Source: Acidobacteriota bacterium (lineage in GTDB: Bacteria > Acidobacteriota > UBA6911). Taken from it: a DNA stretch of 54,357 nucleotides. Below the pieces are notes generated by a model. It worked only from the letters and a program-made list of their open reading frames with translations, was not told the DNA's origin and did not search any database. Position 1 is the first letter of the stretch; every line of letters begins with the position of its first letter. The stretch covers positions 1 through 54,357 of the forward strand of contig QHZE01000460.1 of NCBI GenBank assembly GCA_003225335.1, in the 5' to 3' direction. Made by a program: the position numbers and the translations under genes. Shown piece by piece: positions 1-54,357 of the stretch.

Positions 1-652
1 GATCTCGTTGGAGAACACACATAACATGGCCGGCGGAACGGTATACAGCCCGGAGCAGATCGATGATATCTGCGACCATGCGCACGAGGCCGGTCTCCCC
101 GTCCACCTCGACGGGGCTCGGATCTTCAATGCCGCCGTGGCGCTCGGGACGGACGTGGCGCGGCTTTGCCGTCCTTGCGATTCCGTCATGTTCTGCCTTT
201 CAAAGGGACTGGCGGCGCCCGTGGGCTCGATGCTGCTCGGATCAGCGGAATTCATAGAACGCGCTCGCAGTATACGCAAAATGCTCGGCGGGGGAATGCG
301 GCAGGCGGGAATCCTCGCGGCGGCAGGACTGATCGCCTTGGAGAAAATGCCGGGCAGGCTTTCAGAAGACCACGAGAACGCCCGGCTCCTCGCCGGGCTT
401 CTAAGCGAGATCCCGGTGCTGGACGTGGAACCGCGTAAGGTCGCCACCAACATCGTCATAGTCCGTATTTCCCGCACCGGAATGGACAGCGGCGCGCTCG
501 GGGGCCTGCTGAAAGGGCAAGGACTTCTGGTGGGCACAGTGGATCCCCAGACCATCCGTCTCCTTACGCACCTGGATGTCTCCCGCGACCAGATCCACGA
601 GGCGGCGCAAACATTCAAGCACGTTTTAGAGAATGCTGTAATGCGTCGGTAG
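1..652 (+). CDS. Low-specificity L-threonine aldolase (C-terminal part, 5' end outside window)
   Basis: PLP-dependent fold-type I lyase expected to cleave L-threonine/allo-threonine to glycine and acetaldehyde in the cytosol. The frame is open to the window edge, so the listed TTG at base 8 is not the start. The first visible residues, ENTHNMAGGTV, match the family's core, the PLP lysine is in FCLSKGLAAPVGSML, and HLDGARIFNAA precedes it. About 217 residues are visible of a usual ~340. The stop is followed within a few bases by repeat H. Family assignment is firm; substrate preference cannot be read from the sequence. Confidence 0.9.
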   Translation, partial: ISLENTHNMAGGTVYSPEQIDDICDHAHEAGLPVHLDGARIFNAAVALGTDVARLCRPCDSVMFCLSKGLAAPVGSMLLGSAEFIERARSIRKMLGGGMRQAGILAAAGLIALEKMPGRLSEDHENARLLAGLLSEIPVLDVEPRKVATNIVIVRISRTGMDSGALGGLLKGQGLLVGTVDPQTIRLLTHLDVSRDQIHEAAQTFKHVLENAVMRR

Positions 653-776
653 CTGTGAATAAATCGGCATCCGCGTAGGGGGGACCCTATGTGGTCGCCC
701 GCCCGGCCAATCATACCGGGACTCGCGGTCGGCCACGCAGGACCGCCCCTACAAGATGTGGGTTTTTTTCAACACG
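651..776. repeat. Repeat H copy 1: ~125-bp nested inverted repeat
   Basis: The outer arms resemble CTGTGAATAAAT and TTTTTTTCAACACG. The inner arms are GTAGGGGGGACC (from 675) and GGACCGCCCCTAC (to 752), with GTGGTCGCCCGCC against GGTCGGCCAC between them. It starts at the threonine aldolase stop codon and ends in a T run, so it could act as a terminator. A second copy with the same nested plan lies at 31690-31798 and a half copy at about 29190-29227. Confidence 0.75.
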
Positions 777-796
777 TCCCCCAGTCATAGGGCGTG

Positions 797-982
797 ACTG
801 TCAAACTAGGACGCGGATGAACGCCGATCACGCGGACCGAACCCGAAGTTAGGATAACAAGATGGAAGGCATAGACAGGATAACAGGATGGACGGGATGG
901 ACGCAGGATCGAGAGGTGTCACCCCGTCCCCCCCATCCGGTAGATCCTGTAATCCTGTCCGAGAAAATCCTGTCATCCTGTC
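797..982. repeat. Repeat J: ACAGGATNACAGGATG inverted repeat block
   Basis: Left part (about 851-900) repeats AGGATAACA / GGATGG units. Right part (about 930-981) repeats ATCCTGTAATCCTGTC in reverse complement, so the block can fold on itself. A short GACGCGGATGAACGCCGAT-type unit precedes it. The block occupies the gap up to the acyl-CoA dehydrogenase start; the ORF-track start at 888 lies inside it and is therefore unlikely. No clear promoter was seen. Confidence 0.65.
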
Positions 983-995
983 GACTCGAAATCGC

Positions 996-2135
996 ATGAA
1001 CCTGGAATTTGACGAGGAACAAGGAATTCTGCGCCAGACGGTGCGGGAATTTGCCGAAGCTGAAATAGCGCCGCACAGTATGGAGTGGGATGAAGCGCAG
1101 CGCTTTCCGCTGGAAATTGTTCCCAAGCTCGCCGAGCTGGGGATCATGGGAGTGATCTTTCCGCCAGAGCTCGGCGGCAGCGGTCTCACGCATATCGACA
1201 ACGTGATCGTTGTGGAAGAATTGGCGAGAGTGGACGGGTCGATTGCCCTGTTCGTCTCGGCGCACAACTCGCTGTGCACATCCCATATTTTCATGGCCGG
1301 CAACGAGGAGCAGAGGCGCCGTTTCGTGCCCCCTCTTGCCTCGGGAGCGAAGATAGGGGCTTGGGGGCTCACCGAATCCGGCGCAGGAAGCGACGCGGGC
1401 GGCACGCAGACCACCGCGGTCAAGGATGGCAACCATTACGTCCTGAATGGATCGAAGAATTTCATCACCAACGCTTCCATAGCCGACATCTTCGTCCTCA
1501 TGGCCGTAACCACCAAGGGAGCCGGCAGCAGGGGAATATCCGCTTTCATTATCGAAAAGGGAACGCCGGGATTCTCGGCCGGAAAGAAGGAGAACAAGCT
1601 TGGCTTGCGCGCGAGCGACACCGCCAGCGTAATTCTCGAAGAGTGCAGGATTCCCAGGGAGAATCTGCTGGGCAAAGAGGGACAGGGCTTTGTCGATTCC
1701 CTTCGAGTGTTGGACGGCGGCAGAATCTCCATCGCCGCGCTCGCCGTGGGAATGGCTCAGGGCGCTTATGAAGCCTCTTTGAGATATGCCAAGGAGAGGA
1801 AACAGTTCGGCAAGCGGATAGCGGAATTTCAGGCGATCCAGTTCAAGCTGGCGGACATGGCCACGGAGATCGAGGCGGCTCGCCTCCTGACCCTGAAGGC
1901 TGCAGATCTCAAGCACAGAGCGGTCCGATCGACCAAAGAGTCCTCGATGGCGAAGCTCCTCTCCGCAGAAGTAGCCGTGCGAGTCGCAAACGAGGCCGTT
2001 CAGATTCACGGCGGCTACGGTTTCATCAAGGATTTCCCTGTGGAGAAGTACTACCGCGATGTCAAACTGTGCACGATCGGGGAAGGAACAAGCGAAATAC
2101 AGCGCATGGTGATTGCCCGGCAGATCCTCGAATAA
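996..2135 (+). CDS. Acyl-CoA dehydrogenase (short/medium-chain type)
   Basis: FAD enzyme that oxidises acyl-CoA to enoyl-CoA and passes electrons to electron-transfer flavoprotein. About 379 residues, the usual length. Seen: N-terminal helical domain, [18 protein letters not shown] in the middle beta domain, and the C-terminal [20 protein letters not shown] followed by [16 protein letters not shown], where the family's catalytic Glu and CoA-binding residues lie. The ATG at 996 (MNLEFDEEQ) fits the family N-terminus; the ORF-track start at 888 reads through repeat J. It is followed at 20 bases by meaB and then methylmalonyl-CoA epimerase, so a role in branched-chain or short-chain acyl-CoA breakdown feeding propionyl-CoA is plausible. 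Exact substrate unknown. Confidence 0.92.
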
Positions 2136-2154
2136 TTATCCCTTCGATCCCACT

Positions 2155-3135
2155 ATGCTCCGGTCCGGCCCTAAGGATCCAGCGGTTGACCCTCGAATGC
2201 TGGAAAGGATACTCTCCGGGGACTTCCGTTCGGTGGCGCGCTTGCTGACGTGGGTGGAGAACGAAATTCCGGCAGCGACGGCGTATTTGCGCGAGCTGTT
2301 CTCGTACACGGGACGCTGCTTCGTCGCAGGAGTTACCGGCCCTCCCGGTTCCGGCAAGAGCACTCTCGTAGACCGCCTGGCGGCATATTATCGTGTCAAC
2401 GGCAAACGGTTAGGCATCCTTGCCGTAGATCCCACGAGCCCGTTTTCCGGGGGCGCAATCCTTGGAGACCGGATACGCATGCAGTCCCGTAGTGTGGATC
2501 CTGGTACATTCATCCGCAGCATGGCGACACGCGGTCACCTGGGAGGTCTGGCCCGATCGACATCCGACGCTCTGTTGGTACTGGACGCAGCCGGTTTTGA
2601 TACGGTGCTCGTTGAGACGGTGGGTGTTGGCCAGGATGAAGTGGAAATTGCCCGGACAGCGCACGTGACTCTCGTCCTTCTGGTTCCCGGGATGGGCGAT
2701 GATGTCCAGGCTATGAAGGCCGGCATCATGGAGATTGGCGATATCTTTGTAATCAACAAGGCCGACCGTCCCGGGGTCGAACGTGTGGAGACCCAAGTGA
2801 AGACCCTGCTTGCACTGGCGCGCAGGTCAGACGGTTGGGAGATGCCGGTTGTACGAACGATCGCGTCCGAAGATGCGGGCACACAGGAATGTGTGCAAGC
2901 AATTGAGAAATATCGCGATTTTTTGCGAGCCTCCGAAATTCAAAAGAGCCGCTCCGTCGAAGTCGAGAGGGAACGGCTCCTGGATCTCGTCCGTTCGCGC
3001 TCAGTGCAGCGGCTGCTTGTGGATCAGCGCATGGCGGCAAAGCTGGACGAACTGGCGCAGCGGGTCGCAGACCGGCAGGTGGATCCTTATTCCGCGGCGG
3101 AAGAGCTCTTGCGAGGTTTGGAGGTCAAGCTTTAG
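2155..3135 (+). CDS. meaB: Methylmalonyl-CoA mutase-associated GTPase MeaB (ArgK family)
   Basis: G3E-family P-loop GTPase that chaperones adenosylcobalamin loading and protects methylmalonyl-CoA mutase. Seen: Walker A GPPGSGKST near residue 62, VDPTSPFSGGAILGDRIRM (switch region), ETVGVGQDEVEIA and the guanine-specificity motif NKAD. The start is uncertain: ATG 2155 gives ~326 aa; TTG 2113 overlaps the preceding gene, and ATG 2197 is also in frame; none has a strong Shine-Dalgarno. The last codons and stop (AAGCTTTAG) run into repeat G. The neighbouring epimerase supports the pathway assignment, but the mutase subunits are not in the window. Confidence 0.92.
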   Translation: MLRSGPKDPAVDPRMLERILSGDFRSVARLLTWVENEIPAATAYLRELFSYTGRCFVAGVTGPPGSGKSTLVDRLAAYYRVNGKRLGILAVDPTSPFSGGAILGDRIRMQSRSVDPGTFIRSMATRGHLGGLARSTSDALLVLDAAGFDTVLVETVGVGQDEVEIARTAHVTLVLLVPGMGDDVQAMKAGIMEIGDIFVINKADRPGVERVETQVKTLLALARRSDGWEMPVVRTIASEDAGTQECVQAIEKYRDFLRASEIQKSRSVEVERERLLDLVRSRSVQRLLVDQRMAAKLDELAQRVADRQVDPYSAAEELLRGLEVKL

Positions 3136-3162
3136 CTTGCAGCCTGAAGGCTGAACTCCAAA
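3125..3162. repeat. Repeat G copy at meaB stop
   Basis: The sequence GCAGCCTGAAGGCTGAACTCC lies across and after the meaB stop, with AAGCTTTAGCTTGC as its left side. The same AGGCT(A/G)AAGCCTGAACTCC motif occurs as two full units at 33665-33803. Confidence 0.6.
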
Positions 3163-3197
3163 CCCGACAGATTACTCCAGATCACAGGAGTGAGGCG

Positions 3198-3608
3198 GTG
3201 TATCTCAAAATCGACCACATCGGGATCGCCGTGCGGTCCCTGGAAGCTGCCCTGAAGGTCTACTGCCAGGGATTCGGTTTGCGGACAGACCACGTCGAAG
3301 AGGTTGCGGATCAGAAAGCACGTGTGGCCACGTTGCCGGTAGGTGAAACCCGGCTGGAGCTTCTCGAAGCCATGGAAGAGGATTCACCGGTTGGCAAGTT
3401 CATCGCCAGGCGTGGAGAAGGCCTGCATCATATCTGCTTCCGGGTGGAGAATCTGGAAGAGGAATTGAAGAAATTAAAAGCGGCGGGCGTGAGGCTGATC
3501 GACGAAATGCCGCGTCCGGGCGCCAGGGACTGCCTGGTGGCCTTCATTCACCCGTCCAGTACGGGTGGAGTGCTGGTCGAGCTCTCGCAGTCGAACTCCA
3601 CAAAATGA
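3198..3608 (+). CDS. mce: Methylmalonyl-CoA epimerase (VOC fold)
   Basis: Interconverts (2S)- and (2R)-methylmalonyl-CoA between propionyl-CoA carboxylase and the mutase. 136 aa, normal for the family, with two VOC half-repeats. Candidate metal ligands are visible at H7 (KIDHIGIAV), H77/H78 (GLHHICF) and E129 (VLVELS). The start is GTG with GGAG seven bases upstream. Directly downstream of meaB in one apparent operon. Its stop codon is followed two bases later by repeat A. A glyoxalase-type VOC enzyme is the main alternative, but the length, spacing and MeaB context favour the epimerase. Confidence 0.92.
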   Translation: MYLKIDHIGIAVRSLEAALKVYCQGFGLRTDHVEEVADQKARVATLPVGETRLELLEAMEEDSPVGKFIARRGEGLHHICFRVENLEEELKKLKAAGVRLIDEMPRPGARDCLVAFIHPSSTGGVLVELSQSNSTK

Positions 3609-3790
3609 AAACCACCGATGAACACAGATGAACACAGAGCAACGCAGCCGCAACCCAAAAAATCTCACCACGAAGACACGAAGAAATCCTTTGCGATTCT
3701 TCGCGTCTTCGTGTCTTCGTGGTGAATAGGATGGAATTTGCAGTCGTGCAATTTGTCATTTTTCATTTGTCATTGGTCATTGTTCATTCG
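3609..3790. repeat. Composite repeat, order A-L-B-C, between mce and mtnP
   Basis: Module A (ACCACCGATGAACACAGATG), linker L (GCAGCCGCAACC), module B as a hairpin (CACCACGAAGACACGAAG ... CTTCGTGTCTTCGTGGTG, about 3666-3724) and module C (TTTGTCATTTTTCATTTGTC). It starts two bases after the mce stop. The same modules occur in the opposite order and orientation at 7059-7243 and 30451-30800. It fills the whole gap before the mtnP ribosome-binding region. Confidence 0.8.
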
Positions 3791-3806
3791 CAAAAATAAG
3801 GGTTCT

Positions 3807-4670
3807 ATGGAACAGGTGAGAATCGGAGTCATCGGAGGCAGCGGGTTGTACGATATGGAGGGAATTGCCGACCGATCAGAGCTCTCCATGGGGACACCGT
3901 TTGGGACGCCTTCCGACGCGTTCGTTCTCGGAACCCTGGAGGGGAAGCGCGTGGCGTTTCTCGCCCGGCACGGAAGAGGCCACCGGATCCTTCCGAGCGA
4001 GTTGAACTTTCGCGCCAACATCTACGCAATGAAGATGCTGGGTGTCGAGAGAATCCTGTCGGCGAGTGCCGTAGGATCCCTCAAACAGGAACTGGCGCCG
4101 CTGGACATTGTTCTACCGGATCAGTTCCTCGATCGAACTAGCGGGCGCATTTCCACGTTCTTTGGCGAAGGTCTCGTGGCGCACGTTTCCTTCGCCGATC
4201 CTGTCTGCCCGGAACTGATGGATCGCGTCTACCGCGCCGCGGCGGCAATCGGGATCGGCGCGAAAAAGGGGGGCACGTACGTGTGCATGGAAGGCCCGGC
4301 CTTTTCGACCAAGGCGGAATCGCACCTGTACCGGAAGTGGGGGATGGATCTCATCGGCATGACAAATCTGCAAGAGGCCAAGCTGGCTCGGGAAGCGGAG
4401 ATCTGCTACCTCACGATCGCGCTCGTGACGGATTATGACTGCTGGCACGAAGCTCACGAATCGGTGACGGCCGAAATGATTATTTCAAACTTGCAGCAAA
4501 ACAGCCGGAATGCGCAGGCCATTATCCGGCAGACGGTGCGCGACCTGCCGGACGCACGGCTATGCAAATGCAGCGAGGCCCTCAAACACGCCTTGGTCAC
4601 AGACAGACGGGCCGTCCCGGCGCAGACGCGCAAGAAGCTTGAGCACATTGTGGGCAACTACCTTTCGTAA
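3807..4670 (+). CDS. mtnP: S-methyl-5'-thioadenosine phosphorylase
   Basis: Phosphorolysis of methylthioadenosine to adenine and methylthioribose-1-phosphate (methionine salvage). 287 aa, typical of trimeric MTAP/PNP-family proteins. Seen: IGVIGGSGLYDMEG at the N-terminus (phosphate site), FLARHGRGHRILPSELNFR, MEGPAFSTKAES and GMTNLQEAKLAREAEICY. ATG 3807 fits the family N-terminus; the listed upstream extension is translated repeat C. It is followed at 10 bases by a PfkB kinase. A purine nucleoside phosphorylase role cannot be fully excluded, since MTAP/PNP specificity depends on few residues. Confidence 0.9.
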   Translation: MEQVRIGVIGGSGLYDMEGIADRSELSMGTPFGTPSDAFVLGTLEGKRVAFLARHGRGHRILPSELNFRANIYAMKMLGVERILSASAVGSLKQELAPLDIVLPDQFLDRTSGRISTFFGEGLVAHVSFADPVCPELMDRVYRAAAAIGIGAKKGGTYVCMEGPAFSTKAESHLYRKWGMDLIGMTNLQEAKLAREAEICYLTIALVTDYDCWHEAHESVTAEMIISNLQQNSRNAQAIIRQTVRDLPDARLCKCSEALKHALVTDRRAVPAQTRKKLEHIVGNYLS

Positions 4671-4680
4671 GGGGCGAAGC

Positions 4681-5589
4681 ATGAGGATTCTCGTCGTAGG
4701 TTCCGTGGCTTTGGATACGGTGAGGACACCCTTCGGATTTCGGGAGGAAATCCTGGGAGGTTCGGCGACCTATTTCAGCCTCGCCGCCAGCTACTTCACC
4801 GGCGTGAGCATAGTGGCAGTCGTCGGACAGGATTTCCCTGAGGAGCATATCGATTTTTTTCACCGAAAAGGGATCGACACTTCAGGCCTTGAACGGCAAA
4901 GCGGGAGGACCTTCCGTTGGAAGGGCGAATATGGTTTCGACCTCAACGCCGCCAGAACTCTGGATACCCAGCTCAATGTCTTCGGCAGTTTTAACCCCAG
5001 AGTCCGCGAGGAGCATCGGACTTTGAAGTTTGTGTTTCTCGGCAACATCGATCCGGACCTTCAGAGGTCGGTCCTGGAACAGATGGAACGTCCAACGCTG
5101 GTTGCCTGCGACACCATGAACTACTGGATAGAGCACAAGCGGGAGTCGTTGAAAAGGACACTCTCACAGATCGATATCCTCCTTATCAACGATGCTGAAA
5201 CGCGTCAACTGGCCGAAGAGACCAGTCTGATGAAAGCGGGACGCATTGTGCTGTCGTGGGGACCCAAGACGCTCGTGATCAAGCGCGGGGAGTACGGGGT
5301 CCTCATGCTGAGCTCAAAGTCCACATTCGGGGCGCCGGCCTTTCCGCTCGAAGACGTATCCGATCCAACTGGCGCCGGGGACTCTTTTGCGGGCGGGTTT
5401 TTGGGCTATTTGGCCGCGTGCGGGGCGACAGATGACTCTTCCTTGCGGAGGGCTATTGTTTACGGTTCCGTTATGGCATCCTTTAACGTCGGCGAGTTCG
5501 GTCCCGACCGTCTCGGCTCTCTGACGTATCCGGAAATCGAAGGGCGCTATCGGGAATTCAAGAAGATCACGCACTTTGATGACATTTAG
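4681..5589 (+). CDS. PfkB/ribokinase-family carbohydrate kinase
   Basis: ATP-dependent kinase of the ribokinase superfamily, about 302 aa. Seen: N-terminal ILVVGSVALDTV, GGSATYFSLAA, and the family signature DPTGAGDSFAGGFLGYL with its catalytic Asp near the C-terminus. The start ATG 4681 has AAGGGGCGAAG just upstream and lies 10 bases after the mtnP stop, so co-transcription is likely. The substrate is not evident; sugar or nucleoside are both possible, and linkage to mtnP hints at nucleoside or methylthioribose salvage, but that is only context. The stop overlaps the ATG of the following TPR gene by 11 bases. Confidence 0.87.
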   Translation: MRILVVGSVALDTVRTPFGFREEILGGSATYFSLAASYFTGVSIVAVVGQDFPEEHIDFFHRKGIDTSGLERQSGRTFRWKGEYGFDLNAARTLDTQLNVFGSFNPRVREEHRTLKFVFLGNIDPDLQRSVLEQMERPTLVACDTMNYWIEHKRESLKRTLSQIDILLINDAETRQLAEETSLMKAGRIVLSWGPKTLVIKRGEYGVLMLSSKSTFGAPAFPLEDVSDPTGAGDSFAGGFLGYLAACGATDDSSLRRAIVYGSVMASFNVGEFGPDRLGSLTYPEIEGRYREFKKITHFDDI

Positions 5590-7058
5590 CAGAAGATTGA
5601 ACCGCGTATTAATGCGGGCATTCGCCAGGCATGCCCACCACCTCGAAAGGCCGCGAAAGCTCCACCGGCGCCAGAATGGCGCCCTGATAACACTGCTTTT
5701 CGTTCTCGCCCAGCCCGCCGCTCATTCCCAGGGCAAGAAACTCAGCACAGAGGATGACGCGAAGATCTGGGGTGAGGCCAGGGGCTGGTTCAAGAAGGGG
5801 GAGGCATTGATTGGAACACCCAAAGAAAACAGCGACGAGCAGGCTGCATTCTTTCGCAAGGCACTGGAAGGCGGCGGCGGAGTTTGAAAAGGTACTTAAA
5901 CTCGATCCGAAGTTTGAAGGAGTTCATTTCTTGCTGGCATCCGCGTACAAATCCCTGGGCGATAGCGGCGCGGCAATCGCGGCGCTCGATGCGGGCCTTC
6001 GAAACAAGCCTAAAGACCTGGAAATGCTCAGGGCCCTGGCGTATCTGCAAATGGGGACCCGCGATGAGATGTCGGCGCTGCCCACTCTGCAACGTATTCT
6101 GGAACTCGCGCCCGCCGATCCCGGCGCCTCGATGGATCTCGCGTTGCTGTATCAGAAAAGCGGCAAGCTGGACGAAGCCCTGTTACGCTATCAGGATGTG
6201 CTTCTCCTCGATACCGGAAACTTTGCTGCGCATTACAACCTTGCGCTCATATACTGGAAGCTAAAGAAGTTCGCCAGCGCTACGGAAGAGTTGGAGCTGT
6301 GCGCTCGACAGGCGCCGGAAAACATGGATGTCCTGGAACAACTGGGCGACTTCTATGCCTTCCAAAACCAGCACGCCAAAGCCGTCGAAGCCTACAACAA
6401 GGCTCTGGCGAAAGCTCCGGCGCGCGCGTCCCTCTACTCCAAATCCGGATTCAGCCTGGCAAGCTTGAACAGGGATGACGAGGCAATTGCGGCTCTTGAA
6501 AAGGCGGTTCAGATGGATAACACCAAGGCAGAATCGCTCTATCTTCTCGGAGATCTTTACGCGGACGTGAAAAAGTACGATGAATGCATCGCAGCCTATA
6601 AGCGCGCCCTGGAACTGAATCCTCGCTTGAAGGAAGTTCATTACAATCTTGGGACGGTTTACGCAGAACGGCAGCAACTGGAAGATGCCGCGGCTGAGCT
6701 CAAGGCTGCGGTACGGCTGGATCCCGAGTACGCCTCAGCCTGGTCGAATCTGGCCATTGTGAGCGAGAAACTCGGCCTCGATGACGCCGCGATAGAGGCG
6801 TACAGGAAGGTGATCGCCCTGGGCAAGGGCCAGGCCAGCAACTACTTCCGTCTCGGGATCCTGTACGCCAAGAGGAACATGGGCGACCAGGCCGTAACAA
6901 ACCTCGCAAGGGCCATCGAGCTCGATCCCGAAACGTACCGTCAGATTCTTCGGGAGGAGATCAAGAAGGTACACTCCGCCCTCGACAGCATCCGGTATAC
7001 CGAGCCTTTCGCGCGGCTGCTGACCGGCCCGCCCCCCGCGCCTCCCCCACATCCGTAA
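5579..7058 (+). pseudogene. TPR-repeat protein with a one-base frameshift near 5870
   Basis: Two ORFs (5576-5887 and 5811-7058) together make one coherent protein. The first has a basic start, a hydrophobic signal-like stretch (GALITLLFVLAQPAAHS) and the beginning of a TPR unit ending FFRKALE. The second continues with AAAEFEKVLKLDPKF and about ten further TPR units (for example AIAALEKAVQMDNTKAESLY, AYKRALELNPRLKEVHYN), ending in a proline-rich tail. The frames join in a GGC run (GAAGGCGGCGGCGGAG), where one extra base explains the break. Likely an exported or periplasmic scaffold. It could be a sequencing indel, a genuine pseudogene or phase variation. The ATG overlaps the kinase stop. Repeat C follows the stop directly. 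Confidence 0.75.
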
Positions 7059-7243
7059 CAAATGACAAATCACAAATGAACAGTGACAAATAGAAGTCAG
7101 AAGTCCGGACAACGAACTGCGATTTGTCATTTTTCATTGGTCATTTGCCAAATCTCTCTCTGCGGGATCTGCGTCTCTGCGGTGAGATTTTTGGGTTGCG
7201 GCTATGCCGCGCCAGGTGCATCTGGGTTCATCTGTGGTCTGAT
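7059..7243. repeat. Composite repeat, order C-B-L-A, at convergent TPR/PilZ junction
   Basis: Module C begins immediately after the TPR stop (ACAAATGACAAATCACAAAT). It contains a non-palindromic core GTCAGAAGTCCGGACAACGA that is found again at 30482 onward, then B (TCTGCGTCTCTGCGGTGAG), L (GGGTTGCGGC) and A (TTCATCTGTGGT). This is the module order of 3609-3790 read on the other strand. Confidence 0.8.
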
Positions 7244-7255
7244 CTTGTGCAGTTT

Positions 7256-8572
7256 CTAACGTATCTCGAAAGAGGTGGCGGTCTCGTGGAAGACTTCACC
7301 TGTCACCGGGTCAAGCACTCTGGATTTGAGTACGTAGGTGCCTGCCGGGAGGTTCCGGGTCACTTTGAACGGGTCCAGTGGCTGCAGCTCCACATAGGAA
7401 CCAGGCGTCAGCGCCAGCGAACCGTCGGCACCCAGAGAAAAAACGGCTATTGGATTCAGGCTGGGGGCCTCCAGCCATACTTTTGCCTCAATGGTTGCCG
7501 GCGCAGCGCCCTGATTGATGATTCTGTACGAGGCCAACGAGACCGTATCGCCTGAGATGTACTTGGGACTGGCGACCTGGCAATCAACCGCCAGCGAAGG
7601 CATCCGATCATTTCGAACCAGAGGCGACTTTTCGGATGACATGGCCAGAGTGAATGACTTGACCGTCTCCCCGACGATCTCTCCGGTCACGGGATCGAGT
7701 ATGCGTGCGCTGAATTGCGCTTTCCCGCCGAGCATTCCGGGGGAAACGCGCAGCTCAACAGGCCCATACTCTTCGTCCAACCCCGGAGGGAGAACATAAA
7801 GCCCGTCGGCTCCCACGTTCCCCACAGATACGGGATTGACTCCAGGACCGGACATCCAGGTCTTCAACTCCACGCTCTGGCTCGAGTTTGACGGGTTGGA
7901 AACCCGGTAGCCGCTGACGCCAACGGTTTCGCCGGCGCCGTAGCTGTCCTTGCTCATTTGAATGTCGACGATCGCCATGCGCGCGTTTGGCTTGGACTCC
8001 GCCGCCTTGACGATCGCCTGTTCTATCCAACTTCCTTCCTCCGCTTCGGCCTCTTGCGCCGCTGCGTCCGAGGCTGTCGCACCGCCTGCGCCTGAAGCGA
8101 CACCGGAGTGGGCAGTACCCTCTCCCACCAGATAGGGAACATGCTGCGTTTGTTGCGTCTGGCTGACGGTGGTTTGGGGCGGTTCGGTGCGCGTGAATTG
8201 ACGTGATTGCCCGAAGGAAGCCTGGCTCAGGTACGCGAAGGAAAGCAGCAGCGAGGCCGCAATCCTAAGACCGATGCTCGCTTTGGCTTCCACCACGCGC
8301 AGCCCAACGTGGATGCGGTCGGTGTCGCGGCCGCGCCCAATCCACTGCACGGTGGCGTTGGCTCGGAACCTGCCGCCACTTGATACCGTAACAAGCAAAC
8401 CTTGGGTCAGTACATCCTGCTCCAGGATGACGCCCAGACCCGCCCGGCTGAAGTCGCAGCTCTCGCCGGCAATCCTGAACGGTCTGCCCTCGCGGCTGGT
8501 TCCCGTCAGCACAACCGGGAGGTGCAGCTTCGCTCTGACATTCTTTCTTGTAGTGGCTGCACTGTCGGTCAT
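7256..8572 (-). CDS. PilZ-domain membrane protein with two tandem extracytoplasmic repeats
   Basis: 438 aa. Residues ~8-95 form a PilZ domain with both c-di-GMP-contacting motifs: RKNVR (9-13, RxxxR) and DFSRAG (40-45, [D/N]xSxxG). A single hydrophobic segment at ~100-120 (IGLRIAASLLLSFAYLS) follows. After a low-complexity linker come two copies of a ~110-residue beta-rich unit, each ending in the same signature: RILDPVTGEIVGETVKSF and RVLDPVTGEVFHETATSF. Predicted topology is cytoplasmic PilZ, one membrane span, periplasmic repeats. It lies 43 bases after an FN3-LamG gene on the same strand. Start ATG 8572 has GGGAGGG upstream. The domain combination is not one I recognise; an inside-out second-messenger link to the envelope is inference. 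Confidence 0.8.
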   Translation of the reverse strand: MTDSAATTRKNVRAKLHLPVVLTGTSREGRPFRIAGESCDFSRAGLGVILEQDVLTQGLLVTVSSGGRFRANATVQWIGRGRDTDRIHVGLRVVEAKASIGLRIAASLLLSFAYLSQASFGQSRQFTRTEPPQTTVSQTQQTQHVPYLVGEGTAHSGVASGAGGATASDAAAQEAEAEEGSWIEQAIVKAAESKPNARMAIVDIQMSKDSYGAGETVGVSGYRVSNPSNSSQSVELKTWMSGPGVNPVSVGNVGADGLYVLPPGLDEEYGPVELRVSPGMLGGKAQFSARILDPVTGEIVGETVKSFTLAMSSEKSPLVRNDRMPSLAVDCQVASPKYISGDTVSLASYRIINQGAAPATIEAKVWLEAPSLNPIAVFSLGADGSLALTPGSYVELQPLDPFKVTRNLPAGTYVLKSRVLDPVTGEVFHETATSFEIR

Positions 8573-8615
8573 CGTGTCATCCCTCCCGTCAAGCCCTGGC
8601 GCCGTAAATGCCTCT

Positions 8616-10223
8616 TCACGGTTGCGAGCCGATCGCTATGTTCATCAGACTCTGAATTTCCGTCTGGCTCAGCGCGCGGCTGTAGACGCGCAGCTCGTCC
8701 ACAGTCCCCCTGAGGTAGTCCGAACCGTCAAGCACTCGTCCGATCTGAAGGCTGGTCGGTGCAGCTGCGGTTGGACGTATCGTGGAACTGCCCTTCTCAT
8801 CCCCGTCGACATAGAATCGGTGTGTCGCTCCGTCAAAGGTGTAAACAATGTAATGCCATGTCCTGGACGGTTGGTTTGCGGCCACGAGCCAGCCGCCAGG
8901 ATCCTGCCAGACTCCAATTCGGGAGTCCTTGAATCCCGCCTGGATCGAGATCTGCTGCGCGTCATCGGCCAGCGAGACTACAGGCTCCGTCGAGGTCGAC
9001 CGTCTGCTCGCAGTGAACCAGTAGGCTATGGTCTGAGGAGCGTTCATTGCAGGCAAACCGGAACATGGAGCCGTCACGTAGGCATTTTTTCCATTGAACC
9101 AGAGTGCATTTCCGTACTTGCCCGTCGTCCAGCTCGCATTGAATAAGGTGCCGGTATTTGAGTTTCCAGAGTAATCCGCAGCCGTGGTTCCGGCGCCTTC
9201 GTCGAAGGAATACGCGACCACAAGGTCGGCGTTGAGAGGCGTCGTAGTCTTAAATGTGAAATCGGAGCTGGTAACAAGGTTCGTGGCCGCGTCCTTCGAC
9301 GTTACCCGGTAGTGGTAAATCGTACCGGCGGCAAGACCGCTGAGAGTTTGAGTGTGCGAGGTTGTCAGGGACGGATCCAACGCCGACGTGGATCCGTAAC
9401 TCGTCGATGTCCCGTATTGAACCTGTGAATTGGCCGCCTCGTTCGTGCTCCAGCGGATAGTCGCTGCATTGCCGCTGACGCCGCTGCTCGAAACGCTGCT
9501 TATGACAGGCGCGGTCGTGTCGGCCGTGGCGCTCGTCGTAAACGTGAAGTCGCCCGAGGTCGCCGGGTTGCCGGCGGCATCCACAGACTTTACCCGGAAG
9601 TGATACGTGGCGCTCGCCGCCAGGCCGCTGAGCCCCTGGGAGTGCGCCGTCACGAGCGTCGCGTTGAGCGGGGTCGAGGACCCGTACGAGGCCGTGGCGC
9701 CGTAATCCACCTGGCTGTTGGTCTGCTCGTTCGTGGTCCAGGTGACGGTGGCAGAGCTGAAGGTCACCGAGGAACTGGAGACCGCGCTGATGACGGGCGG
9801 GGTCGTGTCACCACCCGTCACAGCCGCGGTGGCCTGGTTTGAGAACCCGCTTTGCACGCCTGAACTGTCGTAGGCGGTAACTGCGAAATAGTAAGTTCCG
9901 GCGGCCAATCCTGTAACGGTGTACGTTGTCCTGGTTCCAACGTCCACAGACGTGCCATACGCTCCGGAAGCCGTTCCGAAATGGACCTTGTATCCGGCCG
10001 CGCCTGTGGAGGCGTTCCAGGCGAGATTAACATCTCCCGCAAAAGAGATCCCCGCAAAGGCCGAAAGACCTAAAACAACCGCCAGGATGGCGAAAGGAGT
10101 GGAGAATCCAAAACGGCGGTCGCTCACGAGGCCAACACTCCCGCGCTCTGTGCCGGTCGATGGGGGCTCGCCGCGCATGTTTCCCTTGGCATTACCCCTC
10201 AAGCGGATGGGATGTCTCCTCAT
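8616..10223 (-). CDS. Secreted protein: three FN3 domains plus a LamG/concanavalin-like domain
   Basis: 535 aa. A basic N-terminus and hydrophobic stretch (FAILAVVLGLSAFAGISFAG, ~45-62) suggest export. Three fibronectin-III units follow at ~63-136, ~142-232 and ~236-327, the last two very similar (STNEAANSQVQYGTSTSYGS against TTNEQTNSQVDYGATASYGS). Then a LamG/concanavalin fold from ~333 (LVVAYSFDEGAGTTAADYSG ... GTVDELRVYSRALSQTEI). No catalytic motif is visible, so adhesion or glycan binding is the likely role. Start ATG 10223 has GGGAG about nine bases upstream. It is first in a two-gene series with the PilZ protein and divergent from trxB across a 513-base gap. Confidence 0.82.
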   Translation of the reverse strand: MRRHPIRLRGNAKGNMRGEPPSTGTERGSVGLVSDRRFGFSTPFAILAVVLGLSAFAGISFAGDVNLAWNASTGAAGYKVHFGTASGAYGTSVDVGTRTTYTVTGLAAGTYYFAVTAYDSSGVQSGFSNQATAAVTGGDTTPPVISAVSSSSVTFSSATVTWTTNEQTNSQVDYGATASYGSSTPLNATLVTAHSQGLSGLAASATYHFRVKSVDAAGNPATSGDFTFTTSATADTTAPVISSVSSSGVSGNAATIRWSTNEAANSQVQYGTSTSYGSTSALDPSLTTSHTQTLSGLAAGTIYHYRVTSKDAATNLVTSSDFTFKTTTPLNADLVVAYSFDEGAGTTAADYSGNSNTGTLFNASWTTGKYGNALWFNGKNAYVTAPCSGLPAMNAPQTIAYWFTASRRSTSTEPVVSLADDAQQISIQAGFKDSRIGVWQDPGGWLVAANQPSRTWHYIVYTFDGATHRFYVDGDEKGSSTIRPTAAAPTSLQIGRVLDGSDYLRGTVDELRVYSRALSQTEIQSLMNIAIGSQP

Positions 10224-10620
10224 GGGTTATCTCCCTCTCTCTAACTGGGACCCGAACACCCTGCAGGGCCACAACCGCCCGGAGCTGTTCACGCAGAAAC
10301 TACTTCCAGCTCTTGTGGGAATCCAAGTCGTCGGATGGAAACGTCCGCGGCCTTTCTGCCGGCTATGTCTTAAGCGTAGAGGCGCGCCACAAAAGTGTGA
10401 TCCCAGTCTCAGATGCTGAAGAAATCTCTTTTGGCGAACAGCCTATCGCTCGCGGGCGTTTCTGGAACGGAATTCAATCCTTCCTGGGGCGCATTCCTTA
10501 CGACTGCGGTTTGACTAACTGAGGGAGACTTACAGGTACGTTTTTAGAACAAGAGCGTTTGCAAATCAAGTGAAAACTTTGGCGCCGCCTCTAATCGCAC
10601 CCGGAAAAGACGGAAAAGAC
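10224..10620. other. Long non-repetitive gap upstream of FN3-LamG gene
   Basis: About 400 bases between the FN3-LamG start and the trxB promoter that contain none of the dispersed repeats seen elsewhere. The short ORFs listed here show no recognisable domain. Given the PilZ neighbour I looked for the conserved cores of the c-di-GMP-I riboswitch on both strands and did not find them. The minus strand has GC-rich stems such as GCCGGCAGAAAGGCCGCGG, so a structured leader is possible, but nothing can be named. Confidence 0.35.
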
Positions 10621-10627
10621 AAGGGGC

Positions 10628-10656
10628 TTGCCGGTGTGGGAGGCCGCGCGTATAAT
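10628..10656 (+). promoter_or_regulatory. Sigma70-type promoter upstream of trxB
   Basis: TTGCCG (10628-10633), a 17-base spacer, then a perfect TATAAT (10651-10656). A start near 10663 would place the RNA 5' end exactly at the base of the hairpin described next. Confidence 0.75.
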
Positions 10657-10663
10657 CAGGGTT

Positions 10664-10713
10664 CCCGCGAGCTCATCTGGCGACCTGAAGCGTTGGATCT
10701 CGCGGTTTTTTTT
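10664..10713 (+). terminator. Terminator-type hairpin in the trxB leader (attenuator or small RNA end)
   Basis: CCGCGAG (10665-10671) pairs with CTCGCGG (10699-10705), and an inner ATCTGGCG/CGTTGGAT stem (with G-U pairs) closes an 8-base loop. Eight T residues follow (10706-10713). It begins only a few bases after the predicted start site, so it would give a transcript of about 50 nt unless read through into trxB 23 bases later. Confidence 0.7.
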
Positions 10714-10736
10714 CAGGCTTTGACCTGACATCGGAC

Positions 10737-11678
10737 ATGAACAATCCCAGAAAGGTCGTCATCATTGGCTCCGGACCGGCGGGATTTACGGCAGCCATCT
10801 ATGCCGCACGGGCAAACCTTTCCCCATTGATGTTCATAGGGTCGCAGCCCGGGGGCCAGTTGATGCTGACGACGCTGGTCGAAAACTATCCAGGTTTTGT
10901 CGAGGGCATAGACGGACCGCCACTAATGGAACTGTTCCAGAAGCAAGCGGCACGTTTCGGAACCGAACTGATTCAGGACGATGTCACTGCGGTGGACTTC
11001 CGTCGCAACCCTTTCGCGGTGACAGCCCGTGAGGTGACAGTCGAGACCCAGACCGTGATTATCGCCACGGGAGCGTCCGCCAAGCTTCTCGGGTTGGAAA
11101 ACGAGTCCAGACTCATGGGGCGCGGTGTGTCTACCTGCGCGACTTGCGATGGGTTCTTTTTCAAGGACCAGGACGTCATGGTGGTGGGAGGAGGCGATAC
11201 GGCGATCGAAGAGGCGCTCTACCTTTCCCGCCTGGGCCGCAAAGTTGACGTGGTGCACCGCCGCGGTACCCTGCGAGCGTCCAAAATCCTGCAGGAGAGG
11301 GCCTTCAAAAATCCCAAGATCAATTTCATGTGGAACACCACCGTCGAGGACATCCTGGATCCAGCTCAGGGGAAAGTCAAGTCGGCTCGTTTGAGAAACC
11401 ACAAGACAAATACGGGTTGGGAGGTCGAGGTCGACGGCATTTTCATCGCTATTGGCCATCAACCTAACACATCGCTTTTTGAAGGGCAGCTCGACCTTCA
11501 GCCGAACAAATACATCAAAGTGAAGCCGGGTACAACGCAAACTTCCGTTCCGGGGGTTTTTGCCGCCGGTGACGTTCAGGATTACACCTACCGGCAGGCC
11601 GTGACCGCTGCGGGATCGGGCTGCATGGCAGCCCTGGAGGCCGAGCGCTACCTGGAAGAACACTACGCCAGTCACTAA
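10737..11678 (+). CDS. trxB: Thioredoxin reductase (NADPH)
   Basis: Flavoprotein that reduces thioredoxin with NADPH in the cytosol. 313 aa. Seen: FAD-binding IIGSGPAGFTAAI (~9-21), redox pair C134-A-T-C137 (CATCDGFF), NADPH-binding VGGGDTAIEEAL (~151-162) and C-terminal FAD motif VFAAGDVQDYTYRQAVTAAG. No Shine-Dalgarno is evident before the ATG at 10737. The preceding promoter plus terminator-like hairpin suggests control by attenuation or read-through. Convergent with the acyltransferase; repeat E begins two bases after the stop. Confidence 0.95.
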   Translation: MNNPRKVVIIGSGPAGFTAAIYAARANLSPLMFIGSQPGGQLMLTTLVENYPGFVEGIDGPPLMELFQKQAARFGTELIQDDVTAVDFRRNPFAVTAREVTVETQTVIIATGASAKLLGLENESRLMGRGVSTCATCDGFFFKDQDVMVVGGGDTAIEEALYLSRLGRKVDVVHRRGTLRASKILQERAFKNPKINFMWNTTVEDILDPAQGKVKSARLRNHKTNTGWEVEVDGIFIAIGHQPNTSLFEGQLDLQPNKYIKVKPGTTQTSVPGVFAAGDVQDYTYRQAVTAAGSGCMAALEAERYLEEHYASH

Positions 11679-11746
11679 TTGAGGATCGAAGATGGAGGAT
11701 AGAGACATCATGTTTGATCTCTCCACGCTCCATCCTCAATCCTCTA
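11679..11746. repeat. Repeat E inverted repeat at trxB/acyltransferase convergent junction
   Basis: GAGGATCGAAGATGGAGGAT on the left faces CTCCATCCTCAATCCTCTATC on the right (inverted). Both gene stops touch it: the trxB TAA is two bases away and the acyltransferase TAG lies inside GATAGAGGATTGAGG. It probably works as a bidirectional terminator. Confidence 0.7.
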
Positions 11747-12742
11747 TCGTCTGTCTTTACGTTGCTTCAAAAACTCCATGAGATCTTCGGGGGAAAGCTC
11801 GTACAGATCAGGAGAATTCTCATCGGGCCGGTTCTTCCAGCGCTTATGTCCCCAAAGCCACGTCTCTGGGTACTGCCGGATAATACCTTCCAGGATCCGG
11901 TTGAACACTCTGGTGTTTAACTCTACATCCCGATTCATGTCTCCCGTGCGTATCAGGTCGAGAGGCTCCAGAAACCTGATTCTGTATTTACCGCCGATCG
12001 AAGGCGTAAGGAACCCGGGAAGCACGACTGCATGGGTTCGAAGGGCAAACAGCGCCAGGCTGGTGGACGTCGCCGCAGGAACGCCAAAAAGGTCCGCAAA
12101 AATCCCTTCCTGCGGGCTGGTGTTTTGATCCATCAGGATTCCCACCGCCTCGCCCTGCTTCAGTTTTTCCAGAATCACGCGAGTTGAATTCTTCTTGGGG
12201 ACGGTCTTGTTTCCCGAAGCCTCCCGCAGCCGGAGCACGTATCGTTCGAGGGGAGGATTGTCCAAAGGACGCGTTACGAAGCTCAGAGGGTAACCATACA
12301 AGGCGTGCGCCGCGGGGAGGAGCTCCCAGGCGCTGAAATGACCGGTCAAGTACAGCAAAGGTTTTCCCGTCCGACGGGCCAGGAGATAATTCTCCAGTCC
12401 AAATTGAGAGTCATATTCCACCAGAGAGCCTATGTTTTGAGGAGAAAGCAAGGGAAGGCGAGCTGCCTCGACAAGGTTGCGGGCGGTATTCTGAAAACTC
12501 CTCCAACCGATGCGATCGCGTTCCCGGGGCGTCAGCTCCGGGAACGCGATCGTTAAGTTTGTCCTGGCGATTCGACGATGCTTAACATCCACCCAATACG
12601 CGAGCAGCGCTGCCAGGTTCAGCATGCCGATGCTCAGGCTTCGCGGCAGCAGGCGAAACAGAGCCATTAGGAAGCGTGCTGTAAGGTAAGCGATGTAGGA
12701 TTGCAATTTGTGGCGTTCCTGAGGCGATGCTATACTTGCCAA
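11744..12742 (-). CDS. LpxL/HtrB-family lysophospholipid (lipid A) acyltransferase
   Basis: Membrane-anchored acyltransferase that adds a secondary acyl chain to lipid A or a related lipid. About 332 aa. N-terminal hydrophobic anchor (~14-50, LTARFLMALFRLLPRSLS), NLTIAFPELTPRERDRI, the catalytic HxxxxE as HFSAWE (~134-139), and C-terminal QYPETWLWGHKRWKNRP. The best in-frame start is TTG 12742, but ATG 12667 (MALFRLLP) is possible and would leave room for the divergent promoter at 12708. Family is clear; acyl donor and acceptor are not. Confidence 0.88.
   Translation of the reverse strand: MASIASPQERHKLQSYIAYLTARFLMALFRLLPRSLSIGMLNLAALLAYWVDVKHRRIARTNLTIAFPELTPRERDRIGWRSFQNTARNLVEAARLPLLSPQNIGSLVEYDSQFGLENYLLARRTGKPLLYLTGHFSAWELLPAAHALYGYPLSFVTRPLDNPPLERYVLRLREASGNKTVPKKNSTRVILEKLKQGEAVGILMDQNTSPQEGIFADLFGVPAATSTSLALFALRTHAVVLPGFLTPSIGGKYRIRFLEPLDLIRTGDMNRDVELNTRVFNRILEGIIRQYPETWLWGHKRWKNRPDENSPDLYELSPEDLMEFLKQRKDRR
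12708..12736 (+). promoter_or_regulatory. Sigma70-type promoter for the 12839 gene
   Basis: TTGTGG (12708-12713), 17 bases, TATACT (12731-12736). It lies inside or just upstream of the minus-strand acyltransferase start and would give a leader of about 96 bases for the plus-strand hypothetical gene. Confidence 0.5.
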
Positions 12743-12838
12743 GTTTCATCAGTTGCGGCGCGCTATCGGCGTCATAGCTCAGGAATTGTGCCGCCATTTC
12801 GGGATACAGTGGATACCGTAAAGAAGCTCTTTAAGGTC

Positions 12839-13498
12839 ATGAACCATGGGGCAGTCTGCCCCGCGATCTTTCGGTCGAGCCTCGTAATCTTGATTCTAAG
12901 CGCGCTCGCCATCGGGGGATATAAGGCCCGTCCCTGGACCATCGGAGCGGCCGAGAGTTACCCCGCGCGGCTGCATAGCGAAGGAGTCACTATTGCCGTT
13001 CAGCCCCTTTTTCAGGATTCGCTTGCCGCTCGCGTCTTCGACAAAAGCGACATCGTGACGCGCGGCATTATGCCCGTCGCGCTCCTGATTTTCAACGATA
13101 ACGACTTTCCCGTGCAGGTTGATGGCGCTTCGGCGGAGCTGATTCACGAAGAAGACCGGCTTCGAACTCTCGAGCCCGGCCAGGTTGTCCACGGGCTCTT
13201 CTCCAAAGACAAGAGGAATGTTTGGGTTCCGCAGCCTGTTCCGCGACTCCCGGGAGGAGGGCGCTCTGATGCCGAAGCTCTTGACGACTTTGAGCATAAA
13301 TTCTTCGACCGAAAGATCGCGGAGCCCCATAACAAGGCAGGCGGATTTCTCTACCTTCGGCTGCCCCAATCGAAGGATATACGCGGATACCTTGCGGAGT
13401 CGCGCATTTACATTCCCGAAATCTCCCGGGTGGATACGGGCGCACCGATGATCTATTTTGAGATTGACCTGCGCCCCGCGGTCGATGCAGTCCCGTGA
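12839..13498 (+). CDS. Hypothetical exported or membrane-anchored protein
   Basis: Not recognised. About 219 aa from ATG 12839. Residues ~12-30 (SSLVILILSALAIGGYKA) form a signal or anchor helix; the rest is a soluble mixed alpha/beta domain (VTIAVQPLFQDSLAARVFD, ALLIFNDNDFPVQVDGASAE, KIAEPHNKAGGFLYLRLPQS). The ORF-track start at 12701 is upstream of the predicted promoter, so the shorter form is preferred. The following unrecognised plus-strand genes at 13861 and 15267 may belong to the same functional group. Confidence 0.65.
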   Translation: MNHGAVCPAIFRSSLVILILSALAIGGYKARPWTIGAAESYPARLHSEGVTIAVQPLFQDSLAARVFDKSDIVTRGIMPVALLIFNDNDFPVQVDGASAELIHEEDRLRTLEPGQVVHGLFSKDKRNVWVPQPVPRLPGGGRSDAEALDDFEHKFFDRKIAEPHNKAGGFLYLRLPQSKDIRGYLAESRIYIPEISRVDTGAPMIYFEIDLRPAVDAVP

Positions 13499-13592
13499 TT
13501 CTTCGTGATTCGGTCGTGTCTTCGTGGTGGATTGGGCCCGGCCCTTCCCACGAAGAACGAAGACGCAAAGGCAGGCCCCGCATAGAATTTGC
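13499..13592. repeat. Repeat B copy
   Basis: TTCGTGTCTTCGTGGTG (left) faces CCCACGAAGAACGAAGACGC (right) as an imperfect inverted repeat, starting at the stop codon of the preceding hypothetical gene. It is the same module as at 3666-3724 and 27192-27276. Confidence 0.6.
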
Positions 13593-13634
13593 ATCAATGT
13601 TTTCTTCAAGCGGGCGATAAGAAAAGGGTAGAGC

Positions 13635-13784
13635 ATGTCGAAAGATGGCCAAGCTGAGGCGCCGGCGGCGGAGCTGATCATAGTGCCCCCCCAAGAGTCC
13701 ATTCGCTGGAGCGCCTGCGGAGAGGAGAGACTGTCCGCTGGTTTCCGCTTGAGGCCGGAAACGGAGGACATCTTTCAGGACTGA
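13635..13784 (+). CDS. Small ORF candidate (49 aa)
   Basis: Below the ORF-track length cutoff. ATG 13635 follows AAGGGTAGAGC, a fair ribosome-binding sequence, and the frame reads MSKDGQAEAPAAELIIVPP ... ETEDIFQD before TGA 13784. Acidic and without a membrane segment. No family recognised. It lies between two hypothetical genes on the same strand, so it could be a real small protein or chance. Confidence 0.3.
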   Translation: MSKDGQAEAPAAELIIVPPQESIRWSACGEERLSAGFRLRPETEDIFQD

Positions 13785-13860
13785 CCGGCTCTGAGAAAAG
13801 TGTTTAAGGAACCGATAGCGGCTTCTCCCCCAAGCACGTCGCCAGGAAAAACTTCCGCCG

Positions 13861-15270
13861 ATGCCATCCAATCCCAAGTCGCGCCCTTCTCGAGATTCCT
13901 TTCTCGAAACTCTCAACGCCGAGACGTTGGCGGGAACGGAAAACCTCTCTGCCTGGCTCCGCCATGTCGCTGCGCAAGAGAGAACTGAAATCGTCTTCGA
14001 GCTGGAGGCCTGGCTTCGGGGCTTGCGTGCGTTTTTTGACATTCGGCACCTTCCGCTGACGGGGGCTGAGCGCGCCAACCTGGTAAGTCGAAGTTTCTCT
14101 CCCGAAATTCGCATCGTGTACCGCACCCTCCTGCACGTCGAAAGGATAAGCAACGCCATACTCAGCGTGGGACAGCCCCAGAAGCTCGAGTTCGAGACTT
14201 TCGTGGAGGCACAGCTCCGAAAGGGAGCTCGGCCGGACCTGCAGGTCAGCAGGGTTTTGGAACAGCCTACGCCGTTGGACAGCCTGTCGCACTTCCTGGA
14301 AGCCCTAAATGATCTGAGAATGATGGTGCAGGCTCTAAAGGACGCGCCCGACCAGAGCTACCCCGTCTTTCTCGGCATCGGGCGATGCTTCCAGCGGGAC
14401 CTGCGAGATTGCCGGTACATCGACATGCTCCTTACCCAGCAGTTCAAGGTGCAATTCGATCAGGTGGATAATACTGTCGTGAGATCCCTCTTGCGAAGCA
14501 TACGCGACAAACAAGTCCGGCAAAATGTATCCCTTGCCCTCCTTCATCTGTACCGTCTGCTCCGGTATTTGAAGATCGTTTCCCAGGATCTGGTCAGGGA
14601 TCGTCCTCTGCGCCACTACCTGGTAATCTTCTCGCTTCTCCACGAAGAAATGGGCAATCTCTCTCAGTTTCTCAAAGCCGGTTTCCTCCGCCGGCAACAA
14701 GCCGGGCAGGGCCTCTGGAATGCGGTTGAGCTGATCGTGTATTCTCTTCAAATCGAGTCTCAGCGCGCGCTCGAGCGCGAGCTGGTCTTCGTTTCACAGG
14801 AGCGCCAGGCCCCTCCGATTTACACCAAGATCGAAAACAGTCACGGGCTGCTGCGCAATTGCTTCCAGAGCTCCATCGTCGCTCTGGTCCAGGCTTTAGA
14901 CAAATCCGTAGATGCGAAAACCATCTTCCCGTCGATGGTCGATCGGTTGCAGGAAGCACAGAAGCTCCTTCAGGAGCTCTGGGATCTACGCCAGGCCATT
15001 AAGGACTTATTGGACAAAGGGAAGGAATTCGATCTGAACCGCGTCATGGACCGCCTCACGAGTTTTCGAGAGTCCTCGCTACGCTACTTGATGTATCGGG
15101 ATTGGGGCGAATTTGAAAGGTTGTCGGATGCGATTATCACAGCGACGAGTGAGATCGAGTTGCGCACTCTCCTCCGCAAGTTCGTGAGCTTTCTCGAAGC
15201 CCTGGTTCAGGAGGTCTCGAATCGCAGTGTCCTGCGGGAATCGCCTGCAGAATCAATCCTTAGACAATGA
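13861..15270 (+). CDS. Hypothetical large alpha-helical cytoplasmic protein
   Basis: Not recognised. 469 aa, rich in Leu, Arg and Glu and almost wholly helical by inspection (for example LLHLYRLLRYLKIVSQDLVR, LQEAQKLLQELWDLRQAIKD). No signal peptide, transmembrane segment or catalytic motif seen. Its stop overlaps the next start (ATGA at 15267), implying translational coupling with the membrane protein that follows. Start ATG 13861 has only a weak upstream A/G run. It might be a structural or regulatory partner of that protein; no function is assigned. Confidence 0.75.
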   Translation: MPSNPKSRPSRDSFLETLNAETLAGTENLSAWLRHVAAQERTEIVFELEAWLRGLRAFFDIRHLPLTGAERANLVSRSFSPEIRIVYRTLLHVERISNAILSVGQPQKLEFETFVEAQLRKGARPDLQVSRVLEQPTPLDSLSHFLEALNDLRMMVQALKDAPDQSYPVFLGIGRCFQRDLRDCRYIDMLLTQQFKVQFDQVDNTVVRSLLRSIRDKQVRQNVSLALLHLYRLLRYLKIVSQDLVRDRPLRHYLVIFSLLHEEMGNLSQFLKAGFLRRQQAGQGLWNAVELIVYSLQIESQRALERELVFVSQERQAPPIYTKIENSHGLLRNCFQSSIVALVQALDKSVDAKTIFPSMVDRLQEAQKLLQELWDLRQAIKDLLDKGKEFDLNRVMDRLTSFRESSLRYLMYRDWGEFERLSDAIITATSEIELRTLLRKFVSFLEALVQEVSNRSVLRESPAESILRQ

Positions 15271-15887
15271 GCCAGGGTCAGGTGCCTGTAAGAATTATGA
15301 GATTGAAGCGCGCGTTCCTGTGGTCTTCTCTGGGAGGCGTGGCTCTGGGCGTTGGCGTGGCCCTCATAGGAAAGATGGCTCGCAAGCCCGCCTTAAGCCC
15401 TCTCGTTTACGAGAAGATTCCTCCCGGCTGCAAGAGAATATCTCTATGGACCGAGCGATTTGAGATTGGGGTAGCGGGGAAGCCGAGTGTTGCGCACGAT
15501 GAATATCTACTGCAGGTCACGCCTTTCAAGGTGTGGAGTTTCTTGAACCTTCCGTCGCCGGACAACAAGGCTCTGCAGGAGGGCATCCCTGTATACCACG
15601 CCACAGTGATCCGGCACCTCGAACCCGTGAACGGAGAAAACGGGCCGGAAGAAGCTCACGGTCGGGAAGAAACTCAAATCCAGGATCGCTTCTATGGGAT
15701 CCTGTCCGCGAGCGGCGGGCCAGGGAAATCGCCCGGCCCAAACTTGCTCGCTCGGGGTGGGTCGCTGGAGTTGCGTAAGTGCAGCGTGGGCGGCACCAGC
15801 AATGCGGTCGAAACCGGAGAGGTGCATCGCTCTACCGGCCTGGTCCTCAATTATCGCTTTGAGTATACCTATGCCGTTACCGACTGA
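15267..15887 (+). CDS. Hypothetical single-pass membrane or exported protein
   Basis: Not recognised. 206 aa. N-terminal basic stretch and glycine-rich hydrophobic helix (AFLWSSLGGVALGVGVALIG, ~16-35), then a soluble domain containing YHATVIRHLEPVNGENGP and ending in LVLNYRFEYTYAVTD, consistent with a periplasmic beta-rich fold. ATG 15267 overlaps the preceding stop; ATG 15297 (MRLKRAF) is an in-frame alternative and would give a cleaner signal anchor. Convergent with the Clp-like ATPase. Confidence 0.65.
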   Translation: MSQGQVPVRIMRLKRAFLWSSLGGVALGVGVALIGKMARKPALSPLVYEKIPPGCKRISLWTERFEIGVAGKPSVAHDEYLLQVTPFKVWSFLNLPSPDNKALQEGIPVYHATVIRHLEPVNGENGPEEAHGREETQIQDRFYGILSASGGPGKSPGPNLLARGGSLELRKCSVGGTSNAVETGEVHRSTGLVLNYRFEYTYAVTD

Positions 15888-15916
15888 TCCTCCCGGCAAG
15901 TGGCAAAGCGTTCTTT

Positions 15917-15972
15917 AGAGACACGGAGAAAAACCTTGTCTCCGTGGCTAAATCGGTTGCGGTTGGGTGGGC
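15917..15972. repeat. Repeat B-type hairpin plus linker L at convergent junction
   Basis: AGAGACACGGAG faces CTCCGTGG as a hairpin (15918-15948), followed by TCGGTTGCGGTTGGGTGGG, which matches linker L of the composite repeats. A short tandem GGCCTAGGATT/GGCCTAGGATA occurs at about 16019-16040, overlapping the end of the ATPase gene. Confidence 0.5.
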
Positions 15973-16032
15973 CGGGGCGAAGCGTTTCCTATAGCGGGAC
16001 CACACGAGAGACAAAGGCGGCCTAGGATTGGC

Positions 16033-17025
16033 CTAGGATATGATGGCGCCTTTTACCAAGCGCCCCACATGGAACTCGAGCTTGCCGTCCCCCACCTCCA
16101 CATGTATCACTTCGTTGGGATCCAGCCCCTTTTCGGCAATCATGCTCGCCAGCGGGTACTCCAGATATTCGCGGACCGCACGGCGCAGCGGCCGTGCCCC
16201 GTAGCGAAGGTTCGTACCGCGCTCGATCAGGAATTTCTTGGATGGGTCGGATATGACCGTTCCGACGCCGGCCATGGCGAGGCGGGCGCGCGTGTCCAGC
16301 AAGAACTTGTCCAGTATAGCCAGCAGATGCTCTTCCTTTAGCCGGTTAAAGGTAATGATTTCGTCGATCCGGTTGATGAACTCCGGGCTGAAGAAATCCT
16401 CGACGGCCCCGATGCAGACGGTCTGGATCTTGGCATCCGCAGAATCCTGATCCAGTTCCTCGAACTTATGACTGGGCGGGCTGAATCCGATGACGGCATT
16501 CTTGGTAATGTCGTCCACCTCCTTGGCGCATACGTTGCTGGTCATCATGATAAAGCAGTTTCTGAAGGTAAGATCTACGGCCCGCCCGGTCTTCAGTTCG
16601 CCGCGCTCCAGGATCTGGAGAAGGAGGTCGTAGAAAGCGCGATCCGCCTTCTCTAACTCCTCAAAAATCACAATCGTGAGCTTTCTGTCCAGTTTTTCCT
16701 GGGTCAGAAACGGAGGCTGTTCGTGCCCCACATACCCTGGAGGCGCGCCCACGAGCTTGGCTACGTCGTGGGGATTCTTGAACTCGGTGCAGTTAACTGC
16801 CACAACTTCGTTCTCATCGCCGTGCAATACCTTGGCCAGGGAACGGCCGATCTGGCTTTTACCAGTCCCGGTGGGCCCCAGGAAGAGAAAGGTCCCGAGG
16901 GGACGCCGCGGGTCGCAGATTCCAAGATCGGCAACCATTACAGCCCGCACTACCGCGTCTATGGCACGGTCCTGGCCAATGATCTCTTTTCTCATCTGTT
17001 CGCGGAGTTCCTGAGCCTTAAGCAC
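16033..17025 (-). CDS. Single-module Clp-type AAA+ ATPase (ClpA/B D2-like)
   Basis: About 330 aa containing only one AAA+ module, homologous to the second module of ClpA/ClpB/ClpC. Seen: Walker A GPTGTGKS (50-57), pore loop GAPPGYVGHEQ, Walker B IVIFEELEKAD, sensor-1 MMTSN, arginine-finger region FINRIDEII and sensor-2 YGARPLRRAV. It lacks the N-domain, first AAA+ module and middle domain of full Clp proteins, and Walker B has Glu where Clp proteins usually have Asp (DEIEKA). Start GTG 17025 with GGGAGG upstream and a TATAAT -10 at 17056-17061 supports this short form. Probably a hexameric unfoldase; no ClpP tripeptide can be confirmed. Confidence 0.85.
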   Translation of the reverse strand: MLKAQELREQMRKEIIGQDRAIDAVVRAVMVADLGICDPRRPLGTFLFLGPTGTGKSQIGRSLAKVLHGDENEVVAVNCTEFKNPHDVAKLVGAPPGYVGHEQPPFLTQEKLDRKLTIVIFEELEKADRAFYDLLLQILERGELKTGRAVDLTFRNCFIMMTSNVCAKEVDDITKNAVIGFSPPSHKFEELDQDSADAKIQTVCIGAVEDFFSPEFINRIDEIITFNRLKEEHLLAILDKFLLDTRARLAMAGVGTVISDPSKKFLIERGTNLRYGARPLRRAVREYLEYPLASMIAEKGLDPNEVIHVEVGDGKLEFHVGRLVKGAIIS

Positions 17026-17055
17026 GGTGCCTCCCTTCGCGCGTTCTGGAACGCT

Positions 17056-17061
17056 ATTATA
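17056..17061 (-). promoter_or_regulatory. -10 box for the Clp-like ATPase
   Basis: Perfect TATAAT on the minus strand, about 30 bases before the GTG start and just upstream of the GGGAGG ribosome-binding site. No good -35 box at 17-base spacing. It argues against the longer ORF start at 17157. Confidence 0.5.
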
Positions 17062-17323
17062 GATTACGCAAAACAACAAAAGGTTTCCGAATCTGATGTT
17101 TGGAGCTCGGTGAAGACCGCAGCCCGAAGGCCAAACACCCCACACCTTTTGAAGCATTGCTTTGAATGTGCTCCGATCAAGTCCTGATGGAACACAGCAG
17201 GCAGGGATGCACCGAAATTACACGGTAACCCGGAAACGGAAGCTCCGTGTGCACCCGTGCCTATAGTTCATATCGGCGCGAGGCCCAAAAGCATTTCGAT
17301 GCCGTGGAGAAATATGCTAGCTT

Positions 17324-17592
17324 AGGGTCTGTAACGAAATAATCTGAGCACTTTGCTGCTGGCCCCCAGGCCCGCTGGCGAGGCGCGAGCGACGAGCAAT
17401 ACCCGGTGCGGTATGTGAGGAGCGAGCAACAAAGCCTGCGGGCCGCAGCCCGAAGCGGTGCGGCGGCGAAGGGCGCGTATCGGCGTTGTTACCGCTCCTC
17501 GACGATGTCCGACATCGACTGCGTCGCGGCGGCTCGCATCTGCCCGCCCGGCGCTCGCGACAAAGTGTTCCTATTATTTCGTTACAGACCCT
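17324..17592. mobile_element. MITE-like element, 269 bp, 32-bp terminal inverted repeats
   Basis: The left end AGGGTCTGTAACGAAATAAT continues to CACTTTG (17324-17355). The right end (17561-17592) is its reverse complement with 29 of 32 positions matching, the outer 20 perfectly. The GC-rich interior has small hairpins (CGATGTCCGACATCG at about 17503) and no convincing transposase. No clear target-site duplication was seen at the edges. It ends 21 bases before the hisS ATG, so it separates hisS from any older upstream promoter. Confidence 0.75.
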
Positions 17593-17613
17593 CACCGTTC
17601 GCGCTTTGGGCCT

Positions 17614-18915
17614 ATGGAACAAAAGCCTCTCACTACGCTCCCCGGAACTCGGGATATCCTACCGGTTGAGATCCCGCGCTGGCACCTGGTTGAAGACCGC
17701 GCGCGGCAGGTGCTCGCTCTTTACGGGTTTCAGGAAATCAGGACCCCACTGCTCGAGGCGACAGAGCTCTTCGCTCGCGGCATTGGCGGCGACACGGACA
17801 TCGTGGGCAAGGAGATGTACACGTTTACCGACCAGGGAGGAACTTCGATCACCCTGCGTCCGGAAGTCACGGCGTCGGTGGTTCGGGCCTATACAGAGCA
17901 CCATATGTACCGGGGCGGCGGCATTACAAAACTTTACTATATCGGGCCGATGTTTCGTCATGAGAAGAAGCAAAAAGGGCGCTGGCGGCAGTTTTACCAG
18001 ATTGGCGCGGAGGTCCTGGGATCGGACGATCCCGCCGTCGAGGCGGAGGTGATCGAGATGATCCTCCGGCTTCTGGAACAGCTCCAGGTCGAAGCGAGAC
18101 TTCTCATAAACTCCGTTGGGGACCGTAACTGCCGGCCCGGTTTCATCGCAATACTCAAAGAGGCAATAAGTCAAGACCTGGGACGGTTCTGCGATGATTG
18201 CCGCAGGCGGGCTCAGACGAACACCCTGCGGGTTCTCGACTGCAAGGTGGAAAGCTGCCAGCCCTACATTAACCGGCTTCCGCGGATCACGGATCACCTG
18301 TGCCGGGAGTGCTCCGAGCATTTTCAGAAGTTCCAGGACCATCTCAGGGAGGCGGGCATCCGTTACGAGATCGTCCCAAGGCTCGTACGCGGTCTGGACT
18401 ATTACGTACGCACCGCCTTCGAGATGGTTAGCGGGGAACTGGGCTCTCAGAACGCTCTGGTCGGTGGAGGCAGGTACGACGGGCTTTCCGAGGTGCTGGG
18501 GGGGCCTCCGGTTCAGGGTTTCGGCTTTGCGCTGGGTCTGGATCGGCTGGTTATGATCCTTCCGGACAGTCTGGCCGAAGCTTCAGTCGACAGGCCGGAA
18601 GTGTACCTGGTGTATTTGTCCGATGAGGCCTTGAAGGCCGCCATCTCGATAGCTCGCCTGCTAAGGAGACAGGGCGTCCGCTGTCACCTGGAATTTGGGG
18701 CAGGGAGCCTCAAGAGCCAGATGCGGATGGCCAACAGAGTGGGTGCGAGGCACGTCCTGATCATCGGGCAGGATGAACTGGCCAAGGAACGATACTCTCT
18801 CAAGAGGATGGAAGACTCCAAACAATGGGAGGTCTCCCTCCCCGAATTGTCCCAATACCTGCAATCTCTGCCCGCCGCAGCCAGGAAGAATCCGTCGTCG
18901 ACCAATGACAAATGA
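17614..18915 (+). CDS. hisS: Histidine-tRNA ligase
   Basis: Class II aminoacyl-tRNA synthetase charging tRNA-His. 433 aa from ATG 17614 (MEQKPLTTLPGTRDILPVE). Motifs: LPGTRDILP, motif 2 GPMFRHEKKQKGRWRQFYQIG, histidine-specific LVRGLDYYVRTAFE and GGGRYDGL, and a C-terminal anticodon-binding domain (LLRRQGVRCHLEFGAGSLKSQ). The longer ORF start at 17458 lies inside the MITE-like element and is rejected. No good Shine-Dalgarno; the leader is element sequence. The last three residues (NDK) and the TGA are encoded by repeat C (ACCAATGACAAATGA). Confidence 0.95.
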   Translation: MEQKPLTTLPGTRDILPVEIPRWHLVEDRARQVLALYGFQEIRTPLLEATELFARGIGGDTDIVGKEMYTFTDQGGTSITLRPEVTASVVRAYTEHHMYRGGGITKLYYIGPMFRHEKKQKGRWRQFYQIGAEVLGSDDPAVEAEVIEMILRLLEQLQVEARLLINSVGDRNCRPGFIAILKEAISQDLGRFCDDCRRRAQTNTLRVLDCKVESCQPYINRLPRITDHLCRECSEHFQKFQDHLREAGIRYEIVPRLVRGLDYYVRTAFEMVSGELGSQNALVGGGRYDGLSEVLGGPPVQGFGFALGLDRLVMILPDSLAEASVDRPEVYLVYLSDEALKAAISIARLLRRQGVRCHLEFGAGSLKSQMRMANRVGARHVLIIGQDELAKERYSLKRMEDSKQWEVSLPELSQYLQSLPAAARKNPSSTNDK

Positions 18916-18981
18916 CCAATGGCAAATGAAAAATGACAAATCTACAAATCCCTCACCCTTCATTTGTCATTGATCATTTGT
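18898..18981. repeat. Repeat C overlapping hisS stop
   Basis: ACCAATGACAAATGACCAAT and further AAATGAAAAATGACAAAT units face TTCATTTGTCATTGATCATTTG as an inverted repeat. It includes the final codons and stop of hisS and fills the gap to mutL. Confidence 0.75.
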
Positions 18982-19020
18982 GAACGCATTCCCAGGCGTC
19001 GCGGTGAAAAAAACGCTTCC

Positions 19021-20880
19021 ATGAGCAAGATCAAGGTCCTGCCCGAGACCCTTGCCAATAAGATCGCGGCAGGGGAAATCGTGGAACGGCCGGCTTCCGT
19101 GGTAAAGGAGCTGCTCGAGAATTCCGTCGATGCCGGCGCCGGCTCGGTCGCCGCGGCAGTGCAGTCCGGAGGCAAGCGCCTGCTCCAGGTGCGAGATGAC
19201 GGCGAAGGGATGACCCAGGACGATGCCATCCTCGCCTTCGAGCATCACGCCACCAGCAAACTGCAGACCGCGGAAGACCTCAATGCCATCGCAACGCTCG
19301 GGTTCCGCGGCGAGGCATTGCCGTCCATGGCTTCCATATCCCGATTGGTTCTCAGGACCCGCCATCCTTCCGATCCGGCGGCGGCGGGAACGGAAGTCGA
19401 AATTCAGGGGGGCACGCTGCGATCTGTTAAGACCGTCCCTTGGGAGAAGGGGACTGAAGTCACGGTCCGGGACCTCTTTTTCAACGTGCCTGCGCGCAGG
19501 AAGTTTCTGCGCTCCAACGATACGGAGCTTGGACACATTACCAGGCTCGTAACCCACTATGCCCTGGCCCACCCCGAGATGCGCTTCTCTCTTGAGAGCG
19601 ACGGGCGCGCGCTGTTCGATGTGGTCCCTGTGCCCACGTTGAAGGACAGGATTTACCAACTCTTTGGCGAGGGTTTCCTGGAGAATCTCGTGGAGGTCTC
19701 CGGCCGCGCGGGAAATGTTGAGGTCTATGGCTTCAGCTCGCGGCCGCATGAGCAGAAAACGAATCCGTACTCGCAGTTCTTCTACGTAAATCGCCGCATG
19801 GTGCGGGACAAGTTGATCGCAAGCGCCGTGCGCCAAGCCTACCGGAATTGCATTCCTGCCTCTGCGTATCCGGTCGTGCTTCTCTTCGTGCAGTTGCCCT
19901 TTGACGAGGTGGATGTCAACGCGCATCCGGCCAAGACCGAGATCCGCTTCAGACAGCAGGGGCTCGTCCACGATCTGATTCTGGATGCGATCCAGCGCGC
20001 GCTGGTCGGGAGTAAATCGATTCCGATTTACGAGCATCGCAGCGATGCGTGGCAGGAGGCTCCGATTCCTGGAAGCAATTTCCCGGGGAGCCCCTGGACC
20101 ACCAGGTCGGCTCCGGAATCCACACCATTTGATTTCACGCCGCCCAGTGCGGCCGCCGATCCATTCCAACGGGCTTTCAACTATCCCTTCCGAGATGAAA
20201 CTTCGGCTCCTCCTGAGTATCCGCAGGACCACCACGGTTTGCGCATACGGCCCGACATGCTGCTGGGAGCGCCCACCGAACTTGCTGCGAGTCCATTCGA
20301 TTTGTCGGGAGCCCGGATTCTCGGGCAGATCCATGACAGCTATGTCATCGCAAATGACAGCCGGGGCCTGTTGATCATCGATCAGCACGTGGCCCACGAA
20401 CGCATTCTCTACGAAAAACACGCTCAAGCTGTTCGACAGCAGTCCGTCGAGGTCCAGGGGTTGCTCGTACCCGTCGCGCTCGAGCTGCCTCCGCATCAAA
20501 CCGTCATTCTAGATCGATCTCTTCCGGAGCTCCGGAGGAGCGGTTTCCAGGTGGAACGGTTCGGGGGCAATTCGATTCTCGTCCGGTCTGTGCCCGCCGT
20601 CGCAAAGGATTACGACTGCCAGAAGGTGTTGTCGGAGATCCTTGAGGGGTTGGAGTCGGAGGACAGAACCTTGGATGTGGATCGCATCCGCGACAGGATC
20701 GCCGTCAGCATGGCCTGCAGGGGTGCAATTAAGGTCCATATGCCCCTGGCTATGGAAAAGATGCAGTGGTTGCTCGACGAACTGTGCAAGACAAAGATTC
20801 CGACGAATTGCCCGCACGGCAGGCCCATCATTCTTCGATTCAGCTTGTACGAGATCGAAAGAAACTTCGGCCGGATCTGA
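19021..20880 (+). CDS. mutL: DNA mismatch repair protein MutL with endonuclease motif
   Basis: GHKL ATPase that links MutS to strand nicking. 619 aa. N-terminal motifs: ELLENSVDAGA, DDGEGM, HHATSK and GFRGEAL. The C-terminal domain holds the metal-dependent nicking motif DQHVAHERILYEK (~453) plus ACRGAIK and CPHGRP, so this MutL should be an endonuclease of the type found in bacteria without MutH. A Pro/Ser-rich linker joins the halves. ATG 19021 fits the family start (MSKIKVLPETLANKIAAGE). mutS is also in this window, at 41-43 kb on the other strand. Repeat D follows the stop directly. Confidence 0.95.
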   Translation: MSKIKVLPETLANKIAAGEIVERPASVVKELLENSVDAGAGSVAAAVQSGGKRLLQVRDDGEGMTQDDAILAFEHHATSKLQTAEDLNAIATLGFRGEALPSMASISRLVLRTRHPSDPAAAGTEVEIQGGTLRSVKTVPWEKGTEVTVRDLFFNVPARRKFLRSNDTELGHITRLVTHYALAHPEMRFSLESDGRALFDVVPVPTLKDRIYQLFGEGFLENLVEVSGRAGNVEVYGFSSRPHEQKTNPYSQFFYVNRRMVRDKLIASAVRQAYRNCIPASAYPVVLLFVQLPFDEVDVNAHPAKTEIRFRQQGLVHDLILDAIQRALVGSKSIPIYEHRSDAWQEAPIPGSNFPGSPWTTRSAPESTPFDFTPPSAAADPFQRAFNYPFRDETSAPPEYPQDHHGLRIRPDMLLGAPTELAASPFDLSGARILGQIHDSYVIANDSRGLLIIDQHVAHERILYEKHAQAVRQQSVEVQGLLVPVALELPPHQTVILDRSLPELRRSGFQVERFGGNSILVRSVPAVAKDYDCQKVLSEILEGLESEDRTLDVDRIRDRIAVSMACRGAIKVHMPLAMEKMQWLLDELCKTKIPTNCPHGRPIILRFSLYEIERNFGRI

Positions 20881-20963
20881 TTGATTTCGGATTGCGGATT
20901 TCGGATTGTCGTAATCGAAGCCGTCTACTAATTCCAAATCCGCAATCCGCAATCCGAAATCAA
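20881..20963. repeat. Repeat D inverted repeat between mutL and accA
   Basis: TTGATTTCGGATTGCGGATT faces AATCCGCAATCCGAAATCAA, nearly a perfect inverted repeat with ~40-base arms. It starts at the mutL stop and ends one base before the accA stop. Probable bidirectional terminator. Confidence 0.8.
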
Positions 20964-20964
20964 T

Positions 20965-21927
20965 TCAAGGGGCGTAGAGTTTGTTAAGCCGCACAACGGC
21001 GCCCATGCTCCGAAACTTCTGATAACGCTGCTCGCGCAATTGCGCGCCCGTCATGCCCAAGAGCGATTCCAGCGCCGGCCTCAGCTTGCCGTCCAGCATC
21101 TCCGCGGCGGCTTTGTGGTCCGTCTGTGCGCCGGCCGGGGGCTCCGGTACGATCTCATCGATGATGTGAAATTCCTGGAGGTCCGGAGCCGTCAACTTGA
21201 GGGCCTCCGCCGCCGCCTCCACATGGTCCTGGTCCTTCCATAGAATCGCGGAGCATCCCTCGGGAGTAATGACCGTGTAGACGGCGTTTTCCATCATCAG
21301 GATGTGGTTTCCGACGCCGATTCCCAGCGCTCCGCCGCTACCGCCTTCTCCAATGATACAGACAATCACAGGGACCGCGAGGCGGTTCATCTCGCGAAGG
21401 TTGTGCGCAATGGCTTCGGCCTGGCCCCTTTCTTCCGCCCCGACGCTGGGATAGGCGCCCGGCGTGTCAATGAAAGCGATGATGGGGCGCGAGAATTTCT
21501 CCGCGAGCTTCATGGCCCGCAGCGCCTTGCGATAACCTTCCGGTTGGGCGTAACCGAAATTGCGATACTGGCGCTGCTTCAGGTCGCGTCCTTTCTGATG
21601 TCCCACGACCATGACGTGATGCCCATGATAGCGCGCCATGCCGGCGACTATAGCCGGGTCGTCGCCAAAACGCCGGTCCCCGTGAATTTCTGAGAAGTCC
21701 TGAAAGAGGCGCTCCACATAGTCGAGCGTATAGGGGCGTTGCTCGTGCCGGGCCAGCAGCGTGCGCTCCCAGGCCTTGCTGCCGGGACGGATTGCTTCCC
21801 TGAGCCGCCGAAGCTCTGCCCGAAGCCGCTCGACTTCGGACCCCCGGCTGGAGGGCCGTTCCCGGGCCAGACGGTCGATGTCGGATTCGAGGGACCGTAT
21901 CTTGTCTGCTATTTCGTCGTCACTCAT
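20965..21927 (-). CDS. accA: Acetyl-CoA carboxylase carboxyltransferase subunit alpha
   Basis: Carboxyltransferase half-site that moves CO2 from carboxybiotin to acetyl-CoA for fatty-acid synthesis; works with AccD. 320 aa. Seen: coiled N-terminus (EVERLRAELRRLREAI), RPYTLDYVERLFQDFSEIHGDR, PEGYRKALRAMKLAEKF, FIDTPGAYPSVGAEERGQ and GEGGSGGALGIGVGN. Start ATG 21927 (MSDDEIADK) is preceded by GGAGACCGCGGG; the ORF extension upstream (FICVHLWFH) is translated repeat A. It follows dnaE on the same strand after a 136-base gap that holds repeat A. Confidence 0.95.
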   Translation of the reverse strand: MSDDEIADKIRSLESDIDRLARERPSSRGSEVERLRAELRRLREAIRPGSKAWERTLLARHEQRPYTLDYVERLFQDFSEIHGDRRFGDDPAIVAGMARYHGHHVMVVGHQKGRDLKQRQYRNFGYAQPEGYRKALRAMKLAEKFSRPIIAFIDTPGAYPSVGAEERGQAEAIAHNLREMNRLAVPVIVCIIGEGGSGGALGIGVGNHILMMENAVYTVITPEGCSAILWKDQDHVEAAAEALKLTAPDLQEFHIIDEIVPEPPAGAQTDHKAAAEMLDGKLRPALESLLGMTGAQLREQRYQKFRSMGAVVRLNKLYAP

Positions 21928-21962
21928 CCCGCGGTCTCCGATAGGGAATCTGGCCTGGATGT

Positions 21963-22014
21963 GAAACCACAGATGAACACAGATAAACACAGATCTGTGT
22001 TTATCTGTGGTTTC
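21963..22014. repeat. Repeat A near-perfect palindrome
   Basis: GAAACCACAGATGAACACAG and its mirror CTGTGTTTATCTGTGGTTTC meet at AGATCT, giving a ~52-bp hairpin between dnaE and accA. Other copies lie at 43534, 50158 and, without the second arm, in the composite repeats. Confidence 0.85.
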
Positions 22015-22063
22015 ATTTTGTCCACCTTACGCAGACGAAACCTGCCGCTCGTGAATAATGTGG

Positions 22064-25000
22064 CTAGCTCATCACTTCTACAGAACCGGGCCCGCAAATG
22101 CCCTCTATCTCACGAATCAGCTCCGGGCTTGACTTGACTTTCACAAAGTCGGAGGAATGGATGGTAACACGGAAATCGTGGGGAAGGTACAACTCAACTT
22201 CGACCCCGGTCTCGCCACGGTTCTTCTCGAACAGACGATAGAGCTCCGTTGCGGCACCAGGGGCCAGGATCGGGACCGGGGCGCGGATGTGAAGCTTTCT
22301 GGCGTTTCGCGCCGAGGCCCCCTCCAGCGGCTGTATCTCGGAGGCCACAATCTTGAAGTTGTTTTCGTTTTCCACCTCGAACCGCCCGGTCACCAGGATA
22401 GGGCTGTCTGACTTCAGGAAAGGCTCTGCTTTGACATAGAGTGACGGAAAGACCACAGCCTCGACGGCCCCTGTCAAGTCTTCGAGCTTGAATGTGGCCA
22501 TCAGCTCCCCCTTTTTTGTGCGCCGGGTGCGGCACTCTGTGACGATTCCCGCCACCCGGCAATCCCCTGAGCTTCCATTGCTGAGGATCTCGGCCAGAGG
22601 CTTCTTGGCGAACTTCTCCAGCTCGCCGGCAAAGCGGTCCAACGGATGTCCGGACACGTAATAGCCCAGGGTTTCCTTCTCAAAGGCCAGTATCTGGTCG
22701 AGCGGCCATTCCGGGATATCCGGAGGGGCGGGTTCCGGTATCGTGGCAGCGCCGCCCGGCAAGTCCATGAACAGCCCCTTTTGCCCGCTCTGGCGATCTC
22801 GCTGGATCTTCTGCCCGTGTTCAATGGTGGCGTCGGCGCTCGCCGTGAGCTGAGATCTCTTCCATTGAAAGGAGTCCAGCGCGCCACACTTGATCAAACT
22901 TTCGAGAACGCGCTTGTTCAAGGCGCGCGCATCCACTTCCTCGCAAAAGTGGAAAAGGCTGCGGAACCGCCCGCGCTTACGACGGTAGTCGAGGATGGAT
23001 CGAATCGTCCCTTCGCCTACGTTCCGGATTGCCAGGAGGCCGAAACGTATCTTGTCCCCCACCGAACGGAAGTACAAGTCGCTTTCGTTCACGTCCGGAG
23101 GAAGAATGGGAATCCCCATGTTCCGGCACTCGGCGATGTACATAACGATCTTCTCCGTGTTTCCGATCTCGCTCGAGAGCAGGGAAGCCATGAACTGCAC
23201 GGGATGATGCTCTTTGAGATATGCCGTCTGATAAGCCAGGAGCGCATAAGCTGTGGAGTGCGACTTGTTGAACCCGTACTTGGCGAAGTGTTCCATAAGG
23301 TCGAAGATCTGAATCGCGACCTTCTCCGGTATCCTCTTTTGCCGCGCTCCCGTCAGGAACTTCTCCCGGTTGGATTTCATCGTGGCGCTGTCCTTCTTAC
23401 CCATCGCCTTGCGGAGGATGTCCGCCTCTCCGAGGGTGAATCCGCCCAACCGGCTGGCTATCTGCATGACCTGTTCCTGGTAGACAATGATGCCGTACGT
23501 CTCTTTCAGGATTGGCTCGAGGGACGGGTGCAGGTACTGCACTTCGATCTGGCCGTGCTTCCGCTTGATGAACTCGGGGATCATTTCCATGGGCCCGGGG
23601 CGGTACAGCGCATTGAGCGCGATGAGGTCTTCGAACCGTTCCGGACGCAGCTTGCGCAGCTCTGCCTTCATCCCGCCGCTCTCAAACTGGAATATTCCGT
23701 TAGTGCGCGCTTCGGAGAACAAGGCATAGACCTTGGGGTCGTTGAGCGGCAGCATCTGAAGGTCCAGCTCGATCCCTTTTTCTTCGTGGACGCGCTTCAC
23801 GGCCTCGTCCAACACGGTCAGCGTGGCAAGGGCCAGGAGATCCATCTTCAGCAGGCCGATAGTTTCCAGATCTTTCATGCTGTACTGCGTCGTGATTTCG
23901 TCCTTGTTCGACTTGTGCAGGGGAATAATCTCGACCAGTGGTTTCGGGGCGATGACGACGCCGGCCGCGTGCGTGGAAGCGTGACGGGACAGCCCTTCCA
24001 GCCGCTTTGCGATCTCGATGAGCCGCGCGATCTGCGGATTTTTCATCTCCTCGCGCAGCCGCGGTTCCTGTTCGATTGCCTTGTCTATTGTGATTTTCAG
24101 GTCGTTGGGGATCAGCTTCGCAATACGGTCCACGTCCCCGTACGAAATGTCCAGCGTTCTGCCGACGTCCCGTACGACGCCTTTGGCAGCCATAGTTCCG
24201 AAGGTGATGATCTGGCACACATTGTCACGGCCGTATTTCCGGCCCACGTAGTCCAGGACCTCGGCGCGCCGGTGCATGCAGAAATCCATGTCGATGTCGG
24301 GAGGCGCGATTCTTTCCGGGTTGAGAAAGCGTTCGAAGAAGAGGTCATACTGGAGAGGGTCGATATCGGTGATCCTCAGGCTGTAAGCCACCAGGCTGCC
24401 GACCACCGAGCCCCGTCCGGGCCCGACGGGAATGCGATTGTCGCGAGCATACTTGATGAGGTCCCAGACAATGAGGAAGTAGCTGGAGAACTTCGTCTTC
24501 TTGATCATTTCAATCTCGGATGCGAGCCGTTCCTCGTAAGCCGTGAGCGGATTCTTAAGCAGCCCTCCCCTTGCCATCCCCTCCAGTTGGGGGCGCCGGC
24601 CCTCAAAACCCTCACGCACAACCTTCTCGAAATACGAGTCCGCGGTGAATCCAGCCGGGACGTCAAAGGGAGGCAGATGCAGCTCCGAGGTGTCGATCTG
24701 GACATCACAACGCTCGGCGATGCGGACGGTATTCAGCATCGCCTCGGGCAGATGTCCCCAGACCTGATACATCTCTTCAAAAGACTTGAAGTAAAACTGG
24801 TCGGCGGCGTAACGCATCCGATCCGTCTCCTGGACGGTCTTGCCGGTGCCGATGCAGAGCAGCACGTCATGCGCTTCATGGTCCTCTCTGCGCAGATAAT
24901 GGGCGTCGTTCGTGCAGACCAGGGGGATGCCGCATTTCCCGGAGATTTCGAGGAGGCTGGGATTGATGCGGCGCTGCCCCGGCAGGTTGTGGTCTTGAAG

Positions 25001-25528
25001 TTCCAGGAAGAAGTTTTGCGGGCCAAAAATGTCCTGAAGCGCCCCGGCTTCCGCCAAAGCCGCATCGAACTGGTCCAGGAGCAGCCGTTCCGGTACGGCC
25101 CCCTTGAGGCAGCCCGAAAACGCAATCAGCCCCTTGCTGTGTTGCGAGAGAAGCTCTTTGTCCACGCGCGGCTTGTAGTAGAAGCCCTCAAGATAAGCGT
25201 AAGAAACGAGCCTGCTCAGGTTCTGATATCCCGCGGCATTTTCCGCCAGAAGTATGAGATGGTTGGACTGGTCGCCGCCCCCCGTTTTCTTGTGACGGCT
25301 TTCCTTGGCCACATACATCTCGCACCCGATGATGGGCTTGAGCCCCTTCGCTCGGGCCTTGGTGTAGAACTGAATTGCGCAAAAGAGGTTGCCGTGGTCG
25401 GTGATCGCCATGGCCGGCATCCCCATGGAGACGGCCGTGTCCACCAGCTGATCCACTTTGGACGCGCCGTCGAGCAGGCTGTAATCAGAATGATTGTGCA
25501 GATGAACGAATGCAGTCGGCTCGGCCAA
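22064..25528 (-). CDS. dnaE: DNA polymerase III subunit alpha
   Basis: Replicative polymerase catalytic subunit, 1154 aa, the expected size. N-terminal PHP domain (LHNHSDYSLLDGAS, AITDHGNLF, CTNDAHYLRREDHEAH, ~1-275) keeps its metal ligands and may be an active exonuclease. Palm catalytic aspartates in PDIDMDFC (~420), then GRGSVVGSLVAYSLRITDIDP before it and YQEQVMQIASRLGGFTLGEAD after. Helix-hairpin-helix and OB-fold regions (DCRVAGIVTECRTRRTKKGE) near the C-terminus. Start TTG 25528 sits three bases after the guaA stop with GGGAG in the guaA end, so the two are probably cotranscribed. Confidence 0.96.
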   Translation of the reverse strand: MAEPTAFVHLHNHSDYSLLDGASKVDQLVDTAVSMGMPAMAITDHGNLFCAIQFYTKARAKGLKPIIGCEMYVAKESRHKKTGGGDQSNHLILLAENAAGYQNLSRLVSYAYLEGFYYKPRVDKELLSQHSKGLIAFSGCLKGAVPERLLLDQFDAALAEAGALQDIFGPQNFFLELQDHNLPGQRRINPSLLEISGKCGIPLVCTNDAHYLRREDHEAHDVLLCIGTGKTVQETDRMRYAADQFYFKSFEEMYQVWGHLPEAMLNTVRIAERCDVQIDTSELHLPPFDVPAGFTADSYFEKVVREGFEGRRPQLEGMARGGLLKNPLTAYEERLASEIEMIKKTKFSSYFLIVWDLIKYARDNRIPVGPGRGSVVGSLVAYSLRITDIDPLQYDLFFERFLNPERIAPPDIDMDFCMHRRAEVLDYVGRKYGRDNVCQIITFGTMAAKGVVRDVGRTLDISYGDVDRIAKLIPNDLKITIDKAIEQEPRLREEMKNPQIARLIEIAKRLEGLSRHASTHAAGVVIAPKPLVEIIPLHKSNKDEITTQYSMKDLETIGLLKMDLLALATLTVLDEAVKRVHEEKGIELDLQMLPLNDPKVYALFSEARTNGIFQFESGGMKAELRKLRPERFEDLIALNALYRPGPMEMIPEFIKRKHGQIEVQYLHPSLEPILKETYGIIVYQEQVMQIASRLGGFTLGEADILRKAMGKKDSATMKSNREKFLTGARQKRIPEKVAIQIFDLMEHFAKYGFNKSHSTAYALLAYQTAYLKEHHPVQFMASLLSSEIGNTEKIVMYIAECRNMGIPILPPDVNESDLYFRSVGDKIRFGLLAIRNVGEGTIRSILDYRRKRGRFRSLFHFCEEVDARALNKRVLESLIKCGALDSFQWKRSQLTASADATIEHGQKIQRDRQSGQKGLFMDLPGGAATIPEPAPPDIPEWPLDQILAFEKETLGYYVSGHPLDRFAGELEKFAKKPLAEILSNGSSGDCRVAGIVTECRTRRTKKGELMATFKLEDLTGAVEAVVFPSLYVKAEPFLKSDSPILVTGRFEVENENNFKIVASEIQPLEGASARNARKLHIRAPVPILAPGAATELYRLFEKNRGETGVEVELYLPHDFRVTIHSSDFVKVKSSPELIREIEGICGPGSVEVMS

Positions 25529-25531
25529 GAG

Positions 25532-27067
<1,536 letters not shown>

Positions 27068-27191
27068 GATTTACTCCCTGGTATTATTGATGCTCGTTTT
27101 TCGCGGCGTTTAGTTAACGTTAATAGGAAAAAATTACAATAGCGCAGCGATTTCGAATTTCAAGATTTTTGTGGTCCCGTTGGGCACAAAA

Positions 27192-27276
27192 TTCTTCGCG
27201 CTTCTTTGCGCCTTCGCGTCTTTGTGGTGAAAGAGTGTACGACGCATTCACCGCGAAGACGCAAAGACGCGAAGAA
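27192..27276. repeat. Repeat B inverted repeat between guaA and batA-like gene
   Basis: TTCTTCGCGCTTCTTTGCGC...TCTTTGTGGTGAA faces TTCACCGCGAAGACGCAAAG ... CGCGAAGAA. It lies in the divergent guaA/batA gap. Nearby at about 27110 there is also a palindrome TTAACGTTAA in the guaA leader region. Confidence 0.75.
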
Positions 27277-27311
27277 TCACTAAGGATCGGGAGCTTGACG
27301 AAGCGGAGACG

Positions 27312-28316
27312 GTGATAAGTTCCTTACACTTTTCGCATCCCTGGGTGTGGGGCCTGACAGTGCTGCCCGTAGTGGTTTTTGCGCTGGGCTGGACTAGAGC
27401 TGGGCGGAGAGCGCCCTCTCTCGTGTTTTCGGCCTTCCCCTGGATTCCGATCTCTTTCGACAGCCTATCCTTTTGTCCCAGGGTGGCGGAGATCCTGAGA
27501 TTCCTTGCGGTCCTGAGCGTGCTACCGGTCATGGCCGGCATCGGGTCGCAGACGCCCATCCAGGCCAGCAGCCGGACCCCTCCAGCGTTGCTCATCGTCC
27601 TGGACATTTCCAGCTCGATGACTGCCGAGGACTTCAAACCTGAAAATCGCCTGCAGGAGGCGAAGAAAGACCTCAAGAACTTCATTGCCAATAATCCGCA
27701 CGCCGTCGTCGGTCTCATGGTCTTTGCGGCGGTACCCCGTCTTCTCGTACCTCTGACTTCCGATCATGAGACGGTCTTGAAAGCCTTGGAGAAGGCGGCG
27801 CCGGCGGGTTACGGCGAAGACGGCACCGCTCTGGGGAGCGGGATTGCAAGTGCCGCGAACCGGCTTCGCAATGGAACCTGGTCGAGCCGGAAGATCCTTC
27901 TGATCACGGACGGAGTGAACAACAGAGGGGCGCTCACGCCGTTAGACGCTGCGCGGCTCGCGAGAGAATTGGGCATCTCAATTCATGCGGTGGGCCTCGG
28001 CACCAACGAGATGGCACGCTACTTCGTCCCATCTGCCGCCGGCAGCTTGACGGAAGTTCGCGCGCGCATCGATATTGACGACGAGGCCCTCGCAGCGTTA
28101 GCCCAAGCGACAGACGGCTCGTATCAGCGTGTAAGAAACTCGGAAGAGCTTGGCCGCGCCCTCTCCTCCATATCACTCGGGGAAGCGCGGGCGGAGAGCA
28201 CCAGCAGCGCCGGCGAAGATCTCTTTTGGGTCCGGGCATGCACCTGGACGGCCTTGCTGCTTCTCGCCGTGGAATTCGCGCTCGTCCAATTCGTAATTTC
28301 GGAACTGCCGGGTTAA
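27312..28316 (+). CDS. BatA-like membrane protein with von Willebrand A domain
   Basis: 334 aa. Hydrophobic N-terminal helices (~8-26, ~62-78), then a vWA domain with an intact MIDAS metal site: DISSSM (98-103), with LLITDGVNNRGA further on, and a C-terminal helix (WTALLLLAVEFALVQFVI). This is the layout of BatA proteins of aerotolerance/MoxR clusters. Start GTG 27312 has GCGGAG a few bases upstream. The next two genes resemble BatB and BatD. The MoxR ATPase and DUF58 partners usually found just upstream are absent here; guaA is divergent. Function in envelope stress or protein assembly is inferred from family. Confidence 0.82.
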   Translation: MISSLHFSHPWVWGLTVLPVVVFALGWTRAGRRAPSLVFSAFPWIPISFDSLSFCPRVAEILRFLAVLSVLPVMAGIGSQTPIQASSRTPPALLIVLDISSSMTAEDFKPENRLQEAKKDLKNFIANNPHAVVGLMVFAAVPRLLVPLTSDHETVLKALEKAAPAGYGEDGTALGSGIASAANRLRNGTWSSRKILLITDGVNNRGALTPLDAARLARELGISIHAVGLGTNEMARYFVPSAAGSLTEVRARIDIDDEALAALAQATDGSYQRVRNSEELGRALSSISLGEARAESTSSAGEDLFWVRACTWTALLLLAVEFALVQFVISELPG

Positions 28317-28332
28317 CGGTAGGTCAACGGGC

Positions 28333-29229
28333 ATGCAGTGGAGGGACGGCTTGTATATCTTGCTTCTCCCCGTCGCCGTCGTAATCGCCTGGATCGTTGC
28401 GGAGCGCGCGCGTCTGCGGCGTCTGCGGTCCTTTGGCGATCCCGAGATTCTCGGCATGCCCGGGCGTAAGCGCACGCGGATTTTGGCGCTGGCACTTCTG
28501 ACCGGGAGCTTCGTCTTGCTCGCCGCCGTTTTGCCGTTTGCGGTCCCAAAGGCTGCGCCGTCTGACGGAGAGTCCCTTGTGGAGATACTCCTGGATTCAG
28601 GGATCGCAGAGGGCGGTGATTCCCAAGCGGCCGATGCGCTGGAGCTCATCGAAGAGAAGGTCCGCGCGGTAGTCAGACTCTCTCCTCGCTCCCACTTTGC
28701 GCTTTACAAGTCGGCAGACCCCTTACAAGTCGTTGTTCCGCCGACGACGGATGCCCAGGGTCTTCTGATCCTCCTGAACCGGCTGCGCGAGGAATGGCGG
28801 GGAGAAGCCCCGGTCTCCTTTTATGACAGCGTGGATGCTCTGCGGAGGCTCACTCCGAGCAAGAACTGGCGCCGGCGCATTGTTGGGATCGCAGCGCCCT
28901 CCCGGGCAGATTCCGCGGCCAAAAGTCCACCTCCTTCTTATGATGTCCCCGAGGTCTTGATCCTGAGAGTGACCCGAACAGCCCCTGATGAGTCCCCGGC
29001 GCCGGGAATTGAGACCGCCGCAAAGGATGCGGATGTCCAGGTCGCCGGCCTGCGCGAGTTTCTACGCGCGGAGAGGACGACGCAGCGCCGGTCCAGGAGC
29101 ACGCTTCAAGGTTTCACTTACAGCCAGTATCTGGCGTCGCTGGGCTTCTTCGCTTTGCTGGGAGAAGTTCTCGTATGCCGCTACTTTCGGGCGGCCACGC
29201 AGGGCCGCCCCTACGCGCCCAGGGGCTGA
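28333..29229 (+). CDS. BatB-like membrane protein with degenerate vWA domain
   Basis: 298 aa. Two N-terminal hydrophobic segments (~6-24, ~48-70), a vWA-like core and a C-terminal helix (YLASLGFFALLGEVLVCRYF). The MIDAS motif is degraded: LLDSGIAEGGDS replaces DxSxS, so metal-dependent ligand binding is probably lost. It starts 17 bases after the preceding gene. The final ~12 residues (AATQGRPYAPRG) are encoded by half of repeat H (GGCCACGCAGGGCCGCCCCTAC), so the natural C-terminus seems to have been replaced or extended by the repeat. Assignment as BatB-like rests on position and topology more than on motifs. Confidence 0.65.
   Translation: MQWRDGLYILLLPVAVVIAWIVAERARLRRLRSFGDPEILGMPGRKRTRILALALLTGSFVLLAAVLPFAVPKAAPSDGESLVEILLDSGIAEGGDSQAADALELIEEKVRAVVRLSPRSHFALYKSADPLQVVVPPTTDAQGLLILLNRLREEWRGEAPVSFYDSVDALRRLTPSKNWRRRIVGIAAPSRADSAAKSPPPSYDVPEVLILRVTRTAPDESPAPGIETAAKDADVQVAGLREFLRAERTTQRRSRSTLQGFTYSQYLASLGFFALLGEVLVCRYFRAATQGRPYAPRG
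29188..29229. repeat. Repeat H half copy inside the 3' end of a coding region
   Basis: GGGCGGCCACGCAGGGCCGC then CCCTACGCGCCCAGGGGC, the right arm of repeat H (compare GGTCGGCCACGCAGGACCGC at 728). Here it is translated as the last residues of the BatB-like protein. Confidence 0.7.
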
Positions 29230-29240
29230 AGGAGTGCAGG

Positions 29241-30452
29241 GTGAATAGACGCGCGGTGCTGCTCGCCTTGGGTTTCATTTTTCACTCGGACGACAAACTC
29301 CTCTTTTCCTGGGAAGATCAGGGTCGCGCTTTCAGCGCGCAGATTGCTCCGGGGCTGAAAATCAGAACCGAGGTGTCGTCACAGTTCCTACATGTGGGAC
29401 AGCAGTTCAGCATCCTGTACAGCCTTGTAACCCAGCGGTACCCCACCGAAATCGATATTGAACCTCAGCAATATTCCGGATTCTGGACTGAGATCGTGCC
29501 CCTGGCGGAGCAAACGCGTACGATCACGCGCTTGCTCGATGGACGTCCTACCCACGAATTCCTTCTGCGACAGATAATAGCCTCCCCATTGGAAGAGGGC
29601 GCGCTCGGACTTCCACCGCTGTCGGTGAAGATCATGATGGCCCGCAGTGCGGCCGCCGGCGCCCCACGCTGGGATGTTGTTGCGAAGTCGAATCCCGTGT
29701 CTCTTACGGTGCTTCCTTTGCCGGCGTCAGAGGCCGGAGCCACGACATCACTTTTGGTGGGGACCCTGGAAGGGCGGCTGGAAGAAAGCAAGCGATCGCA
29801 GGGAAGGGAAGTAATTCTCGACTTGCAGGGGACTGCCAACCTCGCATTCTTTCAGCCTCTTGACTGGTTCCGCGGGACCGGGGTGGCTTTCCTTGCTCCA
29901 CGCCTGGTCCAGGCAGAGTCTTTCGTCGAAACCTGGGACACGGGGGATAGACGGCGGCTCACGATGCAGCAGCACCACCGGTGGTCGATCTGGATGATTC
30001 CCCAGGAGGGGGCCGCGAGGCGTGTTGAAGATCTGCAGATTCCTGTCTTCGACCCGGGCAGAGGCACATGGACGAACGTCCGCATCCCCGGAATCGACGT
30101 CAGGGCGCCGTCCTCCACGACGCGCCCTGCGGCCCCGGCGCCCCTGCCTTCGTCCGAGCGCGGGTCCGCCGGTTTCTTGGGGCGCTACCGTCGCGCTCTT
30201 TGCGCCGGGGCGGTCCTGGCGCTCGTGTCTCTGGGGGTCTGGCTCCTTCGGAAGCGCAAGACGGAGCGTGTCCTGCATCACTGGATGGGATCGAGCCTGG
30301 AAAAACTGCAACAGCAATCGTCAAGAGCGCCGCGCTCCTTTGTCGAAACCGCGCACAAAATTCTGGAGCGATACGCCGAAGAAAACCATCTCATACCGGG
30401 TTCCGGAGACAAGAACTCGTCCACCGATGGGCTGGCGGGGACGTTCCAATAA
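29241..30452 (+). CDS. BatD-like (oxygen tolerance) protein
   Basis: 403 aa. Start GTG 29241 with AAGGAG six bases upstream; the ORF-track start at 29175 reads repeat H. N-terminal hydrophobic segment (~4-14, AVLLALGFIFH), beta-rich extracytoplasmic domain (SSQFLHVGQQFSILYSLVTQ, PTHEFLLRQIIASPLEEGAL), one transmembrane helix (RALCAGAVLALVSLGVWLL, ~318-336) and a cytoplasmic helical tail. This matches BatD order. It closes a three-gene Bat-type cluster. Stop TAA is immediately followed by repeat C. Confidence 0.75.
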   Translation: MNRRAVLLALGFIFHSDDKLLFSWEDQGRAFSAQIAPGLKIRTEVSSQFLHVGQQFSILYSLVTQRYPTEIDIEPQQYSGFWTEIVPLAEQTRTITRLLDGRPTHEFLLRQIIASPLEEGALGLPPLSVKIMMARSAAAGAPRWDVVAKSNPVSLTVLPLPASEAGATTSLLVGTLEGRLEESKRSQGREVILDLQGTANLAFFQPLDWFRGTGVAFLAPRLVQAESFVETWDTGDRRRLTMQQHHRWSIWMIPQEGAARRVEDLQIPVFDPGRGTWTNVRIPGIDVRAPSSTTRPAAPAPLPSSERGSAGFLGRYRRALCAGAVLALVSLGVWLLRKRKTERVLHHWMGSSLEKLQQQSSRAPRSFVETAHKILERYAEENHLIPGSGDKNSSTDGLAGTFQ

Positions 30453-30600
30453 ATGACCAATGAGCAATGACAAATAGAGGTCAGAAGTCCGGACAACGAA
30501 CTGCGATTTGTCATCTTTCATTGGTCATTGGTCATTTGTCATTTGTCATTTTTTTCTCTGTCCTCCCGGCGACTCTGCGGTGAATCTGTTTGGTGCGGCC
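30451..30600. repeat. Repeat C plus B/L fragment after batD-like gene
   Basis: AAATGACCAATGAGCAATGA, then GTCAGAAGTCCGGACAACGA (shared with 7093 onward), then multiple CATTTGTCATT units to 30551. A B-type CGACTCTGCGGTGAATC and TTTGGTGCGGCC linker follow. The stretch 30451-30535 is near-identical to 7059-7145. Confidence 0.8.
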
Positions 30601-30800
30601 GAGCTGATCTGTGTTCATCTGTACTACTAACCCGAAAATCCTTTGCTGGCAGGAAAGGATTTTTCTTCGCCGAAATCTTCGCGCTCTTCGCGGCTTCGCG
30701 GTGAATCTCTTTCACCGCGAAGGCGCGAAGCACGCGAAGAAAACGCGAAGGACTTTAGTTTGGTTGCCGCTTTGCTGATCTGTGTTCATCTGTGGTTTCG
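30601..30800. repeat. ~200-bp composite repeat X (A-B-B-L-A)
   Basis: GCTGATCTGTGTTCATCTGT, then TACTACTAACCCGAAAATCC, a B hairpin (CTTCGCGGTGAATCTC / TTTCACCGCGAAGGCGCG), GGACTTTAGTTTGGTTGC and ATCTGTGTTCATCTGTGGTT. The reverse complement of essentially the whole unit occurs at 40689-40888 (for example GGTTAGTAGTAC and GCAACCAAACTAAAGTCC). Confidence 0.85.
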
Positions 30801-30816
30801 TTCAAACTGAGTAAGG

Positions 30817-31665
30817 ATGGCGCCTGTGGAAATAATTTCGGCAGTGATTCTCGGAGTGGTTCAGGGATTGACTGAACTTCTTCCCATCAGCAGCTCGGCC
30901 CACCTGATCGTCGTCCATCGGCTCCTCGGCTGGGAGGCGCAAGGACTGGTCTTCGACGTTGCCCTCCATGTGGGAACGTCGGCGGCAATTCTGGCTTACT
31001 TCTGGAGAGACTGGATAGACCTGGCGCGTGAAATGCTGCTCGGAATCAGGGAGCGGCAGTTGTTGGGTAACGCTCAAAGGCGCCTGGCGTGTTTTCTGAT
31101 TGTCGGAACTTTGCCCGCGGCGGCGGCCGGCGTGGCGCTCGGGGTTTATATCGAAACCCATCTGCGTTCCCTTCTTATTCCGGTGTTCACCCTGGTTGCC
31201 TTTGGCGCCCTCATGTATTTTGCGGAACGCTGGAGCAGGCAGGACCGCTCCCTGGAGAAGCTGACCTGGGCAGATTCTCTTTGGATCGGTCTCAGCCAGG
31301 CTCTCGCTTTGATTCCCGGGGTGTCCCGAAGCGGGATAACCATCAGCACGGCGCTGGCAAGGGACATAGACCGGATCTCGGCCGCACGCTTCTCTTTTCT
31401 TCTTTCCACGCCTGTGATCGTCGGCGCCGGAATGCTCGAGGGCTGGCATCTGGTGAAGGCGGCGCGGACCCCCGCGGGATCACCTGGTCCAGAAATCCAA
31501 TGGCTGCTTATGGCAGTAGGAGCCGCAACCGCGGCGATCACGGGCTTTTTGTGCATTCGTTATTTTCTGCGCTACCTGCAAACCCACACGCTCACGCCTT
31601 TCGTCATCTATCGAATCATCTTCGCAGGAGTCACCCTGCTCGTATATCTTACTTATTCCAAGTAA
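30817..31665 (+). CDS. uppP: Undecaprenyl-diphosphatase (BacA type)
   Basis: Integral membrane phosphatase that recycles undecaprenyl pyrophosphate for peptidoglycan and other envelope polymers; gives bacitracin tolerance. 282 aa, about eight membrane segments. Both active-site signatures are present: QGLTELLPISSSAHL and LIPGVSRSGITIS. Start either ATG 30817 or GTG 30826 (VEIISAVILG); the AAGGA at 30813 is better placed for the GTG. The gene lies directly after repeat X on the plus strand. Confidence 0.94.
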   Translation: MAPVEIISAVILGVVQGLTELLPISSSAHLIVVHRLLGWEAQGLVFDVALHVGTSAAILAYFWRDWIDLAREMLLGIRERQLLGNAQRRLACFLIVGTLPAAAAGVALGVYIETHLRSLLIPVFTLVAFGALMYFAERWSRQDRSLEKLTWADSLWIGLSQALALIPGVSRSGITISTALARDIDRISAARFSFLLSTPVIVGAGMLEGWHLVKAARTPAGSPGPEIQWLLMAVGAATAAITGFLCIRYFLRYLQTHTLTPFVIYRIIFAGVTLLVYLTYSK

Positions 31666-31689
31666 GCGCGGTTTGTTTCGGAGATCAGA

Positions 31690-31798
31690 AGCTGTGAAAA
31701 AAATCCATCCGCCGTAGAGGCAACCCGCCGACTGGCCAATAATGGCGCGGACTTGCGGGCGGACACCAGCCCTACGACGCTCCAATTTTTTCACAACC
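31690..31798. repeat. Repeat H copy 2
   Basis: Outer arms GCTGTGAAAAAAATCC and CCAATTTTTTCACAAC; inner GTAGAGGCAACCCGCC against GCGGGCGGACACCAGCCCTAC. Same nested plan as 651-776. A short G-type palindrome CAGGCTTTAGCCTG (31803-31816) follows it. Confidence 0.75.
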
Positions 31799-31874
31799 TC
31801 CTCAGGCTTTAGCCTGCTGACGGCGCCCTCTGCTGTTCCGCTCCCCTGATTCTCATCAGGGTATACGTCAACAT

Positions 31875-31911
31875 CCCTAGGCCATGAGTCGAACACCCTA
31901 GGGTTTTTTTT
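31875..31911 (+). terminator. Rho-independent terminator-like hairpin
   Basis: CCCTAGG (31875-31881), a 15-base loop, CCTAGGG (31897-31903), then eight T residues. It lies 61 bases before the hybrid kinase ATG, so it either ends transcription from uppP or attenuates the kinase. Confidence 0.6.
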
Positions 31912-31971
31912 CAGGAAACAAGGGAAAACCCCAGTTGCCTAAAACGCAATGGTGGCGTAGCCTATGAGAGT

Positions 31972-33660
31972 ATGAATTCTCCTCAGAAGAAGAAAGTTCC
32001 GATCTTCAATGTCGAGGTCGGTCTGGTCCGGACACGCGACGAACTGGAGAAGCTGAACGCGCATCTCGAAGATAAGGTGCGCGAACGAACAGAAGACCTC
32101 TCCTGCGAGATCGCTCAGCGCGAGCGGGCAGAAGCGGCGCTGCGCGAAGAAAGAGAGCGATACCGCGAGCTGTTTGAAAACGCCAACGACATTCTCTACA
32201 CCCTGGACCTGACGGGACGCGTGACTTCCTTAAATGCGGCAGGCGAACAGATCATCGGGCATAAACGACGTGAAGCCCTGGGCACGAGCATCGGCGAGAT
32301 CCTCGGAGAGGAATATCAGGATTTTGTTCAAGGCATGCTTGACGAAGAAACCAACGGGAAGCACGGTACCGCTTACCAACTGGAGATTGTGGCGAGAGAC
32401 GGCCGCCCCATAGAGCTTGAAGTCAGCACACGCCTTGTATTCGACAAGGAAGGACGACCTGTAGGGGCTCACGGCATCGCCCGTGATGTGAGCGAGCGCA
32501 AGAAACTGGAGCAGCAACTTCGCCAGGCTCAGAAAATGGAAGCCATCGGGAATCTGGCAGGCGGCATCGCTCACAACTTCAACAACATGTTGACCGTCAT
32601 TTTGGGATACAGCCATCTGATTCTCAGCTCCGGCGCCGCGGACAGCCGCATCCGCGCGCAGGTCGAAACAATAGCGGGAGCCGCGGAGCGCTCTGTCGCG
32701 CTGACGCGGCACCTCTTGACCTTCAGCCGGAATCAGATACTCCAGCCGAAAGTGCTGGACCTGAATGCCGTTGTCCGTCAGACAGAGAAGATGCTGCGCC
32801 CTTTAATCGGCGAAAACATGAATCTTGTGAGCAGGCCGGGCAGGGATCTGGGAAGGGTTAAAGCGGATCCGGGCCAGATCGAACAGGTCATCATGAACCT
32901 TGCGGTCAATGCGCGCGACGCTATGCCGGACGGTGGGGCCCTCATCATCGAAACCAAAAACGTCGAGTTTGACGAAGACTACATCCGATGGCACCCGGGA
33001 GCCCGGCCCGGAACCTATGCGCTCTTGAAGGTCACGGACACGGGGTGCGGCATGGATCAGCAAACAATGTCCCACATCTTCGAACCCTTCTTCACCACAA
33101 AAGAGGCCGGCAAGGGAACAGGACTGGGGCTGGCGACCGTCTACGGAATCGTCAAGCAAAGCGGTGGACATATCTGGGTGTACAGCGAGGTCGGGCAAGG
33201 AACCACGTTCAAGATCTATCTGCCGCACGCCGAGGAATCCGCTGAGCCGGTCGAGCCCAGCGAGATGAGGGTTGAGAGAAGAGACGGCGGTGAAACCATT
33301 CTGCTTGTCGAAGACGAAGCGGCTTTGCGCCGTCTCGTTCACGACATGCTCGAAAGATACGGCTACACGGTTTTGCAAGCGGAAAGTGCGGAGGCGGCGA
33401 TCATTCTTTGTGAGCAGCACGGAGGACCCATCAGCCTGTTGCTCACCGACGTCATCATGACAGGCATGAACGGCAGTCAACTGGCCGACCGCTTAAGAAC
33501 CCCGCACCCCGAAATGAAAGTTCTCTACATGTCCGGGTACACCGATGGAAGCATTCTTCGCCACGGCGTGCTGAGGCACGGGACACGCCTCATTGAGAAA
33601 CCCTTCAAGGCAGAAACGTTGAACAAGAAGCTACGCGAGACCCTGGGAGCGAAAGCGTAG
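31972..33660 (+). CDS. PAS-domain hybrid histidine kinase with C-terminal receiver
   Basis: 562 aa, no transmembrane segment, so cytoplasmic. Order: N-terminal coiled coil (~18-66), PAS (~68-178), HisKA with phospho-acceptor H201 (GGIAHNFNN), HATPase (VIMNLAVNARDAM, VTDTGCGMDQ, GTGLGLATVYG) and REC (~437-555, ILLVEDEA, LLTDVIMTGMNG with the phospho-Asp, EKPFKA). The residue after the His is Asn rather than the usual Asp. No DNA-binding output, and no response regulator beside it. Convergent with rarA across two repeat G units. Confidence 0.9.
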   Translation: MNSPQKKKVPIFNVEVGLVRTRDELEKLNAHLEDKVRERTEDLSCEIAQRERAEAALREERERYRELFENANDILYTLDLTGRVTSLNAAGEQIIGHKRREALGTSIGEILGEEYQDFVQGMLDEETNGKHGTAYQLEIVARDGRPIELEVSTRLVFDKEGRPVGAHGIARDVSERKKLEQQLRQAQKMEAIGNLAGGIAHNFNNMLTVILGYSHLILSSGAADSRIRAQVETIAGAAERSVALTRHLLTFSRNQILQPKVLDLNAVVRQTEKMLRPLIGENMNLVSRPGRDLGRVKADPGQIEQVIMNLAVNARDAMPDGGALIIETKNVEFDEDYIRWHPGARPGTYALLKVTDTGCGMDQQTMSHIFEPFFTTKEAGKGTGLGLATVYGIVKQSGGHIWVYSEVGQGTTFKIYLPHAEESAEPVEPSEMRVERRDGGETILLVEDEAALRRLVHDMLERYGYTVLQAESAEAAIILCEQHGGPISLLLTDVIMTGMNGSQLADRLRTPHPEMKVLYMSGYTDGSILRHGVLRHGTRLIEKPFKAETLNKKLRETLGAKA

Positions 33661-33664
33661 GTTC

Positions 33665-33803
33665 GGAGTTCAGCCTTCAGGCTGCACAGGTCAGTGCAGG
33701 CTAAAGCCTGAACTCCATGCCTGCTTCAATCAGGTTTGGTTCAGGTTCGGATCTCAGCCTTCAGGCTGCACTGGCGCCGGGCAGGCTGAAGCCTGAACTC
33801 CAA
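33665..33803. repeat. Two repeat G units at the kinase/rarA convergent junction
   Basis: Unit 1 (33665-33717): GGAGTTCAGCCTTCAGGCTG against CAGGCTAAAGCCTGAACTCC. Unit 2 (33752-33803): TCTCAGCCTTCAGGCTGCAC against GCAGGCTGAAGCCTGAACTC. Both are inverted repeats. They begin four bases after the kinase stop and end seven bases from the rarA stop. Confidence 0.85.
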
Positions 33804-33809
33804 ACAGGA

Positions 33810-35144
33810 TCACTTCCGTCCCCGCTTCCGCTCTTTGATGCTCTCCAGGATTTCCTTGATCTGCCGCTCCGCTCCCTGACCAGTAGGATAGTAGTACTGC
33901 CGCCCTCGAAGCGATTCCGGCAGGCATTCCATGTCCGCGACCTTTTCGTCGAGATCGTGGGCGTACTGATATCCTTTGGCGTAGCCCAGTTCCTTCATCA
34001 GTCGCGTGGGCGCGTTCCGGATGTGAAGTGGAGGAGGCTCATTTATGGTTTTCTGCACGTCCTCGGCAACGGCGGAATACGCGGTGCAAAGAGAATTCGA
34101 TTTGGGCGCCACGGAAAGGTATACGGCCGCCTGCGCGAGAGCGAGTTTGCATTCGGGCAGCCCCACTATCTGAACCGCATCGGCGGCATCCAGGGCAACA
34201 CGGAGCGCCCTCAGATCGGCCACACCGATGTCCTCCGAGGCGAAACGGACCATGCGGCGCGCGATGTAGATCGGGTCTTCTCCCCCCTCCAGCATTCTTC
34301 CCAACCAGTACAGCGCGGCGTCAGGATCGCTGTTCCGCATGGACTTGTGGAGAGCGGAGATGAGGTTGTAGTGTTCTTCTCCCGCTTTGTCATAAAGCAG
34401 GATCTTCTTCTGCAGCGCGGCTTCGACGTCGGCTTCCGACAGAGCCACCGGCGATCGTCCGGAAGCGAGAGCGACGGCGATTTCGAGAGCATTGAGGGCG
34501 ATGCGCGCATCCCCGTTGGCATAGATCGCCAGCCGCCGCAGAACTTCATCAGAAACCTGAATCGGAAGCTTGCCCAATCCCCGTTCCGGATCGTTAAGCG
34601 CGCGCCGGAGAATCGCGACAATGTTCTCCGGGCTGAGCGGGTTCAGAACATACACCTTGGCTCGTGAGAGGAGAGCGCTGATCAGTTCAAAGGACGGGTT
34701 CTCCGTGGTCGCGCCTATAAGAACGACAACCCCCGATTCGACATAAGGGAGAAAGGCGTCCTGCTGAGCCTTGTTGAAGCGATGGATTTCGTCGACGAAC
34801 AGAATCGTCCTGGACTTGAGTCGCCTGTGACCGGTTTCCGCCTCGGCCATTACCGCCTTGATCTCTTTGATCCCGGAAAGGACGGCGCTGTAAGAAACGA
34901 ACCTCGATTCAGTCTCTTGAGCGATTATGCGCGCAAGAGTGGTCTTGCCAGTTCCAGGCGGTCCCCAGAGGATGATCGAACGGAGTTGATCCCGTTCGAT
35001 CATCTCTCGCAGCACCTTTCCCTCGCCTATCAGGTGCGACTGGCCTGCGACTTCGTCAAGCCTCCGGGGACGCACGCGCTCCGCCAACGGCGCATCCTCC
35101 CCAGGGGACGGCGGCTCAACATCGGGAAATAGTGAACGATTCAT
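33810..35144 (-). CDS. rarA: Replication-associated recombination protein A (RarA/MgsA ATPase)
   Basis: AAA+ ATPase related to clamp-loader and RuvB proteins that acts at stalled replication forks. 444 aa, normal length. Seen: [14 protein letters not shown], Walker [12 protein letters not shown], Walker [21 protein letters not shown], sensor [11 protein letters not shown] and the C-terminal tetramerisation region ([33 protein letters not shown]). Start ATG 35144; a TACAAT at 35160-35165 (minus strand) would leave a very short leader. Repeat D separates it from the upstream RNA methyltransferase. Confidence 0.95.
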
Positions 35145-35177
35145 AAGTGCGAGGGTGTAATTGTATCACGCCCGTTT

Positions 35178-35264
35178 TGATTGCGGATTGGCGATTGCGG
35201 ATTGTCTAATGCAAGGTGTCCGTTAACTCCAAATCCGAAATCCGCAATCCCAAATCCGCAATTA
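35178..35264. repeat. Repeat D between rarA and RNA methyltransferase
   Basis: GATTGCGGATTGGCGATTGC faces AAATCCGCAATCCCAAATCC type sequence to 35263. The TAA of the RNA methyltransferase is inside it (TAATTGCGGATTTGGG on the minus strand). Confidence 0.75.
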
Positions 35265-36059
35265 GAGATCCCTTTGGCGGAGCGCCTCGAAGAGAAGGAT
35301 TGCCCCCGCACTCGCCACATTCAGGGATTCGACCCCGGGCGCCATCGGAATGCGAACCGCGCGGATGCCGCTCCATTCGATTCCCGGAAGTCCCTGGCTT
35401 TCGTTCCCGAGCAGAATCGCCGTGGGCCTCGTCAAATCCATTTTTGAGTAGGGTTCTCCAGTGCGAGCGTCGGCTCGGACGGGCTGGAGGCCGTGTCTCC
35501 CGCAATATTCCAGAATGTCCTTTGGCGCCAGCTCTTCCACGACCGGAATACGGAAGTAGGTCCCGGCGCTGGCGCGGATGCATTTCGGGTTTCTTGAAGA
35601 GACGGTGCTCGTCGTCGTGCAAACGAGCGCCGCCGCGGCTGCTGCTGCCGCGCGCAAGAGCGTTCCCAGATTCCCGGGATCCTGAATGGCGCACGCGCAA
35701 AGGACCACAGGATTGGGCCCCAGGCTGATGTCTGCAAGGTTGAGACGTGGAACACGCACCAGGGCGAGCGCCCCCTGGGGCGAAAGCACTTCCGAAAGAG
35801 ACTTCATCAGCTTCCGGTCGGCGCGGTAGATCTTCACGCTCTTCGATCGCAAGCGCGAAATCAGGAGCTGCTCGCGATCTCTCTTTCCGAATCCTTCTGA
35901 AATGACAACGGCATCGATTGAGTGTTCGGCGGCTTCTTCCAGGACGCGCAGTCCTTCCGCGAGCACCAGATCGCGGGGCGCCCTCCGCGACCCGGAGGCA
36001 ACAAGACGGATTCTCCGCACAAGCGGATTCTCTTTACTTGTGATTTCAGGGAAGGACAT
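35262..36059 (-). CDS. TrmH/SpoU-family RNA 2'-O-methyltransferase
   Basis: SAM-dependent SPOUT methyltransferase for rRNA or tRNA ribose. 265 aa from ATG 36059 (MSFPEITSKENPLVRRIRLV); the longer ORF reads into the yqeC-like gene. An N-terminal substrate-binding domain (LVLAEGLRVLEEAAEH) precedes the trefoil-knot motifs: IQDPGNLGTLLRAAAAAAAA, LLGNESQGLP and IPMAPGVESLNVASAGAILL. The stretch after NLGTLLR is unusually alanine-rich. Target nucleotide not predictable. It sits 14 bases after the yqeC-like stop. Confidence 0.88.
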   Translation of the reverse strand: MSFPEITSKENPLVRRIRLVASGSRRAPRDLVLAEGLRVLEEAAEHSIDAVVISEGFGKRDREQLLISRLRSKSVKIYRADRKLMKSLSEVLSPQGALALVRVPRLNLADISLGPNPVVLCACAIQDPGNLGTLLRAAAAAAAALVCTTTSTVSSRNPKCIRASAGTYFRIPVVEELAPKDILEYCGRHGLQPVRADARTGEPYSKMDLTRPTAILLGNESQGLPGIEWSGIRAVRIPMAPGVESLNVASAGAILLFEALRQRDL

Positions 36060-36073
36060 GGATGGGGAGGGTG

Positions 36074-36856
36074 TCAGCTCCTCTTCGCCGTGAGGGAGGC
36101 CGCACGGCCGCGCCGCAGGCTGCCCCAGACGACGCGTTCGATGGGAAAGCGTTCGTTCTGCAGCAACTCGGAAGCGAGCTTTCGAGCCAGGGAGTCCTGC
36201 TTCTTGCTGTCCGCCTTGTTTATGTAAGGGACAATGCGCATGCGCGGTTTCCAGCCCTTGCACACACCGTCGGGATGGAGAAGGAGCGAGGCCGCCAGCT
36301 CGGGCGTCAAGATCTGCCCTTGCTCCAGGGAGTACCGCTCAAAGGCTGTTTCCCAGCGAAAGAGCGTTTCCGGCCCCAGAGGCTTGTTCAAACAATCCAG
36401 ACCGATTACGGGAATGAGATACTCCCCCTCTTCCATCAACACCGGCTCCCCATCTCGAGGCATTTTCAAGGACATGCTGCGAGCGCCATCGGCCTCGTTC
36501 AGAATAAGCGGAAAGTCCGCGCGGTCGAGTTTCCGCGCAAAATCCGGAGCCACGCCCCCAAGCAGGCCAGGCGCAATGGACGGGCGGGTCGCCACCAGAA
36601 TACGGACCCAGTCGAGCCCGCTGTGCAGGCTCCGTTCCAAGAGCGTCCTGTGCAGATTCGGATCGTCGCAGGCCACCTGGACCAGCCCCTTCTCCGGGTG
36701 CGGCGGGTGTATGCGGACAGTCGTCGTATAGATCACGGGGAGAGTAGAGGAATACTCTCGGGCCAGCTTGAGAATCAGAGCGGTTTTTCCGCCGCCGCCG
36801 ACGAAATTGACGATCGCGGGTATCTGGAGGCCGAATTGCTCAGCAAACAGGCCCAT
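36074..36856 (-). CDS. yqeC: YqeC-like P-loop protein (selenium-cofactor/Mo-hydroxylase accessory family)
   Basis: About 260 aa from ATG 36856 (MGLFAEQFGLQIPAIVNFVG), five bases after the glycosyltransferase stop; the ORF-track start at 36916 overlaps that gene. Walker A-like FVGGGGKTALILKLA near the N-terminus, YTTTVRIHPP, LILNEADGARSMSLKMP and VIGLDCLNKPLGPETLFR fit the YqeC family, which is associated with selenium-dependent molybdenum hydroxylases. No hydroxylase, YqeB or Mo-cofactor gene is in the window, so the link here is only by family. The glycosyltransferase operon context is odd for it. Confidence 0.75.
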   Translation of the reverse strand: MGLFAEQFGLQIPAIVNFVGGGGKTALILKLAREYSSTLPVIYTTTVRIHPPHPEKGLVQVACDDPNLHRTLLERSLHSGLDWVRILVATRPSIAPGLLGGVAPDFARKLDRADFPLILNEADGARSMSLKMPRDGEPVLMEEGEYLIPVIGLDCLNKPLGPETLFRWETAFERYSLEQGQILTPELAASLLLHPDGVCKGWKPRMRIVPYINKADSKKQDSLARKLASELLQNERFPIERVVWGSLRRGRAASLTAKRS

Positions 36857-36861
36857 GATTT

Positions 36862-37857
36862 CTACCGCGAAAGCGCTTTCGGGCGCTGGCCGGCATGACT
36901 CTCCGATTCCAAGCAATTCCAGGTCCGCCGGATAATGTAAGGCGTCTTGCCCTGAGACTCAAAGTAGGTTCGGATCAAGAGCTCCGCCACGAGACCCATC
37001 AGAATGAATTGCACACCGAGGATAAACAGAAAGACCGCCAAGAGAAGAAAGGGATTGTTATGGGCCTTTGTTTGATTCATGTACTTTTCCACGAGCGTCC
37101 AGCAAGCAAAGAACAGGCCTCCGGCACAGGACAGGAGCCCCGCTCCCCCAAAAAAGTACATGGGTTTTGTGGAGTAGCTCCCCAGCAGCTTCAAGGTGAT
37201 CAGGTCCAGGATCACCTTGAAACTCCGAGACAATCCGTATTTGCTTTTCCCGCGCAGCCGCGGATGATGGCGCACCGGTATCTCCGTAACTCTCGCGCCC
37301 GCCCAGGACGCGTATATGGGAATAAACCGGTGCATTTCTCCGTAGAGACGCACGTGCTGGAGCACTTCGCGCCGATAACCCTTCAATGTGCAACCGTAGT
37401 CGTGCAGCCGCACGCCGCTGATGTGGGAAATCAGCAAGTTTGCCAGCTGTGAGGGGAGTTTGCGGTCGAGCCAGGGATCCTTCCGATCGCGCCGCCAGCA
37501 ACTGACGACGTCGAAGCCTTCATCCAGTTTCATCAAGATAGATGGAATATCGGCGGGATCGTTCTGCAAGTCCGCATCGAGCGCGATAATGATCTGTCCC
37601 TGGGCGAAATCAAATCCGGCGGCCATCGCCGCGGTCTGGCCGAAGTTCCGGCGAAATTCAATCAATTTGATTCTCGGGTTTTCTTGCGCCCGCGCCTGCA
37701 AGTAAGCGCCGCTTCCGTCCGTACTGCCGTCGTCCACAAACACGATCTCATAGTTCCTGCCGATCGAGTCCAGCGTGTGCGATAACCTGGCGAGCAGAGG
37801 CTCGAGATTGTATCTCTCGTTACAGACCGGAATGATGACAGAGATCATTTCGTTCAT
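36862..37857 (-). CDS. Family 2 glycosyltransferase (polyprenyl-phosphate sugar transferase type)
   Basis: 331 aa. GT-A catalytic domain: SVIIPVCNERYNLEPL, VDDGSTDGSGAYL, and DXD-type DADLQNDP, with SRSFKVILDLITLKLLGSY leading into two C-terminal membrane helices (FFGGAGLLSCAGGLFFACW, LAVFLFILGVQFILMGLVAE). This is the layout of DPM1/ArnC/GtrB-like enzymes that charge a lipid carrier with sugar. Its ATG overlaps the stop of the flippase-like gene (ATGA). With the GT39 gene it could make and use a lipid-linked sugar. Confidence 0.9.
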   Translation of the reverse strand: MNEMISVIIPVCNERYNLEPLLARLSHTLDSIGRNYEIVFVDDGSTDGSGAYLQARAQENPRIKLIEFRRNFGQTAAMAAGFDFAQGQIIIALDADLQNDPADIPSILMKLDEGFDVVSCWRRDRKDPWLDRKLPSQLANLLISHISGVRLHDYGCTLKGYRREVLQHVRLYGEMHRFIPIYASWAGARVTEIPVRHHPRLRGKSKYGLSRSFKVILDLITLKLLGSYSTKPMYFFGGAGLLSCAGGLFFACWTLVEKYMNQTKAHNNPFLLLAVFLFILGVQFILMGLVAELLIRTYFESQGKTPYIIRRTWNCLESESHAGQRPKALSR

Positions 37858-38834
37858 GAAAAATCGGCCTCGAAAGCGGCCATTTCCCGAGCGTCCCGCT
37901 TATCCTTGAAGAACGCATAGAGCACGCCGCCCGGAATGGCGGACAGAATCATAGTCGAAAAGTATAGAAGGCTCAGGGCCAGACACGAGGCTGGCGACAC
38001 GCCAACGGCGCTGAACAAGGCTCTGAAAGCGTAGTCGCGCAATCCCATGCCATTAAGGCTGACGGGGATCATCGAGACGAGAGTCACCACAGGCACAAAC
38101 GCCAGAAAGTACAAGATTGAAAGATCGAGCCGCAGCGCTTCGGAAATGAGCCAGGTCACCGAAATCACCAGGAATTGGTTGACTAGAGAGATTGCCAGGG
38201 AACCCAACAGAACATTCCGCTCGCGGCCGAGGATCTGAAAGGCGCTGGAGAGTCTGTCCATCTTGCCTGCGATCCGCGGCATCCTCATTCGATGAAGCAG
38301 GCTGGTAAGCAGCCGGTGCACCGAGGGGGTGAAGATGGCCCCATTAACGAGCAGGAAGGCCGCGAATGCCCCCCATACGATGAGCGAGACCGGGACCCCG
38401 GGAATGCTCACGGGGTGCGCAAGCGTGGCATAGCAGGCGATGATCATCATGGCCAGCATCCCCGCGTCGCGGTCGAGGAACGTCGCTGCGAAACTCTGCG
38501 CGTATTGCCTGGAGGGCTTGCCGGCGTAGTACATCTTGACAACATCCCCTCCCACCACCGTCGGGAACGCGAGGTTGAAGAACAGTCCGATGCAATAGAT
38601 CTTCAAGAGCTGCGCCAGGGAAGGAACGGGCATCAGCGGGCGCATCAACAGCCGCCAGCGAAAGAGGCAGACGTAGTGGCCGACACAGAGCACGGCAAAG
38701 CCCAGGAGCAGCAGATTGAAACGCGCAGTGCGCAGCGTGGCCCAGAACTCATGGAAATCGACTTTGCGGAAGAGGAGGTAGAACAGGGCCACAGTCACCA
38801 TAGTCTTTAGCAGCGCGGCGAGAACGTTCTTCAT
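37854..38834 (-). CDS. Lysylphosphatidylglycerol synthase-type TM protein (UPF0104/AglD-like)
   Basis: 326 aa, about eight hydrophobic helices (for example LLLLGFAVLCVGHYVCLF, YFLAFVPVVTLVSMIPVSLN). Family signature residues: GLFFNLAFPTVVGGDVVKMYY, FLDRDAGMLAM and IPVSLNGMGLRDYAFRALF. The family is common beside polyprenyl-phosphate glycosyltransferases and is proposed to move lipids or lipid-linked sugars. Its start overlaps the GT39 stop by four bases, and its stop overlaps the GT2 start, so the three are translationally coupled. Confidence 0.87.
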   Translation of the reverse strand: MKNVLAALLKTMVTVALFYLLFRKVDFHEFWATLRTARFNLLLLGFAVLCVGHYVCLFRWRLLMRPLMPVPSLAQLLKIYCIGLFFNLAFPTVVGGDVVKMYYAGKPSRQYAQSFAATFLDRDAGMLAMMIIACYATLAHPVSIPGVPVSLIVWGAFAAFLLVNGAIFTPSVHRLLTSLLHRMRMPRIAGKMDRLSSAFQILGRERNVLLGSLAISLVNQFLVISVTWLISEALRLDLSILYFLAFVPVVTLVSMIPVSLNGMGLRDYAFRALFSAVGVSPASCLALSLLYFSTMILSAIPGGVLYAFFKDKRDAREMAAFEADFS

Positions 38835-40558
38835 GGGTTTTCACGCCCTTCCTTCATGTTGGGTTCGAGAGCGGGCCGGTTAGAGACCAGCAGTAATTCC
38901 TGCTCTGCCCAGGACTCCTCGTCCAGGAGCAGGTGGAGCTGCGTGATAAGCCGGGGGCGGCGATCCAGAACATAAAGAATCAGGTCCCGTGTTCCGACAA
39001 AATAACTGTAATCCTGTTCTGTGAGAATACAGAAGACCGCCCTCGTCGAACGAAAGCGCTGCACCATGGACTCCGCATCAAACTCCTCAAAGATAGGACG
39101 GCGAAGATAAAAAGCCATGCTCGGCAGAGCCGCGTCATAATAACCCACCTGATCTTCCGGCTTGGATTGCGACGCTATTTGCCGGCACATTTCCTTCACA
39201 GGCCGTAAAGGCTCGATTCCTGGAATGTAAATCGAGGCCGCCAGCAAAAGCAAAAGCCAGATCGAGCACGAGAGGGTCCCGTAGCATCCAGACAGATTTC
39301 CGCGAATCAATTGCCAGGCCAGTGCGAACGAAGCAACCAGCAATACAGCCGAAGGAAGGTAGACCAGAACCGGGAAAAGATCCGGAAAAACGGAGCGCAT
39401 CAGGATTATCATGTATAGGCACAACCCAAAGACGAGGAGAAGCAGGAGGAAAAAAGCACACATCCATGGGTAGTTCGGTCTATTTAAATTAGAAGTTACT
39501 TTAATGAGTGCGCTCCGCCGCAGCGCGCCGCCCAAGAGGACGGCGAGGAGGGGATACATGGGGGCGATATAGTATTCCTGTTTGTTCTTGGAGAGTGTGA
39601 AAAAAAGAAACACGAAGGCGCACCACACCAGGGGAAATCCATACTGGAAAGCGCTTACCGGGCGGAGATTCTCCCTCTCTGACCAGAAGTAGAAAGCCGC
39701 AGCAACTGCGAGGATCGACCACGGAAAGAAGTCCGCGAAAAAAGTGGGCACGTAGTAGAACGGCCCTCGCATTGGCCCGAAACTCTGAGTGGCGAAACGT
39801 CCCAGGTTGTCCTTGAGGAAAAAGGAAGCGATGTAATCCCGGCCGTGAGACCGGTAGATGAGAGCGTACCAGGGCAGCACTGTCGCGGCCAACAGAACGA
39901 GACCCCTAAAGGGTCGCAAGCGACGCCAGGATAAAGAGAAACTTCGCGTAAGGACCAACCAGAGGGAGAAACTCGCCCCCGGCAGGACCCAGGCGACGGG
40001 GCCTTTGGTGAGGAAACCGCATCCCAGAAAAAGATACAGCGGGACCCAGCTCTTCCATGAAGGGGACGGACGACGCAGGGCGTGGACAAAGAAGTAGGCG
40101 CTGCCCGTGAGCCAGAACAGCAGCAGAATATCGATAGGAAGCTTTCGCGCCAGGATGAAGAACCGGGGCGTTGTGCCGATCATGACCGCGGCCAGGATTC
40201 CCGCAAAGGGGGAGAAAAGAGCGCGGCCGATCCCAAAGGTAAAAACAATGACCCCCAACGCGGCGAGAGCCCCCGGCAGCCGAACGGCGAATTCGGATAC
40301 CCCGAAGAGATTATACGAAGCGAGGACCAACCAATATGTGAGCGGCGGCTTCTGTGGCCGCAATTGGTGGTTGAAGCGCGGCGCAAGGTAGTCTCCTGAT
40401 TCGAGCATTTCCCGGGGCGTCTCCGCGTAGAAGGCTTCGTTGGCGTCCCAGAGAGAGGACGTCCCGAGATGGATGAAGTACGGCAGCGCTACTGCCGCCA
40501 GCACCACAAACGGCGCGCCGCGCGAAACCCGGCGAGAATTGAAGGGCCAAACCATCAT
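38831..40558 (-). CDS. GT39-type (ArnT/PMT-like) membrane glycosyltransferase
   Basis: 575 aa with ten or more membrane segments. N-terminal catalytic loop SSLWDANEAFYAETPREMLE and NHQLRPQKPPLTYWLVL match the ArnT/PMT pattern of acidic residue plus KPPL. The C-terminal ~80 residues form a soluble domain (EDQVGYYDAALPSMAFYLRR). It would transfer a sugar from a polyprenyl-phosphate donor to lipid A, protein or another envelope target; acceptor unknown. First gene of a minus-strand series. Start is one of two adjacent ATGs (40558 or 40555). Confidence 0.88.
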   Translation of the reverse strand: MMVWPFNSRRVSRGAPFVVLAAVALPYFIHLGTSSLWDANEAFYAETPREMLESGDYLAPRFNHQLRPQKPPLTYWLVLASYNLFGVSEFAVRLPGALAALGVIVFTFGIGRALFSPFAGILAAVMIGTTPRFFILARKLPIDILLLFWLTGSAYFFVHALRRPSPSWKSWVPLYLFLGCGFLTKGPVAWVLPGASFSLWLVLTRSFSLSWRRLRPFRGLVLLAATVLPWYALIYRSHGRDYIASFFLKDNLGRFATQSFGPMRGPFYYVPTFFADFFPWSILAVAAAFYFWSERENLRPVSAFQYGFPLVWCAFVFLFFTLSKNKQEYYIAPMYPLLAVLLGGALRRSALIKVTSNLNRPNYPWMCAFFLLLLLVFGLCLYMIILMRSVFPDLFPVLVYLPSAVLLVASFALAWQLIRGNLSGCYGTLSCSIWLLLLLAASIYIPGIEPLRPVKEMCRQIASQSKPEDQVGYYDAALPSMAFYLRRPIFEEFDAESMVQRFRSTRAVFCILTEQDYSYFVGTRDLILYVLDRRPRLITQLHLLLDEESWAEQELLLVSNRPALEPNMKEGRENP

Positions 40559-40688
40559 TCTATCTTAATCGTTCAGTCTCGGGCGGAACTGGTGTCTTTC
40601 CTTTCCCAAGCTGCCATTGCAGGCACCAGAATCACTTGACCTCAGATTTCACGAACAAGAATTCTCGTTCACGTGGATTGCACAAAAT

Positions 40689-40888
40689 GAAACCACCGAT
40701 GAACACAGAGCAGCCCAGCCGCAACCAAACTAAAGTCCTTCGCGTTTTCTTCGCGTGCTTCGCGCCTTTGCGGTGAAAGTCCAGCCCAGGATTCACCGCG
40801 AAGCCGCGAAGCGCGCGAGGATTTCGCGAAGAAAAATCCTTTCCTGCCAGCAAAGGGTTTTCGGGTTAGTAGTACAGAGCAGCCCAGC
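40689..40888. repeat. ~200-bp composite repeat Y, inverse of copy X
   Basis: GAAACCACCGATGAACACAG, CAGCCGCAACCAAACTAAAG, a B hairpin (GCCTTTGCGGTGAAAG / GATTCACCGCGAAGCC), GAAAAATCCTTTCCTGCCAG and GGGTTAGTAGTACAGAGCAG. This is the reverse complement of 30601-30800 with a few substitutions and small indels. It lies between the GT39 start and the mutS stop. The bases 40559-40688 before it show nothing recognisable. Confidence 0.85.
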
Positions 40889-40901
40889 CGCAATAGTGGA
40901 G

Positions 40902-40944
40902 ATCTGTGTTCATCTGTGTTCATCTGTGTTCATCTGTGGTTTCG
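40902..40944. repeat. Repeat A right arm, tandem copies after mutS
   Basis: TCTGTGTTCA is repeated three times in tandem and ends in TCTGTGGTTTCG, 12 bases from the mutS stop. It is an internal expansion of the repeat A unit. Confidence 0.75.
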
Positions 40945-40956
40945 TTTACGATTCCA

Positions 40957-43458
40957 TCAGAAGAGTGATTTCTGGATTTCTCCCAGCACTTCGTCTGCCG
41001 ATCGTGCGCGGGGACGGCCGGTCAGGTCAATTTCCTTTCTTTCCAGACGTTCGAGAATCTGGCTGGCTCTCCGCAGCACTTCACGTGGGAGACCCGCCAG
41101 CCGCGCAACCTCGATGCCGTAACTCTTATCCGCGGTTCCGGCAACGACCTTGCGGAGAAACACGATTTCATTCCCCGCCTCCCGGATCGCCATGCAGTAG
41201 TTTTTGACTCCCGGCTGGACGTCGGCCATTTTCGTAAGTTCGTGGTAGTGAGTAGCAAAGATCGTCTTGGCGCGGTGCTGCGGATTTTGCGCAAGATACT
41301 CCGCGACGGCCCAGGCGATGGACAACCCGTCAAACGTTGCTGTCCCTCGCCCCACTTCATCCAGGAGGATCAGGCTTCCATTGGTCGCAGTGTTGAGGAT
41401 GTTCGCCGTTTCTATCATCTCTACCATGAAGGTGGACTGGCCGCGTGCCAGATTGTCCGAGGCGCCCACACGAGTGTAGATGCGATCCACGAGCCCTATT
41501 CTCGCCTGCCGGGCGGGGACGAAGGAACCCATTTGAGCGAGGATCACAATGAGCGCCGTCTGGCGCAGGAAGGTCGATTTCCCCCCCATGTTCGGTCCTG
41601 TAAGAATGAGGAGCTGATCCGTGGTCGTATTCATGTAAAGATCGTTGGCAATGAACGGGCGGCTTTGGAATTCAACCACGGGATGGCGTCCTTGCTGGAC
41701 GCAGATCTCGTCGCTCTCAGCCAACTGGGGGCGGACGTAATCATTCTTTATGGCCACTTCAGCCAGCGCAGCGTAGACGTCGAGCTCCCCGAGCAGACGT
41801 GCCGTAGCCTGGATCCGCCCCGCCTGTCCGGCGATAGTCTTTCGTACCTGGTCAAAAAGGTCTTTCTCCAATTCCGCAATGCGCTCTTCGGCGCGGAGAA
41901 CCTTCTCTTCGTATTCCTGAAGCTCCTCGGTCACAAATCGCTCACAGTTCACCAGGGTCTGCTTGCGGACGTAACCCGTGGGGACCTGGGGCAGATTGGG
42001 CCTGGTTACCTCGATGAAATATCCGAAGACCTGATTGAATTTGACTTTGAGCGATTGGATCCCGGTTCGCTCGCGCTCCCGAGCTTCCAGTGAAGCGATG
42101 TAAGTCTTACCGCTTCGTCGAATGGCCCGCAACTCATCCAATTCCGCCGAAAACCCCGAACGGATGATTCCAGGATCCAAAGAGGAAGCAGGGGGCTCCT
42201 CTGCTATAGCATTCTGGATCAGTTGAACGACGTCCGGGAGATCATCGAGTTTCGATCGTATCTGCTGCAGTGTTGCGGCTCCGCATGACTCCAGCGACGA
42301 CCGGATCGCAGGCACGGCGCAAAGCGAGTCCCGCAATGCCAGCACATCGCGGGGAGATGCGGTGCCTAGCGTAACCCGGCTGACCAAGCGTTCCACATCA
42401 TGGATTTCTCCAAGTCTCCGAACCAGCCGGTCGTGCCCCACGACGTCCTTTGTGAGCACTTCTACCGCATCCAGACGCTTGTCGAGCTCGCCGGCGTTGA
42501 GGAGCGGAGTCAGCAGCCACGACTTCAGCAGCCGCCCACCCATTCCAGTCCGCGTCACGTCGAGAACAGACAGAAGAGAACCCTTGCGGTCGCCCTCCAT
42601 TGTTTCGATCAGCTCCAGGTTTTTGACGGTGGAGTTGTCGAGTTTCAGATAGTCCCGGGGTTCGAAGAACCGCAGTGCGGCGATCTTGCCCAGCTGCGAG
42701 AGCTGGGTCTCACGGATGTAATGAATGAGAGCACCGGCCGCCGATATGGCGAGGGGGTGGTCTTCGCAACCGAAACCTGCCAGCGTGGCTACACTGAAAT
42801 GCTCCAGGAGGAGCCGAAAAGCATAATCTGCATTGAATGCCCAACCGTCGAGCGGACTCGCGACCCACTCGCCCGGCCAGTCCCTGGCAAGCTTCTCCTT
42901 GAGCGGGTTGCTGCCGTCTTCGGGAAGCAGTAATTCACGGGGCCGGAACCGGCTCAGCTCGTCAAGCGACCTGTCCCACGCGTCTGCACCGGTCAATTCC
43001 GTAGTCACGAAGTCTCCGGTCGAGAGATCGATGAATGCCAGCCCGGACCCTTCGCCGGTCAAAATCAAACTTCCCAGGTAGTTGTGATCCTTGGGTTCGA
43101 GCAGCACTTCCTCCACTACAGTCCCGGGGGTGAGTATGCGAGTGACTTCTCTGTGAACCAGTTTCCTGGCAGTCTTGGGGTCTTCCACCTGCTCGCAAAT
43201 GGCAATCCTGTAGCCCTTTCTAAGAAGCCGGGCGATATACCCGTCGACGGAGTGATAGGGCACCCCGCACATCGGGACGGGGGCCCCGGCCTTGTCTTTG
43301 TTTCGAGCGGTCAGGGTGATCTCCAGTTCGCGGGAAGCCACAACAGCGTCTTCATAGAACATCTCATAGAAGTCCCCCAGGCGGAAGAAAACCATCTTTC
43401 CGGGAAACCGGCGCTTTATTTCATGGTACTGCTTCATCATGGGGGTCAGATCTTCCAC
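40957..43458 (-). CDS. mutS: DNA mismatch repair protein MutS
   Basis: Mismatch sensor ATPase, 833 aa. N-terminal DNA-binding domain with the Phe-X-Glu wedge in GDFYEMFYEDA, MCGVPYHSVDGYI, connector and lever helices, clamp region, then ABC-type ATPase: Walker A GPNMGGKSTFLRQ, LARGQSTFMVEM, Walker B SLILLDEVGRGT and FATHYHEL. Start GTG 43458 (MEDLTPMMKQYHEIK) fits the family. It works with the endonuclease-type MutL encoded at 19 kb. Divergent from tsaB. Confidence 0.96.
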   Translation of the reverse strand: MEDLTPMMKQYHEIKRRFPGKMVFFRLGDFYEMFYEDAVVASRELEITLTARNKDKAGAPVPMCGVPYHSVDGYIARLLRKGYRIAICEQVEDPKTARKLVHREVTRILTPGTVVEEVLLEPKDHNYLGSLILTGEGSGLAFIDLSTGDFVTTELTGADAWDRSLDELSRFRPRELLLPEDGSNPLKEKLARDWPGEWVASPLDGWAFNADYAFRLLLEHFSVATLAGFGCEDHPLAISAAGALIHYIRETQLSQLGKIAALRFFEPRDYLKLDNSTVKNLELIETMEGDRKGSLLSVLDVTRTGMGGRLLKSWLLTPLLNAGELDKRLDAVEVLTKDVVGHDRLVRRLGEIHDVERLVSRVTLGTASPRDVLALRDSLCAVPAIRSSLESCGAATLQQIRSKLDDLPDVVQLIQNAIAEEPPASSLDPGIIRSGFSAELDELRAIRRSGKTYIASLEARERERTGIQSLKVKFNQVFGYFIEVTRPNLPQVPTGYVRKQTLVNCERFVTEELQEYEEKVLRAEERIAELEKDLFDQVRKTIAGQAGRIQATARLLGELDVYAALAEVAIKNDYVRPQLAESDEICVQQGRHPVVEFQSRPFIANDLYMNTTTDQLLILTGPNMGGKSTFLRQTALIVILAQMGSFVPARQARIGLVDRIYTRVGASDNLARGQSTFMVEMIETANILNTATNGSLILLDEVGRGTATFDGLSIAWAVAEYLAQNPQHRAKTIFATHYHELTKMADVQPGVKNYCMAIREAGNEIVFLRKVVAGTADKSYGIEVARLAGLPREVLRRASQILERLERKEIDLTGRPRARSADEVLGEIQKSLF

Positions 43459-43533
43459 GCGCGCGCTCTCACAGCTAACTACGTGATTTCATAAATACCG
43501 CAAACGTATTTTCCCAAATAAGTCGGGCGCCCT

Positions 43534-43570
43534 GAACCACAGATGAACACGGATCCGTGTTCATCTGTAT
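43534..43570. repeat. Repeat A palindrome upstream of mutS
   Basis: GAACCACAGATGAACACGGA faces TCCGTGTTCATCTGTATC, a compact ~37-bp hairpin in the divergent mutS/tsaB gap. Confidence 0.75.
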
Positions 43571-43660
43571 CCGAAGATACCGAGTGAGGCAACCAAGTCC
43601 ACTTGGTGGAAACAAAGTTCACAAATCGTTCAAGTTTTGTATCATGGCCGGGACGGTCAT

Positions 43661-43697
43661 GCCACGAAGCCATCGTGGCACGGGCGTCTCGCCCGTG
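43661..43697. repeat. Repeat I double hairpin
   Basis: GCCACGAAGCCATCGTGGC followed by CACGGGCGTCTCGCCCGTG, two adjacent short hairpins. The remaining ~220 bases before the tsaB promoter show nothing recognisable. Confidence 0.6.
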
Positions 43698-43919
43698 AAT
43701 GACTGGGTGGTGTACGGGTACTCGTTATCACTAGCTGCGCCATTGCATTCCCCGGGACGGCGGGACCACATTTTCGTGCGCTTTGGGTGTGCGCCGCACA
43801 TCTGAGACTGTGTTTTCATTTTGTCCAGTCTTTACGCGCGGCTGCACCAAAGGTATCTGAGGAAGAATTGTTGTAGGTCCCGGGACGACGTGCAAAATGA
43901 CTGGAAATATCTCAAATTC

Positions 43920-43948
43920 TTGTACTTAGTAAACGCGCAGTATATAAT
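43920..43948 (+). promoter_or_regulatory. Sigma70-type promoter of tsaB-rimI
   Basis: TTGTAC (43920-43925), 17-base spacer, TATAAT (43943-43948). It is 25 bases before the ATG at 43974, which supports that start and rejects the ORF-track start at 43821. Confidence 0.75.
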
Positions 43949-43973
43949 TCCTTGCCCCCGCTTGTCAATAATC

Positions 43974-44678
43974 ATGCCGCCGGATAAATCCATCCGAGTT
44001 CTCTCGATCGACACCTCGAGCTCGCGAGGAAGTATCGCGCTGATGCGAGCGACGGAAGTGGTGGCAGAGCTACGCGTGCTCTCTCAGGAGACGCATTCGG
44101 GGAGACTTTTGAATTCTGTCGAATTTCTCTTGTCGATGGCCGCGTGGAATATCGGGGATGTGCAACTCATTGCCGTTGGCATCGGTCCGGGATCCTTTAC
44201 CGGGATCCGGATCGGAGTATCCACGGCTCTCGGATTGGCCCAGACGCTTTCCTGCCCGATGGCCGCGGTCTCGGGATTGGAAGCTCTGGCTTATGAATCA
44301 GCATTTGTGAGGGGACGCATAGGCATTGTTATGGATGCGCAGCGAAGCCAGGTTTACTATGCAGAGTATCTCGCCGGCGCAAATGGAAAACTGCGTCTGG
44401 TTCAAAAGCCTGGGGTGTGGTTTCCACGAGATTTGGATCGGGTGCTGGGGCAAGGACGTCTGTACGTCACTGGGGACGGCGCGGAACGGTACTCGAAGGA
44501 GATCGGGATATCCGAATCCGGCCCGCGCCGTTTCATCAGGAGAGACCTGTTCCTTGCCGCCGGAATTGCCCGTCTCGCGCTGCGGCGAAAAAGAAGCTGG
44601 CGGAGGGGGGAGTTTCTGACCGCGGAACCTCTCTATATTCGACCACCGGATGCTCTCCGCAAGAGAAGGACGCGCTGA
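43974..44678 (+). CDS. tsaB: tRNA threonylcarbamoyladenosine biosynthesis protein TsaB
   Basis: Inactive ASKHA-fold partner of TsaD in making t6A37 in ANN-decoding tRNAs. 234 aa. Seen: VLSIDTSSSRGSIALM, IAVGIGPGSFTGIRIGVSTA and the YESAF/VMDAQRSQVYYA region, all typical of TsaB (YeaZ). Start ATG 43974 is set by the promoter just upstream. The stop is one base from the rimI ATG, a common gene pairing. Confidence 0.93.
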   Translation: MPPDKSIRVLSIDTSSSRGSIALMRATEVVAELRVLSQETHSGRLLNSVEFLLSMAAWNIGDVQLIAVGIGPGSFTGIRIGVSTALGLAQTLSCPMAAVSGLEALAYESAFVRGRIGIVMDAQRSQVYYAEYLAGANGKLRLVQKPGVWFPRDLDRVLGQGRLYVTGDGAERYSKEIGISESGPRRFIRRDLFLAAGIARLALRRKRSWRRGEFLTAEPLYIRPPDALRKRRTR

Positions 44679-44679
44679 A

Positions 44680-45147
44680 ATGATCGCAAGTGCCCTTATT
44701 CAGCCGCTCACAGCCGCGGATATCCCGGCGCTCGAAAAGCTGGAGGCCGCCACGCGCCTCGCTTTTTGGGGAAGGGAACATTACCGGAAGTTTCTTGAAG
44801 AGTACCCGGAATACTTCGGCGCCAAAGCGGTCCTGGCTCCTGAAATCGGTTCAACGAAGCTCGTTGGTTTTATCCTGTCTCGCTCGATCTTCGACAACCT
44901 GGAAATTCTCAAGGTCGGGGTACATCCGGATCATCACAGACGGGGAATCGGGACGATTCTTATACAGTCTGCGTTTGAGGAAGGACTTCGCCGGGGCTGC
45001 AGGCGCTGCTTTCTTGAAGTCCGGAAGTCCAATCTGGGAGCCATTGAGTTCTACTACCGGCACAACTTCAGGATGGCAGGGAGCCGGATTAATTATTACA
45101 CCGATCCCGTCGAAGACGCCTGGATCATGGAGCGCTCGCTCAAGTAA
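44680..45147 (+). CDS. rimI: RimI-type N-acetyltransferase
   Basis: GNAT acetyltransferase, about 155 aa, expected to acetylate the N-terminus of ribosomal protein S18 or similar targets. Seen: ILKVGVHPDHHRRGIGTILI (acetyl-CoA binding), FLEVRKSNLGAIEFYYRHNF and YYTDPVEDAWIMER. ATG 44680 follows the tsaB stop by one base, with AAGGA about ten bases upstream; ATG 44650 is possible but overlaps tsaB. tsaB-rimI adjacency supports the name. Confidence 0.87.
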   Translation: MIASALIQPLTAADIPALEKLEAATRLAFWGREHYRKFLEEYPEYFGAKAVLAPEIGSTKLVGFILSRSIFDNLEILKVGVHPDHHRRGIGTILIQSAFEEGLRRGCRRCFLEVRKSNLGAIEFYYRHNFRMAGSRINYYTDPVEDAWIMERSLK

Positions 45148-45256
45148 TCAATGACGCGCACACGAGCGCGACCTTGTCTTTCAGCCCCACAGATCCATCG
45201 GACGGAATCCTTGCAGTTTGGAGTCGTACGCCTTCCAGCCGAGAATGTGTGACTTC

Positions 45257-45299
45257 CATTTGAGATTTCAAATAATTTCAAATTTGAAAATTTCAAATG
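45257..45299. repeat. Repeat F AT-rich inverted repeat at rimI/cupin junction
   Basis: CATTTGAGATTTCAAATAAT and TTCAAATTTGAAAATTTCAA form overlapping palindromes, 10 bases from the cupin stop. Probable bidirectional terminator. Confidence 0.65.
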
Positions 45300-45309
45300 T
45301 TGCCCGCAC

Positions 45310-45660
45310 CTAACGACGCTGAAAATAAGTATCCGTGTGCTCGAGCCAGTCCTGACGAATCGGACTGAAAATATCGATGTCGAGGGTGTCCTCCAAAGCC
45401 AGAGCTTTGTGAGGAACGTTGGGAGGTATTACCAGCAGCTGACCAGCCCGCAAAATCAGTTCCTCGCCGCCCACCCAGAATTTTAGAGTTCCTTCGACAA
45501 TGTAGCTGATTTGTTCGCTTATATGAGAATGCTCCGGCACCAGCGCGTCCTTCTTGAGGTAGACCTGCGAGACCATCTCATTCACGCCGGTTATGATCCT
45601 TCTCGAGATGTCGTGGGTGACTTGTTCCCATGGCATCTCCTTCCACGTGTGGATTTTCAT
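45310..45660 (-). CDS. Small single-domain cupin protein
   Basis: 116 aa. Start ATG 45660 (MKIHTWKEMPWEQV) has GGAGGAG five bases upstream; the longer ORF reads through a repeat. Cupin motif 1 VPEHSHISEQISYIVEG and motif 2 GQLLVIPPNVPH supply the two His pairs and an acidic residue for a divalent metal. Substrate unknown; sugar isomerase, dioxygenase or ligand-binding roles are all possible. Single gene, divergent from the AhpD-like protein. Confidence 0.85.
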   Translation of the reverse strand: MKIHTWKEMPWEQVTHDISRRIITGVNEMVSQVYLKKDALVPEHSHISEQISYIVEGTLKFWVGGEELILRAGQLLVIPPNVPHKALALEDTLDIDIFSPIRQDWLEHTDTYFQRR

Positions 45661-45769
45661 TGCTCCTCCGACAGCGTCAGACAGCAACCGGAAAGCTTCA
45701 ACGTCTCCGAACATGTTTTCTGTTCTTTGAGGATAGCAAAGGAGTCTTTCTTGGCAAAGGAGATGTTCG

Positions 45770-45823
45770 GCCACAGAGACACGGAGACACAGAGATTTCT
45801 CCGTGTCTCGGTGTCTCTCTGGC
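45770..45823. repeat. Repeat B-type inverted repeat upstream of cupin
   Basis: GCCACAGAGACACGGAGACA faces TGTCTCGGTGTCTCTCTGGC, a ~54-bp hairpin in the divergent gap. The rest of the gap (45824-45996) shows nothing recognisable. Confidence 0.7.
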
Positions 45824-45996
45824 AAAGCAAAGGCAAAGCCCTGATTCCGCGCTAACGCGCGACCCGCCAAAGGACCGCTTATTGTGTCGTCATTCTATAA
45901 GTGATACTATCCAGCGGCTGTTTTCGAGGCGGTCAGGGCTGGGGCATCGTGTTGCCCTCCCGGAGAGCGGAATAAAGAAAGGAGCAAAGCCTTCGC

Positions 45997-46359
45997 ATGA
46001 AAAAGCAGGGTGAGGAGGAAAACGCGGAAAATATTGCCACTCCTGAGGCGGACGAGACCTGGCCGTCCTACACCATGGTCGAAGGGAGAATGAAGAAGAT
46101 CTATTTCGACTTCTACCAGGAGACCTACAAGCGGAGCAAAATCGACCGCAAAACCAAGGAGCTGATTGCCATCGCCGCCTCGCTCGGCTTCCGGTGCCAG
46201 GGATGCCTTAACGGTCATATCAAGAAAGCCATGAAGTTCGGGGCAACACCGGAAGAGATCAGTGAATCGATCGCTATCGCCATGGGAGTTGCCGCAGCAT
46301 CCGTCGTTGATCTGACAGATATCGCCGCCGCTCGACTAAAGATCAAGCTCTTCGAATAA
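45997..46359 (+). CDS. AhpD-like alkylhydroperoxidase/carboxymuconolactone decarboxylase-family protein
   Basis: 120 aa, all-helical CMD fold. The redox signature CQGCLNGH (C67, C70, H74) matches the CxxCxxxH of AhpD-type peroxidases rather than true decarboxylases. The proton-relay Glu is probably in KTKELIAIAAS. Likely peroxide or general thiol-disulfide activity in the cytosol. ATG 45997 has GAAAGGAGCAAAG upstream. Seven bases separate it from the MFS gene, so co-transcription is likely. Confidence 0.85.
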   Translation: MKKQGEEENAENIATPEADETWPSYTMVEGRMKKIYFDFYQETYKRSKIDRKTKELIAIAASLGFRCQGCLNGHIKKAMKFGATPEEISESIAIAMGVAAASVVDLTDIAAARLKIKLFE

Positions 46360-46366
46360 ATTCTCA

Positions 46367-47557
46367 ATGCCGCGCCGGTCCAGGGAAGAAATCCGCGTGG
46401 TTTTGTGTCTTTTTCTGGTCCTCTTTCTTGGCGTCGCCGACAGCCAGATCGTCAGCCCTCTCCTTCCCGCAATTCGCGCCAGGGTGGCCAGATCCTCGCT
46501 TGAGATGGGCCATCTCTTCACCGGGTATTCCCTCAGCGCAGGGCTTTCCGTGCTGATCTGGGGGCCCTTGTCGGACCTGTTTGGCCGCCGGAGAGGGCTC
46601 CTGGCGGGATTGGCGCTGTTCGCGTCCGGCTCGTGCATTTCCTTCCTTTCCGCTACCTACGGCGGCATCCTGGCCGGGCGCGTGATCACGGGAATGGGGG
46701 CCAGCATGCTCAGTCTCAATACGATTTCCTATGCCGCAGACTTCTTCCCCTACGCAAACCGGGGATGGGCGATGGGTTCGATCTTTTCCTCCTATTTCGC
46801 CGCACTCATCCTGGGAGTTCCTTTGGGCTCCCTGGTTGGGGATGCGCTGGGATGGAACGCGGTATTTGGGATCAGCGGAATCTTGGCTCTGCTTCTTGCC
46901 GCTCTCTCAATTGTTTTGCTCCCTCCGCCGGCCGGCCACGCCGGGGAGGTTCGAACGCCTGTCTCTTTGATTCGTCACGCCCGCGTCTATCTGGATTTCG
47001 CCACTTCCCGCGGATCGCTGGGAGCGCTTGTCAGTTCGTGCCTCACATCAGCCGGGACCACGGGATTTCTCGCCTTCGTTGGTATCTGGTTGCACGATGT
47101 GTTTGGCAAGACAAGCAGGGAAATTAGTCTGGTTTTCTTGACTTCAGGAGCCGCGGCGCTCCTCGCTTCTCCGTTTGCCGGAACGCTCTCGGACAGATTT
47201 GGGAAGAAGCTCCAGTTCGTCTGCAGCAATGTGGTGTTCGCCCTCCTGTTACTGGTACTGCCGCGGCTCGCATGGGGAGTCGCTCTTTTTGTCGTGTTCT
47301 GCGGCATCAGTCTTTGTGCGGCCTTCAGGCAGGGTCCTATGGAAGCGCTCATCACTGAAGTAGTTCCAGCAGCAACCCGGGGATCCTTCGTTGCGCTCAG
47401 AAATTGTTTTTCCCAGCTGGGGATCGCACTGGCGGCTCTGGCATCCGGCAAGCTGTTTGACGTCAGCGGCTACGGCGCCATATGCCTTCTATGCTCCGCC
47501 CTGACATTGGCATCTGCCGCGGGAATGACGCTGCTGGTACGGCACGAGCACCTTTGA
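46367..47557 (+). CDS. MFS transporter (drug/metabolite efflux type)
   Basis: 396 aa, 12 predicted membrane segments. MFS motif A in the 2-3 loop as GPLSDLFGRRRGLLAG and again as GTLSDRFGKK in the 8-9 loop; TM4 RVITGMGASMLSLNTISYAA; SYFAALILGVPLGSLVGDAL in TM5 resembles the drug:H+ antiporter motif. Substrate unknown. The stop (CACCTTTGA) lies in a 19-bp direct repeat and is followed directly by repeat D. Confidence 0.88.
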   Translation: MPRRSREEIRVVLCLFLVLFLGVADSQIVSPLLPAIRARVARSSLEMGHLFTGYSLSAGLSVLIWGPLSDLFGRRRGLLAGLALFASGSCISFLSATYGGILAGRVITGMGASMLSLNTISYAADFFPYANRGWAMGSIFSSYFAALILGVPLGSLVGDALGWNAVFGISGILALLLAALSIVLLPPPAGHAGEVRTPVSLIRHARVYLDFATSRGSLGALVSSCLTSAGTTGFLAFVGIWLHDVFGKTSREISLVFLTSGAAALLASPFAGTLSDRFGKKLQFVCSNVVFALLLLVLPRLAWGVALFVVFCGISLCAAFRQGPMEALITEVVPAATRGSFVALRNCFSQLGIALAALASGKLFDVSGYGAICLLCSALTLASAAGMTLLVRHEHL

Positions 47558-47716
47558 ATGGCGGATCTCCGATTGCGGATTGCGGATTGCGGCTTTGGCT
47601 TTGAATTGCGGACTGCCGATTTGGAAGCACCTTTGAATGGCGGATTTTGGAAATAATGGACAGCTGAGACAATCCGCAATCCGCAATCGGCAATCCGAAA
47701 TCGAAAATCCGCAATT
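47548..47716. repeat. Repeat D block with 19-bp direct repeat
   Basis: GATTGCGGATTGCGGATTGC units face CAATCCGCAATCCGCAATCG units. GCACCTTTGAATGGCGGAT occurs at 47548-47566 (across the MFS stop) and again at 47627-47645, which points to a local duplication when the repeat formed. Confidence 0.75.
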
Positions 47717-47723
47717 AAATGCT

Positions 47724-47752
47724 TTGGCATGAATTTCGGAATTCGTTAGAAT
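47724..47752 (+). promoter_or_regulatory. Sigma70-type promoter for the solute-binding protein gene
   Basis: TTGGCA (47724-47729), 17 bases, TAGAAT (47747-47752), giving a leader of about 40 bases that ends in the strong GAAGGAGG ribosome-binding site. Confidence 0.6.
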
Positions 47753-47800
47753 TATGCGCTTAAGCCTTGTATAGTCCCGCTCACCTCGAAGGAGGCCGTC

Positions 47801-48934
47801 GTGCGGCTTGCAAAGCACATCCTGCTGCTTCTATGCCTCGCTCTTCCGTCGGTCCATTGCGGCGGAGGTCGTGAGGGTCCCGACGCAATGGCGTCGATGA
47901 AGAAAAACAAAGTCGTGCGCATCGCCACCGATGCGGTCAACCTGCCGTTTGCGTTCGGGTCAGGGACCGGCGTTCAGGGGTTGGACGTGGATATAGGCGC
48001 GGAGATCGCCAAGGACCTCGGCTATGAACCGAAATGGATCAAGTCTCCATACGAGCGGCTCTTCGACCTCCTCGCGAATGGAGAAGTTGAGCTGATTATC
48101 TCGACGATCTCCATCACCCCGGACAGGAAGAAGGATTTCGCGTTTTCAGAGCCTTATTTTGAAACGGGAAATACGATCGCCCGGCGCAAGGACAACGAGG
48201 CGATCAAGGACTTGAACAGCCTCTCGGGAAAGAAGGTCGGAGTGCAATCGTCTTCGACGGGCCATAAGTTCATGGAATCCCGAGCCGGGTCCATGAAAGT
48301 AACGGTCGCGAAATTTTCCACGCTGGACGATGCGCTCGGGGCTTTGAACAGGACCGAAATCGACGCCGTGGTCGGTGACGAACACATCCTCACCTACAGC
48401 ATCTACAAGAGCTATGCGAATCTCATGACCTTGGGAGTGCGGCTTACCGAAGAACACTACGGGGTGGTGGTCCGCAAAAACGAAAAGCAGCTTCTGGCCT
48501 CGGTCAATGCCACCATTGAGCGCCTGAAGAAATCCGGCGAATTGGAAGTGCTGCGCAAGAAGTGGTTCCAAGATGTAATGGAGCGAGTAGCTAAGCAACG
48601 CGACGACTTGCAACGAAACGAGATAATAAAGAAGGGGCCGAAGACGGTCGCATTCAACTTCGTCAAGGTCTCAGGTAACTTCCCGATGGACCGTCTGGAC
48701 GGGTATCAACTGACTCTTGTGGGACCGAACGGAAAGTTTACCTCCGGCCCTATTCTCACCAATGGGTCTCGCGGCAGTTGCAAATTTTCGACCCCGGTCC
48801 CTCCAGGGGAGTATTCGCTCAACATGTCGATCTTGAAGCTGAATACGACGATAAAGATTCCCAAGATTGCCGCCAGCAGCGTAACCTTTGACATGAAAAT
48901 CGCTGCGGACAAGGTCGATATCAGCCAGCGATAG
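47801..48934 (+). CDS. Family-3 extracellular solute-binding protein with C-terminal extension
   Basis: 377 aa. Signal peptide with a lipoprotein-like cysteine (LLLLCLALPSVHCGGG), though the residue before Cys is unusual. Residues ~38-265 are a periplasmic amino-acid-binding fold (VVRIATDAVNLPFAFGSG, GLDVDIGAEIAKDLGY, LIISTISITPDRKKDFAFSE, KKVGVQSSSTGHKFME). Residues ~280-377 form an extra beta-rich domain not usual in transport binding proteins. GTG 47801 has a perfect GAAGGAGG. No ABC permease or ATPase is adjacent, so it may act as a sensor or orphan receptor. Confidence 0.85.
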   Translation: MRLAKHILLLLCLALPSVHCGGGREGPDAMASMKKNKVVRIATDAVNLPFAFGSGTGVQGLDVDIGAEIAKDLGYEPKWIKSPYERLFDLLANGEVELIISTISITPDRKKDFAFSEPYFETGNTIARRKDNEAIKDLNSLSGKKVGVQSSSTGHKFMESRAGSMKVTVAKFSTLDDALGALNRTEIDAVVGDEHILTYSIYKSYANLMTLGVRLTEEHYGVVVRKNEKQLLASVNATIERLKKSGELEVLRKKWFQDVMERVAKQRDDLQRNEIIKKGPKTVAFNFVKVSGNFPMDRLDGYQLTLVGPNGKFTSGPILTNGSRGSCKFSTPVPPGEYSLNMSILKLNTTIKIPKIAASSVTFDMKIAADKVDISQR

Positions 48935-48985
48935 TCTTTTCGCCCCGGGTGCGATGCTCAGGCGCTGCTTCGATCTCCGGTAACC

Positions 48986-50149
48986 ATGAAGCCATTCAGA
49001 ATTGTCCTTTTCGCAGCGCTCGTCTCGAGCGCCGCCACGTTCGCCCTCCTGCGCTGGGACCTCATTCCCGGATTTAGATGGCGAACGATACCAGGTGAAA
49101 CACGGACGTGGGCTGCCGCCAATCCGTCCGGACAACCCCCTCTTAGTCCGGATGAAGAGGTCAATGTTCGTGTTTACAACAATGTCAGTCCGGGCGTCGT
49201 GAACATCACCTCAACGGTGGTGGAATACGGTTTCTTCTTTGGCGCCATACCAAGCAAGGAGACCGGGAGCGGCTCGGTGTTGGATCTGGAGGGTCACGTT
49301 CTCACCAACTACCATGTGATCGCCGACGCCCAGAGTCTCGAGGTCGCATTGCCGGACGGAACCAAATATCGGCCGGCGGTAGTGGGCGCCGATCGGACAA
49401 ACGACCTGGCGGTCCTCAAGATCCAAACCTCCAAGGAGCACCTTCACCCTGTCCCTTTGGGCGATTCCACAACTCTCAAAGTCGGTCAAAAGGTGTTGGC
49501 GATAGGGAACCCGTTGCGCCTCCAGAATACCCTGACGGTTGGAATCATCAGCTCGCTCGGGCGAACGATTCAGACCGAGAGCGGGGAACTCGTGGACAAC
49601 ATCATTCAAACGGATGCGGCCATAAATCCCGGGAATTCGGGGGGACCCCTGCTGAACGCCGCCGGTGAAATGATCGGGATCAATACGTCGATATTCACCA
49701 TCGGCGGCGGAAACATCGGCATAGGTTTCGCCGTTCCGGCGAGCACGATCCGGCGCGTCGTGGATGACCTGATCCGCTACGGCCGGGTGCTGCGCCCCTG
49801 GCTCGGTATTTCCGGATATACGATTACGGAAGACCTGGCTTCAGCGCTGAACCTGCCGGTCAGGCGCGGCATTCTCGTTGCGCAGGTTCAGAAGGGGAGC
49901 TGCGCGGATCAGGCCGGCATCCAAGGCGCCACCGAGATGGCAGTACTCTACAACGAGCGGATTCTCATTGGCGGAGATATCGTCACTGATGTGGACGGCA
50001 AGCCTGTTTCGTCCCGCGAAGAACTGAGACTTGCGCTGGAAGGCAAGCGGCCGGGCGAGACGGCGCGAGTTACGCTCTACAGGGGCCGGAACAAGATGGA
50101 GAAGACGATGCCCCTGGTGGAGCGCCCACAACGCAGTTTTCGCTTCTAG
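48986..50149 (+). CDS. HtrA/DegP-type periplasmic serine protease with one PDZ domain
   Basis: 387 aa. N-terminal signal anchor (~4-21), trypsin-like domain with catalytic triad H110 (TNYHVIAD), D140 (NDLAVLKI) and S218 (NPGNSGGPLL), then one PDZ domain (~280-370, GILVAQVQKGSCADQAGI, GGDIVTDVDGKPVSS). One PDZ and a membrane anchor make it closer to DegS/HhoB-like proteases than to DegP. Likely envelope quality control. ATG 48986. The stop is followed eight bases later by repeat A. Confidence 0.92.
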   Translation: MKPFRIVLFAALVSSAATFALLRWDLIPGFRWRTIPGETRTWAAANPSGQPPLSPDEEVNVRVYNNVSPGVVNITSTVVEYGFFFGAIPSKETGSGSVLDLEGHVLTNYHVIADAQSLEVALPDGTKYRPAVVGADRTNDLAVLKIQTSKEHLHPVPLGDSTTLKVGQKVLAIGNPLRLQNTLTVGIISSLGRTIQTESGELVDNIIQTDAAINPGNSGGPLLNAAGEMIGINTSIFTIGGGNIGIGFAVPASTIRRVVDDLIRYGRVLRPWLGISGYTITEDLASALNLPVRRGILVAQVQKGSCADQAGIQGATEMAVLYNERILIGGDIVTDVDGKPVSSREELRLALEGKRPGETARVTLYRGRNKMEKTMPLVERPQRSFRF

Positions 50150-50157
50150 CTGGAAAT

Positions 50158-50220
50158 GAAACCACAGATGAACACAGATAAATACGGATCGGCGTCCGTC
50201 TGTGTTCATCTGTGGTTTCG
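50158..50220. repeat. Repeat A palindrome between protease and MBL genes
   Basis: GAAACCACAGATGAACACAG faces CTGTGTTCATCTGTGGTTTC around a short non-paired centre. It is the whole leader of the next gene; the ORF-track start at 50156 would translate it. Confidence 0.85.
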
Positions 50221-50221
50221 C

Positions 50222-51247
50222 ATGCTTCGACCGGTCGGCTTCAGGCTCCTTTGTTTCGAGCTCCTTTTCTTCGGGCTCCTGACGCAACATGCGGGAAGTG
50301 GCGCCTACCAGGGCGAGGATGGCGAAGTTCGTAAACTCGCAGAGGGAGTTTACGTTCGCATCGCGGCCGCGGATCAGAGCATCGTCAGCAATGCCGGTTT
50401 TGTAGAGCTCGATAATTCGGTCCTCGTCTTTGACACGCACTTCACGCTGGAGGCCGGGCAGTCATTGCTGGCCGCGATCCAAAAGATTACAACCAAGCCG
50501 GTCCGCTATTTGGTAAACAGTCACTTTCATCCCGATCACACTCACGGCAATCAATCGTTCGCAGGGCCCGTCCACATAATTGCGACAACGAACGCGCGTC
50601 GCGACGTGGTGCAGCGCGATCTTCCCGCAATGAACCGCACACTTGGCATTGCGCAAGCACAGATCGAGAAGATGAAGAAAGACCTGATCGCGACCAAGGA
50701 CCCGGCGCAGCAAGCGGGTCTTCGCGCGCAAATCCAGCAGCACCAGAAATTCCTGGATAGAATGACAGGCCTGAAGATTCTTCCTCCGGTCCTGGGGGTG
50801 GAAGACAGTCTCGATGTAAACGACACCGTGCGGCCGGCCCGGCTGCTATACCTGGGCAAGGGTCACACCGACGGCGACCTGGTTTTATATCTGCCCAAGG
50901 AGAAGATCGCCTTTGTGGGCGACCTCTTCTTTAACTCTGCGCTTCCCAATACGCAGGATGCCTTTCTGCTCGAATGGATGCGGACGCTGGCCGAGTTGCT
51001 GAAGCTCGACGCCGAGACTTTTGTTCCCGGTCACGGGCCCGTGGGCACAAAAAGCGAGGTGAAAGACTTCCTGAAGTATCTGGAAGAGCTAAAAGAGTGG
51101 GTGGAACCGCGTGTGACGGAAGGGGCTGCCATGGAGCAGGTTTTGCGCGACGTGAAACTTCCGCCCAAGTATTCGTCCTACAGTTATCAGTATTTTTTCC
51201 CCGCCAACCTGCAAAAGATGTATTCGGAGCTTCGGGCCGCGAAGTAG
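50222..51247 (+). CDS. MBL-fold metallo-hydrolase, exported
   Basis: About 341 aa from ATG 50222 (MLRPVGFRLLCFELLFFGLL, signal-like). Metallo-beta-lactamase fold with HFHPDHTHGN (HxHxDH), LGKGHTDGDLVLYLP and VPGHGPVG, enough for a binuclear zinc site. A long helical insert (~130-190, QAQIEKMKKDLIATKDPAQQ) is inserted between the metal motifs. Subclass B3-like or SoxH-like hydrolase possible; substrate unknown. Convergent with the second hybrid kinase across only 27 bases. Confidence 0.85.
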   Translation: MLRPVGFRLLCFELLFFGLLTQHAGSGAYQGEDGEVRKLAEGVYVRIAAADQSIVSNAGFVELDNSVLVFDTHFTLEAGQSLLAAIQKITTKPVRYLVNSHFHPDHTHGNQSFAGPVHIIATTNARRDVVQRDLPAMNRTLGIAQAQIEKMKKDLIATKDPAQQAGLRAQIQQHQKFLDRMTGLKILPPVLGVEDSLDVNDTVRPARLLYLGKGHTDGDLVLYLPKEKIAFVGDLFFNSALPNTQDAFLLEWMRTLAELLKLDAETFVPGHGPVGTKSEVKDFLKYLEELKEWVEPRVTEGAAMEQVLRDVKLPPKYSSYSYQYFFPANLQKMYSELRAAK

Positions 51248-51274
51248 AAAGAGGAATGAAACCCTGATGAACGT

Positions 51275-53005
51275 TTACGCCTCCAGTACCTCGCGCACCT
51301 TGAAAGACAGAGCATCCGGGCTGAAAGGCTTCTGAAGGAAACACGTATCGGAATCCAGCTCGCCTTGATTGCCTATCATGTCACCGGGGTGGCCCGACAT
51401 ATAGAGAATCCTTATCGCCGGGTCGCGGTCCGACAGCCCCACAGCCAGCTTGCGGCCGCCCATCTTCGGCATGATCACGTCAGTGATCAACAGGTGGATT
51501 TTGGGCCCACGGTGGTTTCTAGCGACATTCAAAGCTTCCTCTCCATTCGATGCCTCCAGCACCTCGTAACCTCGCGCGCGGAGCGTAGAAGCGGCGATTT
51601 CTCTCACTGAAGGCTCGTCCTCAACCAGTAAGATTGTTTCGGTGCCGTCAGGAGCGCGGTCCGAAGGTACTTGCCGGGGTGACTCCGTGTCTTGCTGAAC
51701 CCGCGGCAGGTAGATCTTGAAGGTAGTCCCGGCGCCCTGTTGACTCTGGACCGAGATATGCCCGTTCATCTGACGAACGATGCCATAAACGGTAGCAAGC
51801 CCCAGCCCGGTTCCTTCCGCCTTTGTCGTAAAGAAAGGTTCGAAGATACGGGACATTGTTTCACTGCTCATCCCGAATCCGGTGTCACTAACGGAGATCA
51901 TCACGTAGCTGCCGGGAACGAGATCCTCGTGCGCGCCGCTCGCGTCAATCTCACAGTTGACGGTTTCAATGACCAGTCTGCCTCCTTTCAGCATCGCGTC
52001 ACGGGCGTTTACAACCAGGTTCATTATTACCTGTTCGACCTGTCCGGCGTCTGCCCTTACTCGCCCGAGCGCTGCGTCCAGCCTGATTACAATCTCGACG
52101 TCATCACCAATCAAACGGCGGAGCATTTCATCCATTCCGGCCATCAGGTCGTTCAAGTCCAACACCCTGGGTTGAAACACCTCTTTGCGGGCGAAGGCCA
52201 GGAGTTGTTTGGTCAGCGCGGCGGCACGCTGAGCGCCCGCGGCTATCCCTTCCAGTTCCTTGCCCGGCGCTTCGCCTTGCTCGAGCTTCATCGTCGCGAT
52301 CTCGCAGTAGCCGAGGATGGCCGTCAGCAGGTTATTGAAATCGTGTGCGACTCCGCCTGCCAGTCTCCCCACCGCTTCCATTTTCTGCGCGTGACGCAGC
52401 CGCTCCTCGCTCTGACGCAGAGCCTCGCGAGCCCGCTTGCGTTCGGTGATATCCGTGATTGCCGTGCGGCAATGGGCGGTGTTGCCCTCGGAACCCTGGA
52501 CCGGTACGCTCAGCAGCTCGACTTCCAGAGATCCGCCGGTCTTCGGCATGAGCTTGATCTCGCTGAATACCCTATCACTGCTTCGCTCGCAATCAACCAA
52601 GTGCTGGAGGAAGCGAGCCCGGTCACTTGCGGTCACATAACTTGAGAAGAGCCTTCCGGCCAGCTGCGAGCGCTCACCGCCCAGCATTTCGGCGCAGGTG
52701 AGGTTGATTTCGTGAATCCGCCCCTGTCGATCCAGGCTGACGTAGCCAACAGGCGCGAAGTCGTAGAGATCGGCATACCGGCTCCGGGATTCCTCGACCA
52801 GTTGGTGACTTTCCACCAACTCGCGGTTTTGCATCTCCAGCTCGACCTGATGGACCTCCAGCTCATGTAAGGCGCGAGTCAGTTCATTCGCAGGCTGGGA
52901 CAGCCGCGTGCCGCTTTTGTTCTCGAGCGCGCGCAACTCGTCGATCAGCTCCGTCTTCGTCATCCCTTCAAAATGCTTCTTGGGCTTATTCGCCGAACCG
53001 TTCAT
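51275..53005 (-). CDS. PAS-domain hybrid histidine kinase with C-terminal receiver (second)
   Basis: 576 aa, cytoplasmic. Order: N-terminal helical region (~15-75, LTRALHELEVHQVELEMQN), PAS (~78-190), HisKA with H221 (GGVAHDFNN), HATPase (VIMNLVVNARDAM, VSDTGFGMSS, GTGLGLATVYG) and REC (~455-576, ILLVEDEP, LLITDVIMPKMGG, QKPFSP). Closely similar in design to the kinase at 31972 but with the standard HDFNN. It follows the CheB/CheR-PAS-type gene after 60 bases on the same strand. Confidence 0.9.
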   Translation of the reverse strand: MNGSANKPKKHFEGMTKTELIDELRALENKSGTRLSQPANELTRALHELEVHQVELEMQNRELVESHQLVEESRSRYADLYDFAPVGYVSLDRQGRIHEINLTCAEMLGGERSQLAGRLFSSYVTASDRARFLQHLVDCERSSDRVFSEIKLMPKTGGSLEVELLSVPVQGSEGNTAHCRTAITDITERKRAREALRQSEERLRHAQKMEAVGRLAGGVAHDFNNLLTAILGYCEIATMKLEQGEAPGKELEGIAAGAQRAAALTKQLLAFARKEVFQPRVLDLNDLMAGMDEMLRRLIGDDVEIVIRLDAALGRVRADAGQVEQVIMNLVVNARDAMLKGGRLVIETVNCEIDASGAHEDLVPGSYVMISVSDTGFGMSSETMSRIFEPFFTTKAEGTGLGLATVYGIVRQMNGHISVQSQQGAGTTFKIYLPRVQQDTESPRQVPSDRAPDGTETILLVEDEPSVREIAASTLRARGYEVLEASNGEEALNVARNHRGPKIHLLITDVIMPKMGGRKLAVGLSDRDPAIRILYMSGHPGDMIGNQGELDSDTCFLQKPFSPDALSFKVREVLEA

Positions 53006-53065
53006 TGCTTGTCGCCTCCAACGACCTGCTCGCGATCAAAAAAGACAGGCTGGTCGCTCCCAGAG

Positions 53066-54357
53066 CTAACCAGCGCACGCCTGCTCTTCAGGGGGGGTAC
53101 CTTTAGCCGCTATCTCGCGAATGTTCAGAAACACGAAGTGCGTATGCCTTCCCTCGTCGTCAACACGTTGCGCGTCCATCAGAAGCCTTTTCCGGCCTGG
53201 CTCTCCGAAGTCGTGGACGATTTCGAAGTCCCGAACCAGAGGGTTGTCCCGGGTGAGCGCCGAAAGCAGTTTCCTCAGCTTTGGGATGTTCCATTTGCCG
53301 CCGCCCAGTTCATAGATCGGGCAGCCCACGCTTTCTTCGGGTTTGAGCCGAAAGGCCTGGCGGAAGGACCGGCTGGTCGCTCGAACTCGCAGCTCCGCAT
53401 CAAGCGCAACGAGCGGCGGTGCGGCCGCCAGCATTGTGTCGATGAAGTCACGGCATTCTTGAAGCTCCTGCTGACTCGATTTGAGCGCGTCAATATCCAC
53501 GAGGGCCATCACGGCCCCATCGATCTTGTTATCAGCCGTGCGGTACGGACGGATTCGCATCGAGTACCAAAAACCTTGCCGGTCCTGGACCTCTCGCTCG
53601 ACGGTGTCCAGCGAATCCATCACATCTAAAGTTGCCCGCTCCAGGTCCGTTGCTTCGATGTTGGGCTTGATATCGGTGATCGGCCGCCCAACGTCGCTCC
53701 GGATCAGGTTAAAAACTCGTTCCGCGGAAGCGGTGAAGCGCCGGATGCGCAGATCCTGCCCGAGGACAACGATGGGGATATTCAATCCGGTAAGCAGATT
53801 GTGCAGGTCGTTGTTGAGCTGGTTCAGCTCCGCGTTCCGATTCTCCAATTCCTCGTTAACCGTGTTCAGTTCTTCGTTGGTCGATTGTAACTCTTCCTTG
53901 GCGGTCTCCAACTCCTCATTGGTGCTCTGCAGCTCCTCGTTGCTCGACAGTATCTCTTCGTTTGCCGCACGGAGTTCCTCGTTCGTGGCCTCATGTTCCT
54001 CTGTCGTCGCACGCAGGTAGGCCTGAAGCGCCTCAAGTTCCTGGCGGAGCCGGGCGATTTCCCTTTCCAGGTTCCGGCGCTTGCTCCTCGCGCCAGACCC
54101 TGGTTTGTCAGGTCCTGCCGTGTCATGCTCGACCGGCCCAGGCGGGGGTGCGGCTGATAGGGTCGCTTCTTCAAACAGAACCAGGAAGAAGCGCTCTTTG
54201 ATGAGGGGCGAACTGATGGGAATCACTTCAAGGTTGACGGTCTTGGTTTGACCGTTGTGCTTGACCTGCAGGTTCGTCCTTCTGGCGTTGGCGTCTTTCT
54301 TCTTTGCTTCGTGGACGGCAGTACGCACCTCCATCAACAGATCTTCCCGGATCATTT
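53066..54357 (-). CDS. C-terminal part of CheB/CheR-PAS fusion protein (5' end outside window)
   Basis: At least 430 aa; the frame is open to the window edge, so the listed ATG is probably internal. Visible order: a domain end (LMEVRTAVHEAKKKDANARR, LEVIPISSPLIKERFFLVLF), a long heptad coiled coil built of repeated EELQSTNEELET-type units (~95-185), then two PAS domains (IVVLGQDLRIRRFTASAERV, LVALDAELRVRATSRSFRQA). This coiled coil followed by PAS is typical of CheB-CheR-PAS hybrid chemotaxis-like regulators. The methylesterase and methyltransferase domains would be upstream, outside the window. Confidence 0.8.
   Translation of the reverse strand, partial: MIREDLLMEVRTAVHEAKKKDANARRTNLQVKHNGQTKTVNLEVIPISSPLIKERFFLVLFEEATLSAAPPPGPVEHDTAGPDKPGSGARSKRRNLEREIARLRQELEALQAYLRATTEEHEATNEELRAANEEILSSNEELQSTNEELETAKEELQSTNEELNTVNEELENRNAELNQLNNDLHNLLTGLNIPIVVLGQDLRIRRFTASAERVFNLIRSDVGRPITDIKPNIEATDLERATLDVMDSLDTVEREVQDRQGFWYSMRIRPYRTADNKIDGAVMALVDIDALKSSQQELQECRDFIDTMLAAAPPLVALDAELRVRATSRSFRQAFRLKPEESVGCPIYELGGGKWNIPKLRKLLSALTRDNPLVRDFEIVHDFGEPGRKRLLMDAQRVDDEGRHTHFVFLNIREIAAKGTPPEEQACAG

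What the first reader, a model, noticed from the sequence alone, without database searches (positions are those of the whole stretch)
7256..8572. PilZ domain fused through a membrane helix to two extracytoplasmic repeats
Intact RxxxR and DxSxxG motifs predict c-di-GMP binding inside the cell, while two ~110-aa repeats ending in LDPVTGE(I/V) sit outside. Such a protein could pass a c-di-GMP signal outward to the envelope. The repeat unit is not one I recognise.
Basis: partly seen in the sequence, partly recalled or inferred. Interest (0 to 1): 0.6.

Follow-up and report, generated by a model that had tools for sequence, protein, structure and literature searches.

The report
c-di-GMP-sensing leader on biofilm-matrix-like protein
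An uncultured acidobacterium makes a protein that joins a sensor for the bacterial 'settle down' signal c-di-GMP, through an export signal, to a pair of domains like those of RbmA, the cholera bacterium's biofilm glue, so the signal could act directly on the export or anchoring of a matrix protein rather than on its gene.

Summary
One 438-aa gene on the MINUS strand (8572->7256) encodes a PilZ domain with intact RxxxR and DxSxxG motifs, a hydrophobic segment, and two homologous ~112-aa repeats. A repeat profile finds only RbmA in the PDB at E<0.01; AlphaFold plus Foldseek returns RbmA as the top eight hits for both repeats together; an Acidobacteria homologue passes Pfam's cut-offs for both PilZ and RbmA-like FnIII. 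Four PilZ-led genes in two MAGs keep the PilZ motifs and the following segment. That segment looks more like a cleavable Sec signal than a plain membrane anchor: a short core, then SFG|Q, VSA|R, TFA|R or SFA|R. In a tandem paralogue without PilZ it is the N-terminal signal. The same PilZ-signal leader also sits on an unrelated exported domain, so it behaves as a module. In relatives the RbmA-like pair is fused straight onto an FN3-LamG protein; in the window that protein is the separate gene 43 bp upstream. Most likely: a c-di-GMP receptor leader that gates export, release or anchoring of an RbmA-like matrix protein. The gating is inference. c-di-GMP binding, cleavage and glycan binding are untested.

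The parts
7256..8572 (-). Whole gene, 438 aa: PilZ - signal segment - disordered linker - two RbmA-like FnIII domains
   Evidence: ORF; AlphaFold2, mean pLDDT 79.5; full-length homologues
8581..8587 (-). GGGAGGG, probable ribosome-binding site 8 nt upstream of the ATG
8282..8572 (-). PilZ domain, residues 1-97 (barrel 19-98)
   Evidence: Pfam; model; MotI/DgrA 5vx6
8534..8548 (-). RxxxR motif, residues 9-13 (RKNVR); the two arginines invariant in the PilZ-bearing homologues
8438..8455 (-). DxSxxG motif, residues 40-45 (DFSRAG); D, S and G invariant in the PilZ-bearing homologues
8210..8275 (-). Hydrophobic Sec signal-like segment, residues 100-121, with likely signal peptidase I site after SFG (residue 121)
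   Evidence: AlphaFold helix 100-121. Cleavage is inferred.
7976..8209 (-). Linker, residues 122-199: low-confidence/disordered 122-166, then two short helices 168-192 with conserved SWI
7631..7975 (-). RbmA-like FnIII repeat 1, residues 200-314, ends ...LDPVTGEIVGETVKSFTL
7259..7600 (-). RbmA-like FnIII repeat 2, residues 325-438, ends ...LDPVTGEVFHETATSFEIR
8616..10223 (-). Co-directional upstream gene, 535 aa: N-terminal signal, FN3 domains, Laminin_G_3; 43 bp gap, probable operon. In relatives this protein and the RbmA-like pair are one polypeptide
   Evidence: Pfam; fusions L007, L008; 52% identity to the LamG part of the L007 fusion

Best explanation
The gene encodes a c-di-GMP-responsive precursor of an RbmA-like matrix or surface protein. 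Shown in sequence and models: an N-terminal PilZ receptor domain, then a Sec-type signal segment, then two RbmA-like FnIII domains. Inferred: the PilZ domain remains in the cytoplasm at the membrane face, since its last strand runs straight into the signal helix, and the signal carries the FnIII pair across the inner membrane. Signal peptidase I then probably cuts after residue ~121 and frees the pair, which may reach the cell surface by type II secretion and act with the co-expressed FN3-LamG protein, probably by holding exopolysaccharide or neighbouring cells. Binding of c-di-GMP to PilZ would gate this step (targeting, translocation, cleavage or retention), so the biofilm signal acts directly on the matrix protein after translation.
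For: PilZ motifs intact in the window and all PilZ-bearing homologues, with PilZ as conserved (47-49%) as the repeats (48-54%) and far more than the linker (26-36%). No in-frame start within 32 codons upstream of the signal core in L006, so PilZ is translated in fusion there. Repeats are RbmA-like: PDB profile search E=3e-5 with only RbmA below 0.01; Foldseek top eight all RbmA, E 4e-10 for the full model and 1.5e-11 for the repeats alone; homologue P0003 passes Pfam RbmA-like_FnIII (31.4 vs 27) and PilZ (30.1 vs 22.5) cut-offs. Signal-like segment: uncharged stretch of 13-20 residues with small -3/-1 residues in four homologues; the same segment opens a PilZ-less tandem paralogue that has its own GAGGGGG site. 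Partner: LamG protein 43 bp upstream here, directly fused to the repeats in G006 and G013. The genome has eight GGDEF diguanylate-cyclase domains and a type II secretion pseudopilin.
Against: No binding, topology, cleavage or secretion data. The window's own PilZ scores just below Pfam's cut-off. Hydrophobicity (KD19 about 1.5-1.7) is borderline between signal peptide and membrane anchor, and my measure is crude. RbmA's switch residue R234 is not kept in the alignment (residue role from PMC5605196), so RbmA's dimer switch need not apply. Full-length PilZ-led RbmA-like proteins are rare: three genes in two of 396 sampled genomes of the phylum. No polysaccharide synthesis cluster lies next to the gene. 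How c-di-GMP would gate export is not seen in any data.
Confidence: 0.45

Rival explanations
1. Uncleaved anchor, Alg44-like: the hydrophobic segment stays as a single membrane span, PilZ inside and the FnIII pair in the periplasm, and c-di-GMP binding changes the outer part or a partner (inside-out signalling, the first reader's model).
For: Alg44 has exactly this topology, N-terminal PilZ, one span, periplasmic domain (PMC8461298); AlphaFold gives one continuous helix 100-121 joined to the PilZ barrel; segment hydrophobicity is within range of an anchor for P0002 and P0004.
Against: Core is short, carries a conserved Q/E near its end and small -3/-1 residues before R/Q in all homologues; the PilZ-less paralogue uses it as an apparent N-terminal signal.
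Confidence: 0.3
2. The PilZ domain no longer controls export: it binds no c-di-GMP or serves another client, and the protein is simply a secreted RbmA-like protein with an unusually long leader.
For: Weak Pfam score for the window's PilZ; G006 and G013 make the RbmA-like pair without any PilZ; a paralogue lacks PilZ and kept the signal.
Against: Arginines and DxSxxG are invariant across four PilZ-bearing homologues with about 45-50% identity, and the PilZ region is as conserved as the repeats.
Confidence: 0.2
3. Artefact: chimeric assembly or frame error that joined a PilZ gene to a secreted protein gene.
For: The window is a contig of a 795-contig MAG.
Against: The same architecture occurs in an independent MAG, twice, one copy with the same LamG gene upstream; GC and GC3 are even along the gene; a second G000 gene has the same leader on another domain.
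Confidence: 0.02

Closest known systems
RbmA of Vibrio cholerae (Pfam PF22021 RbmA-like FnIII; PDB 4kkp, 4be5)
   Same: Two tandem FnIII domains of the same family, exported; RbmA binds exopolysaccharide through FnIII-2 and shapes biofilm (PMC5605196).
   Different: RbmA has an ordinary N-terminal secretion signal and no PilZ (own knowledge; type II signal noted in PMC5605196); its c-di-GMP control is transcriptional (own knowledge). R234 is not conserved here; no vps/rbm cluster nearby.
Alg44 of Pseudomonas aeruginosa
   Same: N-terminal PilZ with RxxxR, one hydrophobic segment, extracytoplasmic C-terminal part (PMC8461298).
   Different: Alg44's outer part is a membrane-fusion domain in an alginate synthase complex, uncleaved; here RbmA-like FnIII domains, a signal-like segment, and no Alg8-like synthase among the neighbouring genes examined.
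LapD/LapG/LapA of Pseudomonas fluorescens
   Same: c-di-GMP read in the cytoplasm controls the fate of a surface adhesin post-translationally (PMC3032545).
   Different: LapD uses a degenerate EAL domain (PMC12564702) and a separate protease and adhesin; here receptor and matrix-like protein are one precursor.
Stand-alone Acidobacteria PilZ proteins (~100 aa)
   Same: Same PilZ subfamily look, e.g. L018, L029, L031.
   Different: They end in a short W-x-x-K/H tail where the signal segment begins here.

Membership tests
PilZ c-di-GMP receptors | RxxxR and (D/N)xSxxG motifs | tested here: met
   R9-KNV-R13 and DFSRAG; the arginines and D, S, G invariant in the PilZ-bearing homologues
PilZ c-di-GMP receptors | Pfam PilZ above curated cut-off | tested here: inconclusive
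   Window 20.6 vs 22.5 bits; homologues 28.3 and 30.1, above the cut-off
PilZ c-di-GMP receptors | PilZ beta-barrel fold | tested here: met
   AlphaFold barrel 19-98 at pLDDT about 90; MotI/DgrA 5vx6 by Foldseek E=2e-4
PilZ c-di-GMP receptors | Binds c-di-GMP | not testable with these tools
   Needs purified protein
RbmA-like | FnIII domain of the PF22021 family | tested here: met
   Homologue P0003 31.4 vs 27 bits; 4 of 10 single repeats match, best 1.2e-4; the window's own repeats were recognised through the family profile and the fold, not by Pfam alone
RbmA-like | Two such domains in tandem | tested here: met
   Repeats 200-314 and 325-438, 37% identical; Foldseek alignment spans about 250 columns of RbmA
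RbmA-like | D97-R234 dimer switch | tested here: not met
   In the alignment R234 falls on E (repeat 1) or D (repeat 2); D97 could not be aligned. Residue roles from PMC5605196
RbmA-like | Binds exopolysaccharide, secreted to the matrix | not testable with these tools
   Needs protein and polysaccharide; signal and T2SS gene present
Sec signal peptidase I substrates | Positive n-region, short hydrophobic core, small residues at -3/-1 | tested here: met
   (R/K) then core then SFG|Q, VSA|R, TFA|R, SFA|R. Read by eye; no signal peptide predictor was available
Sec signal peptidase I substrates | Actual cleavage | not testable with these tools
   Needs N-terminal sequencing
Alg44 | Periplasmic membrane-fusion-type domain and Alg8-type synthase partner | tested here: not met
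   C-terminal part is RbmA-like; neighbouring genes scanned by Pfam show no such synthase next to it

The most novel reading that the evidence does not exclude
The PilZ-plus-signal segment is a swappable leader module: a ligand-binding domain in front of a signal peptide that makes export of whatever follows depend on c-di-GMP. In this one genome it is attached to two unrelated exported domains (RbmA-like FnIII pair, and a ~100-aa Cys-containing domain), a third copy runs off a contig end, and a tandem copy exists without the PilZ.
Probability: 0.25. Interest if true: 0.8.

Novelty: new variant of a known kind. Interest (0 to 1): 0.6.

Why it matters
In V. cholerae c-di-GMP reaches RbmA through transcription (own knowledge); here the receptor is built into an RbmA-like precursor. 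If c-di-GMP gates export or anchoring, it would be a direct, post-translational link between the second messenger and a matrix protein, and an example of a small molecule controlling protein export through a domain in front of the signal peptide. The natural comparison set (leader on two different cargoes, one paralogue without PilZ, relatives without PilZ) makes it directly testable. The text searches made here found no paper describing a PilZ-RbmA-like fusion, but they cover open-licence papers only.

Tried and rejected
A search of genome contigs with the single protein found no relative; with the alignment A1 it found only LaPlata_bin-3695. Searching the class with Pfam PF22021 found nothing, but the controls rang nowhere either and the first look missed G019, whose protein P0003 passes by hmmscan, so it says nothing about absence. 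Profile of the PilZ-signal leader against PDB: no hit; A1 whole: no hit. Internal start giving a PilZ-less form: candidates in window, L010 and L002 but none in L006, so not a general explanation. Relationship between the C-terminal part of the C12 paralogue and the RbmA-like part: rejected (score 36 vs 28 +/- 4.5 in shuffles). Riboswitch or other known RNA element around the gene: none above threshold. Function from gene neighbourhood: only the LamG gene is informative; the rest scanned is housekeeping or unassigned. Other PilZ hits in the phylum checked for a signal segment after PilZ: none among those inspected.

Full report
Observation. Coordinates 7256-8572 hold one open reading frame of 438 codons, on the minus strand, with a good ribosome-binding site. 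The PilZ motifs are intact. Pfam's PilZ model matches at E=5.7e-4, slightly under its cut-off, but both homologues in G019 pass it, AlphaFold builds the barrel with high confidence, and Foldseek brings up the c-di-GMP PilZ protein MotI/DgrA. The two C-terminal repeats are 37% identical and far beyond shuffled sequence.

Where it is. The window is a contig of a 7.5 Mb MAG of the phylum Acidobacteriota (the named relative is 'uncultured Acidobacteria bacterium LaPlata_bin-3695', whose matching contigs correspond by number, position and protein sequence to G019). Full-length homologues: two in G019, 45-48% identical. In 396 genomes drawn from the phylum the repeats clearly occur in four: G000 and G019 with PilZ, G006 and G013 without (two further weak partial hits in G040 and G306 were not followed).

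What the repeats are. A profile of ten repeats (A4) matches only RbmA in the PDB below E=0.01. Foldseek with the model of the whole protein and with a separate model of the pair alone puts RbmA in the first eight ranks; overall TM-scores are modest (about 0.4) with large rmsd over both domains, which I read as a different angle between the domains. Homologue P0003 passes Pfam's RbmA-like FnIII cut-off. RbmA binds Vibrio polysaccharide through FnIII-2 and its D97-R234 switch controls dimerisation (PMC5605196). R234 is not conserved here, so that detail should not be transferred.

What the hydrophobic segment is. In four PilZ-bearing homologues it has a positive residue, a short core (A-x-SLLL...), a polar Q or E, and small residues before R or Q (SFG|Q, VSA|R, TFA|R, SFA|R). 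In contig C12 of the same genome two tandem paralogues share a C-terminal domain; one has PilZ plus the segment, the other starts at an ATG with its own GAGGGGG site about 17 residues before the segment and has no PilZ. This is the pattern of a Sec signal that works with or without PilZ in front. No signal-peptide predictor was available and the hydrophobicity values are borderline, so cleavage is inferred, not shown.

Leader as a module. The leader of the window protein and that of the C12 protein are clearly homologous (score 267 against 28 +/- 5 in shuffles), while the parts after it are unrelated (36 against 28 +/- 4.5). A third PilZ of the same type ends at a contig edge (L003). Other Acidobacteria PilZ proteins inspected lack the segment.

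Partner gene. 43 bp upstream on the same strand lies an FN3-LamG protein with its own N-terminal signal. In G006 and G013 the same FN3-LamG protein continues directly into the two RbmA-like domains, and the window's LamG is 52% identical to the LamG part of the G006 fusion. In G019 one copy has the LamG gene upstream as in the window, the other stands alone. The repeats of the PilZ-bearing proteins group together (87/90 support, below the starred level). So the two proteins of the window very likely work together outside the inner membrane, and the PilZ-led version separates the RbmA-like part from its partner and gives it its own c-di-GMP-reading leader.

Mechanism. Best reading: c-di-GMP controls, through PilZ, the targeting, translocation, cleavage or retention of the RbmA-like part. 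The genome encodes at least eight GGDEF domains and a type II secretion pseudopilin, so the signal and a possible outward route exist. The Alg44-like anchor (PMC8461298) is the main rival, and LapD-LapG-LapA (PMC3032545) is the functional parallel.

Judgement. Architecture: near certain. RbmA-like assignment: strong. Signal peptide: likely. Gating by c-di-GMP: plausible inference. It is a new variant of known kinds (PilZ effectors; RbmA-like matrix proteins), with a less likely but more interesting reading as a ligand-gated export leader.

Noticed in passing
L002/L004 (G000:C12, about 19,750-21,400): Tandem paralogues sharing a ~100-aa Cys-containing exported domain, one with the PilZ-signal leader and one without PilZ; no Pfam family was found for that domain and it has no clear relative in the 38 genomes of the class.
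   Followed up: yes
L003:1492-1737 (G000:C166): Third PilZ of the same subfamily cut off by the contig end; its cargo is unknown.
   Followed up: partly
L013:704-1864 (G013:C226): Fragment of an RbmA-like repeat at a contig start, followed by a protein with a VPDGG-type C-terminal anchor and what looks like an exosortase, hinting that surface sorting may accompany these proteins.
   Followed up: no
L024:6374-7480: Downstream of the G019 copy lies an exported protein with weak matches to formylglycine-enzyme-like families (PvdO, GldK/GldJ), all far below cut-off.
   Followed up: no
window 16033-17157 (-): Short ClpB-like AAA protein with only one AAA_2 module and the D2-small domain.
   Followed up: no
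window 13861-15887 (+) and 28333-30452 (+): Two pairs of adjacent or overlapping ORFs (469 + 206 aa; 298 + 425 aa) with no Pfam match.
   Followed up: no
window 7060-7255; L003:1340-1480; L004:1030-1100: Intergenic stretches of repeated-looking text (such as 'caccgcagagacgcag', 'aatgaccaatgaaaaatgacaaat', 'ggagttcagccttcaggctg') that resemble dispersed intergenic repeats.
   Followed up: no
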